Origin: Microbacterium sp. MYb54
Lineage (GTDB): Bacteria; Actinomycetota; Actinomycetes; Actinomycetales; Microbacteriaceae
Assembly: GCF_002979515.1 (NCBI RefSeq)
Contig: NZ_PCPA01000010.1
Location: 62,001-126,000, forward strand
Direction: 5' to 3'
DNA length: 64,000 bases
Below are positions 1 through 64,000 of the stretch, piece by piece. The position numbers were made by a program, and so were the translations under genes. The notes under the pieces are model-generated. The model worked only from the letters and a program-made list of their open reading frames with translations. It had not been told where the DNA came from and did no database searches. Every line of letters starts with the position of its first letter. The stretch's first letter is position 1.

Positions 1-369
1 GTTGGCGACCGCGCGCCACATGCGTCCATCGATCGACTGTCTTCCGAGGGCGCGCAGCCAGCCGGCGAACCCGGGGCGGTCACGCGGCTGCAGGCGCAGC
101 GGTGCGATCGGGACGCGGTACAGGGCGCCGACGCGGGCGACTTCGAACCAGCCCAGCCCATACAGCGCGTAGACCAGACCCACGAGAAGGACGAGCCCGA
201 TTCCAGCGGCGAACAGGAGTCCGAGGCCCGTGCCGAGAAGGCCGCCGAGCATGCCGAAGATCGCACCGCCGAGGATGCCGACGCCTGCGAGATGCAGGAT
301 CGTGAGGAAGAGGCGCAACGGCGGCTTCACCGCCGTTGCGGGAGCCGGGGTCGCAGTCTGAGTGGTCAT
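1..369 (-). CDS. Membrane sensor-domain protein, probable histidine kinase N-terminus (partial)
   Basis: The reading frame opens at an ATG on the minus strand and runs off the left edge with no stop, giving the first 123 residues. After a short polar leader (MTTQTATPAP) there is a Gly/Leu-rich hydrophobic stretch (about residues 19-70) that should form two membrane helices, then a segment reading YGLGWFEVARVGALYRV and a basic region. This resembles the N-terminal membrane sensor domain that precedes the catalytic part of many actinobacterial two-component histidine kinases. The kinase domain itself lies outside the window, so the call is inference from the fold of the first third. It is divergent from the VIT family gene, with a 127-bp shared upstream region. 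Confidence 0.55.
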   Translation of the reverse strand, partial: MTTQTATPAPATAVKPPLRLFLTILHLAGVGILGGAIFGMLGGLLGTGLGLLFAAGIGLVLLVGLVYALYGLGWFEVARVGALYRVPIAPLRLQPRDRPGFAGWLRALGRQSIDGRMWRAVAN

Positions 370-496
370 GCTTCCAAGTTACGGGCGGGCGAGTGCGCGC
401 GACACCGAGTCATCCGGATACTCCACTTCGGGTTTTCCGTAACGAGGAATCAGTGCGTACCCCCGCTCTACGACTCCCGTCTGCTTCACTGGGGGC

Positions 497-1207
497 ATGA
501 CAGCCCACGAAGGTGAACCGCATGGCGCGGGTCTCGGCCAGCGTTTGAACTGGTTGCGCGCAGGGGTGCTGGGTGCGAACGACGGCATCGTCTCCGTCGC
601 CTCACTCGTGGTCGGCGTCGCCGGCGCGACCACCGACAACGCCGCACTCCTCACCGCGGGGATCGCCGGACTCGTCGGTGGGGCGATCTCTATGGCGCTC
701 GGCGAGTACGTCTCGGTGAGCAGCCAACGCGACAGTGAACGTGCGCTGATCGCGAAGGAGCGTGAAGAGCTTCGCACGATGCCGACGGCAGAGCTCAGCG
801 AACTCACCGAGCTCTATCGCGACCGCGGACTCTCAGAGGAGACAGCACGTCAGGTGGCCGAGGAGCTCACCGCGCACGATGCCCTCTCGGCTCATCTGGA
901 GGTCGAACTCGGCATCGACCAGAACGACCTCGTCAATCCCTGGCATGCGGCGATCTCCTCCGCGGTCGCCTTCACACTCGGCGCGCTGCTGCCGCTGCTC
1001 GCGATCCTGCTGCCACCGCCCGAGTGGCGTGTTCCCGTGACCTTCATCGCGGTCCTGATCGCTCTGGCCGTGACGGGTGCCGTGTCGGCGAAGATCGGCG
1101 GTTCGGCGCCCGTTCCGGCATCGATCCGACTGGTCGTCGGCGGCGCCCTGGCCCTGGCAGCCACCTGGTTGATCGGCACCCTCCTCGGCACCTCCGGCGT
1201 CGTCTAG
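497..1207 (+). CDS. VIT/CCC1 family metal transporter
   Basis: 236-residue membrane protein of the VIT1/CCC1 family, whose members move Fe2+ or Mn2+ across membranes. The N-terminal motif LRAGVLGANDGIVSVASLVVG and the following LVGGAISMALGEYVSVSSQRDSE are diagnostic for the family. A charged cytoplasmic segment (about 75-140, rich in Glu and containing the metal-binding-type helices) separates the first two membrane helices from three C-terminal ones. Length is normal. The ATG is preceded by GGGGG at a short distance. It is followed by a 14-bp hairpin terminator shared with the convergent DUF3566 gene. The metal transported cannot be read from sequence. Confidence 0.9.
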   Translation: MTAHEGEPHGAGLGQRLNWLRAGVLGANDGIVSVASLVVGVAGATTDNAALLTAGIAGLVGGAISMALGEYVSVSSQRDSERALIAKEREELRTMPTAELSELTELYRDRGLSEETARQVAEELTAHDALSAHLEVELGIDQNDLVNPWHAAISSAVAFTLGALLPLLAILLPPPEWRVPVTFIAVLIALAVTGAVSAKIGGSAPVPASIRLVVGGALALAATWLIGTLLGTSGVV

Positions 1208-1229
1208 CGACGATCACCCCGAGGAGCGA

Positions 1230-1261
1230 CGAAGGGCGGATGCCGTAGCATCCGCCCTTCG
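1230..1261. terminator. Bidirectional hairpin terminator
   Basis: Perfect 14-bp inverted repeat, CGAAGGGCGGATGC at 1230-1243 and its complement at 1248-1261, with a 4-base CGTA loop. It lies between the convergent VIT gene and the gyrA-distal DUF3566 gene and can serve both strands. There is no long T-run. Confidence 0.7.
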
Positions 1262-1287
1262 CGAAATCCGTTCCGTGAGGCGTCGGA

Positions 1288-1692
1288 TCAGTTCGACATG
1301 AAGCCGACGAGCAGTCCGCCCGTCACCTTCACCGCGAGGTTGTAGATTCCGGCGACGACGGCGCCGAGCACCGTGAACACGATCAGGTTCAGAATCGCGA
1401 CCACGGCGGCGAACGCCATCACCTGCGGCAGACCGACGACCTCCGACAGCACGAACGTGTTGTCCGTGATGCTGACCAGGAACCCCTCGGCCGTGGTCAT
1501 GACGCCCGTCGCCTGGAGCACCAGGAAGATCAGGAAGAACGCGACCATGGTGACCACCGCGAGGGCGACCGCTCCGAGGAACGAGAGCTTCACTGCCGAC
1601 CAGAAGTCCACGTAGACCAGTCGGAGGCGAACCTGCTTGCCACCGGTCTTGCGGGTCGACTTCTTCGCCAGCTTGTCGGCCACTGTGCTCAT
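1288..1692 (-). CDS. DUF3566 domain membrane protein
   Basis: 134-residue protein with a basic N-terminus ([19 protein letters not shown]) and two long hydrophobic helices (about 33-60 and 85-125). The signature [14 protein letters not shown] followed by a glycine-rich C-terminal helix matches the DUF3566 family, which in Actinobacteria is regularly encoded just after gyrA. The start ATG overlaps the gyrA stop by four bases, so the two are translationally coupled. Function is unknown; a membrane role linked to the gyrase operon is only suggested by position. Confidence 0.85.
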
Positions 1693-4244
1693 GCGTCTGT
1701 ATCCTCGGGGGTCTCTGTCGTCTCGGGGGCCTGGGTCTCGGCATCCTCCGCATCCGCCTCGTCTTCGGTGAGGCCACGCTCACCGTTACGGGCGATGGCG
1801 AGGATCCGGTCGGCCTCCGTCGTACGAGCGAACACCACTCCCATGGTGTCTCGCCCCTTGGCGGGGACCTCGGCCACGGCAGAGCGTACCACCTTGCCGC
1901 TGGAGAGAACCACCAAGACCTCGTCGTCCTCGGCGACGATCAGACCACCCGCGAGAGTGCCCCGATCGTCGTTGAGCTTGGCGACCTTGATGCCTGTTCC
2001 ACCGCGTCCCTGCACGCGGTATTCCTCGACCGCTGTGCGCTTGGCATACCCGCCGTCGGTGACGACGAACACGAACTTCCCAGGCGCTGCGACGGATGCC
2101 GAGAGCAGGCAGTCGTCGTCGATCTTGAACTTCATGCCGCGCACACCGGCCGTCGCGCGTCCCATCGGACGCAGGGCTTCATCGGTCGCTTCGAAGCGCA
2201 CCGACATGCCGCGGCGGCTGATCATGAGGATGTCGTCCGTGGCGTCGACGAGCAACGCGCTGACCAGCTCGTCCTCGTCGTTCAGGCGGATCGCGATGAC
2301 GCCGCCCTGACGGTTGGTGTCGTACGCCTCGAGCCGGGTCTTCTTGACGAGACCCTCACGCGTGGCCAGCACCAGGTAGTCGGCCACCTGGTAGTCGCGG
2401 ATGTCGAGCACCTGGGCGATGCTCTCATCCGGCTGCAGTGCCAGCAGGTTCGCGACGTGCATGCCCTTGGCGTCACGCCCGGACTCCGGCACCTCGTACG
2501 TCTTCGCGCGGTAGACGCGACCCTTGTCGGTGAAGAACAGCAGCCAGTGGTGCGTCGTGGTCACGAAGAAGTGCTCGACGATGTCGTTGGCCCGCAGCTG
2601 CGCGCCCTTGACACCCTTGCCACCGCGGTGCTGGGAGCGGTAGTTGTCGCTGCGCGTGCGCTTGATGTACCCCTCGCGCGTGACGGTGACGACCATCTCC
2701 TCCTCGGCGATGAGGTCTTCCATCGAGACGTCGCCGTCGAAACCGTGCAGGATGTGCGTGCGGCGCTCGTCGCCGAAACGGTCGACGATCCCGGTCAGCT
2801 CCTCGCGGATGATCGTGCGCTGACGCCCCTCGTCGGCAAGGATCGCCTTGAAGTCGGTGATCTGAGCCTCGAGCTCATTCGCCTGGTCGATGATCCGCTG
2901 ACGCTCGAGAGCGGCGAGACGGCGCAGCTGCATCTGCAGAATCGCGTCGGCCTGGATGTCGTCGATGTCGAGGAGCTTCTGGAGTCCCTCGTTCGCATCC
3001 TGCGTGGTCTGCGATCGACGGATGAGCGCGATGACCTCATCGAGCGCATCGAGCGCCTTCAGGTATCCGCGCAGGATGTGCATGCGCTTCTCGGCCTCGC
3101 GCAGACGGTACTCCGTGCGCCGGACGATCACGTTGATCTGGTGCGCGATCCAGTTGGTGATGAAGCCGTCGATCGCGAGTGTGCGCGGCACACCATCGAC
3201 GATCGCGAGCATGTTCGCGCCGAAGTTCTCCTGCAGCTGCGTGTGCTTGTAGAGGTTGTTCAGCACGACCTTCGCGACCGCGTCGCGCTTGAGCACGACG
3301 ACGAGACGCTGACCGGTGCGATCGGACGACTCGTCACGGATGTCGGCGATGCCGGTGATCTTGCCGTCACGGGCGAGATCACCGATCTTCACCGCGACGT
3401 TGTCGGGGTTGACCTGGTACGGCAGCTCGGTCACGACGAGGCAGGTACGACCCTGGATCTCCTCGACGTTCACGACCGCACGCATCGTGATCGACCCGCG
3501 TCCGGTGCGGTACGCCTCCTGGATGCCCTTGGTTCCGAGGATCTGCGCACCGGTCGGGAAGTCAGGACCGGGGACGCGCTGGATCAGACCGTCGAGCAGC
3601 TCTTCACGCGAGATCTCGGGATTGTCGAGAGCCCAGAGTGCGGCATCCGACACCTCACGCAGGTTGTGCGGCGGGATGTTCGTCGCCATACCGACCGCGA
3701 TGCCGACCGAGCCGTTGACGAGCAGGTTCGGGAAGCGGGCGGGCAGGACCGTCGGCTCCTGCGTCTGGCCGTCGTAGTTGTCGGTGAAGTCGACCGTGTC
3801 TTCTTCGATGTCGCGCACCATCTCGAGCGCGAGTGGGGCCATCTTGGTCTCGGTGTATCGAGGGGCTGCGGCGCCCATGTTGCCGGGGGAGCCGAAGTTG
3901 CCCTGACCGAGTGCCAGCGGATAACGCAGCGACCAGGGCTGCACCAAGCGGACGAGGGCGTCGTAGATCGCCGAGTCGCCGTGCGGGTGGTACTGGCCCA
4001 TGACCTCGCCGACCACGCGGGCGCACTTGGAGAACGACTTGTCGGGGCGGAAGCCACCGTCGTACATCCCGTAGATGACACGGCGGTGCACGGGCTTCAG
4101 TCCATCGCGGACGTCGGGGAGTGCGCGCCCCACGATGACGGCCATCGCGTAGTCGAGGTAGCTGCGCTGCATCTCCGACTGCAGGTCGACCTGGTCGATC
4201 TTGCCGTGATCGTGTTCCGGTTCGGTGCGTTCTTCGTCAGTCAT
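1689..4244 (-). CDS. gyrA: DNA gyrase subunit A
   Basis: 851-residue breakage-reunion subunit of DNA gyrase, which introduces negative supercoils together with GyrB. The N-terminal winged-helix/tower region contains [19 protein letters not shown], where the Ser and Asp matching E. coli S83 and D87 (quinolone-resistance positions) are wild type, and the catalytic tyrosine in [10 protein letters not shown]. The C-terminal half carries the six-bladed DNA-wrapping propeller with the gyrA-box motif [11 protein letters not shown]. The C-terminus ends in an acidic Asp/Glu-rich tail. It follows gyrB by 43 bp and overlaps the DUF3566 gene by 4 bp, indicating one operon. Confidence 0.98.
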
Positions 4245-4287
4245 GAATCAATCTCTCTGTCACACATCTGGTCTGAGCCCGCGGGCG

Positions 4288-6378
4288 TCAGATGTCGAGG
4301 AAGCGGACGTCCTTGGCGTTGCGCTGGATGAAGCTGCGTCGGGATTCGACGTCCTCACCCATCAGCACGCTGAAGATCTCGTCGGCGGCAGCTGCATCTT
4401 CGATGGTGATCTGCTGGAGGGTGCGAGTGGAGTGATCCATCGTCGTCTCCCACAGCTCCTTCGGGTTCATCTCACCGAGACCCTTGTAGCGCTGGATGCC
4501 GGCATCCTTCGGGATGCGCTTGCCGTTGTCGAGCCCGTGCTTGAGCAGAGCATCGCGCTCGGCATCGCTGAACACGTACTCGTGTGCGGAGTTCGACCAC
4601 TTCAGTCGGTAGAGCGGCGGCATCGCGAGGTACACGAAGCCGGCCTCGATGAGTCCTCGCATGTAGCGGAACAGCAGCGTGAGCAGCAGCGTGGTGATGT
4701 GCTGGCCGTCGACGTCGGCATCCGCCATCAGGACGATCTTGTGATAGCGCGCCTTCTCGATGTCGAACTCTTCGCCGATGCCGGTGCCGAAGGCCTGGAT
4801 CATCGCCTGGACTTCTTTGTTGCCCAGGGCCTTGTCGAGGCGTGCGCGCTCGACGTTGAGGATCTTGCCGCGCAGCGCCAGGATCGCCTGGGTGTGCGGG
4901 TCGCGACCCTGAACGGCCGAACCACCGGCCGAGTCACCCTCGACGAGGAAGATCTCACTGATCGACGGGTCTTTGCTGGTGCAGTCCTTGAGCTTGTCCG
5001 GCATCGCGGCCGACTCGAACACGCTCTTGCGGCGCGCGGTCTCGCGCGCCTTTCGAGCCGCGAGACGAGCGGTCGCTGCATCGAGCGCCTTGCGGATGAT
5101 GTTCTTCGCCTGGACCGGGTTGCGGTCGAACCAGTCACCGAGCTGATCGCCGACGACCTTCTGGACGAAGGCCTTCGCCTCGGTGTTTCCCAGCTTGGTC
5201 TTGGTCTGACCCTCGAACTGCGGCTCACCGAGCTTGATCGAGATGACCGCGGTGAGGCCCTCGCGCACATCGTCACCGGAGAGGTTGTCGTCCTTCTCCT
5301 TGAGGATGTTGTTCGCACGGGCGTACTTGTTCACCAGAGTGGTGAGCGCTGCACGGAAGCCTTCTTCGTGCGTTCCGCCCTCGTGGGTGTTGATGGTGTT
5401 GGCGTAGGTGAAGACGTTCTCGGTGTACGACGTCGTCCATTGCATCGCGACCTCGAGTGAGATCTTGCGAGCGGTGTCCTCCGACTCGAACGCGATGATC
5501 TCGTCGTTGACGACCTCGGCGTGACGCACCTTGTTGAGGTACTCGACGTAGTCGACGAGTCCGCGCTCGTAGAAGAACACGTCGCCGGGCTGCTTGGTGA
5601 CGGCAGTACCTTCTTCTTCCACCTCGTAGGCGGAGGACTCTCGCTCGTCGCGGAGCTCGATGCGCAGCCCCTTGTTCAGGAACGCCATCTGCTGGAAGCG
5701 CGTGCGGAGTGTGTCGTACTCGAACTCGGTCGTCTCGGTGAAGATCTCGGCGTCCGGCCAGAACGTGATGCTGGTTCCGGTCTCCTCTGTCGCCTCACCC
5801 TTCTCGAGCTTCTGCTGAGGGATGCCGCCCTCCGCGAAGGAGTGACGCCAGACGAAGCCCTTCTGCCTGACCTCCACATCGAAGCGGGTCGACAGCGCGT
5901 TGACCACCGAGGATCCGACGCCGTGCAGTCCGCCGGAGACGGCATAGGCGCCGCCGCCGAACTTTCCGCCGGCGTGCAGGATCGTCAGCACGACCTCGAC
6001 CGTCGACTTGTTCGGGTCGGAGGAGTGCGGATCGACGGGGATGCCACGGCCGTTGTCGATGACGCGCACGCCACCGTCGGCGAGCATCGTGACGAGGATC
6101 GTGTCGGCGTAGCCGGCCAGTGCCTCATCGACCGAGTTGTCGACGATCTCGTACACGAGGTGATGGAGACCGCGCGGGCCTGTCGACCCGATGTACATGC
6201 CGGGGCGTTTGCGAACGGCTTCGAGGCCTTCGAGGATCTGAATCGAGTCGGCACCGTACTCACCGGGCTGCTTGATCTTGGGGGAGATCGAGTTGCTCGT
6301 GGTCTCGGACCCGTCGATGGGGTCGGAGGTTCCCCCGGTTGTCGATTCCGTCTCGTCAGCAGGGGATTCAGGCGTCAT
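4288..6378 (-). CDS. gyrB: DNA gyrase subunit B
   Basis: 696-residue ATPase subunit of DNA gyrase. Visible motifs are the GHKL ATPase elements ([40 protein letters not shown]), the transducer domain and the TOPRIM domain ([14 protein letters not shown] at about 460, [11 protein letters not shown]). The final residues FLDI are typical. An acidic, low-complexity N-terminal extension of about 40 residues precedes the conserved start [23 protein letters not shown]; an extension of this kind is common in Microbacteriaceae but an internal start cannot be fully excluded. Confidence 0.98.
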
Positions 6379-6496
6379 CAGAGGGCATTCTCCACATCGA
6401 TATCACGAACTCCCATTCTAGCGGGGTTTCGTCGGGAAATGCCGCTCAACGGCCGCGTGTGGCCCTCTGAGCGTTTCGACCCCTTCGCATGGTGCC

Positions 6497-7000
6497 CTAC
6501 CCGTAGGTATCGCGCGGGCCCCGTCCTGGAACGGCTCTGGGACCCCATTTCCACGAGGGAACGTCCGGTCCGATGAAGCGGAGGTTCTCGACTCCCGCGT
6601 CGGGATACCGCCGACCGATCTCGGTGAGAATGGTCGCCCGCATGAACTGCAGGTTCTTCGCCCAAGCCGTGGAGTCGCACTTCACCGTGAGCAATCCACG
6701 CTCGAGAGAGACCGGCTCGGAGTGCTTCGCCGTGTCGGCCCCGGCGAGATCGGCCCACTGACGAACGAGGTCTTCCCTGGCCAGGGTGATCTGCCAGCCC
6801 GAATCGCGACTCAGTCGATCGAGGACCGCCCCGAGCGAACCGGGATCGCGCCCCGGCGTGAACGGGGCGTTGTCGTCATCGGTGGTGATGCGGCGCTTGC
6901 GCTTCCAGCTCTTGGAGCTCGGCTGGAGTCCGCGCAGCCGAAGATAGGTGCCGACGGTCTCCGGCACCTCGGCTGCCGGAGTCGAAGCCGCGTCAGTCAT
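6497..7000 (-). CDS. DUF721 family protein (DciA-like)
   Basis: 167 residues from the ATG at 7000, chosen because it overlaps the recF stop by 8 bp; an in-frame upstream start at 7072 would overlap recF by 80 bp and adds an unconserved segment. The C-terminal part (LSRDSGWQITLAREDLVRQWADLAG ... LTVKCDSTAWAKNLQFM ... VENLRFIG) is the DUF721 domain found next to recF/gyrB in Actinobacteria. DUF721 contains DciA, the ancestral loader of the DnaB replicative helicase, so a role in replication initiation is likely from family knowledge. The N-terminal 60 residues are basic and probably disordered. Confidence 0.85.
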   Translation of the reverse strand: MTDAASTPAAEVPETVGTYLRLRGLQPSSKSWKRKRRITTDDDNAPFTPGRDPGSLGAVLDRLSRDSGWQITLAREDLVRQWADLAGADTAKHSEPVSLERGLLTVKCDSTAWAKNLQFMRATILTEIGRRYPDAGVENLRFIGPDVPSWKWGPRAVPGRGPRDTYG

Positions 7001-8207
7001 CTTCACTCGATTCCGGCGTCTGCTCGAGAACACGCTCATCGTTGATGGTTCCGGCGCTGATCCGGACGACATGGGCGTGCAGCACCTCGGGGATATCCTC
7101 CTCCACCGCAGCGGTCACCACCACCTGCTCGTACCCGGCGGTCAGGGCGGCAAGCCGCTGGCGTCGATCGGCATCGAGTTCGGCGAAGACGTCGTCGAGG
7201 ATGAGTACCGGGTCGCCGGCAGGAGATTCACTGCGCAGCAGTTCGGCCGAAGCGAGTCGGAGCGCGAGCGCCACCGACCACGACTCCCCGTGAGAGGCAT
7301 ACCCCTTCACCGGAAGGTCGCGAACCCGCAGAACCATGTCGTCGCGGTGCGGACCGGTGAGGGTCAGCCCTCGGTCGAGCTCCTTCGATCGCTTCGCCGC
7401 GAGCGACGCACGGAAGAGATCGGCGATGTGATTCGGATCGCCGAGCCTGGTGATGGCCACCTCTTCCTCGATGTCTTCCGCCCCGTCTTCACCTTCCTCG
7501 GGGTCTCCGCCACCGACCGAAAGCGCCCATTCCAGTTGCGGACGATGATCCTCTCCGGCGATCGCTTCGTAAGCATCGGCGACCGGCTGCTGCAGATCTG
7601 CCGCCAGACGTTGACGTGCCGTGATGATCTCGGAGCCGAGGGAGACGAGCTTGTCATCCCACACGTCCAGTGTGCTCAGGCCTTCTCCGCGGATGCCCCG
7701 GGCTCGCGCCGACTTCAGCAGCGCATTGCGCTGCTTGAGCACGCGGTCATAGTCGGCGAGTACAGCAGCGAGTCTCGGTGTGCGCTGGATGAGGAGCTGA
7801 TCGGTGAAGCGGCGGCGCGCCGAGGGATCACCTCGCACGATCTGCAGGTCTTCGGGAGCGAACAGCACGACGTGCACGTAGCGGGGGAGCTCGTTCGGTT
7901 TGGACGGCGAGCCGTTGATGCGGGCCTTGTTCGATCCCTGCCGGTTCACCTGGACTTCGGCGAGCACCCGACGCTCGCCATGTGAGAGTCGGGCGCGGAT
8001 CACCGCGAACTCCTGGCCGTCGCGGACCATGGGCGCATCCGACGAAACCCGGTGGGATCCGAGCGTGGCGAGGAACACGACGGCCTCGGCCAGATTCGTC
8101 TTTCCCTGACCGTTTCGTCCGACGAGGACGTTCGGACCGCGGTGGAGGGTGAGTTCAGCGGTCGCGTAATTGCGGAAATCGACCAGGCTCAGGTGTTCCA
8201 CAATCAC
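6993..8207 (-). CDS. recF: DNA recombination and repair protein RecF
   Basis: 404-residue SMC-like ATPase that helps load RecA at single-strand gaps. Walker A is LVGRNGQGKTNLAEAV near residue 35; the ABC-type signature and Walker B lie in the C-terminal third (PVLILDDVFAELDADRRQRLA). The start is GTG, giving the standard N-terminus MIVEHLSLVDFRNY. The internal insertion GGGDPEEGEDGAEDIEEEVA is acidic and looks lineage specific. Separated from dnaN here by the amidase and cohesin genes, and coupled to the DUF721 gene downstream. Confidence 0.97.
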   Translation of the reverse strand: MIVEHLSLVDFRNYATAELTLHRGPNVLVGRNGQGKTNLAEAVVFLATLGSHRVSSDAPMVRDGQEFAVIRARLSHGERRVLAEVQVNRQGSNKARINGSPSKPNELPRYVHVVLFAPEDLQIVRGDPSARRRFTDQLLIQRTPRLAAVLADYDRVLKQRNALLKSARARGIRGEGLSTLDVWDDKLVSLGSEIITARQRLAADLQQPVADAYEAIAGEDHRPQLEWALSVGGGDPEEGEDGAEDIEEEVAITRLGDPNHIADLFRASLAAKRSKELDRGLTLTGPHRDDMVLRVRDLPVKGYASHGESWSVALALRLASAELLRSESPAGDPVLILDDVFAELDADRRQRLAALTAGYEQVVVTAAVEEDIPEVLHAHVVRISAGTINDERVLEQTPESSEDD

Positions 8208-8298
8208 GCTGTCAGCCTACCTTCGGGGTCTGACATCTCCTTCCGGCGGATCCGGGCCGGCGACCGCTCGATCTCGTCGAGCCGCCGCCGGCCGTGGA

Positions 8299-10113
8299 TC
8301 AGGGAAGCGGTCCGTAGAGCGACGGAGAGGTGCGGGCACCCGTCTTCTGCTCGAACGCGTACGCCAAACCGAGCAGCGTGCCCTCATCGAAGTCCCGTCC
8401 GAGGAACTCCAGGTTCACCCCGCTGCCGGGCAGAGACTCGCCCGCGACCGTCTGCCCCATCGGAACGGTCACCGACGGCATCCCGGTGTTCGGGCTCAAC
8501 CTCATGTTGGTGCCCTGCGTCGCGTACGCATTCGTGCTCGGGTAGATGATCGCGTCGAGATCGAGATCCTCCATCGTCTGCGTCAGGAGGCTCTTGCCCG
8601 CTGCGATCTGCACGGTGTGCGAGCCGTTCGCTCCTGCCCATGCTTCATAGGTCGCGTCGGTGACGGCGTCTCGCGTTTCGTAGATCGGCCGCCGTGAGGT
8701 CACGAAACTGTTCGACGCGAGGATGTCTGTCAGCGTCCGTGCCTCCACCGCCGCACCGAGATGGGTGTCGATGTACTCGTCGAGGTCGTGTCGGAACTCG
8801 TTCGTCGATCCGGAGCCCTCGTTCAGCACAGCGGCGAGACCCGCCGGTGGTGTCACGGTAACGACGGTCGCGCCCTGCGCGGTCAGCGCCGCCGTCGCCT
8901 CAGAGAAGAGGCGAACGGTGCCGGTGTTGGTGCCGACCATCGAGGTGACGTATCCGATGCGCGCACCCTGAAGTGCGTCCGGATCGAGGAACGAGGTGTA
9001 CGAATCGGGAACCAAGCCCTGCTGCCGCGCGGTGACGGGATCAGCGTCGTCGACGCCGACGACGGCATCGAGCGCGACCGCTGCGTCGATGACCGATCGG
9101 GCCATCGGTCCGCCCGTGTCCTGCGAGAGCGCCAGCGGGATGATGCCGTCACGGCTCGCCAGGCCCACGGTGGGGCGAACACCGACGAGCTGGTTGTACG
9201 ACGAAGGCACCCGGATCGAACCGCCGGTGTCGGTGCCGAAACCGACAGCGGCGAGATTCGCCGAGATCGCGGCCCCCGTTCCTCCGCTGGATCCGCCGGC
9301 CGTCTTCGTGGTGTCATACGGGCTCGCCACGAGGGAGGTCGATCCCGGTTCCTGGAACGAGGAGAACTCGGAGACGAATCCGTAGGCGAACTCGTCGAGA
9401 CTCGCCTTCGCGAGGATCACGGCGCCGTCGCCCCGGAGACCTGTGACCATCGAGGCGTCAGTGGCCGTCTGATTCTCGTTCCAACACGCGCACCCACCGG
9501 TTGTCACCATGCCGACGGTGTCGTAGTTGTCCTTCAATGCGATCGGAACACCCAGCAGCAGGCTCGTCATCCCCTGGGAGGCTCGGATCCCATCGGCCGC
9601 CGCCGCATTTTCGAGCGCCTGCGGGTTCACCGTGATGATCGAGTTGAGAGGTCGGCTTCCGCCCGGTGCGACCGTGCGATCGTAGGCCTCGATCCGATCG
9701 AGATACTCCTGGGTGATGCTCTTCGAACTCGCGATCCCCGCGTTCATCGCCGCCTGCATGTCGATCACCGAGGCCTCGACGAGCTCGAACGGCCCATCGT
9801 CGTAGATCATCCGCTGCGACAGACCTGCGAGATCGAGGATCGTGAGCTCCCCGTCGACATCGGTATCGAGGATCGACACACGCGACCACTCCGGAGAGGC
9901 CGTCGTGAGGCCCAGCGATTCACCCGCGATCAACAGATCGGATGCGGTGACCATCGCATCGCCGGTCAGATCGAGCTCGCTGTAGTACGGCGGGAGGCTC
10001 ACGGATGCTGTCGGCGATGCGGCAACGGCAGGCACGGTCACCAGGCTTCCCGCGACGATTGCAGAACCTGCGACCGAAACGGCGGCAACGGTCCGAAGGG
10101 TGATCTTCTTCAC
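8299..10113 (-). CDS. Secreted amidase-signature enzyme with N-terminal dockerin-like domain
   Basis: 604 residues from a GTG at 10113, chosen because AGGAGAG lies 8 bases upstream and the product then begins with a clean signal peptide (MKKITLRTVAAVSVAG ... VPAVAA). An in-frame ATG at 10167 would add 18 residues. Residues 47-100 hold two dockerin-type calcium loops: DLTGDAMVTASD (48-59; D1, T3, D5, D12) and DTDVDGELTILD (83-94; D1, D3, D5, D12, all canonical), each followed by a helix. The rest is an amidase-signature hydrolase: catalytic Lys in IALKDN (about 194), GGSSGG with the cis-Ser (273-278) and nucleophile Ser in DTGGSIRVPS (about 299). Substrate unknown. It follows the cohesin gene by 50 bp in the same direction. 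Confidence 0.88.
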   Translation of the reverse strand: MKKITLRTVAAVSVAGSAIVAGSLVTVPAVAASPTASVSLPPYYSELDLTGDAMVTASDLLIAGESLGLTTASPEWSRVSILDTDVDGELTILDLAGLSQRMIYDDGPFELVEASVIDMQAAMNAGIASSKSITQEYLDRIEAYDRTVAPGGSRPLNSIITVNPQALENAAAADGIRASQGMTSLLLGVPIALKDNYDTVGMVTTGGCACWNENQTATDASMVTGLRGDGAVILAKASLDEFAYGFVSEFSSFQEPGSTSLVASPYDTTKTAGGSSGGTGAAISANLAAVGFGTDTGGSIRVPSSYNQLVGVRPTVGLASRDGIIPLALSQDTGGPMARSVIDAAVALDAVVGVDDADPVTARQQGLVPDSYTSFLDPDALQGARIGYVTSMVGTNTGTVRLFSEATAALTAQGATVVTVTPPAGLAAVLNEGSGSTNEFRHDLDEYIDTHLGAAVEARTLTDILASNSFVTSRRPIYETRDAVTDATYEAWAGANGSHTVQIAAGKSLLTQTMEDLDLDAIIYPSTNAYATQGTNMRLSPNTGMPSVTVPMGQTVAGESLPGSGVNLEFLGRDFDEGTLLGLAYAFEQKTGARTSPSLYGPLP

Positions 10114-10163
10114 GGTCTTGTCTCTCCTGTAGTCCAGCACGTGAGCTCTGACTGCACGTCGGG

Positions 10164-10919
10164 TCATGGGGTCCTCCGTCGGATGGCGATGATCGTGCCT
10201 GCGGCAGCAGCAGCGATAGCGCCGGCACCGAGAATGAGCCAGGGCGCGGCGTCAGTACCGGTGATGGCGAGCGACCCATCCGCAGCGCTGCCCGATCCCG
10301 TCCGAGGCCGTGACCCGGGCCCGGACGCGGGATCCGCGCCAACCGAGCCGTCGTCGCCCGAACCGGGCTCCGACTCGTCATCACTCGAGATCGCGACGGT
10401 CGTCGATGCGCCCTCTGCGGCCGGATCGACAGTGGACGTCTGGCCGTTCGAACCCACGATCCGACCGGATGAGAAGGCGAGTGAAGCATCCCCCTCGTCG
10501 AGTGCTGCGAATCTGAGCGTCACGAGAGTCTGTGTGCCGGCCAGACCGGGTGAAGTACCGAGCCGAGTGGCAGCGATGGCGATCTCGCCTCCCCGATCCG
10601 TCACCGAGTCGAATCCTCCGGAGGGCAACTGCTCGCTGTCGTCGATGAACGCGAGGCGCTTCGCGTCGTACGCGATGTCGAGCTCGTACGCGTAGGCATC
10701 GACGAGGCCGGTGAAGACCGCGGAGACCGTGACTGTGTCACCGACAGACACCGTGGCCGGAGTCGCCGTCAGCGACACCGTGTCATACGTGGCCGAGATC
10801 GTGACGGCGGAAGCAGGCGATGCCGCCCCCAGCGCCAGGAAGGTTGTGGCCGCGAGCACGACGACACCCGAGAGGGGGGCGCGCAGCCTGCGGAAGAGAG
10901 CACGAGCATTTTGGGGCAT
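10164..10919 (-). CDS. Wall-anchored cohesin-domain protein
   Basis: 251 residues. A signal peptide (about 1-38, ending ASPASA) is followed by one cohesin-type domain (about 45-165): VSVGDTVTVSAVFTGLVDAYAYELDIAY, then DAKRLAF, an inner Gly-rich turn, TLVTLRFAAL and the closing strand around GSNGQTSTV. A Gly/Ser/Asp-rich linker (about 178-215) leads to the sorting motif LAITG (217-221), a membrane helix and a RRR tail, as expected for a class E sortase substrate. Cohesins bind dockerins, and the next gene encodes a secreted enzyme with a dockerin-like module. It should therefore act as a surface scaffold with a single docking site. The pairing is inference; the domains are directly visible. 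Confidence 0.85.
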   Translation of the reverse strand: MPQNARALFRRLRAPLSGVVVLAATTFLALGAASPASAVTISATYDTVSLTATPATVSVGDTVTVSAVFTGLVDAYAYELDIAYDAKRLAFIDDSEQLPSGGFDSVTDRGGEIAIAATRLGTSPGLAGTQTLVTLRFAALDEGDASLAFSSGRIVGSNGQTSTVDPAAEGASTTVAISSDDESEPGSGDDGSVGADPASGPGSRPRTGSGSAADGSLAITGTDAAPWLILGAGAIAAAAAGTIIAIRRRTP

Positions 10920-11030
10920 GCGGAGCGTCTTTCGTCTGGAGAGACGAGCGCGGCCGCACGGCTATGCGGAGCAGCCGTGCTCTGGGGCACGGCCGACTCT
11001 CGCAGTCTGGTGTTTCGCGTTCTGAGCTTT

Positions 11031-11062
11031 GCTGTTTCCGGCAGGTAACGGCCGGAAACAGC
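11031..11062 (-). terminator. Hairpin downstream of dnaN
   Basis: Perfect 12-bp inverted repeat, GCTGTTTCCGGC at 11031-11042 and GCCGGAAACAGC at 11051-11062, with an 8-base loop, starting five bases past the dnaN stop. It probably ends dnaN transcription before the cohesin/amidase pair. A T-run is absent on both strands. Confidence 0.65.
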
Positions 11063-11066
11063 GGGC

Positions 11067-12209
11067 TCAGCGCAGGAGGAGGTTCGGCTGAAGGAGGTAC
11101 TTGAACGAGTCGAGGCCGGCCTGGTCCACAGACGTCTGACTCGTGATCAGCACCGGGCTGAGCTTGTTGGCGTTGTCGCTCGAAGTGAACGTCACGCGGA
11201 CGAACTCGCTCTTGACCGCACCCAGTGCCTCGATCAGGTACTGCGGGTTCAGGCCGAGCGTGACCTCGTCGCCTCCGGAGAGGATCGCGTCGACCGACTC
11301 GGAGGCCCGTGCGTGATCGCCGCCTGAAGCGTCCATCGTGACGCTGTCGTTCGTGAAGGTGAAACGCAGGGGAGCGGCGCGGTCGAGCACGAGCGACACT
11401 CGGCGCACGGCCTCGACCAGGTCGGCGGTGTTGACCACCGCGTAGTGGTCGGTCTGCTCGGGGAAGAGGCGGCGGACCGGCGGGAAATTGCCCTTGATCA
11501 GGAGCGAAGTCACGGTCTTGTTGCCGGCGGTGAAGGCGATGATCTCGCGGTCACCCGCCCCGGAGAAGGCGATCTGGATGGTGCCGGCATGTCCGAACGT
11601 CTTACCGACTTCGAGCAGGGTGCGCGCAGGGACCAGGGCAGTGGCTTCGACGGCTTCGCCGTCCCACGGCACATCGCGGAGCGAAACTCGATAGCGGTCG
11701 GTGGCGACCAGGCTCAAGCTGTGCCCGGAGACCTCGAGCTGAACACCCGTGAGGACGGGGGTCACGTCGTCACGCGACGCAGCGAATCCGACCTGGGCGA
11801 TCGCGGTACCGAAGTCGTCGGCCGGGACGACACCGGAGGACCCGGTGACTTCAGGGATCGAGGGATATTCCTCGACGGGCATCGCGGCGAGCGTGAATCG
11901 AGCCGAGCCACAGGTGACGGTGATTCCGCCGTCTTCCTCGACGGCGATCTCGATCGGGGCGTTCGGAAGACGGCTGGCGATGTCAGACAGAAGCCGGCCG
12001 TGGACCAGGATCGTGCCCGGGGTGTCGACGGTCGCTTCGATGGTCGTCCGTGCGGAGGCTTCGTAGTCGAAGGCCGAGAGCGTGAGGCCTGACCCATCCG
12101 CTTCGATCAGGACTCCGGCGAGGATCGGCTGCGGGTTGCGCTGTGGCAGAAGCTTGACGACGAACGAGACAGCCTCGCTGAAGACATCGCGGTTGACCTG
12201 AAACCTCAC
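11067..12209 (-). CDS. dnaN: DNA polymerase III beta sliding clamp
   Basis: 380-residue processivity clamp that encircles DNA and tethers the replicative polymerase. The N-terminus MRFQVNRDVFSEAVSFVVKLLPQRNPQPILAGVLIEA is the usual one, and the C-terminus ends with the conserved peptide YLLQPNLLLR. Three-domain length is normal. It is separated from dnaA by 495 bp that contain the origin and is followed by a hairpin. Confidence 0.98.
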   Translation of the reverse strand: MRFQVNRDVFSEAVSFVVKLLPQRNPQPILAGVLIEADGSGLTLSAFDYEASARTTIEATVDTPGTILVHGRLLSDIASRLPNAPIEIAVEEDGGITVTCGSARFTLAAMPVEEYPSIPEVTGSSGVVPADDFGTAIAQVGFAASRDDVTPVLTGVQLEVSGHSLSLVATDRYRVSLRDVPWDGEAVEATALVPARTLLEVGKTFGHAGTIQIAFSGAGDREIIAFTAGNKTVTSLLIKGNFPPVRRLFPEQTDHYAVVNTADLVEAVRRVSLVLDRAAPLRFTFTNDSVTMDASGGDHARASESVDAILSGGDEVTLGLNPQYLIEALGAVKSEFVRVTFTSSDNANKLSPVLITSQTSVDQAGLDSFKYLLQPNLLLR

Positions 12210-12360
12210 TGGTGCTCCCTTGTCGTCGAATTGTGACGCGTTGTCGTCGTTCCTGCCGGTGCAGGGCTTCCCATGCTAGCCCCACAGTCCGGCGTATCCC
12301 TACGCCGAGGTTCTTGTCGTTCGCTCGACGGTTCTCCCCACCGTCTGGTGATGGGATCGC

Positions 12361-12594
12361 GCTTTGAAAGACTTAACTCCTTAACAGTGTTAACAGCTGT
12401 GGATACTGTGGATAAGTCGGTGGATAGCAAGAGCGAGTAGGGAACTACACGGTTGTCAGTTGTGGAATCCCTGAGGAATCCGCGGGTTACCGGCATCCGG
12501 GTCGATCCGCGCCCTCCCCTAGTTATCCACAGGTTTGGGCTATCAGCCCACATTCGTCCCGATGGAATCCACGTTCATCCACAAGTTATCCACA
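12361..12594. other. oriC: Replication origin oriC, DnaA boxes between dnaA and dnaN
   Basis: The 495-bp dnaN-dnaA intergenic region holds three perfect DnaA boxes: TGTGGATAA at 12407-12415, and on the other strand TTATCCACA at 12523-12531 and 12586-12594. Near matches flank them: TGTGGATAC at 12398-12406 directly abuts the first, and TTCATCCACA lies at 12574-12583. Just before the first box the sequence is AT-rich for this genome and includes the 13-base palindrome TTAACAGTGTTAA (12381-12393), a plausible unwinding element. Position, box density and the switch of coding strand at this point all mark the origin. The remaining bases show no reading frame. Confidence 0.88.
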
Positions 12595-12643
12595 TGTGCA
12601 AACAGGCATCTATTCCACGATCAGATTCCCTGGCGGGCACGGA

Positions 12644-12686
12644 AAAAGGGAGAGGCAGCACCCGAACGGTGCTGCCTCTCCCTTTT
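12644..12686 (-). terminator. Rho-independent terminator of dnaA
   Basis: Perfect 19-bp stem, AAAAGGGAGAGGCAGCACC at 12644-12662 against 12668-12686, with the 5-base loop CGAAC. On the minus strand the stem ends in a run of five T residues, so it is a strong intrinsic terminator for dnaA. It insulates oriC from dnaA readthrough. Confidence 0.9.
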
Positions 12687-12704
12687 CTCGCGACTGTCGG
12701 ACGC

Positions 12705-14096
12705 TCAGCGGCGACCGAGTTGCGTGGTGATCTCCGTCACCTGGTTGTAGATCGAGCGACGCTCCTTCATGAGCTCACTGATCTTCTTATAGGCATACAT
12801 CACCGTGGTGTGGTCCCTGTTGCCGAACAGCTGACCGATCTTCGGCAGCGAGAGGCTCGTGCGTTCACGACAGAGGTACATGGCGATCTGCCTCGAGGTG
12901 GCGATCTGCTGGGAGCGACTCGAGCCGTAGAGGTCGTCGACGGTGAGCTTGAAGTACTGAGCCGTCGCGGTGATGATGTCGGTCGGCGAGATGATGTTGT
13001 CTTCTGCGGTGTCGATGATGTCGCGGAGCACCGTCTGCGCGAGCGAGATGTCGAGTGCCGAGCGATTGAGGCTGGCGAAGGCCGAGACGCGGATGAGCGC
13101 GCCCTCGAGCTCTCTGATGTTCGACGAGACGACCGTGGCGATGTACTCGAGGACTTCGTCCGGGATATGGAGGGCCTCGCTCTGCGCCTTCTTGCGGAGG
13201 ATCGCGATGCGCGTCTCGAGGTCCGGTGCCTGGACATCGGTGATCAAGCCCCATTCGAAGCGGCTGCGCATCCGGTCTTCGAATCCGGTGAGGTGCTTCG
13301 GGGCCACATCGCTGGTGATCACGACCTGCTTGTTGTGGTCGTGCAGCGTGTTGAAGGTGTGGAAGAACGCCTCCTGCGTCTCTGCACGCCCTTGAAGAAA
13401 CTGGATGTCGTCGATCAGGAGGATGTCGACGTCGCGGTATCGAGCCTGGAAGGCGGCGCCACGGTTGTTCGCGATCGAGTTGATGAAGTCGTTCGTGAAC
13501 TCCTCACTCGAGACGTAGCGGACCTTCACTCCTGCATAGAGGGACTGTGCGTAGTCGCCGATGGCATGGAGGAGGTGGGTCTTGCCGAGCCCCGAGTCGC
13601 CGTAGATGAACAGCGGGTTGTACGCCTTGGCCGGTGCTTCGGCGACGGCGACCGCTGCGGCATGCGCGAATCGGTTGGACTGACCGATGACGAAGTTGTC
13701 GAAGGTGTACTTCGGGTTCAGCCGCGACTCATGGCGCAGCTGAGTCGGCTGTTCCATCGGCGACTCGACGCGGGCCTGTTCATGCCGACCGAAGTCGCCG
13801 ACCACCATCGGTGCCGACTGCTGCTCGGCGAGCTCGTGGTTCACTACGACGCGGTACGAGGAGACCTCGTCGCCGATGTGGGAGAGAGCCTCCATGATCG
13901 GGAGCCGCAGTCGCTTGTTGATCTGCGCAGCTGTGAGATCGTTCGGCACTTCGAGGTACAGCGTCGCCGACATGACTCCGGCGGGTACGGCCAGGCTCAG
14001 GAAGCCCTGAAGCTGTGGCGTGACGCGATCGTCATCGACCAGAAGCTCCTGCACCGTGGTCCAGATAGGAACGTCGGGCTGGGCAGGTGATGACAT
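12705..14096 (-). CDS. dnaA: Chromosomal replication initiator protein DnaA
   Basis: 463-residue AAA+ initiator that binds the DnaA boxes beside it and opens oriC. Domain I is recognisable at the N-terminus (PIWTTVQELLVDDDRVTPQLQGFL). The AAA+ domain begins with LNPKYTFDNFVIGQSNRFAHAAA, Walker A is GDSGLGKTHLLHAIG and Walker B is VDILLIDDIQFL. Domain IV carries the DNA-binding signature RDHTTVMYAYKKI near the C-terminus. The linker domain II is short, so the protein is compact compared with Streptomyces DnaA. Confidence 0.98.
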   Translation of the reverse strand: MSSPAQPDVPIWTTVQELLVDDDRVTPQLQGFLSLAVPAGVMSATLYLEVPNDLTAAQINKRLRLPIMEALSHIGDEVSSYRVVVNHELAEQQSAPMVVGDFGRHEQARVESPMEQPTQLRHESRLNPKYTFDNFVIGQSNRFAHAAAVAVAEAPAKAYNPLFIYGDSGLGKTHLLHAIGDYAQSLYAGVKVRYVSSEEFTNDFINSIANNRGAAFQARYRDVDILLIDDIQFLQGRAETQEAFFHTFNTLHDHNKQVVITSDVAPKHLTGFEDRMRSRFEWGLITDVQAPDLETRIAILRKKAQSEALHIPDEVLEYIATVVSSNIRELEGALIRVSAFASLNRSALDISLAQTVLRDIIDTAEDNIISPTDIITATAQYFKLTVDDLYGSSRSQQIATSRQIAMYLCRERTSLSLPKIGQLFGNRDHTTVMYAYKKISELMKERRSIYNQVTEITTQLGRR

Positions 14097-14143
14097 GACG
14101 CTCCGGACGAGTGATCGAGGCGGGGTCGACGTGCCGTGCCCCC

Positions 14144-14252
14144 TGTGGATAACTTAGGATGCCACGGTAGTCACCCCGGCTGTGAACGGCAACCTGCCAT
14201 TGAAATTACGCGCGCGTGTTGTGTCTGTCGGGCGAGCCGTGGTTGTGGATAA
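14144..14252. other. Two perfect DnaA boxes upstream of dnaA
   Basis: TGTGGATAA occurs at 14144-14152 and 14244-14252, 100 bp apart and in the same orientation, in the 316-bp region between divergent dnaA and rpmH. These may serve dnaA autoregulation and/or extend the origin across dnaA. No reading frame is seen in the region apart from the rpmH leader. Confidence 0.8.
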
Positions 14253-14298
14253 TGGCTGTGCGGTTCGGGTCGGTCGACCAGCTCCGAAGCGCGCAGAT

Positions 14299-14327
14299 TT
14301 GCTCTGCGCGCCAGTAGGACGTACCCT
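14299..14327 (+). promoter_or_regulatory. Candidate promoter of rpmH operon
   Basis: TTGCTC (14299-14304) and TACCCT (14322-14327) are separated by 17 bases, a good primary-sigma arrangement, 85 bases before the rpmH ATG. The -35 element overlaps a 9-bp inverted repeat (GCGCGCAGA at 14289-14297 with its complement at 14303-14311). A smaller repeat TGCCA-TTTT-TGGCA lies at 14343-14356 in the leader. Inferred from sequence only. Confidence 0.45.
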
Positions 14328-14412
14328 AAGTCGGTTGACTTATGCCATTTTTGGCAGTTCCCCATGTCTCCGGTCGAAGTGAATCCGGTGGCAGCATTCC
14401 CGGAGTGATTCC

Positions 14413-14550
14413 ATGAGCAAGCGCACCTTCCAGCCCAACAACCGCCGTCGCGCCAAGAAGCACGGTTTCCGCGCCCGCATGCGTACGCGTGCCGGCCGCG
14501 GCATCCTCGCTGCCCGCCGCGCGAAGGGCCGCACCGAGCTCTCTGCGTAG
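14413..14550 (+). CDS. rpmH: 50S ribosomal protein L34
   Basis: 45-residue basic ribosomal protein beginning [23 protein letters not shown] and ending GRTELSA. Sequence and length match L34 of Actinobacteria. It stands first in the conserved rpmH-rnpA-yidD-yidC-jag-rsmG operon, six bases before rnpA. Confidence 0.98.
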
Positions 14551-14556
14551 TCCGCT

Positions 14557-14913
14557 GTGCTCGCCCGCCCACATCGGCTGACCCGCGGGACCGACTATCG
14601 TCTGGTCGTTCGTCGTGGTTCCCGTTGTGGCGGCGCGCGCGTCATCACCTCGATGTTGACGACGGGCGAGAGCAGAGCCGCAAGGTTCGGATTCATCATC
14701 AGCAAGCAGGTAGGCACCGCTGTGGTGCGCAATACCGTGCGTCGGCGACTCAAAGCCGTCTGTGCGGAGGCGCTCCCGCGTGTTCCCGAGGGCACGGATG
14801 TCGTCATCCGTGCCCTTCCTGCATCTGCGGAGGCTTCCTTCGCCGAGCTCGAAGCCGATGTACGTCGGTGTCTCAGCAGGCTCACGCCGGCATCGACTGC
14901 AGGATCCTCATGA
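14557..14913 (+). CDS. rnpA: Ribonuclease P protein component
   Basis: 118-residue basic protein that assists the RNase P RNA in trimming tRNA 5' ends. The N-terminus LARPHRLTRGTDYRLVVRRG and the RNR-type motif GTAVVRNTVRRRLKAVCAE are diagnostic. The start is GTG, six bases after rpmH. The stop overlaps the yidD start. Confidence 0.96.
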   Translation: MLARPHRLTRGTDYRLVVRRGSRCGGARVITSMLTTGESRAARFGFIISKQVGTAVVRNTVRRRLKAVCAEALPRVPEGTDVVIRALPASAEASFAELEADVRRCLSRLTPASTAGSS

Positions 14914-15260
14914 CGGCGCTGCCCGCCTCGTCGATCGGCACGGCGCAGGTGCACTCGAGCGATCTCCTCCGCAGCATCCCGCTGATCCCCCGAAATCTGG
15001 TCCTTGGCTTCCTCACGGGCTATCGCAAGGTGATCTCCCCGATGTACGGAGATGTCTGTGCGTACTACCCCAGCTGTTCCGCCTACGCTGTAGGTGCGGT
15101 GCAGCAGCACGGTGCTGCAAAGGGAGCGGTGCTCTCGGCGTGGCGCATCCTCCGCTGCAACCCCTGGACCAGCGGCGGCGTCGATGACGTGCGGCCGCAT
15201 GACCACTTCCGCTACGACCTGACCGCACACGGTTTCGTCGTCCCTTCCCGAAAGGACTGA
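14910..15260 (+). CDS. yidD: Membrane protein insertion efficiency factor YidD
   Basis: 116 residues from the ATG at 14910, which overlaps the rnpA stop in an ATGA arrangement; a longer frame opening at 14625 is the rnpA shadow. The family core is clear: IPRNLVLGFLTGYRKVISPMYG, CAYYPSCSAYAVGAVQQHG and WRILRCNPWTSGGVDDV. YidD is a small amphipathic protein thought to assist YidC-dependent membrane insertion. It carries a longer C-terminus than the enterobacterial protein. It lies three bases upstream of yidC. Confidence 0.95.
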   Translation: MTALPASSIGTAQVHSSDLLRSIPLIPRNLVLGFLTGYRKVISPMYGDVCAYYPSCSAYAVGAVQQHGAAKGAVLSAWRILRCNPWTSGGVDDVRPHDHFRYDLTAHGFVVPSRKD

Positions 15261-15263
15261 TCG

Positions 15264-16334
15264 GTGGGTCTTGACCTTCTGCTAGCCAGCTCCACTCCCA
15301 GCGATGCCCCCGCTGCAGGTGGGTTCGATCTGCTCGGCACCATCCTCTGGCCGCTCAAGTGGGTGGTCGAGCTGATCCTCGTCGCCTGGCACTGGCTCCT
15401 GACGGCCGTCGGTCTCCCTGCGGCATCCGGCATCACCTGGGTGTTGTCGATCGTCGGCCTCGTGGTCGTGGTCCGCGCTGCTCTGATCCCGCTCTTCGTG
15501 AAGCAGATCAAGAGCCAGCGAAAAATGATGGAAATCGCTCCTGAACTGCGAAAAGTTCAGGAGAAGTATCGGGGAAAGAAGGATCAGCTCTCTCGCGAGG
15601 CCATGAGCCGCGAGACCATGGGCCTGTACAAGAAGCACGGCACGACACCGATGTCGAGCTGCCTGCCGCTCCTGGTACAGATGCCGATCTTCTTCTCCCT
15701 CTTCAGCGTTCTGAGCGACGTCAAGAAGCATGCGGAGGCAGGAATCGGCGGCGTGGGCTTGATGAGCCCCGAGCTGACGAAGGAGTTCTACGACGCCAAG
15801 CTGTTCGGTGTCGCCTCCCTGCACGAGAACCTGGGCAACGCGGTCGAGGCGAAGAACACCACGGCGATCATCATCCTTGTCACGCTCGTCGTGCTCATGA
15901 TCGCTTCGCAGTTCTTCACGCAGCTGCAGATCATCTCGAAGAACCTGTCGCCCGAGGCCAAGACCGGCCAGGCGTACCAGATGCAGAAGATCATGCTCTA
16001 CGTTCTGCCGCTGGGCTTCATCTTCTCCGGTGTGTTCTTCCCCCTCGGCGTGGTCGTCTACTGGTTCATCTCGAACCTCTGGACCATGGGCCAGCAGTTC
16101 CTCGTCATCCGTGAGATGCCGACTCCGGGTTCGGAAGCCGCCAAGGCACGCGAAGAGCGTCTGGCCCGCAAGGGCAAGGCGATCGACTCCTCGGGCAAGG
16201 TCGTTCCCATGGCCGCGTATGAGGCTGAGCAGCAGCGTCTGCTGGAAGAGGTCGAAAAGGCGAAGGCCGAAGCACCGAAGCGTCAGCAGCCGGTGGGTAA
16301 GAAGCGTTCTAAGAAGAAGGGGAGCGGTTCATGA
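15264..16334 (+). CDS. yidC: Membrane protein insertase YidC
   Basis: 356-residue Oxa1/YidC insertase. The first hydrophobic segment (about 10-50) is followed by the conserved cytoplasmic loop QIKSQRKMMEIAPELRKVQEKYRGKKDQ and by the membrane helix SCLPLLVQMPIFFSLFSVL, with further helices around 195-215 and 235-275. The C-terminal tail is strongly basic (KKRSKKKGSGS), typical for single-YidC Gram-positives that bind ribosomes directly. The start is GTG. The stop overlaps the jag start by 4 bp. Confidence 0.97.
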   Translation: MGLDLLLASSTPSDAPAAGGFDLLGTILWPLKWVVELILVAWHWLLTAVGLPAASGITWVLSIVGLVVVVRAALIPLFVKQIKSQRKMMEIAPELRKVQEKYRGKKDQLSREAMSRETMGLYKKHGTTPMSSCLPLLVQMPIFFSLFSVLSDVKKHAEAGIGGVGLMSPELTKEFYDAKLFGVASLHENLGNAVEAKNTTAIIILVTLVVLMIASQFFTQLQIISKNLSPEAKTGQAYQMQKIMLYVLPLGFIFSGVFFPLGVVVYWFISNLWTMGQQFLVIREMPTPGSEAAKAREERLARKGKAIDSSGKVVPMAAYEAEQQRLLEEVEKAKAEAPKRQQPVGKKRSKKKGSGS

Positions 16335-16822
16335 GCGAGACCATGACCGAGAACACCGAGCCCACCGTGGCTCAGCTCGAGAATGAGGGCGACGTCGCCG
16401 CGGATTACCTCGAGGAGCTCCTTGACATCGCGGATATCGATGGCGACCTGAACCTCGACGTCCGCCAGGGCCGTGCCTACGTCTCCGTGGAGGCTGAGGG
16501 TGATGGGCTTGCGTTGCTCTCCGCTCCCGATACTGTCCAGGCGCTTCAGGAACTCACTCGCCTCGCGGTGCAGAGCAAGACCGGATCGTTCTCCCGGTTG
16601 ATCCTCGATGTCGCCGGCTCGCGCGACACTCGCCGTCGTCAGCTGGAGACTCTGGTCAACGCAGCGGCCGAGAAGCTCGATGAGGGTTCGTCGCAGGCTT
16701 CCCTGCCGTCGATGTCGAGCTATGAGCGCAAGCTCGTCCATGACATCGCAGCTGAGCGTGGACTCGTATCCGAGTCCTATGGCGAGGGCGCTGACCGGCA
16801 CACGGTCCTCCGCCGTCGTTGA
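16331..16822 (+). CDS. jag: R3H/KH RNA-binding protein Jag (KhpB)
   Basis: 163 residues. A central KH-like domain (about 20-100, including GDLNLDVRQGRAYVSVEAEGDGLALLSAPDTVQALQELT) is followed by an R3H domain (about 105-163) with SYERKLVHDIAAERGLVSESYGEGADRHTVLRR. This is the jag/KhpB family, an RNA-binding protein in the yidC operon of Gram-positives, implicated in cell envelope control. The N-terminal jag-specific domain of Firmicutes is missing, which is normal in Actinobacteria. Confidence 0.92.
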   Translation: MSETMTENTEPTVAQLENEGDVAADYLEELLDIADIDGDLNLDVRQGRAYVSVEAEGDGLALLSAPDTVQALQELTRLAVQSKTGSFSRLILDVAGSRDTRRRQLETLVNAAAEKLDEGSSQASLPSMSSYERKLVHDIAAERGLVSESYGEGADRHTVLRRR

Positions 16823-16838
16823 TGTTTCACGTGAAACA
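16823..16838. promoter_or_regulatory. parS site 1
   Basis: Perfect parS, TGTTTCACGTGAAACA, immediately after the jag stop and before rsmG. Binding site for ParB. Confidence 0.93.
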
Positions 16839-16858
16839 TCGCGTTTTCGGAGATTTCC

Positions 16859-17488
16859 ATGAGTGATCTGGAGCTGGAGCTCGAGCCGGCAGTTGCGGGT
16901 GAGCTCTTCGGCGATCGGATCGACATAGCGCGCGCGTTTACAGCCGCGCTCGCCCGTGAAGGCGAAGAGCGTGGTCTCATCGGTCCGCTCGAGCTTCCAC
17001 GTCTGTGGACTCGACACATCCTCAACAGCGTGATTGCGGCGCCACTCTTCTACGGATCTGTGGCCGATATCGGCTCCGGGGCCGGCCTTCCCGGGATCGT
17101 GCTCGCAATCTCACGTCCTGACGTGCAGTGGACTCTGGTTGAGCCCATGGAGCGCCGGGTCACCTGGCTCAACGAGCAGGTCTCTGCGCTGGAGCTCGGG
17201 AACGTCACGGTACTTCGTGCACGTGCCGAAGATGTCCGGTCCACTGACGGATTTGATGTCGTCACTGCCAGAGCAGTCAGTGCGCTGCGTACACTGATCC
17301 CGATCACAGCACCTCTGGTTCGCGACGGGGGAGAGTTGGCTCTCCTCAAGGGTATGAATGTCGCGAACGAGATCGAGGCTGCACAGAAGCAGATCAAGAA
17401 GTTCCGCCTCACGAATGTGCGGGTCGAAGTACTGGGGGAGCGCGTTCTGCCCGAGACGACCCGGGTACTGCGGGCTCGGGTGCGCTGA
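16859..17488 (+). CDS. rsmG: 16S rRNA (guanine-N7) methyltransferase RsmG
   Basis: 209-residue GidB-family methyltransferase that modifies G527 (E. coli numbering) of 16S rRNA using S-adenosylmethionine. The signatures are LPRLWTRHILNS, VADIGSGAGLPGIVLAISRPD (SAM site) and WTLVEPMERRVTWLNE. Standard length and standard position between yidC/jag and parA. Flanked on both sides by parS sites. Loss-of-function here often gives low-level streptomycin resistance in bacteria; nothing here suggests inactivation. Confidence 0.96.
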   Translation: MSDLELELEPAVAGELFGDRIDIARAFTAALAREGEERGLIGPLELPRLWTRHILNSVIAAPLFYGSVADIGSGAGLPGIVLAISRPDVQWTLVEPMERRVTWLNEQVSALELGNVTVLRARAEDVRSTDGFDVVTARAVSALRTLIPITAPLVRDGGELALLKGMNVANEIEAAQKQIKKFRLTNVRVEVLGERVLPETTRVLRARVR

Positions 17489-17511
17489 TACCGCGAACCC
17501 TGCAAGCCGGA

Positions 17512-17527
17512 TGTTTCACGTGGAACA
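17512..17527. promoter_or_regulatory. parS site 2 (one mismatch)
   Basis: TGTTTCACGTGGAACA, one base from the perfect palindrome, 23 bases after the rsmG stop. Confidence 0.85.
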
Positions 17528-17714
17528 TCCGGTTTTTGCGTGCATGCTGACGCTTATCGCCGTGTAGGCGGTCGCAACCCGCTAAGGCGAAGTCGACCTC
17601 CAATCGTTGCGGGGGCTCGGGTGCAAGATGAGTAGCGCGGGCTTGAGTGCAGGACGAGTAGCGCGGCGACTGACGCGACGTCCACCCGATCGGTCCCGAT
17701 GAGCGGCTAAGCGA

Positions 17715-17730
17715 TGTTTCACGTGAAACG
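17715..17730. promoter_or_regulatory. parS site 3 (one end mismatch)
   Basis: TGTTTCACGTGAAACG, differing from the perfect parS only in the last base; the central GTTTCACGTGAAAC core is intact. Confidence 0.88.
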
Positions 17731-18267
17731 GCCCAAGGTGTTGATGGCGCGCGGTGCTTCCTGCAGCGTGCGTGGACACAGCCCTGTCCGCCTGTACTTC
17801 AGCGCAATCCGACAGACCCACCACCGTTGCTGGTGAGTCTGTGCCTTGACTTCTAAGAGTGGCACTCGCCAGCCCGGGTTCCGCCAGGCCTCCCTCCTCT
17901 CTCATCGCTCATTTCGCATCGTGCTTCTCGCGTCGTCGGTCCCTGTCGCCACCGTCGGATCGTTGCGCTCCCCATGGCATGATCACGCTTCCTGTTGTGC
18001 CTGGCGGATGAAGGGCTTCCGACGCCTGAAGCCGACATGCCGCTGCTCCACAAGTTGCGTCCCGTGCGAAGCGTTGGAGCTTGAACATGGCGACACGGCG
18101 CTATCCAGTCGGGGGCGCAGCCCTGAGGATTCGGCTCGGAGATGTCGATGTGCTCCCGTGCGAGTGGAGGACTCCTGGGGGAGGCGCCTCCCCCAAAGGA
18201 GAAGTACATTCCGGATGGGACCGGCAATGCGACCGTCTGAGTGCAGCCGGAGGTGTAGGGAGCCGAA

Positions 18268-18283
18268 TGTTTCACGTGAAACG
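18268..18283. promoter_or_regulatory. parS site 4 (one end mismatch)
   Basis: TGTTTCACGTGAAACG, same variant as site 3, with an intact 14-base core. Confidence 0.88.
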
Positions 18284-18549
18284 GGTCTGGACGCTGCGGG
18301 GATACGCGGCATTCGGGTAGTCGGGATCTTGAGTGCAGTAGGAGACAGTGGGTGCACGGTGGATCGCCCCAAGACGCACGCTTGAAACCTCGCTGGAGCT
18401 TCGGTCAAATCGGGCCGATGTGTAAGCGAGGCTGCGGTCCGTACGTAGCTGTGTTGGAGGCTCTACCCCGAGGGACTGGTCGCCTACCACCCAAGAGTTC
18501 CGAGGCTCGTTCGCCTGGAAGTGAAGTCCTCCTCGGGCCGTTGGCACGA

Positions 18550-18565
18550 CGTTTCACGTGAAACA
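18550..18565. promoter_or_regulatory. parS site 5 (one end mismatch)
   Basis: CGTTTCACGTGAAACA, mismatched only in the first base, about 190 bp before the parA start. Confidence 0.88.
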
Positions 18566-18755
18566 TGACCGTTTGAGGGATCTCAGACCACTTTCGTGGG
18601 AATGTCACCAACCGTCCCCACTCAAAGGGCGCGACCGAACCGTGAACTGGCTGCCGGTTCGCTCGTTTCCGCCCCGGAGCACAGTGCTGTGAGCGCATCC
18701 GTAATCGAACGTCGCTGCATGCGATTAGAGTGGAACGCGGCCCCGAAAGGAGTGG

Positions 18756-19682
18756 ATGTTTCACGTGAAACAATCCGAGAAGACATCATCGAACGAGTCG
18801 TTCGGGATGGATACGCCGCTTGCGCGGGAAATCGCTGACCTCTCCGCTCGTCGGCGGGCACTGGAAGCTACGGCTGTGGAGTTCACGGGGGAAACCCGTG
18901 TGCTGACGGTGTCGAATCAGAAGGGTGGCGTGGGCAAGACCACGACCGCTGTGAATGTCGCTTCCGCCCTCGCCGGGCTGGGTGCGAAGGTGCTGGTCAT
19001 CGACCTTGATCCCCAGGGCAATGCGTCTACCGCGCTCGGGGTTCCGCATAGTGCGGATGTCCCCAGCGTCTATGACGTCCTCATCGAGGAGTTCCCTCTC
19101 GCGGAGATCGTGCAGGCGAGCCCGGAAGATCCCAACCTCTTCTGTGCACCGAGTACCATCCACCTCGCAGGTGCCGAGATCGAACTCGTCGCTCAGGTCG
19201 CACGAGAGCATCGTCTGCGCCGTGCACTGGAGACCTACCTGGTCGACAACCCCATGGATTTCGTCATCATCGACTGTCCTCCTTCGCTGGGATTGCTCAC
19301 GATCAACGCATTCACGGCGGCCACCGAGGTTTTCATCCCGATTCAGTGCGAGTACTACGCCCTTGAAGGACTCAGTCAGCTGCTCGGGAGCATCCAGATG
19401 ATCCAGAAGCACCTGAACCCCGCCTTGCATCTCTCCACGATTCTGCTGACCATGTTCGACGGGCGTACCCGTCTTGCCCAGCAGGTCGCCGATGAGGTGC
19501 GCACACACTTTCCGGAACAGGTTCTGGAGACGGTCATCCCGCGTTCGGTCCGTGTTTCCGAGGCCCCGAGTTTCGGGCAGACCGTGATCGCTTACGACGG
19601 ACAATCCGCCGGCGCGATCGCCTATCGCGAGGCTGCCGTCGAGATCGCATCGCGGACAGCGACGCAGAGCAAGGAGAAATGA
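18756..19682 (+). CDS. parA: Chromosome partitioning ATPase ParA
   Basis: 308-residue ParA/Soj ATPase that drives segregation of the ParB-bound origin. The deviant Walker A is SNQKGGVGKTTTAVNVA (about 55-70), Walker A' is VLVIDLDPQGNAST and Walker B is FVIIDCPPSLGLLT. The start at 18756 is supported by AAAGGAG five bases upstream and by the MFHVKQ N-terminus formed by the overlapping parS. The N-terminal 45 residues precede the ATPase core, as in other Actinobacteria. The stop overlaps the parB start. Confidence 0.97.
   Translation: MFHVKQSEKTSSNESFGMDTPLAREIADLSARRRALEATAVEFTGETRVLTVSNQKGGVGKTTTAVNVASALAGLGAKVLVIDLDPQGNASTALGVPHSADVPSVYDVLIEEFPLAEIVQASPEDPNLFCAPSTIHLAGAEIELVAQVAREHRLRRALETYLVDNPMDFVIIDCPPSLGLLTINAFTAATEVFIPIQCEYYALEGLSQLLGSIQMIQKHLNPALHLSTILLTMFDGRTRLAQQVADEVRTHFPEQVLETVIPRSVRVSEAPSFGQTVIAYDGQSAGAIAYREAAVEIASRTATQSKEK
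18757..18772. promoter_or_regulatory. parS site 6, inside the parA start codon region
   Basis: Perfect TGTTTCACGTGAAACA beginning at the second base of the parA ATG, so that parS encodes the first residues MFHVKQ of ParA. AAAGGAG lies just upstream. ParB bound here would cover the ribosome-binding region DNA and could repress parAB. Confidence 0.92.
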
Positions 19683-20653
19683 TGGCGAAGCGCACTGGAC
19701 TGGGCCGGGGGATCGGCGCCCTCATTCCCACTGCTGATCAGTCTGAACGTCCCGTTGACATCTTCTTCCCGGGCGCGAGCCTGCGCCAGGCTGCGTCGGA
19801 GAAGGCTGTCGAGACGGCAGCTGACGAGCCAGAGCTCGCAGCTGTTCCCGGTATCCACCTGATCCAGGTCGATCCGAACACCATCGTCGCGAATCCGCGA
19901 CAGCCTCGTACGCACTTCAATGCTGAGGACCTCGCAGAGCTGGTCCACAGCGTCCGTGAGTTCGGGGTGCTGCAGCCGGTCGTCGTTCGCAAGAACACAG
20001 AGGGCCAGTACGAGCTGATCATGGGGGAGCGGCGTACCCGTGCCGCTCGTGAGGCCGGTCTCGAGGTCATTCCCGCGATCGTTCGCGACACCGCGGACGA
20101 GGATCTTCTCCGTGACGCGCTGCTCGAGAACCTCCACCGATCTGAGCTGAACCCGCTCGAAGAGGCATCGGCCTACCAGCAGCTTCTCGAGGACTTCGGG
20201 ATCACCCAGGAAGAACTGGCCACCAGAATCGGTCGCTCCCGTCCGCAGATCAGCAACACGATCCGCCTGCTGAAGCTGCCCGTACCGGTGCAGCAGCGGG
20301 TGGCCGCCGGCGTGCTGACTGCAGGACATGCGCGCGCGATTCTCAGTCTCGATTCCCCGGAATCGATGCAGCGCCTTGCCGACAAGGTCGTCAACGAAGA
20401 CCTCTCGGTGCGCGCCACGGAGGAGGCTGCCAAGTCGCAGCCCAGCGCCGGCAAGTCTGCGAAGCCGACTCCGGGTGCGCGTCGCGCCTATCTCGACGAG
20501 GTCGCCGGCAAGCTCGGTGACCGCTTGAACACCCGGGTCAAGATCGCACTCGGTGCTCGTAAAGGCCAGGTCACCATCGATTTCGCCTCGATTCAGGATC
20601 TCAATCGCATCCTCGAGGAGATCGGCGAGAGCGGCTACGGCACGGCGAAGTGA
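19682..20653 (+). CDS. parB: Chromosome partitioning protein ParB
   Basis: 323 residues from the second of two adjacent ATG codons, preferred for its spacing from AAGGAG; the first ATG adds one Met. The N-terminus MAKRTGLGRGIGALIPT is typical. The CTPase/N-terminal domain has NPRQPRTHFN, GERRTRAAREAG and ENLHRSELNPLEEA; the helix-turn-helix that reads parS is ATRIGRSRPQISNTIRLLKLP, and a C-terminal dimerisation domain follows a linker. Partner of ParA and of the six parS sites. Confidence 0.97.
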   Translation: MAKRTGLGRGIGALIPTADQSERPVDIFFPGASLRQAASEKAVETAADEPELAAVPGIHLIQVDPNTIVANPRQPRTHFNAEDLAELVHSVREFGVLQPVVVRKNTEGQYELIMGERRTRAAREAGLEVIPAIVRDTADEDLLRDALLENLHRSELNPLEEASAYQQLLEDFGITQEELATRIGRSRPQISNTIRLLKLPVPVQQRVAAGVLTAGHARAILSLDSPESMQRLADKVVNEDLSVRATEEAAKSQPSAGKSAKPTPGARRAYLDEVAGKLGDRLNTRVKIALGARKGQVTIDFASIQDLNRILEEIGESGYGTAK

Positions 20654-20714
20654 CACCCCCGATAACGTCGCAGGTCGCCTAGACTCGCGTCATCTTGACG
20701 ATGAGGGGGATGTC

Positions 20715-22163
20715 ATGAGCAGACCAGCGGGTCCAGCTGCCATCAAGCGCCGTGTGATCACGGTGAGTATCGCGGCGGCATTGGGTGGATTCCTCTTCGG
20801 ATTCGACACAGCCGTGATCAACGGAGCCGTCGATGCACTGGCGGGCGATGTCTCCGGATTCGACCTCGGCACGGCGTTGAAGGGCTTCGCCGTCTCGTCG
20901 GCACTCATCGGCTGCGCTGTGGGGGCCTGGTTCGCGGGCCCCGTGTCGAACAAGTACGGACGCATCCCTGTGATGGTCGTCGCGGCGGGAATGTTCTTCA
21001 TATCCGCGATCGGTTCGGGTCTCGCCTTCAGCGTCGTCGACCTGATCATCTGGCGCGTCATCGGCGGACTGGGCGTCGGTGCAGCATCCGTCATCGCCCC
21101 CGCCTACATCGCGGAGGTTTCGCCTGCTGCGGTGCGCGGAAGACTCGGCTCGCTGCAGCAGCTCGCGATCGTGACCGGTATCTTCGCCGCACTTCTCTCC
21201 GATGCGTTCCTCGCCGGTATCGCGGGTTCCGCGGACCAGCCGCTGTGGGGCCTCACGGCGTGGCGATGGATGTTCATGGTCGCCGCGATCCCAGCCCTGG
21301 TCTACGGCATCATGTCGCTCCGGCTCCCGGAATCGCCGCGGTATCTGGTGCGCAAGGGGGAGCTGAAGCGTGCCGCAGAAGTTCTCGAGACCGTCACCGG
21401 CACGATCGACGTCGAAGGCAAGATCCAAGAGATCACCGGAACCATCGACACGGAGCGCACCGAGTCGTTGCGAGATCTCCGTGGCAATCGCTTCGGGCTG
21501 AAGCCGATCGTCTGGATCGGCATCCTGCTGTCGGTGTTCCAGCAGTTCGTCGGCATCAACGTGATCTTCTACTACTCGACGACCCTGTGGCAGTCGGTGG
21601 GCTTCGACGAGTCCAGCGCGCTGCTGACCTCGGTGATCACGTCGGTCACGAACATCGTGGTCACCATCGTGGCGATCCTGCTGGTCGACAAGATCGGGCG
21701 CCGCATCATGCTGCTGGTCGGCTCGGTCGGGATGACGGTGACGCTGGGCCTCATGGCGCTCGCTTTCTCGTTCGGCACTCTCGACGCACAGGGCACCGCC
21801 ACGCTTCCTGATCCGTGGGCCACCATCGCCCTGGTGTGCGCGAACGGATTCGTCGTGTTCTTCGGCGCGAGCTGGGGCCCGTTGGTCTGGGTGCTGCTGG
21901 GTGAGATCTTCCCGAACTCGATCCGCGCGGGCGCTCTCGCTGTGGCCGCGGCCGCGCAGTGGGTTGCGAACTTCTTCATCTCGACGACCTTCCCCGCCTT
22001 CGCCGAGATCGGCCTCACGTTCGCATACGGGTTCTACGCGTTCTTCGCTCTCCTGTCGTTCTTCTTCGTGTTCTTCAAGGTGCCCGAGACCAAGGGCAAG
22101 GAACTCGAGGAGATGACCGAGAACATGAAGGTCACGCGACGGAGGGGTCCGCAGCCGACGTAG
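20715..22163 (+). CDS. Sugar porter family MFS transporter
   Basis: 482 residues from the ATG at 20715, preceded by GAGGGGG; the frame is open further upstream but overlaps parB. Twelve predicted membrane helices. Sugar porter signatures are present: GGFLFGFDTAVINGAV in the first helix, PESPRYLVRKG at the end of the sixth, QQFVGINVIFYYST in the seventh, KIGRRIMLLVG and PETKGKELEEM after the last helix. Related to xylose/glucose/myo-inositol proton symporters; the substrate cannot be told. Encoded alone with a probable own promoter. Confidence 0.94.
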   Translation: MSRPAGPAAIKRRVITVSIAAALGGFLFGFDTAVINGAVDALAGDVSGFDLGTALKGFAVSSALIGCAVGAWFAGPVSNKYGRIPVMVVAAGMFFISAIGSGLAFSVVDLIIWRVIGGLGVGAASVIAPAYIAEVSPAAVRGRLGSLQQLAIVTGIFAALLSDAFLAGIAGSADQPLWGLTAWRWMFMVAAIPALVYGIMSLRLPESPRYLVRKGELKRAAEVLETVTGTIDVEGKIQEITGTIDTERTESLRDLRGNRFGLKPIVWIGILLSVFQQFVGINVIFYYSTTLWQSVGFDESSALLTSVITSVTNIVVTIVAILLVDKIGRRIMLLVGSVGMTVTLGLMALAFSFGTLDAQGTATLPDPWATIALVCANGFVVFFGASWGPLVWVLLGEIFPNSIRAGALAVAAAAQWVANFFISTTFPAFAEIGLTFAYGFYAFFALLSFFFVFFKVPETKGKELEEMTENMKVTRRRGPQPT

Positions 22164-22172
22164 GCTTAAGGC

Positions 22173-22508
22173 ATGACCGAGTCCGTTCAGCGTCGCGCCA
22201 GCCTGGAAGTGCTGCGTGCCGAGGCCGCCGACGAGCTCGCGGTGCTCATCCAGGAGCGACTCCTCGGTGGGGAAGACCCCTGGGAGTTCATGGAAGACCT
22301 TCCGAGCGTCGATGAGCTCGTCGTGTATCTGCTGCGCGCCGACAACATCAACGCGAACGACGGAGTGCGCCCCAACGCCGCCAGACACTACCGTGTGCTG
22401 CGTCAGATCGCGTTGGAGTACCCGGAACTCACCTCGGCCGTCTGGGGGCTGCTGGACGAGAAGCAGCGGCATCGTCGGTGGGATCCGAGCGTGGCTGACG
22501 CCTCCTGA
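22173..22508 (+). CDS. Conserved small protein of unknown function
   Basis: 111 residues, acidic and helical, with no signal peptide or membrane segment. The stretch IQERLLGGEDPWEFMEDLPSVDELVVYLLRADNINANDGVRPNAARHYRVL looks folded and well constrained. Codon use matches the neighbours, and TAAGGC precedes the ATG, nine bases after the transporter stop. I do not recognise the family. It is two bases upstream of the GrpB gene and probably co-transcribed with it. Confidence 0.75.
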   Translation: MTESVQRRASLEVLRAEAADELAVLIQERLLGGEDPWEFMEDLPSVDELVVYLLRADNINANDGVRPNAARHYRVLRQIALEYPELTSAVWGLLDEKQRHRRWDPSVADAS

Positions 22509-22509
22509 C

Positions 22510-23040
22510 GTGAGCATCGTCCTCGTTCCGTATGATCCGGCGTGGCCGGCTGTGTTCGAGGAAGTTGCGACGGAGCTCCGCGAGCACGGCGACCCGGGAT
22601 GGGACATCGAGCACATCGGATCCACGGCGATCCCTGGATTGAGCGCCAAGCCGGTCATCGACGTCGCGGTGCGAATCGTCGACGACGCTGATTTCCTCAG
22701 GCATCGCCCCGCATTCGAGACCATCGGCTGGCGTGTGGGGAGCGGGATACGCCGTCATCGAGTGATGGTGTTCGAAGTGGGTGATGCACGCACCCGGATC
22801 GCTCACTTCTTCGAGGCGCACACCTGGGACGATGTCAGCCAGAGGATCCTGCGCGACTGGCTGCGAGAGCATCCGGACGACGTCGTCCTCTACGAACGAG
22901 CCAAACACGCCGCTCTCGACGCGGCGCGCAACGGGGAGCAGTCGTACAACGCCGGGAAGACGAAAGTGATCCAGCTCATCATGGACAAGGCTCGTATCGA
23001 CCGCGGCTTGGCCCCGATCCCCGTGCACGACAAGAGCTGA
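22510..23040 (+). CDS. GrpB family protein (UPF0157, nucleotidyltransferase fold)
   Basis: 176 residues from a GTG directly after the previous stop. The N-terminal VPYDPAWPAVFEEVATELRE and the motif IEHIGSTAIPGLSAKPVIDVAV are signatures of the GrpB/UPF0157 family, which adopts a nucleotidyltransferase-like fold. The C-terminal helix contains AGKTKVIQLIMDKA. Biochemical function is unknown in most members. The operon ends in a hairpin shared with trxA. Confidence 0.88.
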   Translation: MSIVLVPYDPAWPAVFEEVATELREHGDPGWDIEHIGSTAIPGLSAKPVIDVAVRIVDDADFLRHRPAFETIGWRVGSGIRRHRVMVFEVGDARTRIAHFFEAHTWDDVSQRILRDWLREHPDDVVLYERAKHAALDAARNGEQSYNAGKTKVIQLIMDKARIDRGLAPIPVHDKS

Positions 23041-23052
23041 CCCGGATGCGAA

Positions 23053-23084
23053 AAGGCCCGCATCTTCGGAGAGATGCGGGCCTT
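23053..23084. terminator. Bidirectional hairpin terminator
   Basis: Perfect 13-bp stem AAGGCCCGCATCT with its complement, loop TCGGAG, between the convergent GrpB and thioredoxin genes. The A-rich start on the plus strand gives a T-stretch on the minus strand, favouring termination of trxA. Confidence 0.8.
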
Positions 23085-23096
23085 CGAGCAAGAGGA

Positions 23097-23420
23097 TCAG
23101 CCGATGAAAGCGGCGAGGTCCTTCTCGAGCGCGAACTTCGGCTTGGCGCCGATGATGGTCGTCTTGACCTCACCACCGTCGAAGACCTTCATCGCCGGGA
23201 TCGACGTGATCTGGTACTTCATCGCCAGCTCGGGGTTCTCGTCGACGTTGAGCTTGAGGATGGTGATCTTGTCGGGGTTGTCGGCCTGGATCTCATCCAG
23301 CACCGGCGCGACCATACGACACGGACCGCACCACTCGGCCCAGAAGTCCACCAGCACGGGACCTTCGGCCTGCAGAACGTCCTGTTCCCAGGTCGCCTGG
23401 CTCGTAGCCTTTGCACTCAT
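23097..23420 (-). CDS. trxA: Thioredoxin
   Basis: 107-residue cytoplasmic thioredoxin. The active site is WAEWCGPCRMVAPVLDEI at about residue 30, and the cis-Pro loop reads TSIPAMKVFDGG. Standard length, no export signal. It reduces protein disulfides using electrons from the thioredoxin reductase encoded 68 bp upstream. Confidence 0.98.
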   Translation of the reverse strand: MSAKATSQATWEQDVLQAEGPVLVDFWAEWCGPCRMVAPVLDEIQADNPDKITILKLNVDENPELAMKYQITSIPAMKVFDGGEVKTTIIGAKPKFALEKDLAAFIG

Positions 23421-23488
23421 CAGAGTTCTCCTTGATTTGAGGTTCGCCAGCTACAACAGCGGACGAGCGAAAAGTGTTCCCGACCGGA

Positions 23489-24469
23489 CTATGCCGACGC
23501 GGTGAGGATCTCGGCCGCTTCCGCAGCAGGCACCTCTACGGAAGCATCCTCAAAATCCGCGAGGAAGTGCTCGGCGTCGAGGGCAGCGATCGTTCCGGTA
23601 CCGGCTGCCGTGATGGCCTGACGGTAGGTGGGATCGATCACGTCGCCGGCGGCGAAGACACCGGGAACCGAGGTCTTCGAGGAGCGGCCGTCGACCCAGA
23701 TGGTGCCCTCTGCCGTGAGCTCGAGCTTGTCGTGCACGAGGTGCGTGCGCGGGTCGTTGCCGATCGCGATGAAGAGTCCGTCGAGCGGAAGGTCGCTCAG
23801 GGTGCCGTCGACCGTCGAACGCAGCCGCACGCCGGTCACCGAATCGCCACCCAGCACCTCGGAGACAGCACTGTTCCACACGAACTCGATCTTGGGGTTC
23901 GCGAATGCGCGCTCCTGCATGATCTTCGAAGCGCGCAGAGTGTCCTTGCGGTGGATGACGTAGACCTTCTCGGCGAAGCGCGTGAGGAACGTGGCCTCTT
24001 CCATCGCCGAGTCGCCGCCTCCGACGACGGCGATCGTCTTCTCGCGGAAGAAGAAGCCGTCGCACGTGGCGCACCACGAGACTCCATAGCCGGAGAGACG
24101 CTCTTCGCCCTCGATGCCGAGCTTGCGGTAGGCGGAGCCGGTCGCGTAGATCAGCGACTGCGTCTCGTGCTCCGCACCGGAGCCGAGGATCACCTTCTTG
24201 ACGGGGCCGTCGAGCTGCAGCTCGGTGACGTCGTCGTAGACGACCTCGGTGCCGAACTTCTCGGCCTGCTCCTGGAACTTGGCCATGAGCTCAGGACCCT
24301 GGATGCCTTCGGGGAAGCCCGGATAGTTCTCGACCTCGGTGGTGTTCATCAGCTCGCCGCCGACCTCGACCGAGCTCGCGATGAGCAGCGGCTTGAGGTT
24401 CGCTCGGGCCGCGTAGATGGCAGCCGTGAATCCGGCGGGGCCGGAGCCGATGATGATGACCTGACGCAT
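23489..24469 (-). CDS. trxB: Thioredoxin-disulfide reductase
   Basis: 326-residue flavoprotein that reduces thioredoxin with NADPH. The FAD site is IIGSGPAGFTAAIYAARA, the redox-active pair is in WCATCDGFFFREK, the NADPH motif is VVGGGDSAMEEATFL, and the C-terminal FAD contact is GVFAAGDVIDPTYRQAITAAGTG. Normal length. Divergence of function is not suggested. Part of the usual murJ-trxB-trxA order of Actinobacteria. Confidence 0.98.
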   Translation of the reverse strand: MRQVIIIGSGPAGFTAAIYAARANLKPLLIASSVEVGGELMNTTEVENYPGFPEGIQGPELMAKFQEQAEKFGTEVVYDDVTELQLDGPVKKVILGSGAEHETQSLIYATGSAYRKLGIEGEERLSGYGVSWCATCDGFFFREKTIAVVGGGDSAMEEATFLTRFAEKVYVIHRKDTLRASKIMQERAFANPKIEFVWNSAVSEVLGGDSVTGVRLRSTVDGTLSDLPLDGLFIAIGNDPRTHLVHDKLELTAEGTIWVDGRSSKTSVPGVFAAGDVIDPTYRQAITAAGTGTIAALDAEHFLADFEDASVEVPAAEAAEILTASA

Positions 24470-24588
24470 GTGCTCTCCGTCTTAGAAACTGCAGTCGAAT
24501 GACCTTCGAGTGGTTCAACCCATGGTAGCCGCGAGGCATTCCCCGGACAGTGTGCGTCGCCGGGCTGGGAGAAGGCTCCGCGTCCGGA

Positions 24589-26205
24589 TCAGCGGCCGGG
24601 GAGGAACCGGCGGACGAGCGCGCTGCCCGCCTTGAGCTCGGGGGCGCGCATCACGGCGAGGATCGCGATGTAGACGACCACGACGACGAGGCCGATGATC
24701 GCCGTACCGACGGCGCCCTGGATCTTGTCATCCATCGTCCAGCCGGTGGTGCCACCGAGTAGCGCGAAAGCGCCCCAGCCGGCCAGACCCGCCGGGATGC
24801 CGGCGATCGCAAAGCGACCGATGGCCGACATCCACGAGCGGACCTGCAGACCACCGATCTTGCGGTGCAGCAGCCAGGTGGCAACTATCGTCTGCAGGAT
24901 GCTCGCGATCGACTGTCCGAGCGCGACCGCCGCGGCGAGGGAGGTGAGGGGGATGATTCCCGCTTCTCGCATTCCCAGAGCGATAAGTGCGGTCGCCACG
25001 ATGAGGACGCACTGGAAGATCGTGAACCAGAAGGGCGTGCGTGTGTCGTCATACGCATAGAAGGTGCGCTGCACGATGAACAGGATCGTGAGGGGGATGA
25101 GTCCGACGAGGTACGCGATCAGCACCCAGGCAGCGGCTTGGGCGTCATCGGCGGAGTCGGTGAACACACGAGACGCGGGGATGGCCGCGGCAGCGACAGC
25201 CGCCACGGCCGCCACGATGAAGAACAGCAGGGTGCGGATACTCCGTGCGATGTCGGCGCGGACCTCGTCGTCACGTCCGGCAGCGGCGTGACCACTGATC
25301 TGGGTGAAGTAGGGGGTGCCGATCGAGAGCACGATCACGGAGTACGGGAGCATGAAGATGAGCCAGGCGTTCGCCGTCACAGTGGCGGACGCACCGAGAC
25401 CGGCTACCTCGCTGACGATGTATCCCTGAAGGACTCCCGCGGAGAGGCTCGCGAAGGCCATGAGGAACGTCCAGCCCGCCAGACGGCCGACATTGCCGAG
25501 GCCCACTCCGCGCCAGTGGAAGTCAGGCTTCAGCGCGAGGCCCGTGCGACGCCAGAAAACGAGCAAGACGACGGCCTGAAGAGCGATACCCAGCGTGGCG
25601 GTGCCGCCGAGCAGGTTGATCATCTCCGGAGTCCAGTTGGTGGCCTTCGTGGAAACTGGGCCGAAGAGAGCGCCCAGTGCCAGGAATCCGGCGATCGAGA
25701 CGATGTTGTTGACGACCGGCGCCCAGGTGAACGGGCCGAAGATCTTCCGCGCGTTGAGCGCTTCACCGAGCATCGCGTACAGGCCGTAGAGGAGGATCTG
25801 GGGCAGACACCAGTACGCGAGAGCTGTCGCGAGCGCGAGCGTGGACTCGTTGGCCTTGCCCGCAACCAGATGCACCAGCCACGGTGCCATTGCAGTCGCG
25901 ATTCCGGTCACCACGACCAGAACGACTGTGCCGAGAGTGAACAGTTTCGAGATGAACGCGTTGCCACCGTCGGCATCCGCAGTCGCCTTGACGATCTGAG
26001 GCACGATGACGGCGGTGAGGATGCCGACCGAGATCAAGGAGAAGACGCTGTTCGGCAGCTGGTTCGCGTAGGTGAACGCATCCGCTGCTTCGGAGGCGAC
26101 AGAGCCGAGGACGCCGACGAGCACGATGCTGCGCAGCAGGCCGGTCAGGCGCGACACCAGTGTGCCGGCGCCGATCACGGCGCTCGCGCGTCCGAGACTA
26201 CTCAT
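24589..26205 (-). CDS. murJ: Lipid II flippase MurJ
   Basis: 538 residues from an ATG at 26205 that overlaps the DUF6049 stop by 8 bp (product starting MSSLGRASAVIGAGTLVSRLTGLLRSIVL); an in-frame ATG at 26250 would overlap more. About fourteen hydrophobic segments in the MviN/MurJ pattern, including the conserved N-terminal RLTGLLR and the central region FTWAPVVNNIVSIAG. MurJ moves lipid II across the membrane for peptidoglycan synthesis. The protein lacks the long cytoplasmic pseudokinase extension seen in mycobacterial MviN. Confidence 0.95.
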   Translation of the reverse strand: MSSLGRASAVIGAGTLVSRLTGLLRSIVLVGVLGSVASEAADAFTYANQLPNSVFSLISVGILTAVIVPQIVKATADADGGNAFISKLFTLGTVVLVVVTGIATAMAPWLVHLVAGKANESTLALATALAYWCLPQILLYGLYAMLGEALNARKIFGPFTWAPVVNNIVSIAGFLALGALFGPVSTKATNWTPEMINLLGGTATLGIALQAVVLLVFWRRTGLALKPDFHWRGVGLGNVGRLAGWTFLMAFASLSAGVLQGYIVSEVAGLGASATVTANAWLIFMLPYSVIVLSIGTPYFTQISGHAAAGRDDEVRADIARSIRTLLFFIVAAVAAVAAAAIPASRVFTDSADDAQAAAWVLIAYLVGLIPLTILFIVQRTFYAYDDTRTPFWFTIFQCVLIVATALIALGMREAGIIPLTSLAAAVALGQSIASILQTIVATWLLHRKIGGLQVRSWMSAIGRFAIAGIPAGLAGWGAFALLGGTTGWTMDDKIQGAVGTAIIGLVVVVVYIAILAVMRAPELKAGSALVRRFLPGR

Positions 26206-28378
26206 GCTTGTCTTCGGTCGTCGTGGCATCCGGTCTGGCTTCCACGGCATCCTCTTCGAGAGTTTCGATCTGCGCTTCGAGGACTGCCTCTTCGGCTGCC
26301 TCGCGGCGCTTGCGACGGACGGTGCGGATCACGCCGAGCGCGATCAGCACGACGGTGAGACCGCCGAAGACGATCAGTCCGATGGTCTCCCACTCGGCGC
26401 GGACGGCGACGCGGACCGATTGCGTGTCCTGGATCTGCACGCCGGTGGGGCTGTAGAGGCTGAGCCGGAGGTCGACCTCGCCGCTTCCCACCCGTGCGGA
26501 CACGGGTACTTTGACTCGCACCGTCGAGGTGGCCTGCACGACCGTCTCAATCATCGGTGTGACCTCGAGACGCGGGTCAGTGGGAGAGGCGAAGAGCTGC
26601 ACGTTCACGGGCCACGGCAGATCGTTGCGCACCGCGATCGGCAGATCGGCATTGGCTGTGAGCAACTGGATCGTGCTGGACGGCGGGATGTTGACCGCGG
26701 CCAGAGTGCCCTCGGTCCGTTCCTTGTGTGTGTCGACCTTCTTGGCGAAGGCGCTCGCGGAGGTGCCGACAGAGAGGGTGCGCAGAATTCTGATTCGCTC
26801 CGGGCTCAACAGCACCTGCGGGTCGGTGAGGATGGAGGAGAAGGCGGTGAGCCTGCCCTCGTCGGCGAGGAGGTCCGTCACCGCTGCAGCGCGAGCCGGA
26901 TCGATGTCAGCTGAGATCGATGTCGAAACGGGCGTCGTCGCGCGGAGTGCGGACAGCTCGAATCCGATCGAGTCGGCGGTGGAGATCGCGTCGCGCAGCG
27001 CGCCGGCGGTGCGCGCTTCGTCGCGATCGAGTCCGATCAGCAGTGGAGCTCCCGGCACGCGGCCCTCGGCAAGCAGGAGCAGAGCAGAGGCCTCGGCGAG
27101 CAGACGCTGACGCTCCACGGCGTCGGGTTCGGCGGCCACGTCCGAGAGGGAGTCGGACGTCGCGGCATCTGTGACCAGTAGATCGAGTCCGCCGGATGTC
27201 GCGTGTGCTGCGCTCTGATCGCCGACCGCCGTCGACGAGACGATTGTGGTCGTCCCCTCACCGAGGTAGCCCGTGAACGCGGCCAGATCGCTTTGATCGA
27301 GGCTGCTGTCGGGCCAGAGGATGCGGGGGAGCGCACCATTGATCGCGGTGAGCTCTTCGTCGTCGGGGAGCTGAGGGGTGGCGGTCGGTGTCGGTGTCGG
27401 TGTCGTGCTCGCGGAAGCCGTGGGAGCAGGGGAGGCAGGCGCCTGCGGGAAGTTCGCTCCGTTGAGGAAAGGAGCCAGAGTCGTCGGCTGCAGAAGAGCG
27501 GGCAGCCCTGCCTGAGCCTGGGCCGAAGCATCCGCATCGCCGAACTGCAACGCGAACCGTGTGTTCGGCAGGCCCTCGAGGCGTGTGAGCCATTCCTGCG
27601 CGGTCTCGGGCGCCGCCGAACCCAGCGCCCGGATCGCCGCGAGGATGGATGGATCGATGGCGAGCACCGCGGTGGTGCCTGCAACACCGTCGAGCTGAGC
27701 GGTGAGAGAGCCGTCGGGGGCCGTGAGCTTCGAGAGCTCTTCGGCCGTGAGCAGAGCACCGCCGGCCGGAGTCGCGGTGATGGGAACGAGCACCCCGACC
27801 TGAGCCGTCTGCGAGCCGGCGATGACCAGCACGCTGGAAGCCGTCGTCGCCACGGTCGTCGAACGGTCGTCCGCGGCATTCTCGGTGGTCGCACCGGTCA
27901 GTTCCGCCCGCAGCGGGTAGACGCCGGGGGTGAGATCGGCGAGCGTTTCGGCGGGGACGAAGATCGTCGTCGTGGCCGAGGTCCCGGCATCGAGCGCGGC
28001 GGTCGTGTCGGTGCCGATCGAGGCGAAGTCACCGGGAGCGTCGCCATCATCGAGCCAACTCGAGACCGCGTCTTCATCGGTCAGCGGCGTCTTGCTGAGC
28101 TCGACCTGCACCTGACCACCGGACAACTTCGACTCGGTGTCGTTCTGCACGGTGAGCATCGCCGTGGTCGAGGAACCGGGTGCGACGAGGCCCCGAAGGC
28201 CCGCTGCCACGTGGAACCCCACGCTCGCATCATCGCTCGAAGACGACTGATCGGCAGCCATGGCCGCGCTCGGTGCGGCAAGTGCACACGAGCCCAGTGC
28301 GATCGCGAGAACGACGGTCCTGCCTGCGAGCCTTCGCAGGCGCGCACGGAGGCCGTGCTCGGGGGTGATCGCGGTCAT
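26198..28378 (-). CDS. Secreted membrane-anchored DUF6049 family protein
   Basis: 726 residues. A signal peptide (about 12-42, ending AAMA) precedes a large extracellular part of beta-rich domains, a Pro/Thr linker (ASPAPTASASTTPTPTPTA, about 320-340), a further globular region, one C-terminal membrane helix (WETIGLIVFGGLTVVLIALG) and a basic/acidic cytoplasmic tail. The order with murJ matches the Rv3909-Rv3910 pair of Mycobacterium, so a role in peptidoglycan assembly is plausible but not shown. Translationally coupled with murJ. Confidence 0.88.
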   Translation of the reverse strand: MTAITPEHGLRARLRRLAGRTVVLAIALGSCALAAPSAAMAADQSSSSDDASVGFHVAAGLRGLVAPGSSTTAMLTVQNDTESKLSGGQVQVELSKTPLTDEDAVSSWLDDGDAPGDFASIGTDTTAALDAGTSATTTIFVPAETLADLTPGVYPLRAELTGATTENAADDRSTTVATTASSVLVIAGSQTAQVGVLVPITATPAGGALLTAEELSKLTAPDGSLTAQLDGVAGTTAVLAIDPSILAAIRALGSAAPETAQEWLTRLEGLPNTRFALQFGDADASAQAQAGLPALLQPTTLAPFLNGANFPQAPASPAPTASASTTPTPTPTATPQLPDDEELTAINGALPRILWPDSSLDQSDLAAFTGYLGEGTTTIVSSTAVGDQSAAHATSGGLDLLVTDAATSDSLSDVAAEPDAVERQRLLAEASALLLLAEGRVPGAPLLIGLDRDEARTAGALRDAISTADSIGFELSALRATTPVSTSISADIDPARAAAVTDLLADEGRLTAFSSILTDPQVLLSPERIRILRTLSVGTSASAFAKKVDTHKERTEGTLAAVNIPPSSTIQLLTANADLPIAVRNDLPWPVNVQLFASPTDPRLEVTPMIETVVQATSTVRVKVPVSARVGSGEVDLRLSLYSPTGVQIQDTQSVRVAVRAEWETIGLIVFGGLTVVLIALGVIRTVRRKRREAAEEAVLEAQIETLEEDAVEARPDATTTEDKHE

Positions 28379-28451
28379 GAAGGTCTTCCTCGAACGCCCG
28401 GAATCGGGCTGATCGTGAGTACTGACCTAGTGATTCTAGGAGGCGCGGGGA

Positions 28452-29990
28452 ATGAGAACCCTGAAGACGCGTAGAGTGACGGCCGTGTCCGACACCCCCA
28501 CACCGTTCCCAGACCCGCTTCGCAGCGCCGCATTCGCCGCTGATCTCGACACTGCGGACCTCCGTTCCGAGCCACTGCGACGCCTGTGGGGCGAGGAGGC
28601 GGACGACGCACTCGCCCGCGGAATGCGGGAGCCGATCCTCCGCGCGATCGCCGGTGACTCGGGGGTGCTGGCGACGCTGGGCCGTCTGCTCGTGCTCGGT
28701 ATGCCGCAGCCCCGCGTGGCCGTCGCCGCCTCACTGCCGCGGCTCGGAGTGGATGGGCTCGTCGACCTCGGGCTCGCGAAGCTCGACGACGCCGACACCG
28801 TGACACCGACCGCCCTGTTGCGTCCGCAGTCGTTCGTCGATGCGGAGGGTGTGGGTGAGTGGTGGATCGCCAGCGACCTCGATGAGGTGGCTCTCGACGG
28901 CCCGCTGCCCGCCGACCATGTGCTGGGTGTCGGCGGAGCCTCGCGCACGCTCGCCGAGACCGTCGTTCCGATCCAGGTCGAGCGTGCCCTCGACCTGGGC
29001 ACCGGATGCGGGATCCAGGCGCTCCTCGTCGCACGGCGAGCCGGCACGGTCGTGGCGACGGACATCTCCGCCCGTGCTCTGGCGTTCGCCGAGCTCAACG
29101 CCCACCTCAACGGCGTGACGAACATCGAGTTCCGACACGGCAGCATGTTCGAACCCGTCGAAGGAGAGGCCTTCGACCTGATCGTCTCGAATCCGCCGTT
29201 CGTGATCACTCCGCGCGTGGAGGGTGTCCCTGCGTACGAGTACCGCGACGGGGGGCTGGTGGGAGACGCTCTCGTCGAGCAGTTCGTGCGCAGTGCACCT
29301 GCCTTCCTGACCCCGAACGGCATCGCGCAGCTGCTGGGGAACTGGGAGTCCAGGGCGGGCGTCGCAGGTCTCGCGCGCCTCGAAGCCTGGGTGCCGGGCG
29401 AACTCGACCTCTGGGTGATCGAACGCGAGGAGCTGTCGCCCCTCGGCTACGCAGAGCTGTGGATCCGCGACGGCGGCACGACGCCGCGTGACCCCGCGTT
29501 CACCCCACTGCTCACCGCATGGCTCGACGACTTCGCCGCTCGCGCCGTGACATCCATCGGGTTCGGGTACGTGCTGATGCGCAGAGGCACCTCGGGTGAG
29601 CCGCTCCGTCGCACAGAGCGCATCGCCCAGCAGGTCTCGAACGTCGGAGCTGCCCTGGGCACGGGCCTGGCGGCGCATGATGTTCTCGCCGTGGGGATAC
29701 CGGCGAGGCTGGTGACGGCGGCGGATGTCACTGAGGCGAGGCACCTGCTTCCCGGCAACGACGACCCGAGCGTGATCGAGCTGCGTCAGGGCGGTGGCTT
29801 CGCTCGCACGGTGAACGTCGACCCCGCACTCGCAGGCTTCGTGGGCGCCTGTGATGGCGAGCTCACGGTCGTGCAGATCGTCGCCGCGCTGGCTGACCTC
29901 TTCGAGGTGCCGCTGGTGGAGCTGTGGGCGGATCTGGAGCCCCGCATCCGTTCCCTCGTGCTCGACGGCATCCTGGTACCAGGGGAATAG
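28452..29990 (+). CDS. Class I SAM-dependent methyltransferase
   Basis: 512 residues from an ATG with AGGAGG eight bases upstream; a GTG at 28485 is a second possibility. An N-terminal helical domain (to about 150) precedes a Rossmann methyltransferase: ALDLGTGCGIQALLVARRAGTVVATD (SAM motif I) and FDLIVSNPPFVITPR. The NPPF motif is typical of N6-adenine or N5-glutamine methyltransferases of the PrmC/RlmG type. The C-terminal 150 residues are a separate domain of unknown role. Substrate unknown. Cytoplasmic. First gene of the plus-strand run in the accessory block. Confidence 0.85.
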   Translation: MRTLKTRRVTAVSDTPTPFPDPLRSAAFAADLDTADLRSEPLRRLWGEEADDALARGMREPILRAIAGDSGVLATLGRLLVLGMPQPRVAVAASLPRLGVDGLVDLGLAKLDDADTVTPTALLRPQSFVDAEGVGEWWIASDLDEVALDGPLPADHVLGVGGASRTLAETVVPIQVERALDLGTGCGIQALLVARRAGTVVATDISARALAFAELNAHLNGVTNIEFRHGSMFEPVEGEAFDLIVSNPPFVITPRVEGVPAYEYRDGGLVGDALVEQFVRSAPAFLTPNGIAQLLGNWESRAGVAGLARLEAWVPGELDLWVIEREELSPLGYAELWIRDGGTTPRDPAFTPLLTAWLDDFAARAVTSIGFGYVLMRRGTSGEPLRRTERIAQQVSNVGAALGTGLAAHDVLAVGIPARLVTAADVTEARHLLPGNDDPSVIELRQGGGFARTVNVDPALAGFVGACDGELTVVQIVAALADLFEVPLVELWADLEPRIRSLVLDGILVPGE

Positions 29991-30018
29991 ACCGCGGATA
30001 CATGCGTTGGAATAGATC

Positions 30019-31074
30019 ATGAAGGCTTTCGGATTCCTCTCGTTCGGGCACTACGCGGATGTGCCAGGCTCGGCGACCCGCACCGCTGGCGACATGCTGA
30101 AGCAGACCATCGCGATCGCGGAGGGTGCCGACGAGATCGGTGTGAACGGCGCGTACGTGCGCGTCCATCACTGGGCACGCCAGGCGGCTTCTCCGATGCC
30201 GCTCCTGAGTGCCATGGCCGCGCGGACCCAGCGCATCGAGGTCGGTACCGGCGTGATCGACATGCGGTACGAGAACCCGTTCCAGTTCGCTGAGGAGGCC
30301 GCTGCTCTCGACTTCATCGCAGACGGCCGCATCGCGTTGGGCGTGAGCCGTGGTTCACCCGAGACGGCTCTTCGTGGCTACGAGACGTTCGGCTATGTCG
30401 ACGAGGAGGACACCGAGCGCGGCAGCGTCATCGCCCGTGAGAAGTTCGACCTCTTCCTCCGCGCGATCGACGGCGAAGGAATCGCCCCCGGCGACCCCCG
30501 CATGGTGGGCGCGGGGCGCTACCTCGCGATCGAACCGCAGTCGCCGACACTCCGTGACCACATCTGGTGGGGGTCGGGTTCCCGGCCGACCGCGATCGAG
30601 ACGGGTCGCAAGGGTCTCAACATGATGAGCTCGACCCTCGTCACCGAGGCGACGGGGCAGCCGTTCCACGAACTGCAGCGCGAGCAGATCGACCTGTTCC
30701 GATCGGCCTACAAGGAAGCCGGGCACACCGGCACCCCGCGGGTCTCGGTCAGTCGCAGCGTGTTCCCGTTGGTCTCCGACATGGACCGTGCCTACTTCGG
30801 CCTTCGGAGCGAGGAGAACGCCGACCAGGTCGGCATCATCGACGGGTTCCGCTCCACGTTCGGCAAGACCTACGCCGCCGAGCCCGACGTGCTGATCGAG
30901 CAGCTTCGACAGGACGAGGCCGTGATGGCTGCTGACACCCTGATGCTGACGATCCCGAACCAGCTCGGACCGGACTACAACCTGCACGTGCTGGAGTCGT
31001 TCGCCAAGCACGTGGCCCCCGCCCTCGGGTGGAAGCCGAACACCGAAGGGCCCGTCCAGGGCGACGCGGTCTGA
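30019..31074 (+). CDS. LLM class flavin-dependent oxidoreductase
   Basis: 351-residue luciferase-like TIM-barrel flavoenzyme. The N-terminus MKAFGFLSFGHY, the stretch MAARTQRIEVGTGVIDMRYENPFQFAEEAAALDFIADGRIALGVSRGSPE and the later IWWGSGSRPTAIETGRKGLNMM match FMN-dependent monooxygenases of this superfamily. No signal peptide. The substrate cannot be inferred. It follows the methyltransferase by 28 bp and may share its transcript, and a strong hairpin follows it. Confidence 0.9.
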   Translation: MKAFGFLSFGHYADVPGSATRTAGDMLKQTIAIAEGADEIGVNGAYVRVHHWARQAASPMPLLSAMAARTQRIEVGTGVIDMRYENPFQFAEEAAALDFIADGRIALGVSRGSPETALRGYETFGYVDEEDTERGSVIAREKFDLFLRAIDGEGIAPGDPRMVGAGRYLAIEPQSPTLRDHIWWGSGSRPTAIETGRKGLNMMSSTLVTEATGQPFHELQREQIDLFRSAYKEAGHTGTPRVSVSRSVFPLVSDMDRAYFGLRSEENADQVGIIDGFRSTFGKTYAAEPDVLIEQLRQDEAVMAADTLMLTIPNQLGPDYNLHVLESFAKHVAPALGWKPNTEGPVQGDAV

Positions 31075-31118
31075 TCCCGACCGGCGCCCTTGACATCGCC
31101 GGGAGGAAAGCTGACGCT

Positions 31119-31152
31119 GGGTGACGGTGCTTCGATGGAGGCGCCGTCACCC
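31119..31152 (+). terminator. Hairpin between LLM oxidoreductase and reductase genes
   Basis: Twelve-base stem GGGTGACGGTGC (31119-31130) with 31141-31152, one G-T wobble, 10-base loop. Could terminate the upstream gene or act in the leader of the next one; no T-run follows. Confidence 0.5.
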
Positions 31153-31173
31153 CGTGCAGTTCCGGAGGCAGTC

Positions 31174-31824
31174 ATGACCCGTGTTCGCGTCGATCTCAAC
31201 GTCTCGCTCGACGGCTTCGCCACAACCACGGACCAGACTCCGGAGAATCCCTTCGGCGAGGACTGGGGCCGACTCACCGCCGCCTACACGGCGACCAGAA
31301 CGTTCCACGAGCGCGTCTTCCACGACACCAGCGGGGCGGGCACCGACGGCGTCGACGAGAAGTACGCCGCCCAGTACTTCGAGAACATCGGCGCCGAGAT
31401 CATGGGAGCCGGGATGTTCGGTCTGCATGCCAACCCGGACGACCCCGAGTGGCGCGGCTGGTGGGGCGAGGAGCCGCCGTTCCACGCCCCGGTGTTCGTG
31501 CTCACACACACGCCGCGTCCCTCGATCGAGTTCGCCAACGGCACGAGCTTCCACTTCCTCTCGGCGACTCCCGAGGAGGCACTGCGCACCGCGGTCGACG
31601 CGGCGGGCGGGAAGGATGTGCGCGTCGGGGGTGGGGCGACGACCGTTCGCGAGTATCTTCGTGCCGGACTCGTCGACGACCTGCATGTCGGGATCACGCC
31701 GATCGTGATCGGCAGCGGGATCCGTCTGTGGGACGATCTGCGCGGTCTCGAATCCGGTTACCGCGTCACCTCGGAGGTCGCCGAGTCCGGCGTCACGCAC
31801 ATCACGTTCTCACGCGAGGGCTGA
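31174..31824 (+). CDS. Dihydrofolate reductase family protein (RibD C-terminal-like)
   Basis: 216 residues from the ATG at 31174, supported by GGAGG six bases upstream; the open frame extends further left through the hairpin and is not coding there. The beginning VRVDLNVSLDGFATTTDQTPENPFGEDWG and the later DVRVGGGATTVREYLRAGLVDDLHVGITPIVIGSGIRLWDDL are the hallmarks of the RibD C-terminal/DHFR-like reductase family, which uses NADPH. Substrate unknown; not the housekeeping folA. A second, unrelated copy of the family is at about 42 kb. Confidence 0.88.
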   Translation: MTRVRVDLNVSLDGFATTTDQTPENPFGEDWGRLTAAYTATRTFHERVFHDTSGAGTDGVDEKYAAQYFENIGAEIMGAGMFGLHANPDDPEWRGWWGEEPPFHAPVFVLTHTPRPSIEFANGTSFHFLSATPEEALRTAVDAAGGKDVRVGGGATTVREYLRAGLVDDLHVGITPIVIGSGIRLWDDLRGLESGYRVTSEVAESGVTHITFSREG

Positions 31825-31859
31825 TCCGGGGAAGCGCTCCGATCTGGAAAGCTGGACGG

Positions 31860-32282
31860 GTGCGAATCCGACCCTTCCAGCCTGAAGACACCGATGCCGT
31901 CGTCGCCCTGTGGGCGGCTGCAGGGCTCACGAGAGCGTGGAACGACCCACTCAAGGACATCGCTCGCAAGGCGACCGTGCAGTCGCACCTCTTCGTCGTG
32001 GCGGAAGACGAGACGGGCCGAATCCTCGGCTCGGTCATGGCCGGGTACGACGGACACCGCGGGTGGATGAACTATCTCGCCACGCAGCTCGATTCCCGAG
32101 GGCTCGGGGTGGGCCGGGCACTCGTCGCTCACGTCGAGGCCGGCCTGCGCGACCTGGGCTGCCCGAAGGTGAACCTGCAGGTGCGTTCGGGCAACGCGCA
32201 GGTCGTCGACTTCTACCGCCGGCTCGGCTACGAGATCGACGACACGGTGGACCTCGGCAAGAGGCTGATCGCCGACGTGTAA
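31860..32282 (+). CDS. GNAT family N-acetyltransferase (YpeA-like)
   Basis: 140 residues from a GTG at 31860; the longer open frame is a shadow of the previous gene. GNAT motif A is seen as LATQLDSRGLGVGRALVAHVEAGLRDLG and motif B as KVNLQVRSGNAQVVDFYRRLGYEIDD. The N-terminus VRIRPFQPEDTDAVVALW is typical. The overall form matches YpeA-type acetyltransferases. Substrate unknown. It follows the reductase by 35 bp. Confidence 0.88.
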   Translation: MRIRPFQPEDTDAVVALWAAAGLTRAWNDPLKDIARKATVQSHLFVVAEDETGRILGSVMAGYDGHRGWMNYLATQLDSRGLGVGRALVAHVEAGLRDLGCPKVNLQVRSGNAQVVDFYRRLGYEIDDTVDLGKRLIADV

Positions 32283-32332
32283 TCCCGAAGAATTCACTTC
32301 TCAGCGATCCGGTATACCAGTACTCTGACCGC

Positions 32333-34276
32333 ATGCGTTTTCGCCGCAACGGGATCATCACCGGAGCCATCGTGCTCGTCGCCGTGCTCGTGGGAGCCAT
32401 CCCCGCCGCAGCCGCCGTGACGTCCTGGGCCACCTGGGGGCTGCTCGGCGGCACAGGAGGCGCCTACACGACCACGGTCCAGGTGGCGCCGAAGCCTGCG
32501 CTCACCGCGACCATGACCAGCGACTCGCGCGCAGGACAGGTCGGAGTGATCACCGGGGCGTCGATCTGGCTGTCCGAGGGCACGCCCATCGGGGCCAAGT
32601 ACGGATCCAGCAGGGACCAGCCGTACCTGAATCTGCGCCCCAAGGCCGACAATGCCACGAGCCCGTCGACGACGACCTATTCGTTCGCAGCGCCGACGCC
32701 GACGTCGGGGTGGGCTTTCGCGCTCGGGGACATCGACTCCGACAGCGTGCGCATCCAGGCCGTCGCCCCGGACGGGCATGTGCTCACCGCTTCGGAGATC
32801 GGTCTCAGAGACCGCTTCAACTACTGCGCCCCCGGAGTCGCCGGCAAGCCCGCCTGCAACGGTGCCGCGGATGACGTGCCGACCTGGGATGCCGCGACCC
32901 TCACGCTCACCGGCAACGCGGCTGCCGCCGACACCAGCGGGTCGGCCGCGTGGTTCGAGCCCTCGACCCCCATCAGCTCACTCAGCTTCATCTTCACCCG
33001 GCGATCCGGCCTCCCCGTCTACCAGACGTGGTTCGTCTCGGCCGCGAACGACATCCGAGGCACCGTCGCCGACGTGGGCACCGGTCCTCTGGACGGTGTC
33101 GCCCTGACGCTCACAGACGGCAACGGCTCGATCGTCGGCAGGACGACCACCGCTGCGGACGGCACCTATTCGTTCCCGGGATTCATCGCCACGGACGGGT
33201 ACCGCGTGAGCGTGACGGCACCCGACGACAAGATCGCGGTCGGCCAGACCACGACCCCGGTCGACCTCAGCGGCGGCAATGCCGAGGGGGTCGACTTCAC
33301 GGTGCGAGACATCATCCCCTCACCCGTCACCGGGCTGGTGGTCGACGGGGACGGCAACCCCATCGCCGGTGTCGCGGTCACGATCGGCGGACAGACGACG
33401 ACGACCGACGCCGACGGACGGTATCTGTTCGACATGGTCCTGGACGGGCCGCAGGAGGCGAGCATCGTCGTCCCGACCGGGTATACCCTCACCGCCGCCC
33501 CGCCTGATTTCGTGGTTCCCGCAGACAACGAGGATCTGATCACCCTCGCCGACTTCGTCATCAAGGCGAACCCGAGCCTGAGCGGGGCCGTCCGATGGAA
33601 CGGCGGCGGAGTGCCAGGAGTCACGGTCACCGCCGTGCTGCAGGGTGGGGGCACTCTCACGACCGTGACCGGAGCGGACGGCGCATACACGTTCCCGCGC
33701 CTGCCCGCCGGCGGTTACACGGTGACGATGACGACGCCCGAGGGGTATGTCGCCATATCTCCCGTCAGCCGCACCGAGCCCGTCGCAGGAACGGACGTGA
33801 CAGGTGTGGACTTCGACCTGGCGCGGCTGGGGGCCATCGACGGCACGGTGCGCACCGACGGCGGCGCCCCCGTAGGCGGTGTGGTGATCGACGTGAACGG
33901 GCCCGGTGGTCCACAACAACTCACGACCGACGCCGACGGCACCTATGGTCTCGGCAGCCTCGCTCCCGGAACCTATGAGCTGATCGTGCGCACACCGACC
34001 GGCAGCAGTGTGGTCGGCCCGGCGACCCGCACCGTCGTGATCTCCGCTGTCGGCGAGTCCATCGAGGGGCAGGACTTCACTCTCGCGGCCGTCGTCGTCC
34101 CACCATCGCCGTCGCCCGATCCGTCGACCGGAAACGCGAACAGCAACGGCAGCGGACGGCTGCCTGCAACCGGACTCGGACCCGAGACGCTCGCCTGGGC
34201 GGCGGGCGGTGCGGTCGTGATCATCCTCGGCGCGACTCTCCTGATCGTCTCCCGCCGGCGCGCAGGGCGGAAGTAG
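32333..34276 (+). CDS. LPXTG-anchored surface protein with SdrB/CNA-B-like repeats
   Basis: 647 residues. Signal peptide (about 1-28, ending PAAAAV), then a 210-residue unique domain with a Cys pair (NYCAPGVAGKPAC), then about five 80-90-residue beta-sandwich repeats with the theme 'G-x-V-x-D-x-x-G-x-P-x-x-G-V-x-V-T ... T-D-A-D-G-x-Y-x-F' as in SdrD-B/carboxypeptidase regulatory domains. A Pro/Ser/Asn linker precedes LPATG, a membrane helix and SRRRAGRK. A surface stalk presenting the N-terminal domain is likely. The ATG at 32333 lies 15 bases after TATACC, a possible -10 element. Confidence 0.87.
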   Translation: MRFRRNGIITGAIVLVAVLVGAIPAAAAVTSWATWGLLGGTGGAYTTTVQVAPKPALTATMTSDSRAGQVGVITGASIWLSEGTPIGAKYGSSRDQPYLNLRPKADNATSPSTTTYSFAAPTPTSGWAFALGDIDSDSVRIQAVAPDGHVLTASEIGLRDRFNYCAPGVAGKPACNGAADDVPTWDAATLTLTGNAAAADTSGSAAWFEPSTPISSLSFIFTRRSGLPVYQTWFVSAANDIRGTVADVGTGPLDGVALTLTDGNGSIVGRTTTAADGTYSFPGFIATDGYRVSVTAPDDKIAVGQTTTPVDLSGGNAEGVDFTVRDIIPSPVTGLVVDGDGNPIAGVAVTIGGQTTTTDADGRYLFDMVLDGPQEASIVVPTGYTLTAAPPDFVVPADNEDLITLADFVIKANPSLSGAVRWNGGGVPGVTVTAVLQGGGTLTTVTGADGAYTFPRLPAGGYTVTMTTPEGYVAISPVSRTEPVAGTDVTGVDFDLARLGAIDGTVRTDGGAPVGGVVIDVNGPGGPQQLTTDADGTYGLGSLAPGTYELIVRTPTGSSVVGPATRTVVISAVGESIEGQDFTLAAVVVPPSPSPDPSTGNANSNGSGRLPATGLGPETLAWAAGGAVVIILGATLLIVSRRRAGRK

Positions 34277-34298
34277 CCCGGGTGGCCGCGAGTCGCGG

Positions 34299-36077
34299 TC
34301 AGCTGCCGTTCGGCGGGCCGAACAACTCTTCGCCATGCTCATGGAGGAGCTTGTAGGCGTCGGCAAACGTCTCGGGCTCCTGCTCACCGGGCTTGCCGTA
34401 GCGCGCGAGGAGCAGGCCGAGCAGGCCACGCGCGGGCGGCGTGAGCGGCTTCATCTGATCCTGCTCGCCTGGCTGCGGTGCCGTGTCCTCCGGGTTCGGC
34501 GGCGTGTAGGCGGGAGTCGTCACGGGCCAGTCGGACGGGTGCCGCGGCTTGTCGAGGTTCACGACGTTCAGCAGCGTGTTGGCTGACTGGTCACGGTCGT
34601 TGAGGGGCTTCAGGCCGTGCAGGCGCGAGAGGGTCGCGGTGACCGAGCCGTGATGCATCTCGTCGTGGATGATGCTGCCGCGCCGCGTGTAGGCCGACAC
34701 GGCGATCGCCGGTACGCGGCATCCGAGTCGATCGAATGTGAAGCCCATCTCGCCCGCCTCGGTGTCGGGGGTGGGCTTGGTGGCAGCGGGCGGCGGCACG
34801 TGGTCGTAGCATCCGCCGTGTTCGTCGAACGTGATGAGCAGCAGGGTGTTGACGGCGTTGGAGCCCTTCGGGGAGGCGCTCGTGCGCACCGCCTCGTAGA
34901 TGTCGTGGATGAGCCGGTCGCCGGCGCGCACATCCGAGATCGCGCTGTCGAACACGGCCTCGCCGTCGACCTCGCCTTCGCGGGGAGAACCGAACGGGGG
35001 GTGGAAGTCGTTGTGGTCGTAGACCATCCGCGGCTCGATGAACGCATAGGCGGGCAGCTTCCCGTCTTTGGCCTCGGCGTAGAAGTCTTCCATGGTGCCG
35101 AAGTGGTCGGTGCGCCAGTACTTCTCCAGCACCGCCGCATGCAGCATCCCCGTGAACGAGACCAGCTGCAGCTTGTCGATGTAGATCTTCCAGCTCACCT
35201 TCTTGTCCTCGAGCCGGTTGAACACCGTGGGCGCGGCCGGTGCATCCAGCCACTTCCGGTAGCCACCGCCCGCCTGGTTGGTCACGAAGCCGTGCGAGGT
35301 GGAGGCATGGAAGAAGGAGCGGTTGCAGAAGGTCTGCGAAGGCACGCCCGCGTACCAGTGGTCGAAGACGGCGAACTCGGAGGCGAGCGTCGACAGCACG
35401 GGCAGCATCTCGGGCGAGAACGAGCCCATGATGTGCGCCGCCTCTTCGTGCTTCGGATCGACACCTCGGCGCAGGCGTCGGAAGTTGATGATGTAGTCGT
35501 CGAGGAACCCCGACATCGTGGCCTTCTCGCCGTGCGTCGGGGCGTTGAACGGCGCGGTCATCTGGTCGACGAAGAGGTCGGCGTTCGTCTTCGGGTCGAC
35601 CGTGCCGAAGATCTGCGTGTTGACGTGCGGGTACTCCTCGCCCGGATCCGGGTCGGGAAGGCTCATGATCCGGTCGGTGTCGCCTTCGTACACGTGCGCG
35701 TCGACCACCGTGCCGTCGGCGGCGGTGTTGCTGTACGAGCCGAAGTCGAGGCCTTCGAACTTCTCGCCCTTCGGCAGGTTCTCCTTCGAGTACAGGTAGC
35801 CGAGCAGATTGTCGAAGGAGCGGTTCTCACCCATCACCACGACGAGGTGGTCGAAGCCCGGCTCACTGCGTGGCGAGAGTGCGGCGAACTGGTCGGGGTC
35901 GGCCGCGAAACCATCGCGTGCGCTTCCTGCGATCGAGGCCCCGATGGCCGCGCCACCTGCACCCCCGACCACCGCGCCGGCGAGAGCGGCACCCCCCACC
36001 TTGAAGAAGCCTCGGCGGGAGGCGTCGCGGGGAGCATCGCGGGGAGCGTCGGGGGAGGAGGAGTCGTCATCGGCCAT
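34299..36077 (-). CDS. Tat-exported phosphoesterase (phospholipase C / acid phosphatase family)
   Basis: 592 residues. The N-terminus has the twin-arginine motif SRRGFFKVGG followed by a hydrophobic Ala/Gly stretch, so it is exported folded. The catalytic domain begins FDHLVVVMGENRSFDNLLGYLY and includes VNTLLLITFDEHGGCYDHVPPP, both signatures of the alkaline phosphatase-like superfamily branch with non-hemolytic phospholipase C and AcpA-type acid phosphatases. The substrate may be phospholipid or other phosphate ester. It is convergent with the preceding LPXTG gene, 22 bp apart. Confidence 0.88.
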   Translation of the reverse strand: MADDDSSSPDAPRDAPRDASRRGFFKVGGAALAGAVVGGAGGAAIGASIAGSARDGFAADPDQFAALSPRSEPGFDHLVVVMGENRSFDNLLGYLYSKENLPKGEKFEGLDFGSYSNTAADGTVVDAHVYEGDTDRIMSLPDPDPGEEYPHVNTQIFGTVDPKTNADLFVDQMTAPFNAPTHGEKATMSGFLDDYIINFRRLRRGVDPKHEEAAHIMGSFSPEMLPVLSTLASEFAVFDHWYAGVPSQTFCNRSFFHASTSHGFVTNQAGGGYRKWLDAPAAPTVFNRLEDKKVSWKIYIDKLQLVSFTGMLHAAVLEKYWRTDHFGTMEDFYAEAKDGKLPAYAFIEPRMVYDHNDFHPPFGSPREGEVDGEAVFDSAISDVRAGDRLIHDIYEAVRTSASPKGSNAVNTLLLITFDEHGGCYDHVPPPAATKPTPDTEAGEMGFTFDRLGCRVPAIAVSAYTRRGSIIHDEMHHGSVTATLSRLHGLKPLNDRDQSANTLLNVVNLDKPRHPSDWPVTTPAYTPPNPEDTAPQPGEQDQMKPLTPPARGLLGLLLARYGKPGEQEPETFADAYKLLHEHGEELFGPPNGS

Positions 36078-36157
36078 GCCGCGATCCTATGACCGTGCCA
36101 CTCCTCGTCGCCCGGCATGACTTCGGAGATCGCCGTCGATGCACCTCGCGAGTCGCG

Positions 36158-36805
36158 TCAGATGTCGGCGAAGTCGTTGCCGCCGCTGCTGAGACGGGTG
36201 ACGGTGTCGTCCGTGATCTTCAGGACGATGTACTCCACTCCGACCTCGCCGGGATGCCTGAGCGACACGGTGTCGGGTGCCTCTCGCATGCCGATCATCA
36301 GGTAGTCGGCGATGCCGTCGCCGTCCTCATCCCACTCGTCTTCTGCTCCGGCAGCCATCGCCTCGGCGCGCGTCGAACCGATGCCGATGCCTTCCGGGGT
36401 GCGGAACGTGACGCCGGGGGCATCTGCCGACACGACCAGGTCGAAATATGTCTCTTGGACCGTCGCCTTCGTCCCTTCCCAGTCGAACCCGGCGTACACG
36501 CTGCCATAGGGACCCTCGACCGGACCTTCCGTCGGTGCCGATCCGAATGCATCGGTGAGGGCGGCGACAGCACCGTCCGGTTCCCTGTACGTGATCACGG
36601 GGCCGTCGTCGATCGACAGCCCGTCGACCGAGATCTGAATGATGCGTACCTCAGGGGTGGGTGTGGCGGACGGGGAGGGTGCCGGCGATGACGTCGGTGA
36701 CGGTGTCGCGGAGCCGTCCGTACTCGCGGGGGCGCAGGCGGTGAGCGAGAAGCCCAGCAGCACGGCGGCGGTGGAAGCGAGGATGACGTGGGAGCGGCGG
36801 TGCAT
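36158..36805 (-). CDS. Hypothetical lipoprotein
   Basis: 215 residues with a lipoprotein signal peptide ending in the lipobox LTAC (Cys about residue 24) and a Ser/Pro/Thr-rich linker (to about 50). The rest (about 55-215) is an acidic, probably beta-rich extracellular domain; the stretch EDEWDEDGDGIADYLMIGM has the look of a calcium-binding loop. No family recognised. It lies between the two extracellular phosphatase genes and reads in the same direction. Confidence 0.75.
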   Translation of the reverse strand: MHRRSHVILASTAAVLLGFSLTACAPASTDGSATPSPTSSPAPSPSATPTPEVRIIQISVDGLSIDDGPVITYREPDGAVAALTDAFGSAPTEGPVEGPYGSVYAGFDWEGTKATVQETYFDLVVSADAPGVTFRTPEGIGIGSTRAEAMAAGAEDEWDEDGDGIADYLMIGMREAPDTVSLRHPGEVGVEYIVLKITDDTVTRLSSGGNDFADI

Positions 36806-36887
36806 GGTACGAGCCTAGGATGCCCCGCGGACGAGGACGGCCCGTACGCGTGGCGGCATCCGGATCGTTATCGATGGGACATCAGCA

Positions 36888-36925
36888 GAGGGCGCCGCCC
36901 GGCCCGGAGCCCGGACGGCGCCCTC
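36888..36925 (-). terminator. Hairpin terminator of the purple acid phosphatase gene
   Basis: GAGGGCGCCG (36888-36897) pairs with CGGCGCCCTC (36916-36925) across an 18-base GC-rich loop, eight bases beyond the phosphatase stop on the minus strand. Confidence 0.6.
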
Positions 36926-36932
36926 CTTCGGA

Positions 36933-39479
36933 CTACTCCGCCTCAGTCGTCTCCACCGTGGCGTGCTGGCGACGACGGCGCATCGCGAACAGGCCGAGGC
37001 CCGCCGCGAGGAGCACGACGGCCGCGACGATGTACGGCACGCTGTCGGCACCCGTGGTGGCGAGGTCGCCGCCGGATGAGCCGCCGTTGCCGGGTGCCAC
37101 CGCTCCACCACCGGTTGCCGCCGCGACGGTCAGTGCGGCGGTGACCTCGGTGCCGTCCGGGAGGACCACGGCGAGCGTGTGAGAACCCGCGGGAGTGTTC
37201 GCCGGGATCGTGACCGTGCGCTGGAACGAGCCATCCGCACCGGCGGTCGCCGTGCCCAGCTGCACCGGGTCGGAACGCAGCTCGAGTCGCAGCTGAGCGC
37301 CCTCCGCGAAGCCGCTGCCCGACACGGTGACGGTGCCGCCGGCCTTCACGGATGCAGCGCCGAGCTCGACCTTGGCAGGAACCTCGGGCTCCGGCGTGAC
37401 CGGAGGCGTGACACCGGCTTCAGTGACCCACTTCTCGCCGGCATCCGACTTCGTCACCGTGAAGGTGTCGTAGACGGCACCGACGGGAAGATCGGTCGTG
37501 GCGCCCGGCTGCTTCTCCGCGAGGTAGGAGCGGTAGACGAGCTGGTTCTTCGAGACGTCGATCACCTGGTAGGTCGTGACGCCCTGACCGCGCAGCACCT
37601 GGGTGGCGCCGTTGTTGGTCCAGACGTTCTTCTCGGGGGTTTCGAGGTCGTAGTGCTTCGCGCCCGAGTTCGACACGACGTAGACCGGGCCGGTGGTGAG
37701 GCCGGGGGTCTCGGTGGCATCCGTGTTCACGTAGCCGCGGGCGTAGGTGTGGTCGTGGCCCATGAGCACCAGATCGATGTCGTTGCGCTGGAAGACCGGC
37801 AGCCATTCGGCGCGCAGCACCGGCTCGTCGCGTCCCTCGGATGCGGAGAACACCGGCTGGTGGAACGTGACGACGTTCCACTTCGACGGGCTGTTCTGCA
37901 GCAGCAGGTCGAGCCACGCGCCCTGGAAGCGGGTCCAGAGGAGGCCGATCTGCGCGGAGGGGCACTCTGTTCCCGTGCAGGACGGGAGACCGGCCGGCGT
38001 GAGGAACGTCGTGTCGCGCGTTGCGTTCAGAGTGATGAAGCGGATGCCCTGGTAGTCGGTGTAGTACGCGGTCTCGGCGGCGAACGAGCTCCAGTGGTCG
38101 AAGAACGCGCGGTACTGCTGCGCGACCTCGGAGTCGCCCTTCGCGAGGTTCGCGAGTTCGCCGATCGAACTCGTCGACGGGTTGTTGTGCGGGTACTCGA
38201 ACGCGGCCTTCCATGCCGTGAGCAGCTTGTCGCCGGAGTACTCGTGGTTGCCGGGGGCTGCCATCACGTTGGTGCGGACGGCCGAATCCTTCATGCCCTT
38301 GAACCAGTTGACCCACTCGTTCTCGTTGCTCGACGTGTTGATCAGGTCGCCGGCGTGCACGGAGCCGATCGACCGGGGTGCGTTGGCCTCGGCCTGCTTC
38401 ACGACGCTCGGCCACGTGGTGTCCAGGCCGATCTGCGCGTCGCCGTAGTAGATGAACTGGAAGTCGGTCGCTTTGGGGTCGGCCGTGCGGAACTCGAACC
38501 AGTCGCTCCAGCTGCCGGGCAGGCCGACGCGGTAGCGGTACTCGGTGGCTGCCGTGAGACCGGTGACTGTCGCCGAGAAGTGCTTGTTCGGGTTGCCGTT
38601 CACGACGCCCGCATCGTAGGCGTCGACCGTGCGCGTGTCGCCGCCGGCGGATGGGGCGATCTCGACCTGTCCGACCGTGTGCGAGGCGTCTCCGGCGAGC
38701 CACGAGAACGACTGCGAGACGGCCGGCTGTTCGGTCGGGGTGAGGATGACGCGCGTCGGCGGCGCCACGACGGGCGCGCCGGGAGCGGATGCCTTCACGA
38801 GGGTCAGCGACGACATGTCGAAGTAGATGTCGGAGCTGGTCTCGCGGTCCTGGAACAGCGACACGGCGATGGTGTTCGTACCGTCGTGCAGCAGCTCGCC
38901 TTCGGCGCTGAATGAACTCGTGAGCGGGTCGCCGCCACTGTCTCCGGCGTACTCGACGTTCTTGGTGTCGGTGATGCGGCCGTCGACGTAGCGGGCGACC
39001 TCCACGCCGTTGAGCCAGACGATGATCGCGTCGTCGTACGTGATGGTGCTCTGCAGGGCCGCGACCTGCTCGGCCACGCCCGCTTCGAGCTCGAACGTCG
39101 TGCGGAAGAAGTAGGTCGGCACGGTCGGGGCCTTGGTGCCGTCGATGTAGTGGTTGAGAAGGGTCTTCGGCGTCTGCGGGCCGACCGGTGCGAGCTTCCC
39201 GCCCTTGGCGCCGAACGAACCCGGCGCCGTCTTCCACGCGCTGTCATCGTAGGCGGGCAGCGTCCAGTCGCGGAGCTGTGCCGGCGCAGGAGACGGGTCG
39301 GAGCCGTCGTCGAGGTAGTGCCAGGCGGTGTCGCCGGTGATCAGCGAGCCCGTCGGCACCTCGGGGTCGGGTGCGGCGAGGGCCGCGGGGGCGACGACGG
39401 CGCCGCCGAGCAGGGCGAGGAGCGCGACGGATGTCAATCCGCGACGCCGCCACCGCACCGCAGGGGTGGGGGAGGTCAT
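36933..39479 (-). CDS. Wall-anchored purple acid phosphatase-type metallophosphoesterase
   Basis: 848 residues. A signal peptide (to about 35) is followed by a beta-sandwich (about 45-225), a purple-acid-phosphatase fibronectin-like domain (about 235-330), and the metallophosphoesterase core with all expected metal ligands: FIYYGDAQIG, SVHAGDLIN, APGNHEYSG, VVTFHQPVF and MGHDHTYARG. A later Ig-like domain (about 690-790) leads to the sorting motif LATTG, a membrane helix and an RRRRQ tail. A surface-exposed phosphatase releasing phosphate from organic esters is the likely role. The gene ends in a hairpin. Confidence 0.9.
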   Translation of the reverse strand: MTSPTPAVRWRRRGLTSVALLALLGGAVVAPAALAAPDPEVPTGSLITGDTAWHYLDDGSDPSPAPAQLRDWTLPAYDDSAWKTAPGSFGAKGGKLAPVGPQTPKTLLNHYIDGTKAPTVPTYFFRTTFELEAGVAEQVAALQSTITYDDAIIVWLNGVEVARYVDGRITDTKNVEYAGDSGGDPLTSSFSAEGELLHDGTNTIAVSLFQDRETSSDIYFDMSSLTLVKASAPGAPVVAPPTRVILTPTEQPAVSQSFSWLAGDASHTVGQVEIAPSAGGDTRTVDAYDAGVVNGNPNKHFSATVTGLTAATEYRYRVGLPGSWSDWFEFRTADPKATDFQFIYYGDAQIGLDTTWPSVVKQAEANAPRSIGSVHAGDLINTSSNENEWVNWFKGMKDSAVRTNVMAAPGNHEYSGDKLLTAWKAAFEYPHNNPSTSSIGELANLAKGDSEVAQQYRAFFDHWSSFAAETAYYTDYQGIRFITLNATRDTTFLTPAGLPSCTGTECPSAQIGLLWTRFQGAWLDLLLQNSPSKWNVVTFHQPVFSASEGRDEPVLRAEWLPVFQRNDIDLVLMGHDHTYARGYVNTDATETPGLTTGPVYVVSNSGAKHYDLETPEKNVWTNNGATQVLRGQGVTTYQVIDVSKNQLVYRSYLAEKQPGATTDLPVGAVYDTFTVTKSDAGEKWVTEAGVTPPVTPEPEVPAKVELGAASVKAGGTVTVSGSGFAEGAQLRLELRSDPVQLGTATAGADGSFQRTVTIPANTPAGSHTLAVVLPDGTEVTAALTVAAATGGGAVAPGNGGSSGGDLATTGADSVPYIVAAVVLLAAGLGLFAMRRRRQHATVETTEAE

Positions 39480-39630
39480 GTGAGTCCTTCGGGGTGGGGA
39501 GTTCCGTGCTCAGCCGCACGGGGCCCCTCCACCCCATCGAAGGCGGATGACCGGGGGCTGGCCTCCGGGCGACCGGGAGGTGAACAGGCCCCGCGGCAGC
39601 CTTCGCACCCACCCCGGTACGCTGGAAACC

Positions 39631-41058
39631 ATGCTCAACATGGCTGACGGCCTCGCCCGTCTCGGTGCGCTCGCCGAGAATCCGGTCGTCCGCACCCTCG
39701 CGACGGCGTTCGAGGATGCCGGCTTCGACCTGGCCGTGGTCGGTGGACCGGTACGCGATGCGCTGCTCGGCCGTGCGACGCATGACCTCGACTTCACGAC
39801 GAACGCCTCGCCCGATGACATCCTCAAGATCGTCAAGCCGCTCTCTACCGCGCAGTGGGACATCGGCCGTGCGTTCGGCACGATCGGTGCCCGCGTGCAG
39901 GGTGAGCAGGTCGAGATCACGACCTACCGCGCCGACAGCTACGACGGCGTGACCCGCAAGCCCACGGTCGAGTTCGGCGACACGATCGACGGCGACCTCG
40001 TGCGCCGCGACTTCACCGTCAATTCCATGGCCCTGCTGGTGCCGTCCGTGAAGCTCGTCGACCCGACCGGAGGCGTCGAAGACCTGGTCGCCGGCGTGCT
40101 GCGCACACCCGCCGATCCGCGGGTCTCGTTCGGCGACGACCCGTTGCGGATGCTGCGTGCGGCCCGTTTCAGCGCCCAGCTCGGTTTCCGCGTGGAAGAG
40201 GCCACTGCCGACGCGATCACCGAGCTGCGCGAGACACTGGCGATCGTGAGCCCCGAGCGCATCCAGTCGGAGCTCGTGCGCCTCATGCAGACCGACGACC
40301 CGGTGCGCGGCATCCGAGTGCTGGTCGACACCGGCCTCATCGATGAGTTCCTCCCAGAGGTCACCGCACTGCGCCTCGAGGTCGACGAGCACCACCACCA
40401 CAAGGACGTCTACGAGCATTCACTCACCGTGCTCAGTCAGGCGATCGAACTCGAGCACGCCCGGCATCCCGACGCTGCGCCCGATGTGCCGTTGCGCATC
40501 GCCGCGCTGCTGCACGACATCGGCAAGCCCCGCACCCGCAAGCTCGAAGACGGGGGAGTGGTCACCTTCCACCACCACGACGTGGTCGGATCCCGCATTG
40601 CACGCAAGCGACTGCAGTCGCTGCGGTTCGACAGCGATACGACGGACGCTGTCGCCACCCTCGTCGAACTGCACCTGCGCTTCTTCGGCTACGCCGAGGG
40701 GGCGTGGACGGATGCTGCCGTGCGCCGCTACGTGCGTGACGCCGGCGACCTGCTCGAGCGCCTGCACATCCTCACCCGTGCCGACGTGACCACCCGCAAC
40801 AAGCGCAAGGCCGGACGCCTGGCGAGCGCCTACGACGACATCGAGTCGCGCATCGCCGCGTTGCGCGAGCAGGAGGAGCTCGACTCCATCCGTCCGGAGA
40901 TCGACGGCAACCGCATCCAGCAGGTCCTCGGGATCACGCCGGGGCGCGAGGTGGGCGAGGCCTACAAGTTCCTGCTCGACCTGCGTCTGGACGAGGGTGT
41001 GCTGGGCCCGGAGGTCGCCGAGCAGCGGCTGCGCGAGTGGTGGGCCGCGCGGAGCTGA
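39631..41058 (+). CDS. cca: CCA-adding tRNA nucleotidyltransferase
   Basis: 475 residues from the ATG at 39631 (another ATG follows at 39640); the frame is open upstream but not conserved. Class II nucleotidyltransferase with VVGGPVRDALLGRATHDLDFTTNASPDD, the RRDFTVNSMAL motif and the HD-type domain around DEHHHHKDVYEHSLTVL. It builds or repairs the 3'-CCA end of tRNAs. In many Actinobacteria it is close to the murJ cluster; here the two are about 11 kb apart. Confidence 0.95.
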   Translation: MLNMADGLARLGALAENPVVRTLATAFEDAGFDLAVVGGPVRDALLGRATHDLDFTTNASPDDILKIVKPLSTAQWDIGRAFGTIGARVQGEQVEITTYRADSYDGVTRKPTVEFGDTIDGDLVRRDFTVNSMALLVPSVKLVDPTGGVEDLVAGVLRTPADPRVSFGDDPLRMLRAARFSAQLGFRVEEATADAITELRETLAIVSPERIQSELVRLMQTDDPVRGIRVLVDTGLIDEFLPEVTALRLEVDEHHHHKDVYEHSLTVLSQAIELEHARHPDAAPDVPLRIAALLHDIGKPRTRKLEDGGVVTFHHHDVVGSRIARKRLQSLRFDSDTTDAVATLVELHLRFFGYAEGAWTDAAVRRYVRDAGDLLERLHILTRADVTTRNKRKAGRLASAYDDIESRIAALREQEELDSIRPEIDGNRIQQVLGITPGREVGEAYKFLLDLRLDEGVLGPEVAEQRLREWWAARS

Positions 41059-41064
41059 GCGGCC

Positions 41065-41457
41065 TCAGCGCCGTTCGGGGACGATGATCTCGACCCGGTC
41101 GGACACGAGCTCGAAGTCCTTCGGGTTGAAGGTGAGGAGGGCGGCGCCGAGTGAGTGGGCGTGGCCGGCCAGCATGATGTCGGTGCTCCGCGCGTGGGCG
41201 GGACGCTTGGTTGCGACGTGCGCCGCGAGCGTGGCATAGGAATCGGCGGCGGCGGTGTCGAACGGCAGCCAATCGGACGAGAACATGGTCGCGACTCGAG
41301 CGAGGTCGGTCTGACGCTCTCGGCGGACTGCAGGTGCGCTCGCACGCTCGACGCCGAACCGGAGTTCCGCGAAGGAGAGTGCGCTCAGAGCGACGTCGTC
41401 ACGAGGGAGACGCACTTCTCGGATCCGGATCAGCACGTTCGTGTCAAGCAGAAGCAT
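41065..41457 (-). CDS. vapC: VapC family PIN-domain ribonuclease toxin
   Basis: 130 residues from the ATG at 41457, which overlaps the vapB stop by 14 bp; an in-frame ATG at 41475 also exists. PIN signature: MLLLDTNVLIRI (first Asp), LSFAELRFGVE (Glu), ARSTDIMLAGHAHSLGAALLTFNPKDF (third acid and final Asp). VapC toxins are Mg2+-dependent endoribonucleases, often cutting tRNA or rRNA. The partner antitoxin is the preceding gene. It ends six bases from the CCA-adding enzyme, convergent to it. Confidence 0.9.
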   Translation of the reverse strand: MLLLDTNVLIRIREVRLPRDDVALSALSFAELRFGVERASAPAVRRERQTDLARVATMFSSDWLPFDTAAADSYATLAAHVATKRPAHARSTDIMLAGHAHSLGAALLTFNPKDFELVSDRVEIIVPERR

Positions 41458-41791
41458 CGTCGTCCCATGGGTCACGGATGGTCTCGTCGAACAGCGGGTT
41501 CCTCCGATCGGCCTCCAACTCAGCCGCCCATTCCTCCCGCATCCTGTCCTGCGCCGGAGTCGAAGGGTTCGCGTCGATCCACGCCATGATCTCGCTCGAC
41601 GGAACGGACCAGCGTCGACGTTGCGGAATCCGCTGCGCGAGGGCGGCCTCGATCCCGCTCGCGTCGTTTTCCGCCAGGCGGGTCAGTACATCTCGCACCT
41701 CGGCCTCCATCGAACGGGAGTTTCGCCGGGCACGCGCCTTCAAAGCGTCGACGACGTCGTCGCTGAGATTCCGGATGGTCACGGTCGCCAT
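41444..41791 (-). CDS. vapB: VapB/FitA-type ribbon-helix-helix antitoxin
   Basis: 115 residues. The N-terminus MATVTIRNLSDDVVDALKARARRNSRSMEAEVRDVLTRLAE is a ribbon-helix-helix DNA-binding domain of the FitA type; the C-terminal half (RRRWSVPSSEIMAWIDANPSTPAQDRMREEWAAELEAD) should bind and block the toxin. Overlap with vapC and the order antitoxin-toxin fit a type II module with autoregulation by the complex. Confidence 0.9.
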   Translation of the reverse strand: MATVTIRNLSDDVVDALKARARRNSRSMEAEVRDVLTRLAENDASGIEAALAQRIPQRRRWSVPSSEIMAWIDANPSTPAQDRMREEWAAELEADRRNPLFDETIRDPWDDDASA

Positions 41792-41838
41792 GTCTCGCCT
41801 CCTGACAGCAGAATGCTAGCATCGCCTCCGGTGCCCAT

Positions 41839-42408
41839 CTACCCCTCGCGGCGGCGCTCCAGCTCGGTGAACACGACGCCGCTGTCGTAGGCGACGGTCT
41901 CGACGACGTCGAATCGTTCCGGACGGTAGGGGCGGTCGCCGAACAGCGGGATGCCCGAGCCGAACAGCAGAGGCTGCCGCTTGAGGACGAGCCGATCGAT
42001 CTCTTCTGCGAGCGTCGCGGCCAGAGCGCCGCCGCCGCAGAGCCAGATCGCGGCGCCGTCCTCCTGCTTGAGGCGGCGCACCACGGTGACCGGATCTTCG
42101 GCTGTGGCCTCCAGACTCTCGGCCTCCGCGGACCTCGTGCGACTGAACACGATCTGCCGGAGGTGCGCATATGGACTGGGCAGACCGCCCACCTGGTAGG
42201 TGTTCCACCCCATCAGCACGGTGTCGAACACCTCGCGCTTCTGTTCGATGCCGAGTGCTTCCGCGGCGACGGTGGGGAGGGTGTCGGCGAAACGCCGGTT
42301 GATGCCCGCCATGTGGTCGCCCTCGACGAGGAAGGCATCGAACTCCCCGTTCGGACCGGCGATGTAGCCGTCGAGGGTGACGGCGGCGTAGTACACGAGC
42401 TCTCGCAT
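41839..42408 (-). CDS. Dihydrofolate reductase family protein
   Basis: 189 residues from the ATG at 42408; an upstream ATG in frame would overlap the TetR gene. The start MRELVYYAAVTLDGYIAGPNGEFDAF and AIWLCGGGALAATLAEEIDRLVLKRQPLLFGSGIPLF are typical of the RibD C-terminal-like reductases. It is divergent from the TetR gene, with 70 bp between them including an inverted repeat, so it is the probable regulatory target. Substrate unknown. Confidence 0.9.
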   Translation of the reverse strand: MRELVYYAAVTLDGYIAGPNGEFDAFLVEGDHMAGINRRFADTLPTVAAEALGIEQKREVFDTVLMGWNTYQVGGLPSPYAHLRQIVFSRTRSAEAESLEATAEDPVTVVRRLKQEDGAAIWLCGGGALAATLAEEIDRLVLKRQPLLFGSGIPLFGDRPYRPERFDVVETVAYDSGVVFTELERRREG

Positions 42409-42416
42409 GATTCTCC

Positions 42417-42461
42417 AATCACTACAGATGTCGCAGTTACAGTACAACAGGCGTAGTGATT
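42417..42461. promoter_or_regulatory. Inverted repeat between reductase and TetR genes
   Basis: AATCACTAC (42417-42425) and its complement GTAGTGATT (42453-42461), 27 bases apart, with the near-palindrome GTTACAGTACAAC between them. Likely operator of the divergent TetR regulator. Confidence 0.55.
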
Positions 42462-42478
42462 GCGCTAGTGTTCGAGTC

Positions 42479-43045
42479 ATGGTGAAGAACGACTCCCGAC
42501 GGCGGACGATCGCAGACGCCGGGCTCACGGTGCTCGCGCGAGAGGGGTCGCGGGGCCTCACCCACCGCGCGGTCGACACCGCCGCCCAGGTTCCGACCGG
42601 CACGACCTCGAACTACTTCCGCAGTCGGGACGCCTTGATCGAGGGGCTCGTGGAGCGGATCGGGGAGCGACTCGCGCCCACACCGGACGATCTGGAACGG
42701 CGTGCCTCCGCGGCCCCGGGGCCTGCGCTGTTCGCCGACTACATCCGCGACATCGTCCGCCGTCTCACCGACGACCCGGACGTCACCCTCGCCCTCTTCG
42801 AGCTGCGACTCGAAGGTGGACGCCGCCCGGAGGTCGCTGCGGTCCTCGGCGCCTGGCAGCGTGCCGGCTTCGAAGGCGACGTAGCCTTCAACACCGCGGC
42901 AGGGCTCCCGGGCGGACGCCGTGAGATCGCTCTGTTCCACTACGCGATCGACGGGTTGCTGCTCGACAGGCTGACCACGCCGATCGATCCGGAGACCTCC
43001 ACCGATGACGTGATCGACGACCTGGTGGCAGGGCTCATCCGCTGA
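42479..43045 (+). CDS. TetR family transcriptional regulator
   Basis: 188 residues from the ATG at 42479. The DNA-binding domain reads RRRTIADAGLTVLAREGSRGLTHRAVDTAAQVPTGTTSNYFRSRDALIEGLVERI (about 7-60), a TetR helix-turn-helix. The C-terminal ligand-binding region is helical. The TTSNYFRSRDALI recognition helix is of the BetI/AcrR-like kind. Regulates itself and the divergent reductase, by location. The ligand is unknown. Confidence 0.9.
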   Translation: MVKNDSRRRTIADAGLTVLAREGSRGLTHRAVDTAAQVPTGTTSNYFRSRDALIEGLVERIGERLAPTPDDLERRASAAPGPALFADYIRDIVRRLTDDPDVTLALFELRLEGGRRPEVAAVLGAWQRAGFEGDVAFNTAAGLPGGRREIALFHYAIDGLLLDRLTTPIDPETSTDDVIDDLVAGLIR

Positions 43046-43123
43046 CGTCGCAAGGGGTGTTCCCTCGCGGGCGCGCTGCTCGTACACTGAGGCAACGCAC
43101 GTCCTCGACGATCGGAGACCGCT

Positions 43124-44452
43124 GTGTCTGCGCCGTGGCAGGTATCTCGCGAGTCCCTTCCTCCGACATCGCGACTGCTCATCGAGCGCGCACACGAGGA
43201 GCTGCTGGCCGGCAACCTCGACGACCGGCGACTGCAGGAGGTGCGACCCCTCGTCCGAGAGTCGTGGGAACGGTCGTGGCGCGGTCGGGTCGGCCCCGAG
43301 GGTGCCCCTCCGCTCGAGCTGGTCAGCGACGAACTCGAGGCCTATCGCCTCGCCCACCCGCTCGCCTCAGCGATGGACATGATCCGTGCCCTGCTGCTTC
43401 CCGGCGAGGTGGAGGACACCGGTGTGATCATCGCGGTGGGAGACCAGGCGGGGCGACTGCTGTGGATCGAGGGCGACAGCCAGCTGCGCTCGCTCACCGA
43501 TGGGATGGGTTTCGTCGCCGGGGCGAACTGGTCGGAGGATTCCGTCGGCACGAGTGCGCCGGGAACCGCGCTCGCCCTCGGGCAGTCGGTGCAGATCCAT
43601 GGCGCAGAGCACTACAACCGCCTGGTGCATCCGTGGTCGTGCACCGCTGCCCCGGTGCGCGACCCTGAGACCCAGCGGGTGCTCGGAGTCATCGACATCA
43701 CGGGAGGTCCCGAGGTCGTGTCTCTGCAGGCGAGACTGCTCGTCGACGCGACGGCCCGCGCGGTCGAGTCGGAGCTGATGGTGGCACGTCTTCGCGAACG
43801 CAGCGAGGCGCCTCGCGCCAGGTCGGTCACGACGAAACGGCGCTCGTCGGCCACCGCCCGCGCGACCCTTCATGTGCTGGGTCGGGATCGGGCTCGACTC
43901 GAGACCGAGTCCGATCTCGAGGAGTCGGTGATCGAGCTCAGCGCGCGTCACGCCGCGATCCTGCTGATGCTGGGTGTGCATCGTCAGGGTCTCTCCGCTG
44001 AACGCCTCTGCGAGCTCGTCTACGGCAGTGGAGTCTCTCCCGACACACTGCGCCCGGAGATGGTGCGCCTGCGCAAGGTGCTCGAGCGCACTGCGCCCGA
44101 CCTGGTGCCGGACTCTCGTCCGTATCGCCTTCCCGTCCCGCTCGACACCGATGCGCACGATGTGCTGTCGCTGCTCGACCGCGGTGCCCACCGGGTGGCA
44201 CTCACCGCGTATCGAGGCCCGGTGCTGCCGGAGTCGACATCACCCGGCGTGGAGGAGTTCCGCGAGTCGGTGCGGGCCGCGCTGCGAGAGGCGATGCTGT
44301 CCGAGGCCAGTCTCGACGTGCTGCTTTCGTACGCCGAGATCCCCGAGGGGCAGGGCGATGCCGAGGCCCTCCGCCTCGCGCTGGAGATGCTGCCCGCCCG
44401 GTCGCCGAAACGAGCAGGGCTGGTCGCACGGATCGAGCGCCTCGAGAGCTGA
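43124..44452 (+). CDS. GAF-domain transcriptional regulator with winged-helix C-terminus
   Basis: 442 residues, GTG start. An N-terminal helical segment is followed by a GAF-type sensory domain (about 85-215: [18 protein letters not shown], then [25 protein letters not shown] ... [24 protein letters not shown]), as in AcoR-type activators, but there is no sigma-54 AAA+ domain. Instead the C-terminal part (about 265-345, [29 protein letters not shown] ... [13 protein letters not shown]) looks like a winged helix of the SARP/BTAD kind. It sits just upstream of an aldehyde dehydrogenase/DUF779 operon and is its probable regulator. Confidence 0.8.
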
Positions 44453-44463
44453 GGTCTGCAACT

Positions 44464-44492
44464 GGGCGCAACGTTGCGCACCCGGGCGCAAC
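44464..44492 (+). promoter_or_regulatory. Palindrome and repeat upstream of aldehyde dehydrogenase
   Basis: GCGCAACGTTGCGC at 44466-44479 is a perfect 14-base palindrome. GGGCGCAAC occurs at 44464-44472 and again at 44484-44492. Candidate operator for the GAF regulator, 65-90 bases before the aldehyde dehydrogenase start. Confidence 0.6.
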
Positions 44493-44556
44493 CTCGCGCG
44501 ACCTACCTTCGGAGGACAGCCGCCGCACCGACGCGCGGCCCGTCGAAGGAGACCCC

Positions 44557-46107
44557 ATGAGCATCGTCGAAGAAGACGTGTCCCTCGCCTACGCGGCCCC
44601 GGGCCGGCCGGGCGCCCTCGCGAACTACCGCCCGCGCTACGGCCACTACATCGGCGGCGAGTTCGTCGATCCCGTGAAGGGCCAGTACTTCGAGAACGTC
44701 AGCCCGGTGAACGGCAAGCCCTTCACCGAGGTCGGACGCGGCACCGTCGAAGACATCGACCGTGCAGTCGAGGTCGCCTGGCAGGCGTTCGCGGGGTGGG
44801 GCAAGACGAGCCCGGCAGAGCGCTCGGTGATCCTGAACAGGATCGCCGACCGCATCGAACAGCACCTCGAGGAGATCGCGGTCGCCGAGACGTGGGAGAA
44901 CGGCAAGCCGGTGCGCGAGACCCTCGCCGCCGACATCCCCCTCGCCGTCGACCACTTCCGGTACTTCGCCGGCGTCCTGCGCGCTCAGGAGGGCGGCATC
45001 AGCCAGCTCGACGAGAACACCGTCGCGTACCACTTCCATGAGCCGCTGGGTGTGGTCGGGCAGATCATCCCCTGGAACTTCCCGATCCTGATGGCGGTGT
45101 GGAAGCTGGCGCCCGCGCTCGCCGCAGGCAACTGCGTCGTCATCAAGCCGGCCGAGCAGACCCCGGCGTCGCTCCTGTTCCTGTTCGACATCATCGGCGA
45201 CCTGCTTCCCGCCGGAGTCGTGAACATCGTCAACGGATTCGGCATCGAGGCGGGCGCTCCGCTCGCGCAGCACAAGCGCATCCGCAAGGTCGCCTTCACG
45301 GGGGAGACCACGACCGGACGCCTGATCATGCAGTACGCGTCGCAGAACCTGATCCCCGTCACGCTGGAGCTCGGAGGCAAGAGCCCGAACGTGTTCTTCG
45401 AAGATGTGGCCCGCTCGACCGGCGACCCGTTCTACGACAAGGCGCTCGAGGGCTTCACGATGTTCGCGCTGAACCAGGGTGAGGTCTGCACCTGCCCGTC
45501 GCGCGCTCTCATCCAGCGCTCGATCTACGACGGCTTCCTCGCCGACGGGTTGGAGCGGGTCGCGAAGGTCGTGCAGGGCAACCCGCTCGACCCCGCGACC
45601 ATGATCGGCGCGCAGGCGTCGAACGACCAGCTGGAGAAGATCCTCAGCTACATCGACATCGGCAAGCAAGGCGGTGCGCGCCTGCTCACGGGTGGCGAGC
45701 GAGTGGATCTCGGCGGCGATCTGAGCGAGGGCTACTATGTCGCCCCGACCGTGTTCGAGGGCACGAACGACATGCGCATCTTCCAGGAGGAGATCTTCGG
45801 CCCGGTGCTGTCGGTCACCTCGTTCGACGGCTTCGACGATGCGATCTCGATCGCGAACGACACCCTCTACGGACTCGGCGCGGGTGTGTGGAGCCGCAGC
45901 GGAGACACGGCCTATCGTGCAGGGCGGGCGATCGAGGCCGGACGCGTCTGGACCAACACGTATCACCAGTACCCCGCGCACGCGGCGTTCGGCGGATACA
46001 AGCAGTCGGGGGTCGGGCGCGAGAACCACAAGATGATGCTCGATCACTACCAGCAGACGAAGAACCTCCTCGTCTCCTACGCGGAAGGCCCGATGGGCTT
46101 CTTCTGA
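44557..46107 (+). CDS. NAD(P)-dependent aldehyde dehydrogenase (ExaC/AldB-like)
   Basis: 516-residue aldehyde dehydrogenase oxidising an aldehyde to its acid. The catalytic Glu region is [16 protein letters not shown] and the catalytic Cys region [17 protein letters not shown]. The N-terminal [26 protein letters not shown], the cofactor-binding [17 protein letters not shown] and the C-terminal [42 protein letters not shown] match the acetaldehyde dehydrogenase group (ExaC, AldB, Adh operons). The DUF779 gene downstream is a usual companion of this group. Confidence 0.95.
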
Positions 46108-46173
46108 GTTCGATCCCGGGCGGGCGCTGCTCCCTCAGCGTCCGCCCGGCTCCATCCCCGGAAGGCGGCAGTC

Positions 46174-46575
46174 ATGGTCAGTATCGGTACCTACCAGCGG
46201 GTGGACGTGACGGATGCGGCGGCATCGCTCGTGCGCGAACTGACCGTGCAGCACGGGCCGCTCATGTTCCACCAGTCCGGCGGCTGCTGCGACGGCTCTT
46301 CACCCATGTGCTATCCGATCGGGATGTTCATCACGGGGCCGGGCGACGTGCTGCTCGGCGCGCTCGACGTCGGGCTTCCGCAGCCGGTCGAGGTCTTCAT
46401 GTCGGAGTCTCAGTTCGAGTACTGGAAGTACACGCACCTGACCATCGACGTCGTGCCGGGGCGCGGTGCCGGATTCAGTGTGGAGGGGCCGACCGGCATG
46501 CGCTTCCTGATCCGCTCCCGGATGCTGAACGAGGCTGAGCTCGCGTACTTCGGTCTGGTGTCGTCAGGGAGCTGA
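46174..46575 (+). CDS. DUF779 domain-containing protein
   Basis: 133 residues. The motif MFHQSGGCCDGSSPMCYPIGMF, with three cysteines and a histidine, identifies DUF779 and could bind metal. DUF779 genes are commonly found directly downstream of ExaC-type aldehyde dehydrogenases, as here (66 bp). Function unknown; cytoplasmic. Confidence 0.9.
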   Translation: MVSIGTYQRVDVTDAAASLVRELTVQHGPLMFHQSGGCCDGSSPMCYPIGMFITGPGDVLLGALDVGLPQPVEVFMSESQFEYWKYTHLTIDVVPGRGAGFSVEGPTGMRFLIRSRMLNEAELAYFGLVSSGS

Positions 46576-46592
46576 CAGAGGGGGTCGCGCGC

Positions 46593-47348
46593 TCAGCGCG
46601 GGAGCCGGGGAACGGCGTCGACCAGCGCCCGCGTGTAGGGGTCCTGCGGGTCGCGCAGCACGGCCGACGTAGCCCCCTGCTCGACGACGCGTCCGTTCTG
46701 GAGCACGACCGTACGGTCGCAGGCCGAGGCGATCGCGGTCAGGTCGTGCGACACCATGACGAGCGACAGGCCGTTCTCGCGGCGCAGTTGGTCGAGCAGC
46801 TCGAGCACCTGCACGCGGGTGGTGACATCGAGGGCGCTGACCGGTTCGTCGGCGAGCAGCACCCGGGGACGGGAGACCACGGCCCGCGCGATCGCGATGC
46901 GCTGACGCTGTCCTCCGGAAAACTCGTGCGGGTACCGGCGTGCGGTGTCGGCGGGAAGCCCCACGGAGTCGAGGGCTTCCGCGATGCGGCGCTGCGCGTC
47001 GGCGCCGGATGCCAGCCCCAGTGAGCGGAGCGGTTCGCCGACGATCCGATCGATGCGCTGGCGCGGGTCGAGCGACGAGTACGGATCCTGGAACACCGGC
47101 TGCACGCTCGCGCGGAAGCGACGCATCTGCGCGCGGTCGCGCAGTGCGAGCGGTGCGTCCTCGAACAGCACCTGGCCATCGCGCGGGGCGGCGAGTCCGA
47201 GCAGCAGTCGCAGGATCGTCGACTTGCCCGCGCCCGATTCTCCGACGAGGCCGAGCGAGTCGCCCTCGTCGATGCGCAGCGACACGTCGTCGAGCACCCG
47301 GTGTGACCCATAGGCGAAGCCGGCGCCGCGCAGTTCGAGCAGTGTCAT
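46593..47348 (-). CDS. Peptide ABC transporter ATP-binding protein (DppF-like)
   Basis: 251-residue ATPase. Walker A GESGAGKSTILRLL, signature FSGGQRQRIAIARA, Walker B VLLADEPVSALDVTTRVQVLELL and the H-loop VSHDLTAI. It ends with EQGATSAVLRDPQDPYTRAL, the oligopeptide-transporter C-terminal pattern. Last gene of the minus-strand operon SBP-DppB-DppC-DppD-DppF; overlaps the preceding ATPase gene by 4 bp. Confidence 0.95.
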   Translation of the reverse strand: MTLLELRGAGFAYGSHRVLDDVSLRIDEGDSLGLVGESGAGKSTILRLLLGLAAPRDGQVLFEDAPLALRDRAQMRRFRASVQPVFQDPYSSLDPRQRIDRIVGEPLRSLGLASGADAQRRIAEALDSVGLPADTARRYPHEFSGGQRQRIAIARAVVSRPRVLLADEPVSALDVTTRVQVLELLDQLRRENGLSLVMVSHDLTAIASACDRTVVLQNGRVVEQGATSAVLRDPQDPYTRALVDAVPRLPR

Positions 47349-48142
47349 CGGCCGGCCTTCCCGGCGTCGAGGAACGCATCGAGTGCACGGGCGCTGTCGA
47401 CCAGCATCCGCGTGTACGGCTCCGCAGGCTCCTGCAGCACCTGCGTCACGGAACCCGCTTCGACGACGAGCCCGTCGCGCAGCACGACGATGCGTTCGAC
47501 CATGCGCGAGACGACGGCCAGATCGTGGCTGATGAACAGCAGCGCCATGCCGCGCTCGTCGACGAGGCGCTCGATCAGGGCGAGCACGCCGTCCTGCACG
47601 GTCACACCCAGTGCAGTCGTCGGCTCGTCTGCGATGAGCAGCTGCGGGCGGGCTGCCAGGGCGATGGCGATCGCCACCCGCTGGCGCTGACCACCCGAGA
47701 GCTCGTACGGATAGGCGCGTGCGATGCGGGCGTCGGACAGCGCGACCTCGTCGAGAGCAGCCGCTACCGCAGCACGCAGTTCCGCGCCGCGCAGCCCGAG
47801 GTGGCGGCGCAGCGGTTCGGCGATCTGACGCCCCACCCGCATCAGCGGATCGAGCGCGGTGAGGGGCTCCTGGAACACGATCTGCGCGACGGGTCCGCGC
47901 AGTGGGCGCAGATCGGCATCTCGAGCGCCGATGACCTGGTGGCCGTCGAGCAGCACCGATCCCGATGCGCTGAGCGCATCCGGCAGCAGCCCGGTCACCG
48001 CCAGCGAAGTCAGAGACTTGCCCGAACCGGACTCACCGATCAGCCCCAGTCGCTCACCGGGAGCGAGCGCGAACGACACGTCACGCACGAGCGCGCCAGT
48101 GCCGGAGCGCACCGTGAGGCCGGAGACGTCGAGAATGCTCAT
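47345..48142 (-). CDS. Peptide ABC transporter ATP-binding protein (DppD-like)
   Basis: 265 residues from the ATG at 48142, overlapping the permease stop; the open frame extends further but is a shadow. Walker A GESGSGKSLTSLAV, signature LSGGQRQRVAIAIAL, Walker B LLIADEP. The D-loop reads TTALGVTVQ rather than the usual TTALDVTVQ, replacing the conserved Asp by Gly. The switch His is in SHDLAVVSRM. Pairs with the DppF-like ATPase. Confidence 0.94.
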   Translation of the reverse strand: MSILDVSGLTVRSGTGALVRDVSFALAPGERLGLIGESGSGKSLTSLAVTGLLPDALSASGSVLLDGHQVIGARDADLRPLRGPVAQIVFQEPLTALDPLMRVGRQIAEPLRRHLGLRGAELRAAVAAALDEVALSDARIARAYPYELSGGQRQRVAIAIALAARPQLLIADEPTTALGVTVQDGVLALIERLVDERGMALLFISHDLAVVSRMVERIVVLRDGLVVEAGSVTQVLQEPAEPYTRMLVDSARALDAFLDAGKAGR

Positions 48143-48999
48143 CGGCTCCTCCTGCGGGTCGGGTCGGCAAGATCGCGCAGACCGTCGGCGAGGAAGTTCA
48201 CACCGAGCACGAGCGCGATGATCGCGATACCGGGAGCGATCGCGCCGACCGGTGCGACAAGCACAGTGCCCTGCGCCTCCTGCAGCATCCGCCCCCATGA
48301 CGCGTTGGGCGGTGGCGCCCCCAACCCGAGGTACGACAGGCTCGCCTCGGCCAGCACGGCGGCGCCGAACTGCAGCGCGAGGCTCACGGCGAGTGTGGGT
48401 GCGATGTTCGGCAGCACGTGCTGGAACACGACTCCGAGCACGCCGGTGCCGCTCGTGCGCGCCGCGGTGATGTACTGCTCCTGCAGCACGCGCCGCGCGA
48501 GGATGCGGGTGAGACGTGCCACGACCGCCGACATCGCGAGTCCGATCGCGAGCACCGCCGACCACAGGGATGCGCCCTGCACGGCGACGACCAGCATCGC
48601 GAGCAGCAGCACGGGGAAGGCGATGACGACGTCGAGTCCCGCCGAGAGCGTGTCGTCGACCCAGGGGCGGGCGAACGCGGCGAGGAGTCCGACGACCGTG
48701 CCGAGGAGCGCGGCGATCGCGACGGCGCAGGTGCCGACGATGAGGGCGATCCGTGCGCCCCACATCAGCTGCGAGAACAGGTCGCGACCGAGTCGATCGG
48801 TGCCGAGCAGGTGCAGGGCGCTGGGCCCCTCGAGGCGACTGCCGCTGGTGTCGGCGAGCGGGTAGGGCAGCCAGAACAGAGAGACCAGGGCCATCAGCAC
48901 GATGAGGCCCGTGAGCACGATCCCGATCAGCAGGGTCGCCTTCGGACGCCGGCGCACGGGCACCGATCCGGTGATCAGCTGTTCGGCGACGCGGCTCAT
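48139..48999 (-). CDS. Peptide ABC transporter permease (DppC-like)
   Basis: 286-residue membrane protein of the BPD_transp_1 family with about six helices and the N-terminal DppC domain. It contains the coupling (EAA) loop near ITAARTSGTGVLGVVFQHVLPNIAPTLAV. Overlaps the DppB gene stop and the DppD start by 4 bp each. Confidence 0.94.
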   Translation of the reverse strand: MSRVAEQLITGSVPVRRRPKATLLIGIVLTGLIVLMALVSLFWLPYPLADTSGSRLEGPSALHLLGTDRLGRDLFSQLMWGARIALIVGTCAVAIAALLGTVVGLLAAFARPWVDDTLSAGLDVVIAFPVLLLAMLVVAVQGASLWSAVLAIGLAMSAVVARLTRILARRVLQEQYITAARTSGTGVLGVVFQHVLPNIAPTLAVSLALQFGAAVLAEASLSYLGLGAPPPNASWGRMLQEAQGTVLVAPVGAIAPGIAIIALVLGVNFLADGLRDLADPTRRRSR

Positions 49000-49958
49000 C
49001 GGTTCCCCGAGACGCTCGTGCGCAGGCGCGGGTCGATCAGGCGCTGCACGATGTCGGCGGCGAACCCGACCAGCAGCACGAAGAGGGTGCTGACGACGAG
49101 GACGCCCTGGATGACCTGGAAGTCATGCTGCTCGATGGCCGACAGCAGCAGGCTGCCGAGACCGGGAAGTGTGAAGACGCTCTCGACGACCACCGCGCCC
49201 AGCAGCGTGGTCGACAGCTCGATACCGAGGATCGCGACGACGGGCACCGCGCCGTTGCGCACCCCATGCCGGAGCAGGGCTTCACCCATGCCGGATCCTC
49301 CCGCGCGGGCGGTGCGCAGATAGTCGCTGCCCAGCACGTCGAGGGTGGCCGAGCGGACGTAGCGGCTCAGGGAGGCGCTCATGACGATCACGATCGTGAG
49401 CACCGGAAGCGCGAGCGAGCGCAGCGCATCGGCCGGATCCTCCCAGTCCTTTCGAGGGAACCCGCCGGATGGCAGCAGACCCAGCCCGAGCGCGAAGACC
49501 CACACGAGCACGACACCGACCCAGAACACGGGAACCGCGACACCGAGCTGCGCGAACCCCGAGAGCGCGATGCCGTACCAGCGGTCGGACTTCACGGCTG
49601 CGGTGATGCCGATCACGAGCGAGACGAGCAGCGCGATGGTGAAGGCGATGAGCGTGAGCGGAAGCGTCACGCCGAGGCGATCGGCGATGTCGGGTCCGAC
49701 GGGACGGGAGCTCAGGAAGGACTCGCCGAGGTCGAATCGGAGCAGCTGTGCCGCCCACGTCGTGAACTGCTGCAACAGCGGCTGGTCGGAGCCGACCTGG
49801 GCGCGCGCGGCGTCGATCTGCTCCGGGGTGGCGTTCACCGAGAGCAGTGCATTGGCCGGGTCGCCGGGAAGCAGTCGCAGCAGCACGAAGATCGCGACCA
49901 TCGCGACGACGAGCGAGACCGCGAGGAAGGCGAGGCGGCGCAGGAGATAGGCGAGCAT
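48996..49958 (-). CDS. Peptide ABC transporter permease (DppB-like)
   Basis: 320 residues with the DppB N-terminus MLAYLLRRLAFLAVSLVVAMVAIFVLLRLLPGDPANALL and about six membrane helices. The EAA loop is YLRTARAGGSGMGEALLRHGVRNGAVPVVAI. Separated from the substrate-binding protein gene by 52 bp with a strong hairpin, which probably lowers permease expression relative to the binding protein. Confidence 0.94.
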   Translation of the reverse strand: MLAYLLRRLAFLAVSLVVAMVAIFVLLRLLPGDPANALLSVNATPEQIDAARAQVGSDQPLLQQFTTWAAQLLRFDLGESFLSSRPVGPDIADRLGVTLPLTLIAFTIALLVSLVIGITAAVKSDRWYGIALSGFAQLGVAVPVFWVGVVLVWVFALGLGLLPSGGFPRKDWEDPADALRSLALPVLTIVIVMSASLSRYVRSATLDVLGSDYLRTARAGGSGMGEALLRHGVRNGAVPVVAILGIELSTTLLGAVVVESVFTLPGLGSLLLSAIEQHDFQVIQGVLVVSTLFVLLVGFAADIVQRLIDPRLRTSVSGNR

Positions 49959-49974
49959 GGCTTCTCAGGATGAC

Positions 49975-50005
49975 GTGGGGGATGCCGACGCGCGGCATCC
50001 CCCAC
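49975..50005 (-). terminator. Intra-operon hairpin between binding protein and permeases
   Basis: Perfect 12-bp stem GTGGGGGATGCC (49975-49986) with GGCATCCCCCAC (49994-50005), 7-base loop, no T-run. Probably a partial terminator or mRNA-stabilising element after the substrate-binding protein gene. Confidence 0.65.
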
Positions 50006-50010
50006 GCACG

Positions 50011-51507
50011 TCAGGACTTGACGATGTCGTACGCGAAGAACTGCGAGTTCAGGCCGTTGACCGGGTAACCGCTGAGGTCGCTGGAGGCGACCACGATCTG
50101 CGGGTACAGGTACAACCATACGCTCGCGGCATCCGCGGCGATCTTCTCGTTGACCTGCTTCAGCAGAGCCGTCTGCTCGTCGGTCGTGGCGGCCTGCTCG
50201 GCCTGGGCGACCCACTGCTGCACGTCGGCGTCGTTGTAGCCCCAGTAGAAGTCGGGGTTGCCGTACCAGACCACGTCGCGGTCGTTCACGTGCTCCTGGA
50301 GAGTCGCCTCGAAGTCCTGCTCCTTGAAGACCTTCGTGTACCACTCGTCGGCGCTGATCGTGTTGATCTCGACCGTGATGCCGACCTCGGCGAGCTGCGA
50401 CTGCAGGAACTCCGCAACCGCAGGGTGCGGGTCGTAGCTCGGGGTGTCGAGCGTGAACGTGAAGCCGTCGGCGTAGCCGGCCTGCGCGAGCAGATCCTTC
50501 GACAGCTTGACGTCGTACGGGTTCACCGCGGTGAGGTCTTCGTACCAGGGGTCGGTCGGGGGGACCATCGAGCCGATCAGCGTGCCGTAGTCGCCCCAGA
50601 TCGATTCGAGGAGCTTCTTCGTGTCGATCGCGGAGTAGATCGCCTTGCGCACGAGCGTGTTGTCGAAGGGGGCGACGCGGTCGTTGAAGGCGAGCAGCTC
50701 CTTCGTGGTCGAGGTTCCCTCGCTCACGACGTAGTCATCGGAGTCGAACTGCGTGAGCGAATCGGGGCTCTGCACGCTGGTGATGACGTCGATCTCGCCA
50801 GTGAGGAGTGCGTTGTTCTCGGCCGTCGCGTCGGTGAAGTACGTGTAGACGACCTCGCCGTTCTTGGCGGGCTCGCCCCAGTAGTCGTCCCAGCGGTCGA
50901 GGGTGAGGGTCGAGCCCTTCTTCCACTCGTCGAGCGTGTACGGGCCGGTGCCGTCTTCGGTGCTGGTGATGTCGCCGGCCTCGTCGTTCACGATCCAGAC
51001 GTAGCTGAGGTTGTAGAGGAACGAGATCGACCGCTCCGACAGGGTGAACACGACCGTGTTGTCGTCGGGGGTGGCGATGTCGGCGATCGTCTTGAAGCTC
51101 GACTTGCGGGCAGAGACCGAGTCCTCGGCGGTGACGGCCTCGATGCTCGACTTCACATCGGCGGAGGTGAGCGGGTCGCCCGAGTGGAAGGTCACGTCGT
51201 CGCGCAGCGTGATCGTGTAGGTCAGGCCGTCGTCGGAAACCTGGGCGTCTTCGGCGAGAAGAGGCTCGACCGCGCCGTCATCCGTCAATCGGTACAGGCC
51301 CTCGTAGACGTTGCCGGTGAGTGCTTCGGTGACGCCCTGGCCGCCGCCCTGGGTGTTGCTCAGGTTGGTGGGCTCGTACAGCGACCCGATGAAGATCGTG
51401 GCGTCTTCGCTCGCGGTGGCATCGTTGCTCGTGCCGGACGCGCAACCGGCCACGAGGGCGAGCGTGGCGACGGCGCCGAGCGCGCCGAGGATGCGGGTTC
51501 TTCTCAT
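50011..51507 (-). CDS. Peptide ABC transporter substrate-binding lipoprotein
   Basis: 498 residues from the ATG at 51507, supported by GGAG five bases upstream; the longer frame is a shadow of the next gene. Signal peptide MRRTRILGALGAVATLALVAGC, with a lipobox Cys at 22. The mature part is a SBP_bac_5 family protein (YEPTNLSNTQGGGQGVTEALTGNVYEGLYRL, TGPYTLDEWKKGSTLTLDRWDDYWGEPAKNGEVVYTYF, ... AFNDRVAPFDNTLVRKAIYSAID). It captures peptides or similar ligands for the permeases below. First gene of the operon after DUF1684. Confidence 0.94.
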   Translation of the reverse strand: MRRTRILGALGAVATLALVAGCASGTSNDATASEDATIFIGSLYEPTNLSNTQGGGQGVTEALTGNVYEGLYRLTDDGAVEPLLAEDAQVSDDGLTYTITLRDDVTFHSGDPLTSADVKSSIEAVTAEDSVSARKSSFKTIADIATPDDNTVVFTLSERSISFLYNLSYVWIVNDEAGDITSTEDGTGPYTLDEWKKGSTLTLDRWDDYWGEPAKNGEVVYTYFTDATAENNALLTGEIDVITSVQSPDSLTQFDSDDYVVSEGTSTTKELLAFNDRVAPFDNTLVRKAIYSAIDTKKLLESIWGDYGTLIGSMVPPTDPWYEDLTAVNPYDVKLSKDLLAQAGYADGFTFTLDTPSYDPHPAVAEFLQSQLAEVGITVEINTISADEWYTKVFKEQDFEATLQEHVNDRDVVWYGNPDFYWGYNDADVQQWVAQAEQAATTDEQTALLKQVNEKIAADAASVWLYLYPQIVVASSDLSGYPVNGLNSQFFAYDIVKS

Positions 51508-51535
51508 GAGTACTCCAGGGTGAGAGTGTGCGGCG

Positions 51536-52231
51536 TCACGCCGCGTAGATGTCGAAGCCGTCGCGGAAGACGACGTTCTTCTCGCCTGCTCGGATAGGCA
51601 GGGGGAAGCGGTTGGATGCCGGCGGCAGCGGGCAGTTGTACTGGGCGCTGAATCCGCATGGGGGCACGAACGCGCGGTTGAAGTCGAGGACCACTGAGCC
51701 CTCGTCGTCGCGCAGCTGGACGAACAGGAAGCGACCGGAACCGTAGGTCTCCGATCCGTTCGTCTCGTCGCCGAACACGAGCAGCAGCGTGCCGCCGTCG
51801 TCGAAGGCGGCGAGGGTGTACTCCTGGCCGTCGAGCTCGAGGCGGATGTCACCGGGGACGACCAGGTCGCGTGTGCCGCCGTTGTCGCGGATGTGCTCGA
51901 ACGAGACGCGGCGACTACCCGACACAGGGGTGAAGTGCCCTTCGAGAACCCATGCGGGGTCGTACTCGTAGGTGTCGATGCGGTCGAAGGCGCGGATGGC
52001 GGGGGCGTCGGCATCCCAGACACGCAGCCCGTGCTCCGCCTGGCCGGTCTCGATGTTCGTGCGCTCGACCGGCGTCACGGTCACCGTGTCTGCTGCGGCG
52101 CGCTGCTCGGCGTCCAGATCAGGGCGTTCGCCGGTCCAGCGGGTCTCGATCAGGGCGAGGTTGCCCGTCGCCGAAGTGACGGCAGCGCGGCGCTCGGCCT
52201 GCCAGTGGGTATGATCTTCGCGTTCAGACAT
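51536..52231 (-). CDS. DUF1684 domain-containing protein
   Basis: 231 residues from the ATG at 52231 (a TTG nine bases upstream is less likely). DUF1684 signature: the domain centre with SETYGSGRFLFVQLRDDEGSVVLDFNRAFVPPCGFSAQYNCPLPPASNRFPLPIRAGE. The conserved Cys-containing PCxxS-xxYNCPLPP motif suggests metal or ligand binding, but the family has no assigned activity. No signal peptide. It lies 28 bp upstream of the peptide-binding lipoprotein gene in the same direction and may be co-transcribed. Confidence 0.88.
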   Translation of the reverse strand: MSEREDHTHWQAERRAAVTSATGNLALIETRWTGERPDLDAEQRAAADTVTVTPVERTNIETGQAEHGLRVWDADAPAIRAFDRIDTYEYDPAWVLEGHFTPVSGSRRVSFEHIRDNGGTRDLVVPGDIRLELDGQEYTLAAFDDGGTLLLVFGDETNGSETYGSGRFLFVQLRDDEGSVVLDFNRAFVPPCGFSAQYNCPLPPASNRFPLPIRAGEKNVVFRDGFDIYAA

Positions 52232-52323
52232 CACTTTCAATTCTCTTGCATGCAGAACGAGGTGGGGCCGAGGGCGTCACTCGGAGTAACGCGGCATCGA
52301 GCTGAGTCGCGGATCCGTCTTCG

Positions 52324-52827
52324 TTGACTGACTTCCTGACGCCGCGACGTCTCATGTCCGGCGACAAGCTCTCGGAGTTCCGCTGCGGCGAGGAGAGCCT
52401 CGACATCTGGCTCCGTGGTCGCGCGCGCTCGAACGAGAGGAGCGGCGCCTCGCGCACCATGGTGTCCGTGACGCGGGAGGGGAGGGTCGCCGGGTACTAC
52501 TGCCTCGCGTCCAGCGCCATCGATCGAGACGACGGTCCGCCACCTCTCGCTTCCGGCATGCCCGCGTCTGTCCCCGTGGTGCTCCTCGGTCGCCTAGCCG
52601 TGGATCAAGAGTTCTCCGGACGAGGTCTGGGGGTCTCGCTTCTGCAGCACGCGACGCTTCGAGCCCTCGAAGCGGCTGAGACCATCGGCGTTCATGCCGT
52701 GCTCGTGCATGCGATCAGCGACCACGTGGTGCCGTTCTATCGCCGATTCGGCTTCACGCCGTTCCCCGATGGGCAGCGCACGCTCTACCTGCTGACGAAA
52801 GATGCTCGCGCGACGCTGACGCCGTGA
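52324..52827 (+). CDS. TacT-like GNAT acetyltransferase without visible antitoxin
   Basis: 167 residues from a TTG at 52324 (an internal ATG gives MSGDKLSEF). The sequence KLSEFRCGEESLDIWLRGRARSNERSGASRTMV, the acetyl-CoA loop VDQEFSGRGLGVSLLQHATLRALEAAE and VPFYRRFGFTPFPDGQRTLYL are typical of the TacT/AtaT-like toxins that acetylate aminoacyl-tRNA. Those toxins normally follow a DUF1778 antitoxin gene. The upstream 92 bp contain none. It could be a non-toxic relative. Confidence in the family is higher than in the function. Confidence 0.75.
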   Translation: MTDFLTPRRLMSGDKLSEFRCGEESLDIWLRGRARSNERSGASRTMVSVTREGRVAGYYCLASSAIDRDDGPPPLASGMPASVPVVLLGRLAVDQEFSGRGLGVSLLQHATLRALEAAETIGVHAVLVHAISDHVVPFYRRFGFTPFPDGQRTLYLLTKDARATLTP

Positions 52828-53070
52828 TCCGGACACCTGCTCCGATCGGTCACCATCGGAAAGCCCATTCCGGTGCATGGATGCAACAGGTTGCAACCTC
52901 GTCCGGTATACCATTTGGCCATACGCCCAGCAGTGTCAGTCCCCAGCTGACCGTGGGCGGGGCGGCTCAGCCGTCATGCGGAGGGAGAGTGGATCTCTTT
53001 TCGATCCCGAGGGGGGATGGGGTGGGAGTTCGGTCCCCAGCCGACGCCCACCCCCACACTCGGATCCGCG

Positions 53071-54174
53071 TCAGTTCAGTCGGCTCACGACCCAGAACGC
53101 GATGAACCCGATCACCACGATGATCGGAAGCCAGGTCCCACCTCGCTTCAGGCGACGTCCCTGCGGAGCGACTCCCGGTGGTGGTGTGCGCAGTCCCGCC
53201 GGCGGAGCGAAGGGCAGCGCCTGTCCAGGGTGCCGGCCCGATGCCGTGGCACCAGCGTCGTCGGCAGTCAGTCGCTCATCGCGCCACCGCGACCACTGAT
53301 CGAACTTCGCCAGCAGTGCGCCCACGACGCCGAACAACCACGCCCACGTCGCCGGGTCGAGCGTCGAGACCTTGCGCTGCGTGTAGAGGAACAGCCAGTC
53401 GTCGACGATCTCGACGTCGAGCTGGGCGGCGTTGTCGATGAACCGCGCCATGATGTCGGGCGTGAAGAGGTAGAGCGCATCGCGTTCGTATCCGGCGGGG
53501 CAGTACAGCGTGAAGTGCTGATCGAAGTCGCCTTCGAGCGACAGGCGCTGCGCCTTCTGGAACGATGCCGGAAGGTTCGACCCGAAACCGTTGTTGCCCT
53601 TCGCGTCGAGCACGATGTTCGGCAGGGGAGCATCGAGCTTCACCGCCACGTACCCCCAGTGGTAGGTCGTCGAGTTCTTTCCCGACTGCACCGTGTACTG
53701 GTAGTTGCCGAACTCCACGAAGCGCGGTCGGGTGCCCCGGACCAGGTCGGTCGACTGACGTGCGCGACCGAGGCTGAAGATCATGCCGGGAAGCGGAGGG
53801 TCTGCGAGCTTCGGCTCGTATGACATGCCGTTCGCCTGAGCGAATCGATGCAGCCGGTAGCGTCTGGCCTGCGCGTTGCGCGCGGCCAACCAGATCATCA
53901 CTCCCACTGCGGCGAGGAGGAGAAGGATCAGCACCAGCGGGATCGCCGCAGCGGCAGGTGAGGTGCCGAACGACCCGAGACTCAGGATCACGCCCACGAG
54001 GAGCGGGAGCATCACGATGGCAGCGATCGTCGCCGCCACGATGCCGATGATCGTGGATGCCGACAGACCTGCCGTCGGTCGTGAACGAAGCTCCGCGGCG
54101 AAGGCGCGCACGGCCGCCGCGTCGACCGGTTCGGTGAGAGGCCCGGCGTCGAAGGTCGGCGGCGGTGTCGTCAC
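53071..54174 (-). CDS. Hypothetical membrane protein with C-terminal anchor
   Basis: 367 residues from a GTG at 54174, which overlaps the upstream stop (GTGA). A short N-terminal region is followed by two membrane helices (about 43-73 and 83-105), a large soluble domain (about 110-300, with YQYTVQSGKNSTTYHWGYVAVKL in a beta-rich part) and a C-terminal membrane helix near the end (LPIIVVIGFIAFWVV). I do not recognise the family; the soluble part resembles DUF3137-type proteins only loosely. Coupled to the neighbouring unknown gene. Confidence 0.75.
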   Translation of the reverse strand: MTTPPPTFDAGPLTEPVDAAAVRAFAAELRSRPTAGLSASTIIGIVAATIAAIVMLPLLVGVILSLGSFGTSPAAAAIPLVLILLLLAAVGVMIWLAARNAQARRYRLHRFAQANGMSYEPKLADPPLPGMIFSLGRARQSTDLVRGTRPRFVEFGNYQYTVQSGKNSTTYHWGYVAVKLDAPLPNIVLDAKGNNGFGSNLPASFQKAQRLSLEGDFDQHFTLYCPAGYERDALYLFTPDIMARFIDNAAQLDVEIVDDWLFLYTQRKVSTLDPATWAWLFGVVGALLAKFDQWSRWRDERLTADDAGATASGRHPGQALPFAPPAGLRTPPPGVAPQGRRLKRGGTWLPIIVVIGFIAFWVVSRLN

Positions 54175-55139
54175 CGATTCACCGCATCGGCATCCCAGGT
54201 GAGGTCGGCGCCCTCCGGGATCGGGAGCGCCTCCAGACGCCCGTCGGCGCAGATGGCCGTGATCAGCTCGGACGACCCCGCCACGATCGTCGAGTCGAAG
54301 TCGACTTCGCCCACCATGACCCACGCGTGATCTTCGGGCCACAGGATGCTCGGACTCTGAGCGGACGGCGGGAACCCATGTTCTTCGGCTGGAAGGTCTC
54401 GCCAGGGGGCGCGCAGCACCCAGTCGGGGTCGGCGAAGGAGCGCGGTGATGCGGAGAACAGCACGTGCCCCCGCCCCGGCAGCTCGAACCTCGGCCCCTC
54501 CGAGATCTCGCGCGAGAGGATGCCCTCCTGCCAGGTGGGCTTGCGGAAGACGTTGTTGAACGGATCGCGTGTGCTGCGGTCGAGCATCGCCTGATGGTTC
54601 GGGTCGTCCGAGAAGGTCAGGAAGGCGCGCGATGGGGTGATGCCGACGAACCCCAGCAGACCGCCGCGTCCTTCCCAGAGCGCGGCGAATCCGGCATCCG
54701 GTGTCTGCGTATGCTCCTCGAGGTGGCCGGCGATCGCGGCGAGGAGATCCGGTGGGAGCTCGCCCTCCATCGGCGCCGAGAACTCGCGGCCATCCGGCGC
54801 CATCCCCATGCGCCCGTCGCCGTCTGGCGGTGTGCGCACGATCCGCTGCCACTGTGCCAGCGGATGCAGGACCGTGCCGAAGGTCGCGGCAGCCTGCGCC
54901 CAGGTGGCGGGTTCGTCGACGAACCGGTCCATGAGGGCCCGCTGTTCGGATTCCGGCATCCGCACCAGTTCGTCGGGCGTCGGGATCGCGCGGTCAGGCA
55001 GCGAACGGACGACGGCGGGATGAAAGACGCGCGCATACGCGGGGAAGCCCCGAGGGACCACGCCGTGCATGGTCTCGTACCCCGCATCGAGCCGCTCGCG
55101 CAGCCATGCACCCGCCGATGGATCAGACGTCCACTCCAT
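54171..55139 (-). CDS. Hypothetical protein, about 320 residues
   Basis: 322 residues with no signal peptide or membrane helix. Trp- and Pro-rich, starting MEWTSDPSAGAWLRERLD. The central part (FAALWEGRGGLLGF ... AFLTFSDDP) and the C-terminal PSILWPEDHAWVMVGEVDFDSTIVAGSSELITAI look well constrained. I do not recognise the family, though such proteins seem common in Microbacteriaceae. Coupled with the membrane protein gene downstream. Confidence 0.72.
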   Translation of the reverse strand: MEWTSDPSAGAWLRERLDAGYETMHGVVPRGFPAYARVFHPAVVRSLPDRAIPTPDELVRMPESEQRALMDRFVDEPATWAQAAATFGTVLHPLAQWQRIVRTPPDGDGRMGMAPDGREFSAPMEGELPPDLLAAIAGHLEEHTQTPDAGFAALWEGRGGLLGFVGITPSRAFLTFSDDPNHQAMLDRSTRDPFNNVFRKPTWQEGILSREISEGPRFELPGRGHVLFSASPRSFADPDWVLRAPWRDLPAEEHGFPPSAQSPSILWPEDHAWVMVGEVDFDSTIVAGSSELITAICADGRLEALPIPEGADLTWDADAVNR

Positions 55140-55209
55140 GCGACCACGCTACCCAACGCGCGCGGACTGCGACCATCGGTCGTGCAGGAAGTGCTCCTAG
55201 GCTGACGCT

Positions 55210-55863
55210 GTGAAGTCCGACACCGTTGCGCCGCCGACCTCCATCGTGTGGGCGTTCGGCCGCATCGTCGCCGGAGTCACGGTCATCGCGGTCCTCCTCT
55301 ACGCCTATCTCCTGCGCATCGCGGTCGGAGACGGCAACCCGCTCGACTACTTCGGCTACTTCACGAATCAGACCAGCCTGCTCGCCGCATTGATCCTGAT
55401 CAGCGCCGGAGCACTCGCGGTGAACGGTCGACCGATCCCGCCTTGGCTCACCCTGCTGAGGGGCATCGTGACCGCGTATCTGATCGTGGTCGGGGTGATC
55501 TACAACGTTCTCGTCCCCGGCACCGGCTCGGCGCCGCCCTGGGTGAGCGTGCTGCTGCACGTCGTGTTCCCGGTGCTCGTCGTGCTCGACTGGCTGCTGG
55601 TGGGTGATCGCTTCCGCCTGCCGTGGCGACGCCTCTGGATGCTCCTGCCGTATCCCCTCACCTGGCTCGTCGTGGTCCTGATCCGTGGCGTCACCGATGG
55701 CTGGGTACCGTACGGCTTCCTTCTTCCCGAACGCGGCCCGGTGTCGCTGCTCCTCCACATCATCGGCCTGCTCGTGGCGGTCCTCCTCGCCGGCCTCCTG
55801 GTCTGGGCAGCCAGCCGATTCCGTGGCGTCTGGGGCAGGGACGGCGGATCGGTCACCGGTTGA
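55210..55863 (+). CDS. Pr6Pr family integral membrane protein
   Basis: 217 residues with six predicted helices. The motif NPLDYFGYFTNQTSLLAALILI, the Asp/His-containing helix LLHVVFPVLVVLDWLLVGDR and the Pro-Tyr-Pro-rich WMLLPYPLTWLVVVLIRG are typical of the Pr6Pr/FAR-17a-like group. Membrane-bound, of unknown activity (the eukaryotic AIG1 relatives are fatty acid ester hydrolases). Confidence 0.85.
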   Translation: MKSDTVAPPTSIVWAFGRIVAGVTVIAVLLYAYLLRIAVGDGNPLDYFGYFTNQTSLLAALILISAGALAVNGRPIPPWLTLLRGIVTAYLIVVGVIYNVLVPGTGSAPPWVSVLLHVVFPVLVVLDWLLVGDRFRLPWRRLWMLLPYPLTWLVVVLIRGVTDGWVPYGFLLPERGPVSLLLHIIGLLVAVLLAGLLVWAASRFRGVWGRDGGSVTG

Positions 55864-55949
55864 GCAGATCCGACGCTGTGCTGCCACCGGGGTGGGCGCT
55901 ACGGTAGGAATCGCGTCGCGCGAGCCGACTGTCTTGGGGGAGAGTTCGA

Positions 55950-56963
55950 ATGCTGAATCAGGCCGAAGCCGTGTCCGGTGAGCGGATCTTCCGCAGGAAT
56001 CCAGTCCGTTCGGCCGTCGGGGCTATCGTGCTCTCGGCGGTGCTGTCGGCGGCGACGCTCTTCCTGCTCCCGAAGTTCCTGCCGGGCACCATGAAGATCT
56101 CGACTCGCGGCGTGCTGGTGCTCGTCGTCGCGATCGCGCTGACCATCGCCGTGTTCGCCGGGTTCTTCTGGTTCCGCAACATCCGGATCGTCGTGCGCCC
56201 CGACGCGGTCGAGATCGGGAAGGCCGGCAGCCGCGAGACGTTCTCGAGGGCGACGACCGCCTTCCGCTCGAAGATCACCGAGCACCGCACCAACGGACTG
56301 CCCAGCGGAACGACGCGCGCTCTGGTCGTGCACAGCGGTGACCGGGAGATCACGATCGAGCTGCCCGGCTACACGCGGTCGCTGTTCAACGAGCTGATGG
56401 CGACGCTCAACCCCATCGCGCAGCCGGTGTTCGACGATCCCGTCGCGGCTGCGCGCGCGGGCGCCCAGCTGCCGACGCAGTTCACGATCGACGCCACGGG
56501 CGAGCGGCGTCTGGCCTCGCGCATCACGATCGCCGCGGTCGTGTTCCTCGTCATCGCCATCGGCGTCGGACTGCTGGTGATCGTTCCGGGCTTCGTCGAG
56601 AGTGAGCTCTCGGCCCTCATCCTGCTCGCGCCGTTCGCCGCGTTCGCCGCCATCGGATTCGGGATCGGAGCCGTGCAGCGCCGACGTGTCGTGCGGTCGA
56701 TTCCCGCCCTCGTCTCGATCGACACCCACGGCATCCGCATCGACGGAGTCGACAACCCCTACACGCAGCTCAGCCGCATCTGGCTGACCCCGCCGGCCTA
56801 CCCGGTCAAGCGCCTGCGCCTCGCACGCGCCGGAGGCAAGACGACCACCCACCTGCTGGCATCTTCCCGCGTCGGGATCACGCCCGACTACGACGACCTC
56901 CTGCTCGCCGTCCGAGCAAGGACGGCGCATCTGCCCGGCCTCCTCTCCCTGGACCTCGAGTGA
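55950..56963 (+). CDS. Hypothetical membrane protein with PH-like region
   Basis: 337 residues. Two membrane helices near the N-terminus (about 25-48 and 52-75) are followed by a soluble segment reading IRIVVRPDAVEIGKAGSRETFSRATTAFRSKITE, then two more helices (about 190-215 and 220-240) and a repeat-like second soluble segment SIDTHGIRIDGVDNPYTQLSRIWLTPP. The pattern of helix pair plus PH-like beta region, twice, suggests a duplicated bacterial PH-domain protein. No closer function. Its stop overlaps the next start. Confidence 0.72.
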   Translation: MLNQAEAVSGERIFRRNPVRSAVGAIVLSAVLSAATLFLLPKFLPGTMKISTRGVLVLVVAIALTIAVFAGFFWFRNIRIVVRPDAVEIGKAGSRETFSRATTAFRSKITEHRTNGLPSGTTRALVVHSGDREITIELPGYTRSLFNELMATLNPIAQPVFDDPVAAARAGAQLPTQFTIDATGERRLASRITIAAVVFLVIAIGVGLLVIVPGFVESELSALILLAPFAAFAAIGFGIGAVQRRRVVRSIPALVSIDTHGIRIDGVDNPYTQLSRIWLTPPAYPVKRLRLARAGGKTTTHLLASSRVGITPDYDDLLLAVRARTAHLPGLLSLDLE

Positions 56964-57547
56964 CCGGGGAGCGGGGGCACGACCCCGAGTACCCGATTCG
57001 CACCGAGCGACTGATCCTGCGTCCCATCGCGCCGGCCGATGCCGCACCGATGCACGTCTACAAGTCGGATCCGGATGCCGTGCAGTACGTGCCTTACGCG
57101 CCGCTGGAGCTCGCAGACGTCGAGCATCGCATCGCGACCACCTGGTCGAACACCCGCTTCGCGAAGGAGGGCGACGCCGTCTCCCTCGCCGTCGAGGCGC
57201 CTGCGACCGGTGGGCTGGTCGGCGACGTGGTGCTGTTCTGGCGCAGCGAGACCGACCGATCCGGTGAGGTCGGGTACATCTTCGACCCGCGCGCCGGCGG
57301 TCGCGGGTACGCGACGGAGGCCGTCGGCGCGCTCCTCGAACTCGGGTTCGACGGGCTGGGCCTGCACCGGATCGTCGCGCGGATCGACGAGCGGAACACG
57401 GCATCGGCCAGGGTCGTCGAGCGGCTCGGCTTCCGACGCGAGGCGCGACTGGTGGAGAGCGAATGGTTCAAGGACGAGTGGACGACTCTGCTCGTCTACG
57501 CGCTCCTCGAGGATGAGTGGCGAGAACGAGGCGGGACCGGGAGATGA
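56960..57547 (+). CDS. GNAT family N-acetyltransferase (RimJ/RimL-like)
   Basis: 195 residues with a GTG start overlapping the previous stop. RimJ/RimL-type GNAT: IRTERLILRPIAPADAAPMHVYKSDPDAV, GEVGYIFDPRAGGRGYATEAVGALLELGFDGLGLHRIVARIDERNTASARVVERLGFRREARLVESEWFKDEWTTLLVYALLEDEW. The acetyl-CoA loop is AGGRGYATEAV. Substrate unknown. Followed by a hairpin before the sulfatase. Confidence 0.92.
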   Translation: MTGERGHDPEYPIRTERLILRPIAPADAAPMHVYKSDPDAVQYVPYAPLELADVEHRIATTWSNTRFAKEGDAVSLAVEAPATGGLVGDVVLFWRSETDRSGEVGYIFDPRAGGRGYATEAVGALLELGFDGLGLHRIVARIDERNTASARVVERLGFRREARLVESEWFKDEWTTLLVYALLEDEWRERGGTGR

Positions 57548-57551
57548 CGAA

Positions 57552-57584
57552 GGGCGGCATGCGATCGGTGATCGCACGCCGCCC
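57552..57584. terminator. Hairpin terminator between acetyltransferase and sulfatase
   Basis: Fifteen-base stem (57552-57566 with 57570-57584) with one mismatch and a GGT loop, between convergent genes. Confidence 0.6.
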
Positions 57585-57598
57585 GAGGCCAGCTTCGG

Positions 57599-59962
57599 CT
57601 ACTGCTTGAGCATCGCCACCGTGAGCTTGTGCTCGTCGTCGATCAGGTGCGAGTGATCGTCGTCGCCGATGTCGATGCGCACCCAGTCGAGCGTCCCGGT
57701 GAAGGCGTTGCCCGTTGCCTGGTAGTCGGGAGAGACGGGCGAGGCGAGGTCGCAGCCGACGTCGACCGTCTCGTCGAAGGTGAACTGGAACGGGATCGTC
57801 TTCCCGATGCGACCTTCACCGATCTTCTCCTCGCCGACGAACAGCGTGACGGTGCCGCCCTTGGCGAGCCCACCGCCGTCGTAGGCGAAGTGGGCGCGCA
57901 GATCCTGATGACCGGCGGGAACGGTGCTGTCGGAGCGGACGATGTCGACGTCGATGCCGAGCAGGTTGTAGGCGAAGGCGAGTCGGCCGCCGGTCGTGTA
58001 GAACGACCACCCGCCGTACGCCCCGCCCTGCGCGATGATCACACCATCGGCACCGGCCTCCGGCACCGTCGCCTGTGCAGTGACCGTCCACGACTTGTTC
58101 TTGATGTTGATCGTGGTGTTCTCGCTCAGCCGCTTCATCCCGGGGTAGAACTTCTGCGAGTCGCTGACGATGAGCTGCGGGCGACCGGCGATGTCGGGGT
58201 TCATCCGCTCCGCCGACCGGATGTCGAGCGGCAGCACGTTGAAGCGCGCGGCCTGGATGAGGAACAACCGCTGCAGGTGTGCGAGACGCTCGGGCTCGGC
58301 GGCTGCGAGGTCGTTCGACTGGGTCCAGTCCTCTTCGACGTTGTAGAGCTCCCACACGTCGTCGTCGAGACCGTGCGACGAGGCCAGCCACGGGTCCTTG
58401 TGCTTCGCGACGGCGGTCCACCCCTTGTGATAGATCGCGCGGTTGCCGAGCATCTCGAAGTACTGCGTCTCGTGCTGCTCCGGCGCGTCGGCGCTGTCAT
58501 CCGCGAACGTGTAGTTCATCGGCGTCCCCTCATAGGGGCGCTGGGTCACACCGTTGACGGTCGTCGGCTCGGGGATGCCGGCCGCGGCGAGCACGGTCGG
58601 GGCGACGTCGATCACGTGGCTGAACTGGTTGCGGATGCCGCCCTTCTCCACCCCTCCGTTCGGCCAGCTCACGATCGTGCCGTTGCGGGTGCCGCCCCAG
58701 TGGCTGGCGACCTGCTTGGTCCACTGGTAGGGCGTGTCCATCGCGTGCGCCCAGCCGATCGCGTAGTGGTTGTACGAGTTCGGGGTGCCGATGTCGTCGA
58801 TGTGGTCGGCGACGTACTGCTCGGTCTCGATCTCGTTCATGTGGTTGATCGTGAAGCTCTCGTTGGTCGTGCCGTGCATCGACCCCTCGGCGCTCGCACC
58901 GTTGTCGCCGATGATCACATAGACGAGGGTGTCGTCGAGGATGCCGAGCTCTTCGTAGGCGTCGAGCAGGCGGCCGACGTGGTGGTCGGCATACGCGAGG
59001 AACCCGGCATAGACCTCCATCTGTCGGGCCAGGGCCGGCTTGATCAGGTCGCTCATCTCGTCCCACGAGGGGATGCCGGGGCTGCGCTCGGTGAGCACCG
59101 CGTCGGCGGGGATCACTCCGAGCTCGATCTGACGGGCGAAGGTCTCCTTGCGCAGCTCGTCCCACCCCTGATCGAAGGCGCCCTTGTACTTGTCGGCCCA
59201 CTCGGTCGGCACGTGGTGCGGTGCATGCGTGGCGCCGGGGGCGAAGTAGGTGAAGAACGGCACATCGGGGGCGAGCGACTTCTGCGCACGGGCCCAGGCG
59301 ATCGCCTTGTCTGTCATGTCGCCCATGAAGTGGTAGCCGTCCTCGGGCGTGCCCCACGGTTCGACGGGCGTCGTGTTCTCGTAGATCGCCGGGTACCACT
59401 GGTTGGTCTCGCCCCCGATGAACCCGTAGAAGTACTCGAAGCCGTTGCCGGGGGTCGGCCAGCCGTCGAACGGGCCGATCGCGCTGGCCTGCCAGGCCGG
59501 AACCTCGTGGCATTTGCCGAACTGGGCGGTGTTGTAGCCGTTGAGCTTGAGCGTCTCGGCGAGCGGGGCGCAGCTGTTGGGGCGCAGCGAGTTGTACCCG
59601 GGCGCGGACGTCGCGATCTCGGTGATGCCCCCCATGCCGACCGTGTGGTGGTTGCGGCCGCTGAGCAGGGCTGCCCTGGTCGGAGAGCACAGAGCCGTGG
59701 TGTGGAAGCGGGTGTACTTCAGACCCGCAGCCGCCACACGCTCGAAGTTGGGGGTGTGCACAGGGCCGCCGAAAGCGCTCGATGCACCGAACCCGGTGTC
59801 GTCGATGAGCACGACGAGCACGTTCGGTGATCCCTCGGGTGGGCGCACCGGCGTGATCGGCGGGAACGACGTGTCAGGGTCGGTCGCGTCGTAGGTGACC
59901 GTGCCCGTGTAGGCCAGATCGGGGATCGGAAGACTGGAACGCTGGGGCTCGGACATGCTCAC
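57599..59962 (-). CDS. Arylsulfatase
   Basis: 787-residue type I sulfatase hydrolysing sulfate esters. The formylglycine signature is TALCSPTRAALLSGRNHHTVGMG, where the Cys is converted by a formylglycine-generating enzyme encoded elsewhere. The metal-binding beginning VLVVLIDDTGFGASSAFGGPVHTPNFERVA and VYVIIGDNGASAEGSMHGTTNE are clear. The length matches the AtsD-type enzymes of mycobacteria. There is no signal peptide in the first 30 residues, so it is probably cytoplasmic or exported by another route. Upstream 120 bp contain its promoter region, shared with the next divergent gene. Confidence 0.95.
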   Translation of the reverse strand: MSMSEPQRSSLPIPDLAYTGTVTYDATDPDTSFPPITPVRPPEGSPNVLVVLIDDTGFGASSAFGGPVHTPNFERVAAAGLKYTRFHTTALCSPTRAALLSGRNHHTVGMGGITEIATSAPGYNSLRPNSCAPLAETLKLNGYNTAQFGKCHEVPAWQASAIGPFDGWPTPGNGFEYFYGFIGGETNQWYPAIYENTTPVEPWGTPEDGYHFMGDMTDKAIAWARAQKSLAPDVPFFTYFAPGATHAPHHVPTEWADKYKGAFDQGWDELRKETFARQIELGVIPADAVLTERSPGIPSWDEMSDLIKPALARQMEVYAGFLAYADHHVGRLLDAYEELGILDDTLVYVIIGDNGASAEGSMHGTTNESFTINHMNEIETEQYVADHIDDIGTPNSYNHYAIGWAHAMDTPYQWTKQVASHWGGTRNGTIVSWPNGGVEKGGIRNQFSHVIDVAPTVLAAAGIPEPTTVNGVTQRPYEGTPMNYTFADDSADAPEQHETQYFEMLGNRAIYHKGWTAVAKHKDPWLASSHGLDDDVWELYNVEEDWTQSNDLAAAEPERLAHLQRLFLIQAARFNVLPLDIRSAERMNPDIAGRPQLIVSDSQKFYPGMKRLSENTTINIKNKSWTVTAQATVPEAGADGVIIAQGGAYGGWSFYTTGGRLAFAYNLLGIDVDIVRSDSTVPAGHQDLRAHFAYDGGGLAKGGTVTLFVGEEKIGEGRIGKTIPFQFTFDETVDVGCDLASPVSPDYQATGNAFTGTLDWVRIDIGDDDHSHLIDDEHKLTVAMLKQ

Positions 59963-60084
59963 TCCTACGGCTCTCGGCGAGCAGAGCAGCCCGCTTCGCG
60001 CCCAGCCTAAGCAGGGCGCTCCGGGGTGTCACCACCCTCGGCGGGTGAGTTTGCGGGTGAGTTTCGACGGGCATAATCAAGGGT

Positions 60085-60441
60085 GTGACTGCGACTGCAA
60101 CCCTCCCCTCCCTCGACGGCCGCCGATTCCGGATGGTGTCGTCCACGACCTCTGCGGTCGACCCGGAATCCCCGAGCATCTTCGAGTACTTCGAACGCGA
60201 CGGAGCGATCTGGGGTGGGTACGAGGGCGACACGGTCACGTTCGGCAAGTTCGTCGGCACGCGCACGGGTGACACGATCTGGGTTTCGTTCGTGCACGTG
60301 CTCAAGACCGACGGAACGGTCGTGACCGGAGACGGCGAGAGCGAGCTGGAGCTGACCGACGACGGCGGCATCCGCCTCGTGGAGCACTACGAGATGCACG
60401 GGCTCCCGCAGCTCAGCGTGTGCGAGGAGATCTCCGCCTGA
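60085..60441 (+). CDS. Small conserved protein (annotated n-acetylglutamate synthase-like)
   Basis: 118 residues, GTG start. Beta-rich with the pattern LDGRRFRMVSSTTSAVDPESPSIFEYFERDGAIWGGYEGDTVTFGKFVGTRTGDTIWVSFVHVLKTDGTVVTGDGESELEL. This matches a small family widely labelled n-acetylglutamate synthase, although it is far shorter than, and not homologous in appearance to, ArgA/ArgJ enzymes. A lipocalin-like fold is plausible. Real function unknown. Convergent with the Lrp-type gene by 11 bp. Confidence 0.72.
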   Translation: MTATATLPSLDGRRFRMVSSTTSAVDPESPSIFEYFERDGAIWGGYEGDTVTFGKFVGTRTGDTIWVSFVHVLKTDGTVVTGDGESELELTDDGGIRLVEHYEMHGLPQLSVCEEISA

Positions 60442-60452
60442 CGGATGGCGCG

Positions 60453-61043
60453 TCAGCGGGGCGGGAGTGCATCGCGACCGGGTGAAGCGGGCGTCCACCG
60501 CGTCATGCCGAGGGGCGCGGTGTCGGCATCGCGCTCCGGCAGGTCGGCCGGCAGCAGGTACGGACGACGGATGACCTCGTCGAGCACGACGACGCTCACG
60601 ACCGTGCGCACCTCGGGCAGCTGGGCGATCACTCCGGTGGAGAACTCGTGCACGCCGCTGACGTCGACGGCGCGGATCAGCAGCATCGCATCGTGCTCGC
60701 CGGTCGTGATGGCGCACCACTCGACGTCGGGCATCTCCAGCACTCGTTCGCGGAATGAGGCCCAGGCCTGCGGCATCACCGTGACGAAAACGAGCGCACC
60801 GATCGAGAGCCCGGCCTTCGCCTGATCGACCCGTGCGCTGAAGCCGGTGATGACCCCGTCGTGCACCAGCGACTCGACGCGCGTGTACGCATTCGCGCGG
60901 GAGATCCCCACCTTGTCGGCGAGGGCGGCGATCGAGACGCGACCGTTATCACGCAGTACTTCGAGGATTCTGTATGCCGTCTCGTCCAAAGGTGCGGCAC
61001 TTCGTCCAGAATGCTTCGACGGTTCCGCGTCCTTGCTGGACAT
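60453..61043 (-). CDS. Lrp/AsnC family transcriptional regulator
   Basis: 196 residues from the ATG at 61043; the frame is open upstream for 35 residues but that part overlaps the repeat sites. The winged helix is LDETAYRILEVLRDNGRVSIAALADKVGISRANAYTRVESLVHDGVITGFSARVD (about 18-70) and a RAM/AsnC ligand domain follows (about 80-155: IGALVFVTVMPQAWASFRERVLEMPDVEWCAITTGEHDAMLLIRAVD). It is divergent from a peptide ABC transporter, with three phased repeats between and at its own start, so it very probably controls both. Confidence 0.92.
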   Translation of the reverse strand: MSSKDAEPSKHSGRSAAPLDETAYRILEVLRDNGRVSIAALADKVGISRANAYTRVESLVHDGVITGFSARVDQAKAGLSIGALVFVTVMPQAWASFRERVLEMPDVEWCAITTGEHDAMLLIRAVDVSGVHEFSTGVIAQLPEVRTVVSVVVLDEVIRRPYLLPADLPERDADTAPLGMTRWTPASPGRDALPPR

Positions 61044-61105
61044 ATTGTTCCTCACATCCGAGGTTCTGGACAGAGCGTGCCGAGGTGACCCGCTCTTGCT
61101 GGACA
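61032..61105. promoter_or_regulatory. Phased repeats between Lrp-type gene and ABC transporter
   Basis: CTTGCTGGACA occurs at 61032-61042 and 61095-61105, 63 bases apart (about six helical turns). TTCTGGACA at 61064-61072 lies midway, with GGACA cores 30 and 33 bases apart. TTCTGGACGA also occurs inverted at 61002-61011. Probable binding sites for the Lrp-type regulator. Confidence 0.6.
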
Positions 61106-61193
61106 CATCGTCGCATATGATGCGAATCTGATCCACGGTCGTCCACATCGGTGGCGACTCACCCGAATGTACTCCTCGCCTCTGGAGGCCCTC

Positions 61194-62780
61194 ATGTCGT
61201 CACGCCGTATCACGCCGGTCATCGCGTTCGGAGCCGTCGCGCTCCTTGCGCTCGCAGGTTGCTCTGGAGGGAACTCGGCGGGCGGCGGCGGCCAGTCCGC
61301 AGGCTCCGACTCCCTCGTCATCGACACCGCATTCTCGATCGAGACCACCGACCCGGGTCACACCTACGACCCGACCGGCAACATGATCGCGAAGGCACTC
61401 TACGAGACCCTCGTCGACTTCGAGGGTTCCGACGTCTCCACTCCCGTCGCCGGCCTCGCCTCGTGGGAGCAGAACGACGAGGCGACCGAGTTCACGTTCA
61501 CGCTCGAGGGGGATCGCGTCTTCTCCGACGGCTCGCCGATCGAGGCGAAGGACGTCGTCTTCACGCTGCAGCGCATCCAGGGCATGGAAGACGCCAAGCC
61601 GAACTTCCTTCTCGGCGGCCTCACCATCACCGAGGTCGACGACAAGACGATCCAGTTCACCTCCGAGACCCCGCTGCTGCAGCTGCCCGCGATCCTCGCG
61701 AACCCGGCACTGGGCATCGTCAACTCCGACGTCGTGATCGAGAACGGCGGCACCACAGACGGCACCGACTCGGCCCAGAAGTTCCTCGACGGCGAGTCCG
61801 CGGGTTCCGGCCCGTTCGTCCTCGACACCCTCGACCTCAGCTCGCAGGTCGTGCTGAAGAAGAACGACGAGTACAACGGCGACGAGGAGTCGGCGTACAA
61901 GCGCGTCGTCGTGCGCAACGTCTCGGAGAGCGCCACCCAGCTCGCCAACCTCAAGGGCGGCGACTCGATGGTCGCGATGGACCTGAACGGCGACCAGGTC
62001 GCCGGTCTCGGCGACGGCATCACGGTCGACTCGGTTCCCTCCGGTCAGACCATCTTCCTGCTGCTGAACCAGTCAGAGGCGGTCGCCGGTGACCTGGCGA
62101 ACGTCAAGATCGCCGAGGCGATCCGCTACGCGCTCGACTACGACGCGCTGCTCGAACTGGCAGGAGCCGGCTCCGTGCAGGCGACCGGCGTCATCCCTCC
62201 CGGATTCGAGGGCGCTCTCGACGGTGGCGTGAAGCAGGACCTTGACAAAGCCAAGGCCGCGCTCGCCGAGGCCGGATACACGGGCCAGACGCTGAAGCTG
62301 CAGTTCCCGAACGACTACCCGGTCGGCGGTGTGGAGTTCACCCCGCTCGCCGAGCGTGTGCAGGCGCAGCTCGAAGATGCCGGCATCACGGTCGACCTCG
62401 CCCCCGCACCCTTCGCGACCGAGCTCGACGCCTACGTCAACGGCACCGAGGGCTTCGGCCTCTGGTTCTGGGGTCCGGACTACGCGGACTCCGCGAACTT
62501 CCTGCCCTTCGCTCCGGGCCTCAAGGTCGGCCTCCGCGCCGGCTGGGCCGCCGAGGCCAACCCGGAGATCGCCGGAATCGCCGCGGGTGCTGCTGCCGCG
62601 ACCGACCCCGACCAGCGCTCGTCGGCGTTCACCGCGTTCGCCGAGGCCATGCAGGCCGACGGCCCCTTCGTGCCGCTGATCGTTCCAGGCCGCAACATCT
62701 CCTCTGCTGACAGCGTGAAGGGCGCGGTGTACAACTCCGTCTGGGAGATGGACATCGCCGAGATCACGCCGGCCGGCTGA
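61194..62780 (+). CDS. Peptide ABC transporter substrate-binding lipoprotein
   Basis: 528 residues from the ATG at 61194, supported by GGAGG six bases upstream. Signal peptide MSSRRITPVIAFGAVALLALAGC with a lipobox Cys at 23. SBP_bac_5 family: DTAFSIETTDPGHTYDPTGNMIAKALYETLVDFEG, FTLQRIQGMEDAKPNFLLGGLTI, GSGPFVLDTLDLSSQVVLKKNDEYNGD. It captures peptide or similar ligands for the permeases downstream. The region between it and the Lrp-type gene (61044-61193) holds the repeats. Confidence 0.94.
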   Translation: MSSRRITPVIAFGAVALLALAGCSGGNSAGGGGQSAGSDSLVIDTAFSIETTDPGHTYDPTGNMIAKALYETLVDFEGSDVSTPVAGLASWEQNDEATEFTFTLEGDRVFSDGSPIEAKDVVFTLQRIQGMEDAKPNFLLGGLTITEVDDKTIQFTSETPLLQLPAILANPALGIVNSDVVIENGGTTDGTDSAQKFLDGESAGSGPFVLDTLDLSSQVVLKKNDEYNGDEESAYKRVVVRNVSESATQLANLKGGDSMVAMDLNGDQVAGLGDGITVDSVPSGQTIFLLLNQSEAVAGDLANVKIAEAIRYALDYDALLELAGAGSVQATGVIPPGFEGALDGGVKQDLDKAKAALAEAGYTGQTLKLQFPNDYPVGGVEFTPLAERVQAQLEDAGITVDLAPAPFATELDAYVNGTEGFGLWFWGPDYADSANFLPFAPGLKVGLRAGWAAEANPEIAGIAAGAAAATDPDQRSSAFTAFAEAMQADGPFVPLIVPGRNISSADSVKGAVYNSVWEMDIAEITPAG

Positions 62781-62791
62781 GCGGACATCTC

Positions 62792-63853
62792 ATGACGACA
62801 GTGGCGGTGCAGAGGCAGGCGCAGCGGCGCCGATCGCCTCTGATCGGATACCTGCTGCGGCGGATCGGCACCTCCCTGCTCCTGTTGGTGGGCGTGACGA
62901 TCGTCACGTTCGCGCTCACCAACCTGGTGCCGGGAGACCCGGTCTCGGCCGCACTCGGTGAGGGCGCGTCGCAGAACCCCGCGACGCGTGACGCGTTCAT
63001 CAAGGAGCACGGTCTCGACCTGCCACTGTTCGTGCAGTACTTCATCTATATGGGGAACCTGCTCCGCGGGGACCTCGGCACGTCGCTGGTGACCGGACGC
63101 CCGGTCACCAGCGACCTCGCCACCGCGGTGCCGGCGACCATCGAGATCGCGATCGGGGCGATCATCGTCAGCCTCGCGGTCAGCATCGTTCTCGGCACTC
63201 TCGCCGCGTACCGCCGCGGACTCGTCACCGACCAGGTCATCCGCGTGGTCACCCTGGTCGGACTCAGCGTGCCGACCTTCTGGCTGGCGCTGGTCAGCTT
63301 CTACGTCTTCTTCCTCGAGCTGCGCATCGCGCCGGGCTCCGGCCGCATCTCGCCGTCGATCACACCGCCGCCGCGTGTGACCGGGCTCTACACGGTCGAC
63401 TACCTCCTGAACGGCGACGCGGTCGGCTTCTTCGACGCCCTCGCGCACCTGGCCCTTCCGGTCATGGTGCTCTCGCTCGTGACCATCGGTCTGCTGACCC
63501 GCTTCATCCGCACCTCGGTGCTCGAGGTGCTCGGCAGCGACTACGTGCGCGCCGCCCGTGCCAAGGGGCTCCCGGCCATGCGCGTGATCCTCGACTACGT
63601 GCTGCGTGGCGCCTCGCTGCCGATCCTCACCGTGGTGGGTGTCGCGTTCGGGGCGCTGCTCTCGGGCACGGTGCTCGTCGAATCGGTGTTCGCCTGGCCC
63701 GGGCTCGGCACCTATGCCTACAACTCGGCCGCGAACCTCGACCTGCCCGGCATCATGGGCGTCGGTCTCGTGGTGGGCATGATCTACCTCCTCATCAACT
63801 TCATCGTCGACATGCTCTACGGCGTGCTCGACCCGAGAGTGAGGATCGCATGA
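62792..63853 (+). CDS. Peptide ABC transporter permease (DppB-like)
   Basis: 353 residues. The N-terminus RRSPLIGYLLRRIGTSLLLLVGVTIVTFALTNLVPGDPVSAAL and about six helices match DppB permeases, with the EAA loop YVRAARAKGLPAMRVILDYVLRGASLPILTVVGVAFGALLSGTVLVE. The stop overlaps the next start. It follows the substrate-binding protein by 11 bp. Confidence 0.95.
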   Translation: MTTVAVQRQAQRRRSPLIGYLLRRIGTSLLLLVGVTIVTFALTNLVPGDPVSAALGEGASQNPATRDAFIKEHGLDLPLFVQYFIYMGNLLRGDLGTSLVTGRPVTSDLATAVPATIEIAIGAIIVSLAVSIVLGTLAAYRRGLVTDQVIRVVTLVGLSVPTFWLALVSFYVFFLELRIAPGSGRISPSITPPPRVTGLYTVDYLLNGDAVGFFDALAHLALPVMVLSLVTIGLLTRFIRTSVLEVLGSDYVRAARAKGLPAMRVILDYVLRGASLPILTVVGVAFGALLSGTVLVESVFAWPGLGTYAYNSAANLDLPGIMGVGLVVGMIYLLINFIVDMLYGVLDPRVRIA

Positions 63854-64000
63854 GCCGCATCGCCGCCGCCACGCCGGCCGGGCGCTTCCGTTTCCGCTGG
63901 CCCCGCGCCTGGCGCACCCCACTGGGCATCATCGGCACCGTCATCGCCGGAGCCTGGATCGTCGTGGCCTTCACCGCGCAGTGGTGGGTTCCGTTCCCTC
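63850..64000 (+). CDS. Peptide ABC transporter permease (DppC-like), partial
   Basis: First 50 residues of the next gene, cut by the window edge. It begins MSRIAAATPAGRFRFRWPRAWRTPLGIIGTVIAGAWIVVAF, a basic leader and a membrane helix as in DppC permeases. The start overlaps the DppB stop by four bases (ATGA), so the operon continues to the right. Confidence 0.85.
   Translation, partial: MSRIAAATPAGRFRFRWPRAWRTPLGIIGTVIAGAWIVVAFTAQWWVPFP

Follow-up and report, generated by a model that had tools for sequence, protein, structure and literature searches.

A cohesin protein and an amidase with a dockerin-like domain encoded as an adjacent pair in Microbacterium and other actinobacteria

We describe a gene pair in Microbacterium sp. 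MYb54 that encodes a single-cohesin protein (gene 1) and an amidase with an N-terminal dockerin-like domain (gene 2). It lies in the 64,000-nucleotide stretch of DNA analyzed here, termed the window. Judging from sequence comparisons, we consider it quite likely that the two proteins are dedicated partners and that the amidase is held at the cell envelope, in a 1:1 ratio, by cohesin-dockerin binding that depends on calcium. The initial annotation had suggested surveying related genomes for the same gene pair, and this survey yielded 89 distinct loci with both domains, fusions included; besides one genus, they cover several families and extend to a second order. In the ORF listing, the two genes are neighbors at the place initially given and lie on the minus strand (Table 1). 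The ORFs on either side, which we take from their sequence and gene order to be dnaN and recF, served as queries in a neighborhood test described below.

Table 1. Coordinates of the gene pair, its predicted domains and motifs, and the flanking genes in the window
Feature	Position	Strand	Basis
Gene 1, predicted secreted single-cohesin protein (P0001) with C-terminal sorting signal, 251 aa	10164..10919	-	Pfam Cohesin
Gene 2, predicted secreted dockerin-amidase, 604 aa from GTG 10113	8299..10113	-	PF01425
dnaN (presumed), upstream neighbor of the pair	11067..12209	-	ORF; query for neighborhood test
recF (presumed), downstream neighbor of the pair	6993..8207	-	ORF; query for neighborhood test
Cohesin domain, residues 39-176 of the gene 1 protein	10392..10805	-	E 1.6e-9 for the domain alone
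RLGTSPGL motif, best-conserved stretch of the cohesin family	10542..10565	-	alignment of 54 rows
LAITG sorting motif, then hydrophobic stretch and RRR tail	10257..10271	-	sequence
Dockerin-like domain (alignment A1)	9772..9999	-	seen in 67/67 related amidase ORFs
Predicted calcium loop 1, DLTGDAMVTASD	9937..9972	-	sequence
Predicted calcium loop 2, DTDVDGELTILD	9832..9867	-	sequence
Amidase-signature catalytic domain	8500..9717	-	PF01425, E 8.2e-77

The gene 1 protein consists of a predicted export signal, one cohesin domain, a linker, and LAITG, after which come a hydrophobic stretch and RRR; signal peptides were recognized by eye in both proteins. The cohesin call for gene 1 was upheld by hmmscan against Pfam, a check proposed with it: Cohesin (PF00963) matched with E 4.5e-9 and 37.1 bits, above the cut-off of 24.1. 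We aligned the window protein with 53 of the 68 cohesins located in relatives (alignment A2, 54 rows), and Pfam Cohesin matched 51 of these rows at E<=0.01. In the RLGTSPGL motif, L, G and S are invariant and R and P are at least 90% conserved. Profile A2 found a single place in the MYb54 genome at E<=0.1, the window's own cohesin (9.7e-46). A six-frame search of the same genome with PF00963 gave no match, although the protein itself passed hmmscan and was matched by A2. Among PDB sequences, A2 was required to reach cohesins of Clostridium perfringens and of cellulosomes; P0001 alone retrieved nothing relevant there. An AF2 model built from three alignment rows (pLDDT 73.5, pTM 0.72) showed the beta-sandwich fold of the family and best fitted the solved C. 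perfringens cohesins 2w1n (Z 13.6) and 2jh2 (Z 13.3), and Foldseek ranked 2vo8 and 1qzn first. Streptococcal adhesin domains followed closely, with Z up to 12.8, so that in these model comparisons the cohesin fold by itself is not specific.

The longest ORF of gene 2 (622 aa) has its ATG at 10167, which makes it overlap gene 1. However, an AGGAGA-like site lies upstream of GTG 10113, and conservation in close relatives begins at about that residue; the 604-aa start is therefore likely right, as is the 50-bp gap between the cohesin stop and GTG 10113 that the initial annotation had reported.

Near its N terminus, the gene 2 protein has two F-hand calcium loops with predicted ligands at positions 1, 3, 5 and 12, as expected of a dockerin. 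These ligands are D, T, D and D in loop 1 and D throughout in loop 2. In alignment A1 (48 rows: the window and 47 of 67 related segments), conservation is complete or at least 90% at all four positions of loop 1 and at positions 1, 3 and 12 of loop 2, but below 90% at position 5 of loop 2. The two loops claimed at the outset are thus present, the second with its acidic residues, but the window copy does not reach the Pfam Dockerin_1 (PF00404) cut-off of 22.9 bits (14.6 for the whole protein, 19.3 for the domain alone). One relative, L199, scores 23.6 bits, and Dockerin_1 matches 46 of the 48 rows at E<=0.01; EF-hand_7 matches 22. The segment is unlikely to be a chance resemblance, since it recurs in each of the 67 related amidase ORFs inspected, if weakly in L113, which is frameshifted. 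Profile A1 hit one place in the MYb54 genome at E<=0.1, the window's own segment on the amidase. Against the PDB it matched 336 sequences at E<=1. The best 60 of these 336 were calmodulins and calmodulin sensors, with no solved dockerin among them, and an EF-hand reading was retained as a rival for this reason. The AF2 model of the segment, also from three alignment rows, had a pLDDT of 43.5.

The remainder of gene 2 bears out the annotation of an amidase-signature enzyme, with the profile match given in Table 1. Residues K212, S293 and S317 (numbered in the 622-aa ORF) are identical in 64/64 aligned amidase copies; we take them, with S293 as the cis-serine in the GGSSGG region, to be the putative Ser-cisSer-Lys triad of the family. 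Among solved structures, the catalytic domain is closest to the Stenotrophomonas peptide amidases 1m21 (E 7.5e-75) and 5ac3 (E 7.9e-74), and the match to them starts at residue 125-126, after the dockerin. When 59 genus genomes were searched with the amidase sequence P0002 at E<=1e-70, nine places were found, eight of which (own included) span the dockerin. The ninth (G345:C8), a single case, lacks it; this amidase is 41% identical and has a lipobox-like LAGC. That the closest dockerin-free amidase found carries such a motif suggests that the surface-bound state matters.

We then considered how gene 1 could be attached to the wall. Class E sortases prefer LAxTG. The MYb54 genome gave one sortase match, of class E (NCBIfam NF033747, 236.3 bits, cut-off 160), encoded about 19 kb outside the window. 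Together with LAITG, the hydrophobic stretch and the basic tail, this agrees with the signature of a class E substrate; two NCBIfam sorting-signal models matched the end of gene 1 below their cut-offs (17.7 versus 27 and 15.9 versus 29). Among relatives, LxxTG occurs within the last 65 residues in 71 of 84 tabulated cohesin proteins, and in 58 of these it is LAxTG (the table omits the window, L180 and L198-L202 and counts both L002 and L083). In a divergent group, nine proteins (L080, L124-L128, L147-L149) end in a hydrophobic tail and have no LxxTG. The other four are L075 at a contig end, the frameshifted L113, and the fusions L116 and L119. None of the five cohesin ORFs of family f45 has LxxTG in its last 50 residues; of the three scanned, only L198 gives an Ig-like match at this end, and this match stays below its cut-off (30.1 versus 35.5). 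The L180 cohesin frame also ends with no sorting signal. The proposed anchoring by a sorting signal therefore fits MYb54, with its LAITG and class E sortase, but a sortase tether is not universal among relatives. Since anchors vary between a sortase signal, a hydrophobic tail, another extension and none, the partnership is better conserved than the tether.

The survey figures that follow are lower bounds, taken from the best 9 candidates per genome for P0001 and the best 19 for profile A1. P0001 matched at least 34/299 family genomes at E<=1e-3 and at least 47/295 genus genomes at E<=1e-6. Twelve of the 34 family-level genomes (G258, G051, G061, G077, G108, G121, G129, G165, G175, G186, G192 and G255; E 1e-6 to 1e-3) were dropped as not clearly cohesins, as no match in them began before residue 94, which places it towards the sorting region; the family search with A1 gave no dockerin match in them. 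About 10 kb, less at contig ends, was fetched around the cohesin in 67 genomes (46 of the genus, own excluded, and 21 of 33 others at family level), and two loci from named Microbacterium relatives (L001 and L002) were added. A cohesin was located in 68 of the 69 stretches. In 67 of these 68 a dockerin-amidase adjoins it or shares its frame, the exception being L075 at a contig end, and the 69th stretch (L128) is also a pair according to profiles A1 and A2.

Within the genus, A1 matched at least 51/295 genomes at E<=1e-3, all 47 cohesin genomes among them. Among the matches listed, 47 genomes have both domains, four the dockerin only, none the cohesin only and 244 neither (Fisher 2.6e-50, with no phylogenetic correction). 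The initial annotation's view that such adjacent pairs are rare thus does not hold for this genus, even with two of the 51 dockerin matches being truncated. Of the four dockerin-only genomes, G463 and G558 have theirs at contig edges. The amidases of G503 and G430 are truncated at the 5' end, with no recognizable signal peptide and most or all of loop 1 missing, and no cohesin was found in the stretches around them. The G503 remnant occupies the same dnaN-recF site as the pair in the window, and one 5' deletion may therefore have removed both partners.

A single dockerin match, among the matches listed, was found in 47 of the 51 genomes. In three others (G428, G537, G577) there are two dockerin loci, and beside the additional one profile A2 found a further cohesin in each case; in L147, the only second-copy locus scanned, Pfam listed no cohesin. 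The two matches in G445 are pieces of one broken gene. Beyond the genus, A1 matched at least 23/299 family genomes, including G056, with its dockerin at a contig edge, and G155, with halves at the ends of two contigs. At the order level, at least 20/347 genomes matched: five belong to the same genus, one of which (G856) was also found to be a pair, 12 are strong matches in other families, all 12 of them pairs, and three are weak. The weak matches (f16, E 3e-4 to 5e-4, ORFs of 95-115 aa) were dropped as probable EF-hand proteins. At least 9/374 class genomes matched at E<=1e-6, five of them in f45, a family outside the order, where 5/5 are cohesin and dockerin-amidase pairs.

The 89 loci are the window, L001, 65 of L062-L127, L128, L147-L149, L179-L190, L191 and L198-L202. 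L002 and L083 count as one locus here, and L113 is included despite its frameshift. Seven further loci have a single partner: five are at contig edges (L075 and L150, two contig ends of one genome, and L143, L145 and L146), and two (L142 and L144) are the 5'-truncated amidases without a cohesin. Across 64 pairs (L001, L002, L083 and L113 omitted), cohesin and dockerin distances correlated with r 0.715, against a permutation maximum of 0.240. Cohesin and amidase distances gave a nearly equal r of 0.698, and the correlation therefore fails to separate binding from co-transfer. Adjacent genes co-occur in part because they are inherited or transferred together.

Gene order varies among the 89 loci. 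The cohesin comes first in 77 and the amidase in nine (L067, L180, L184, L186, L198-L202), and in three both are in a single chain. L116 and L119 encode cohesin, dockerin and amidase in one chain with no sorting signal; the two are only 77% identical, indicating that this arrangement has lasted. L190 (contig of 3.7 kb, genome 69% complete) encodes dockerin, amidase and cohesin in one chain ending in LAVTG. Pfam recognized cohesin and amidase in all three fusions. Dockerin_1 was listed only in L190, at 21.0 bits and below the cut-off, and in neither L116 nor L119. Because their orders are opposite and their families differ, we infer separate origins for the two kinds of fusion. L113 was not counted as a fusion: its apparent linker is a shifted frame followed by the signal peptide of the second gene.

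Taken as a working model, both proteins would be exported, and the class E sortase would join the cohesin protein to the cell wall via LAITG. The N-terminal dockerin of the amidase would fold around two calcium ions and bind the single cohesin, keeping one enzyme per scaffold at the surface. The substrate of the tethered amidase would be an amide, perhaps that of a peptide, and the products of hydrolysis would stay near the cell. The earlier proposal of one scaffold and one enzyme agrees with the one cohesin, one dockerin and one class E sortase found in the genome. Tethering cannot be the whole function everywhere, since in L116, L119 and probably L180 the cohesin is retained but the sorting signal is absent.

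This bears on another reading, to which we give a minor share of the probability: the contact would be an intrinsic, calcium-dependent part of the enzyme family, a clasp or chaperone with which the cohesin stabilizes, matures or gates one enzyme. Shaping or switching that enzyme would be its first job, and anchoring would have been added lineage by lineage. The diversity of chain ends (71/84 with LxxTG, nine with a hydrophobic tail and no motif, none of the five from f45 with LxxTG) and the long-lasting, signal-free chains of L116 and L119 speak for it, as does L190, in which cohesin and dockerin are both kept even with a sorting signal at the end of the same chain. However, most loci keep an anchor-like end, and the closest dockerin-free amidase found bears a lipobox. 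If the clasp reading were true, plug and socket in one fused chain may engage each other or join separate chains end-to-end.

Much less probable is that the N-terminal segment is a plain EF-hand pair serving the amidase alone, with the cohesin an adhesin and the operon merely shared. The EF-hand_7 matches, the calmodulins heading the PDB matches to A1 and the likeness of adhesin domains to the cohesin model would suit this explanation, but Dockerin_1 matches nearly all A1 rows, and the partners remain linked where gene order is reversed or the genes are fused, occur together in second copies and have been lost together, which argues against a mere shared operon. Least probable of all, we think, is that the cohesin or dockerin also takes unrelated partners in a larger multi-enzyme assembly. 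Several partners are usual in cohesin-dockerin systems, but the MYb54 genome has one of each domain at E<=0.1, a threshold that very divergent domains would escape, and extra dockerin matches in the genus either have their own cohesin or, in G445, stem from a broken gene. The dedicated, tethered pair is our preferred reading.

Most of what is known of cohesin-dockerin pairing comes from anaerobic cellulose degraders, in which many cohesins meet many dockerins. A cellulosome has a scaffoldin with several cohesins and dockerins on several glycoside hydrolases, whereas in the MYb54 genome one cohesin was found with profile A2 and one dockerin, on an amidase, with profile A1. The pair is not a cellulosome; from its sequence features, its mode of action is probably that of a cellulosome anchor with one unit. 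Its dockerin shares the two calcium loops of Pfam Dockerin_1, but it is N-terminal in an amidase and, in the window copy, below the cut-off. No description of a cohesin/dockerin-amidase pair was found in titles and abstract openings, within partial literature coverage. Noncellulosomal modules were reportedly surveyed by Peer et al. in 2009, and the proteins of the pair may already be listed there.

The nearest counterparts by fold, and among the closest solved by profile, are the noncellulosomal cohesins of C. perfringens (NagJ GH84C, GH33; 2jh2, 2w1n, 2o4e, 2vo8), likewise single cohesins of secreted proteins. According to the entry titles, however, these are modules of glycoside hydrolases, whereas gene 1 encodes a separate protein with a sorting signal and an amidase partner. 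In the part of PMC11557425 available, Ruminococcus anchoring scaffoldins are sortase-linked cohesin proteins, as predicted for gene 1, but they form the base of a many-component cellulosome, in contrast to the one cohesin and one dockerin found here. The available part of PMC9012536 places cohesin and dockerin modules in bacteria and archaea not considered cellulose degraders. It reports verified binding for archaeal modules outside cellulose degradation (Archaeoglobus, ANME), a setting like that of the window pair. The ANME sets are numerous and variable (PMC9012536, same part), whereas the genes described here form a constant pair involving one enzyme class. The Cellulomonas genomes examined in PMC3544764 had neither dockerins nor cohesins, according to the portion available.

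The recurrence of a stripped-down, one-to-one pair with a non-sugar enzyme in Microbacterium and other actinobacteria makes noncellulosomal cohesin function testable in easily grown bacteria. Some 90 natural, apparently matched cohesin-dockerin pairs are a resource for specificity studies, and the natural single-chain versions could go directly to crystallization.

Plasmid mobility was considered and set aside: the five plasmid records matching at E<=1e-60 are all below 41% identity and align only from residue 123. The neighborhood test with dnaN and recF covered L001, L002, L062-L128 and L142-L150. Surroundings as in the window were found in L001, L002, L082-L086 and L144, and neither query placed the remaining stretches of L062-L128 and L142-L150 in this neighborhood. 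Patchy inside the genus, the pair seems, from these sequence contexts, to have been moved or re-inserted as one unit.

In the window, the gene pair encoding the cohesin protein and the dockerin-amidase lies between dnaN and recF, a secreted enzyme pair within an apparent dnaA-dnaN-recF-gyrB replication cluster. Among the stretches tested, this dnaN-recF site was common only to L001, L002, L082-L086, and L144. The amidases of L144 (genome G503) and L142 (G430) are truncated at the 5' end. No signal peptide was recognizable in either of them, the first calcium loop is mostly or wholly absent, and no cohesin gene was found nearby.

A divergent class of the pair is represented by L147-L149 and L124-L128, in which a hydrophobic tail replaces the sorting motif. 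In three genomes, the divergent copies (L147-L149) occur together with the main class.

An amidase without dockerin (L192), 41% identical to the window's dockerin-amidase, carries a lipobox-like LAGC, which may be another way of anchoring this type of enzyme. In the own genome, a 683-aa ORF containing a stretch that resembles the C-terminal sorting region of the window's cohesin protein may be another sortase substrate.

Coordinates of the features discussed
Feature	Location	Strand	Remark
Cohesin/dockerin-amidase pair	window 8299-10919	minus	between dnaN (11067-12209) and recF (6993-8207)
Dockerin-free amidase	L192 (G345:C8) 4995-6656	minus	
Sorting-region-like stretch, 683-aa ORF	G000:C3:2129-2422		E 3.3e-4
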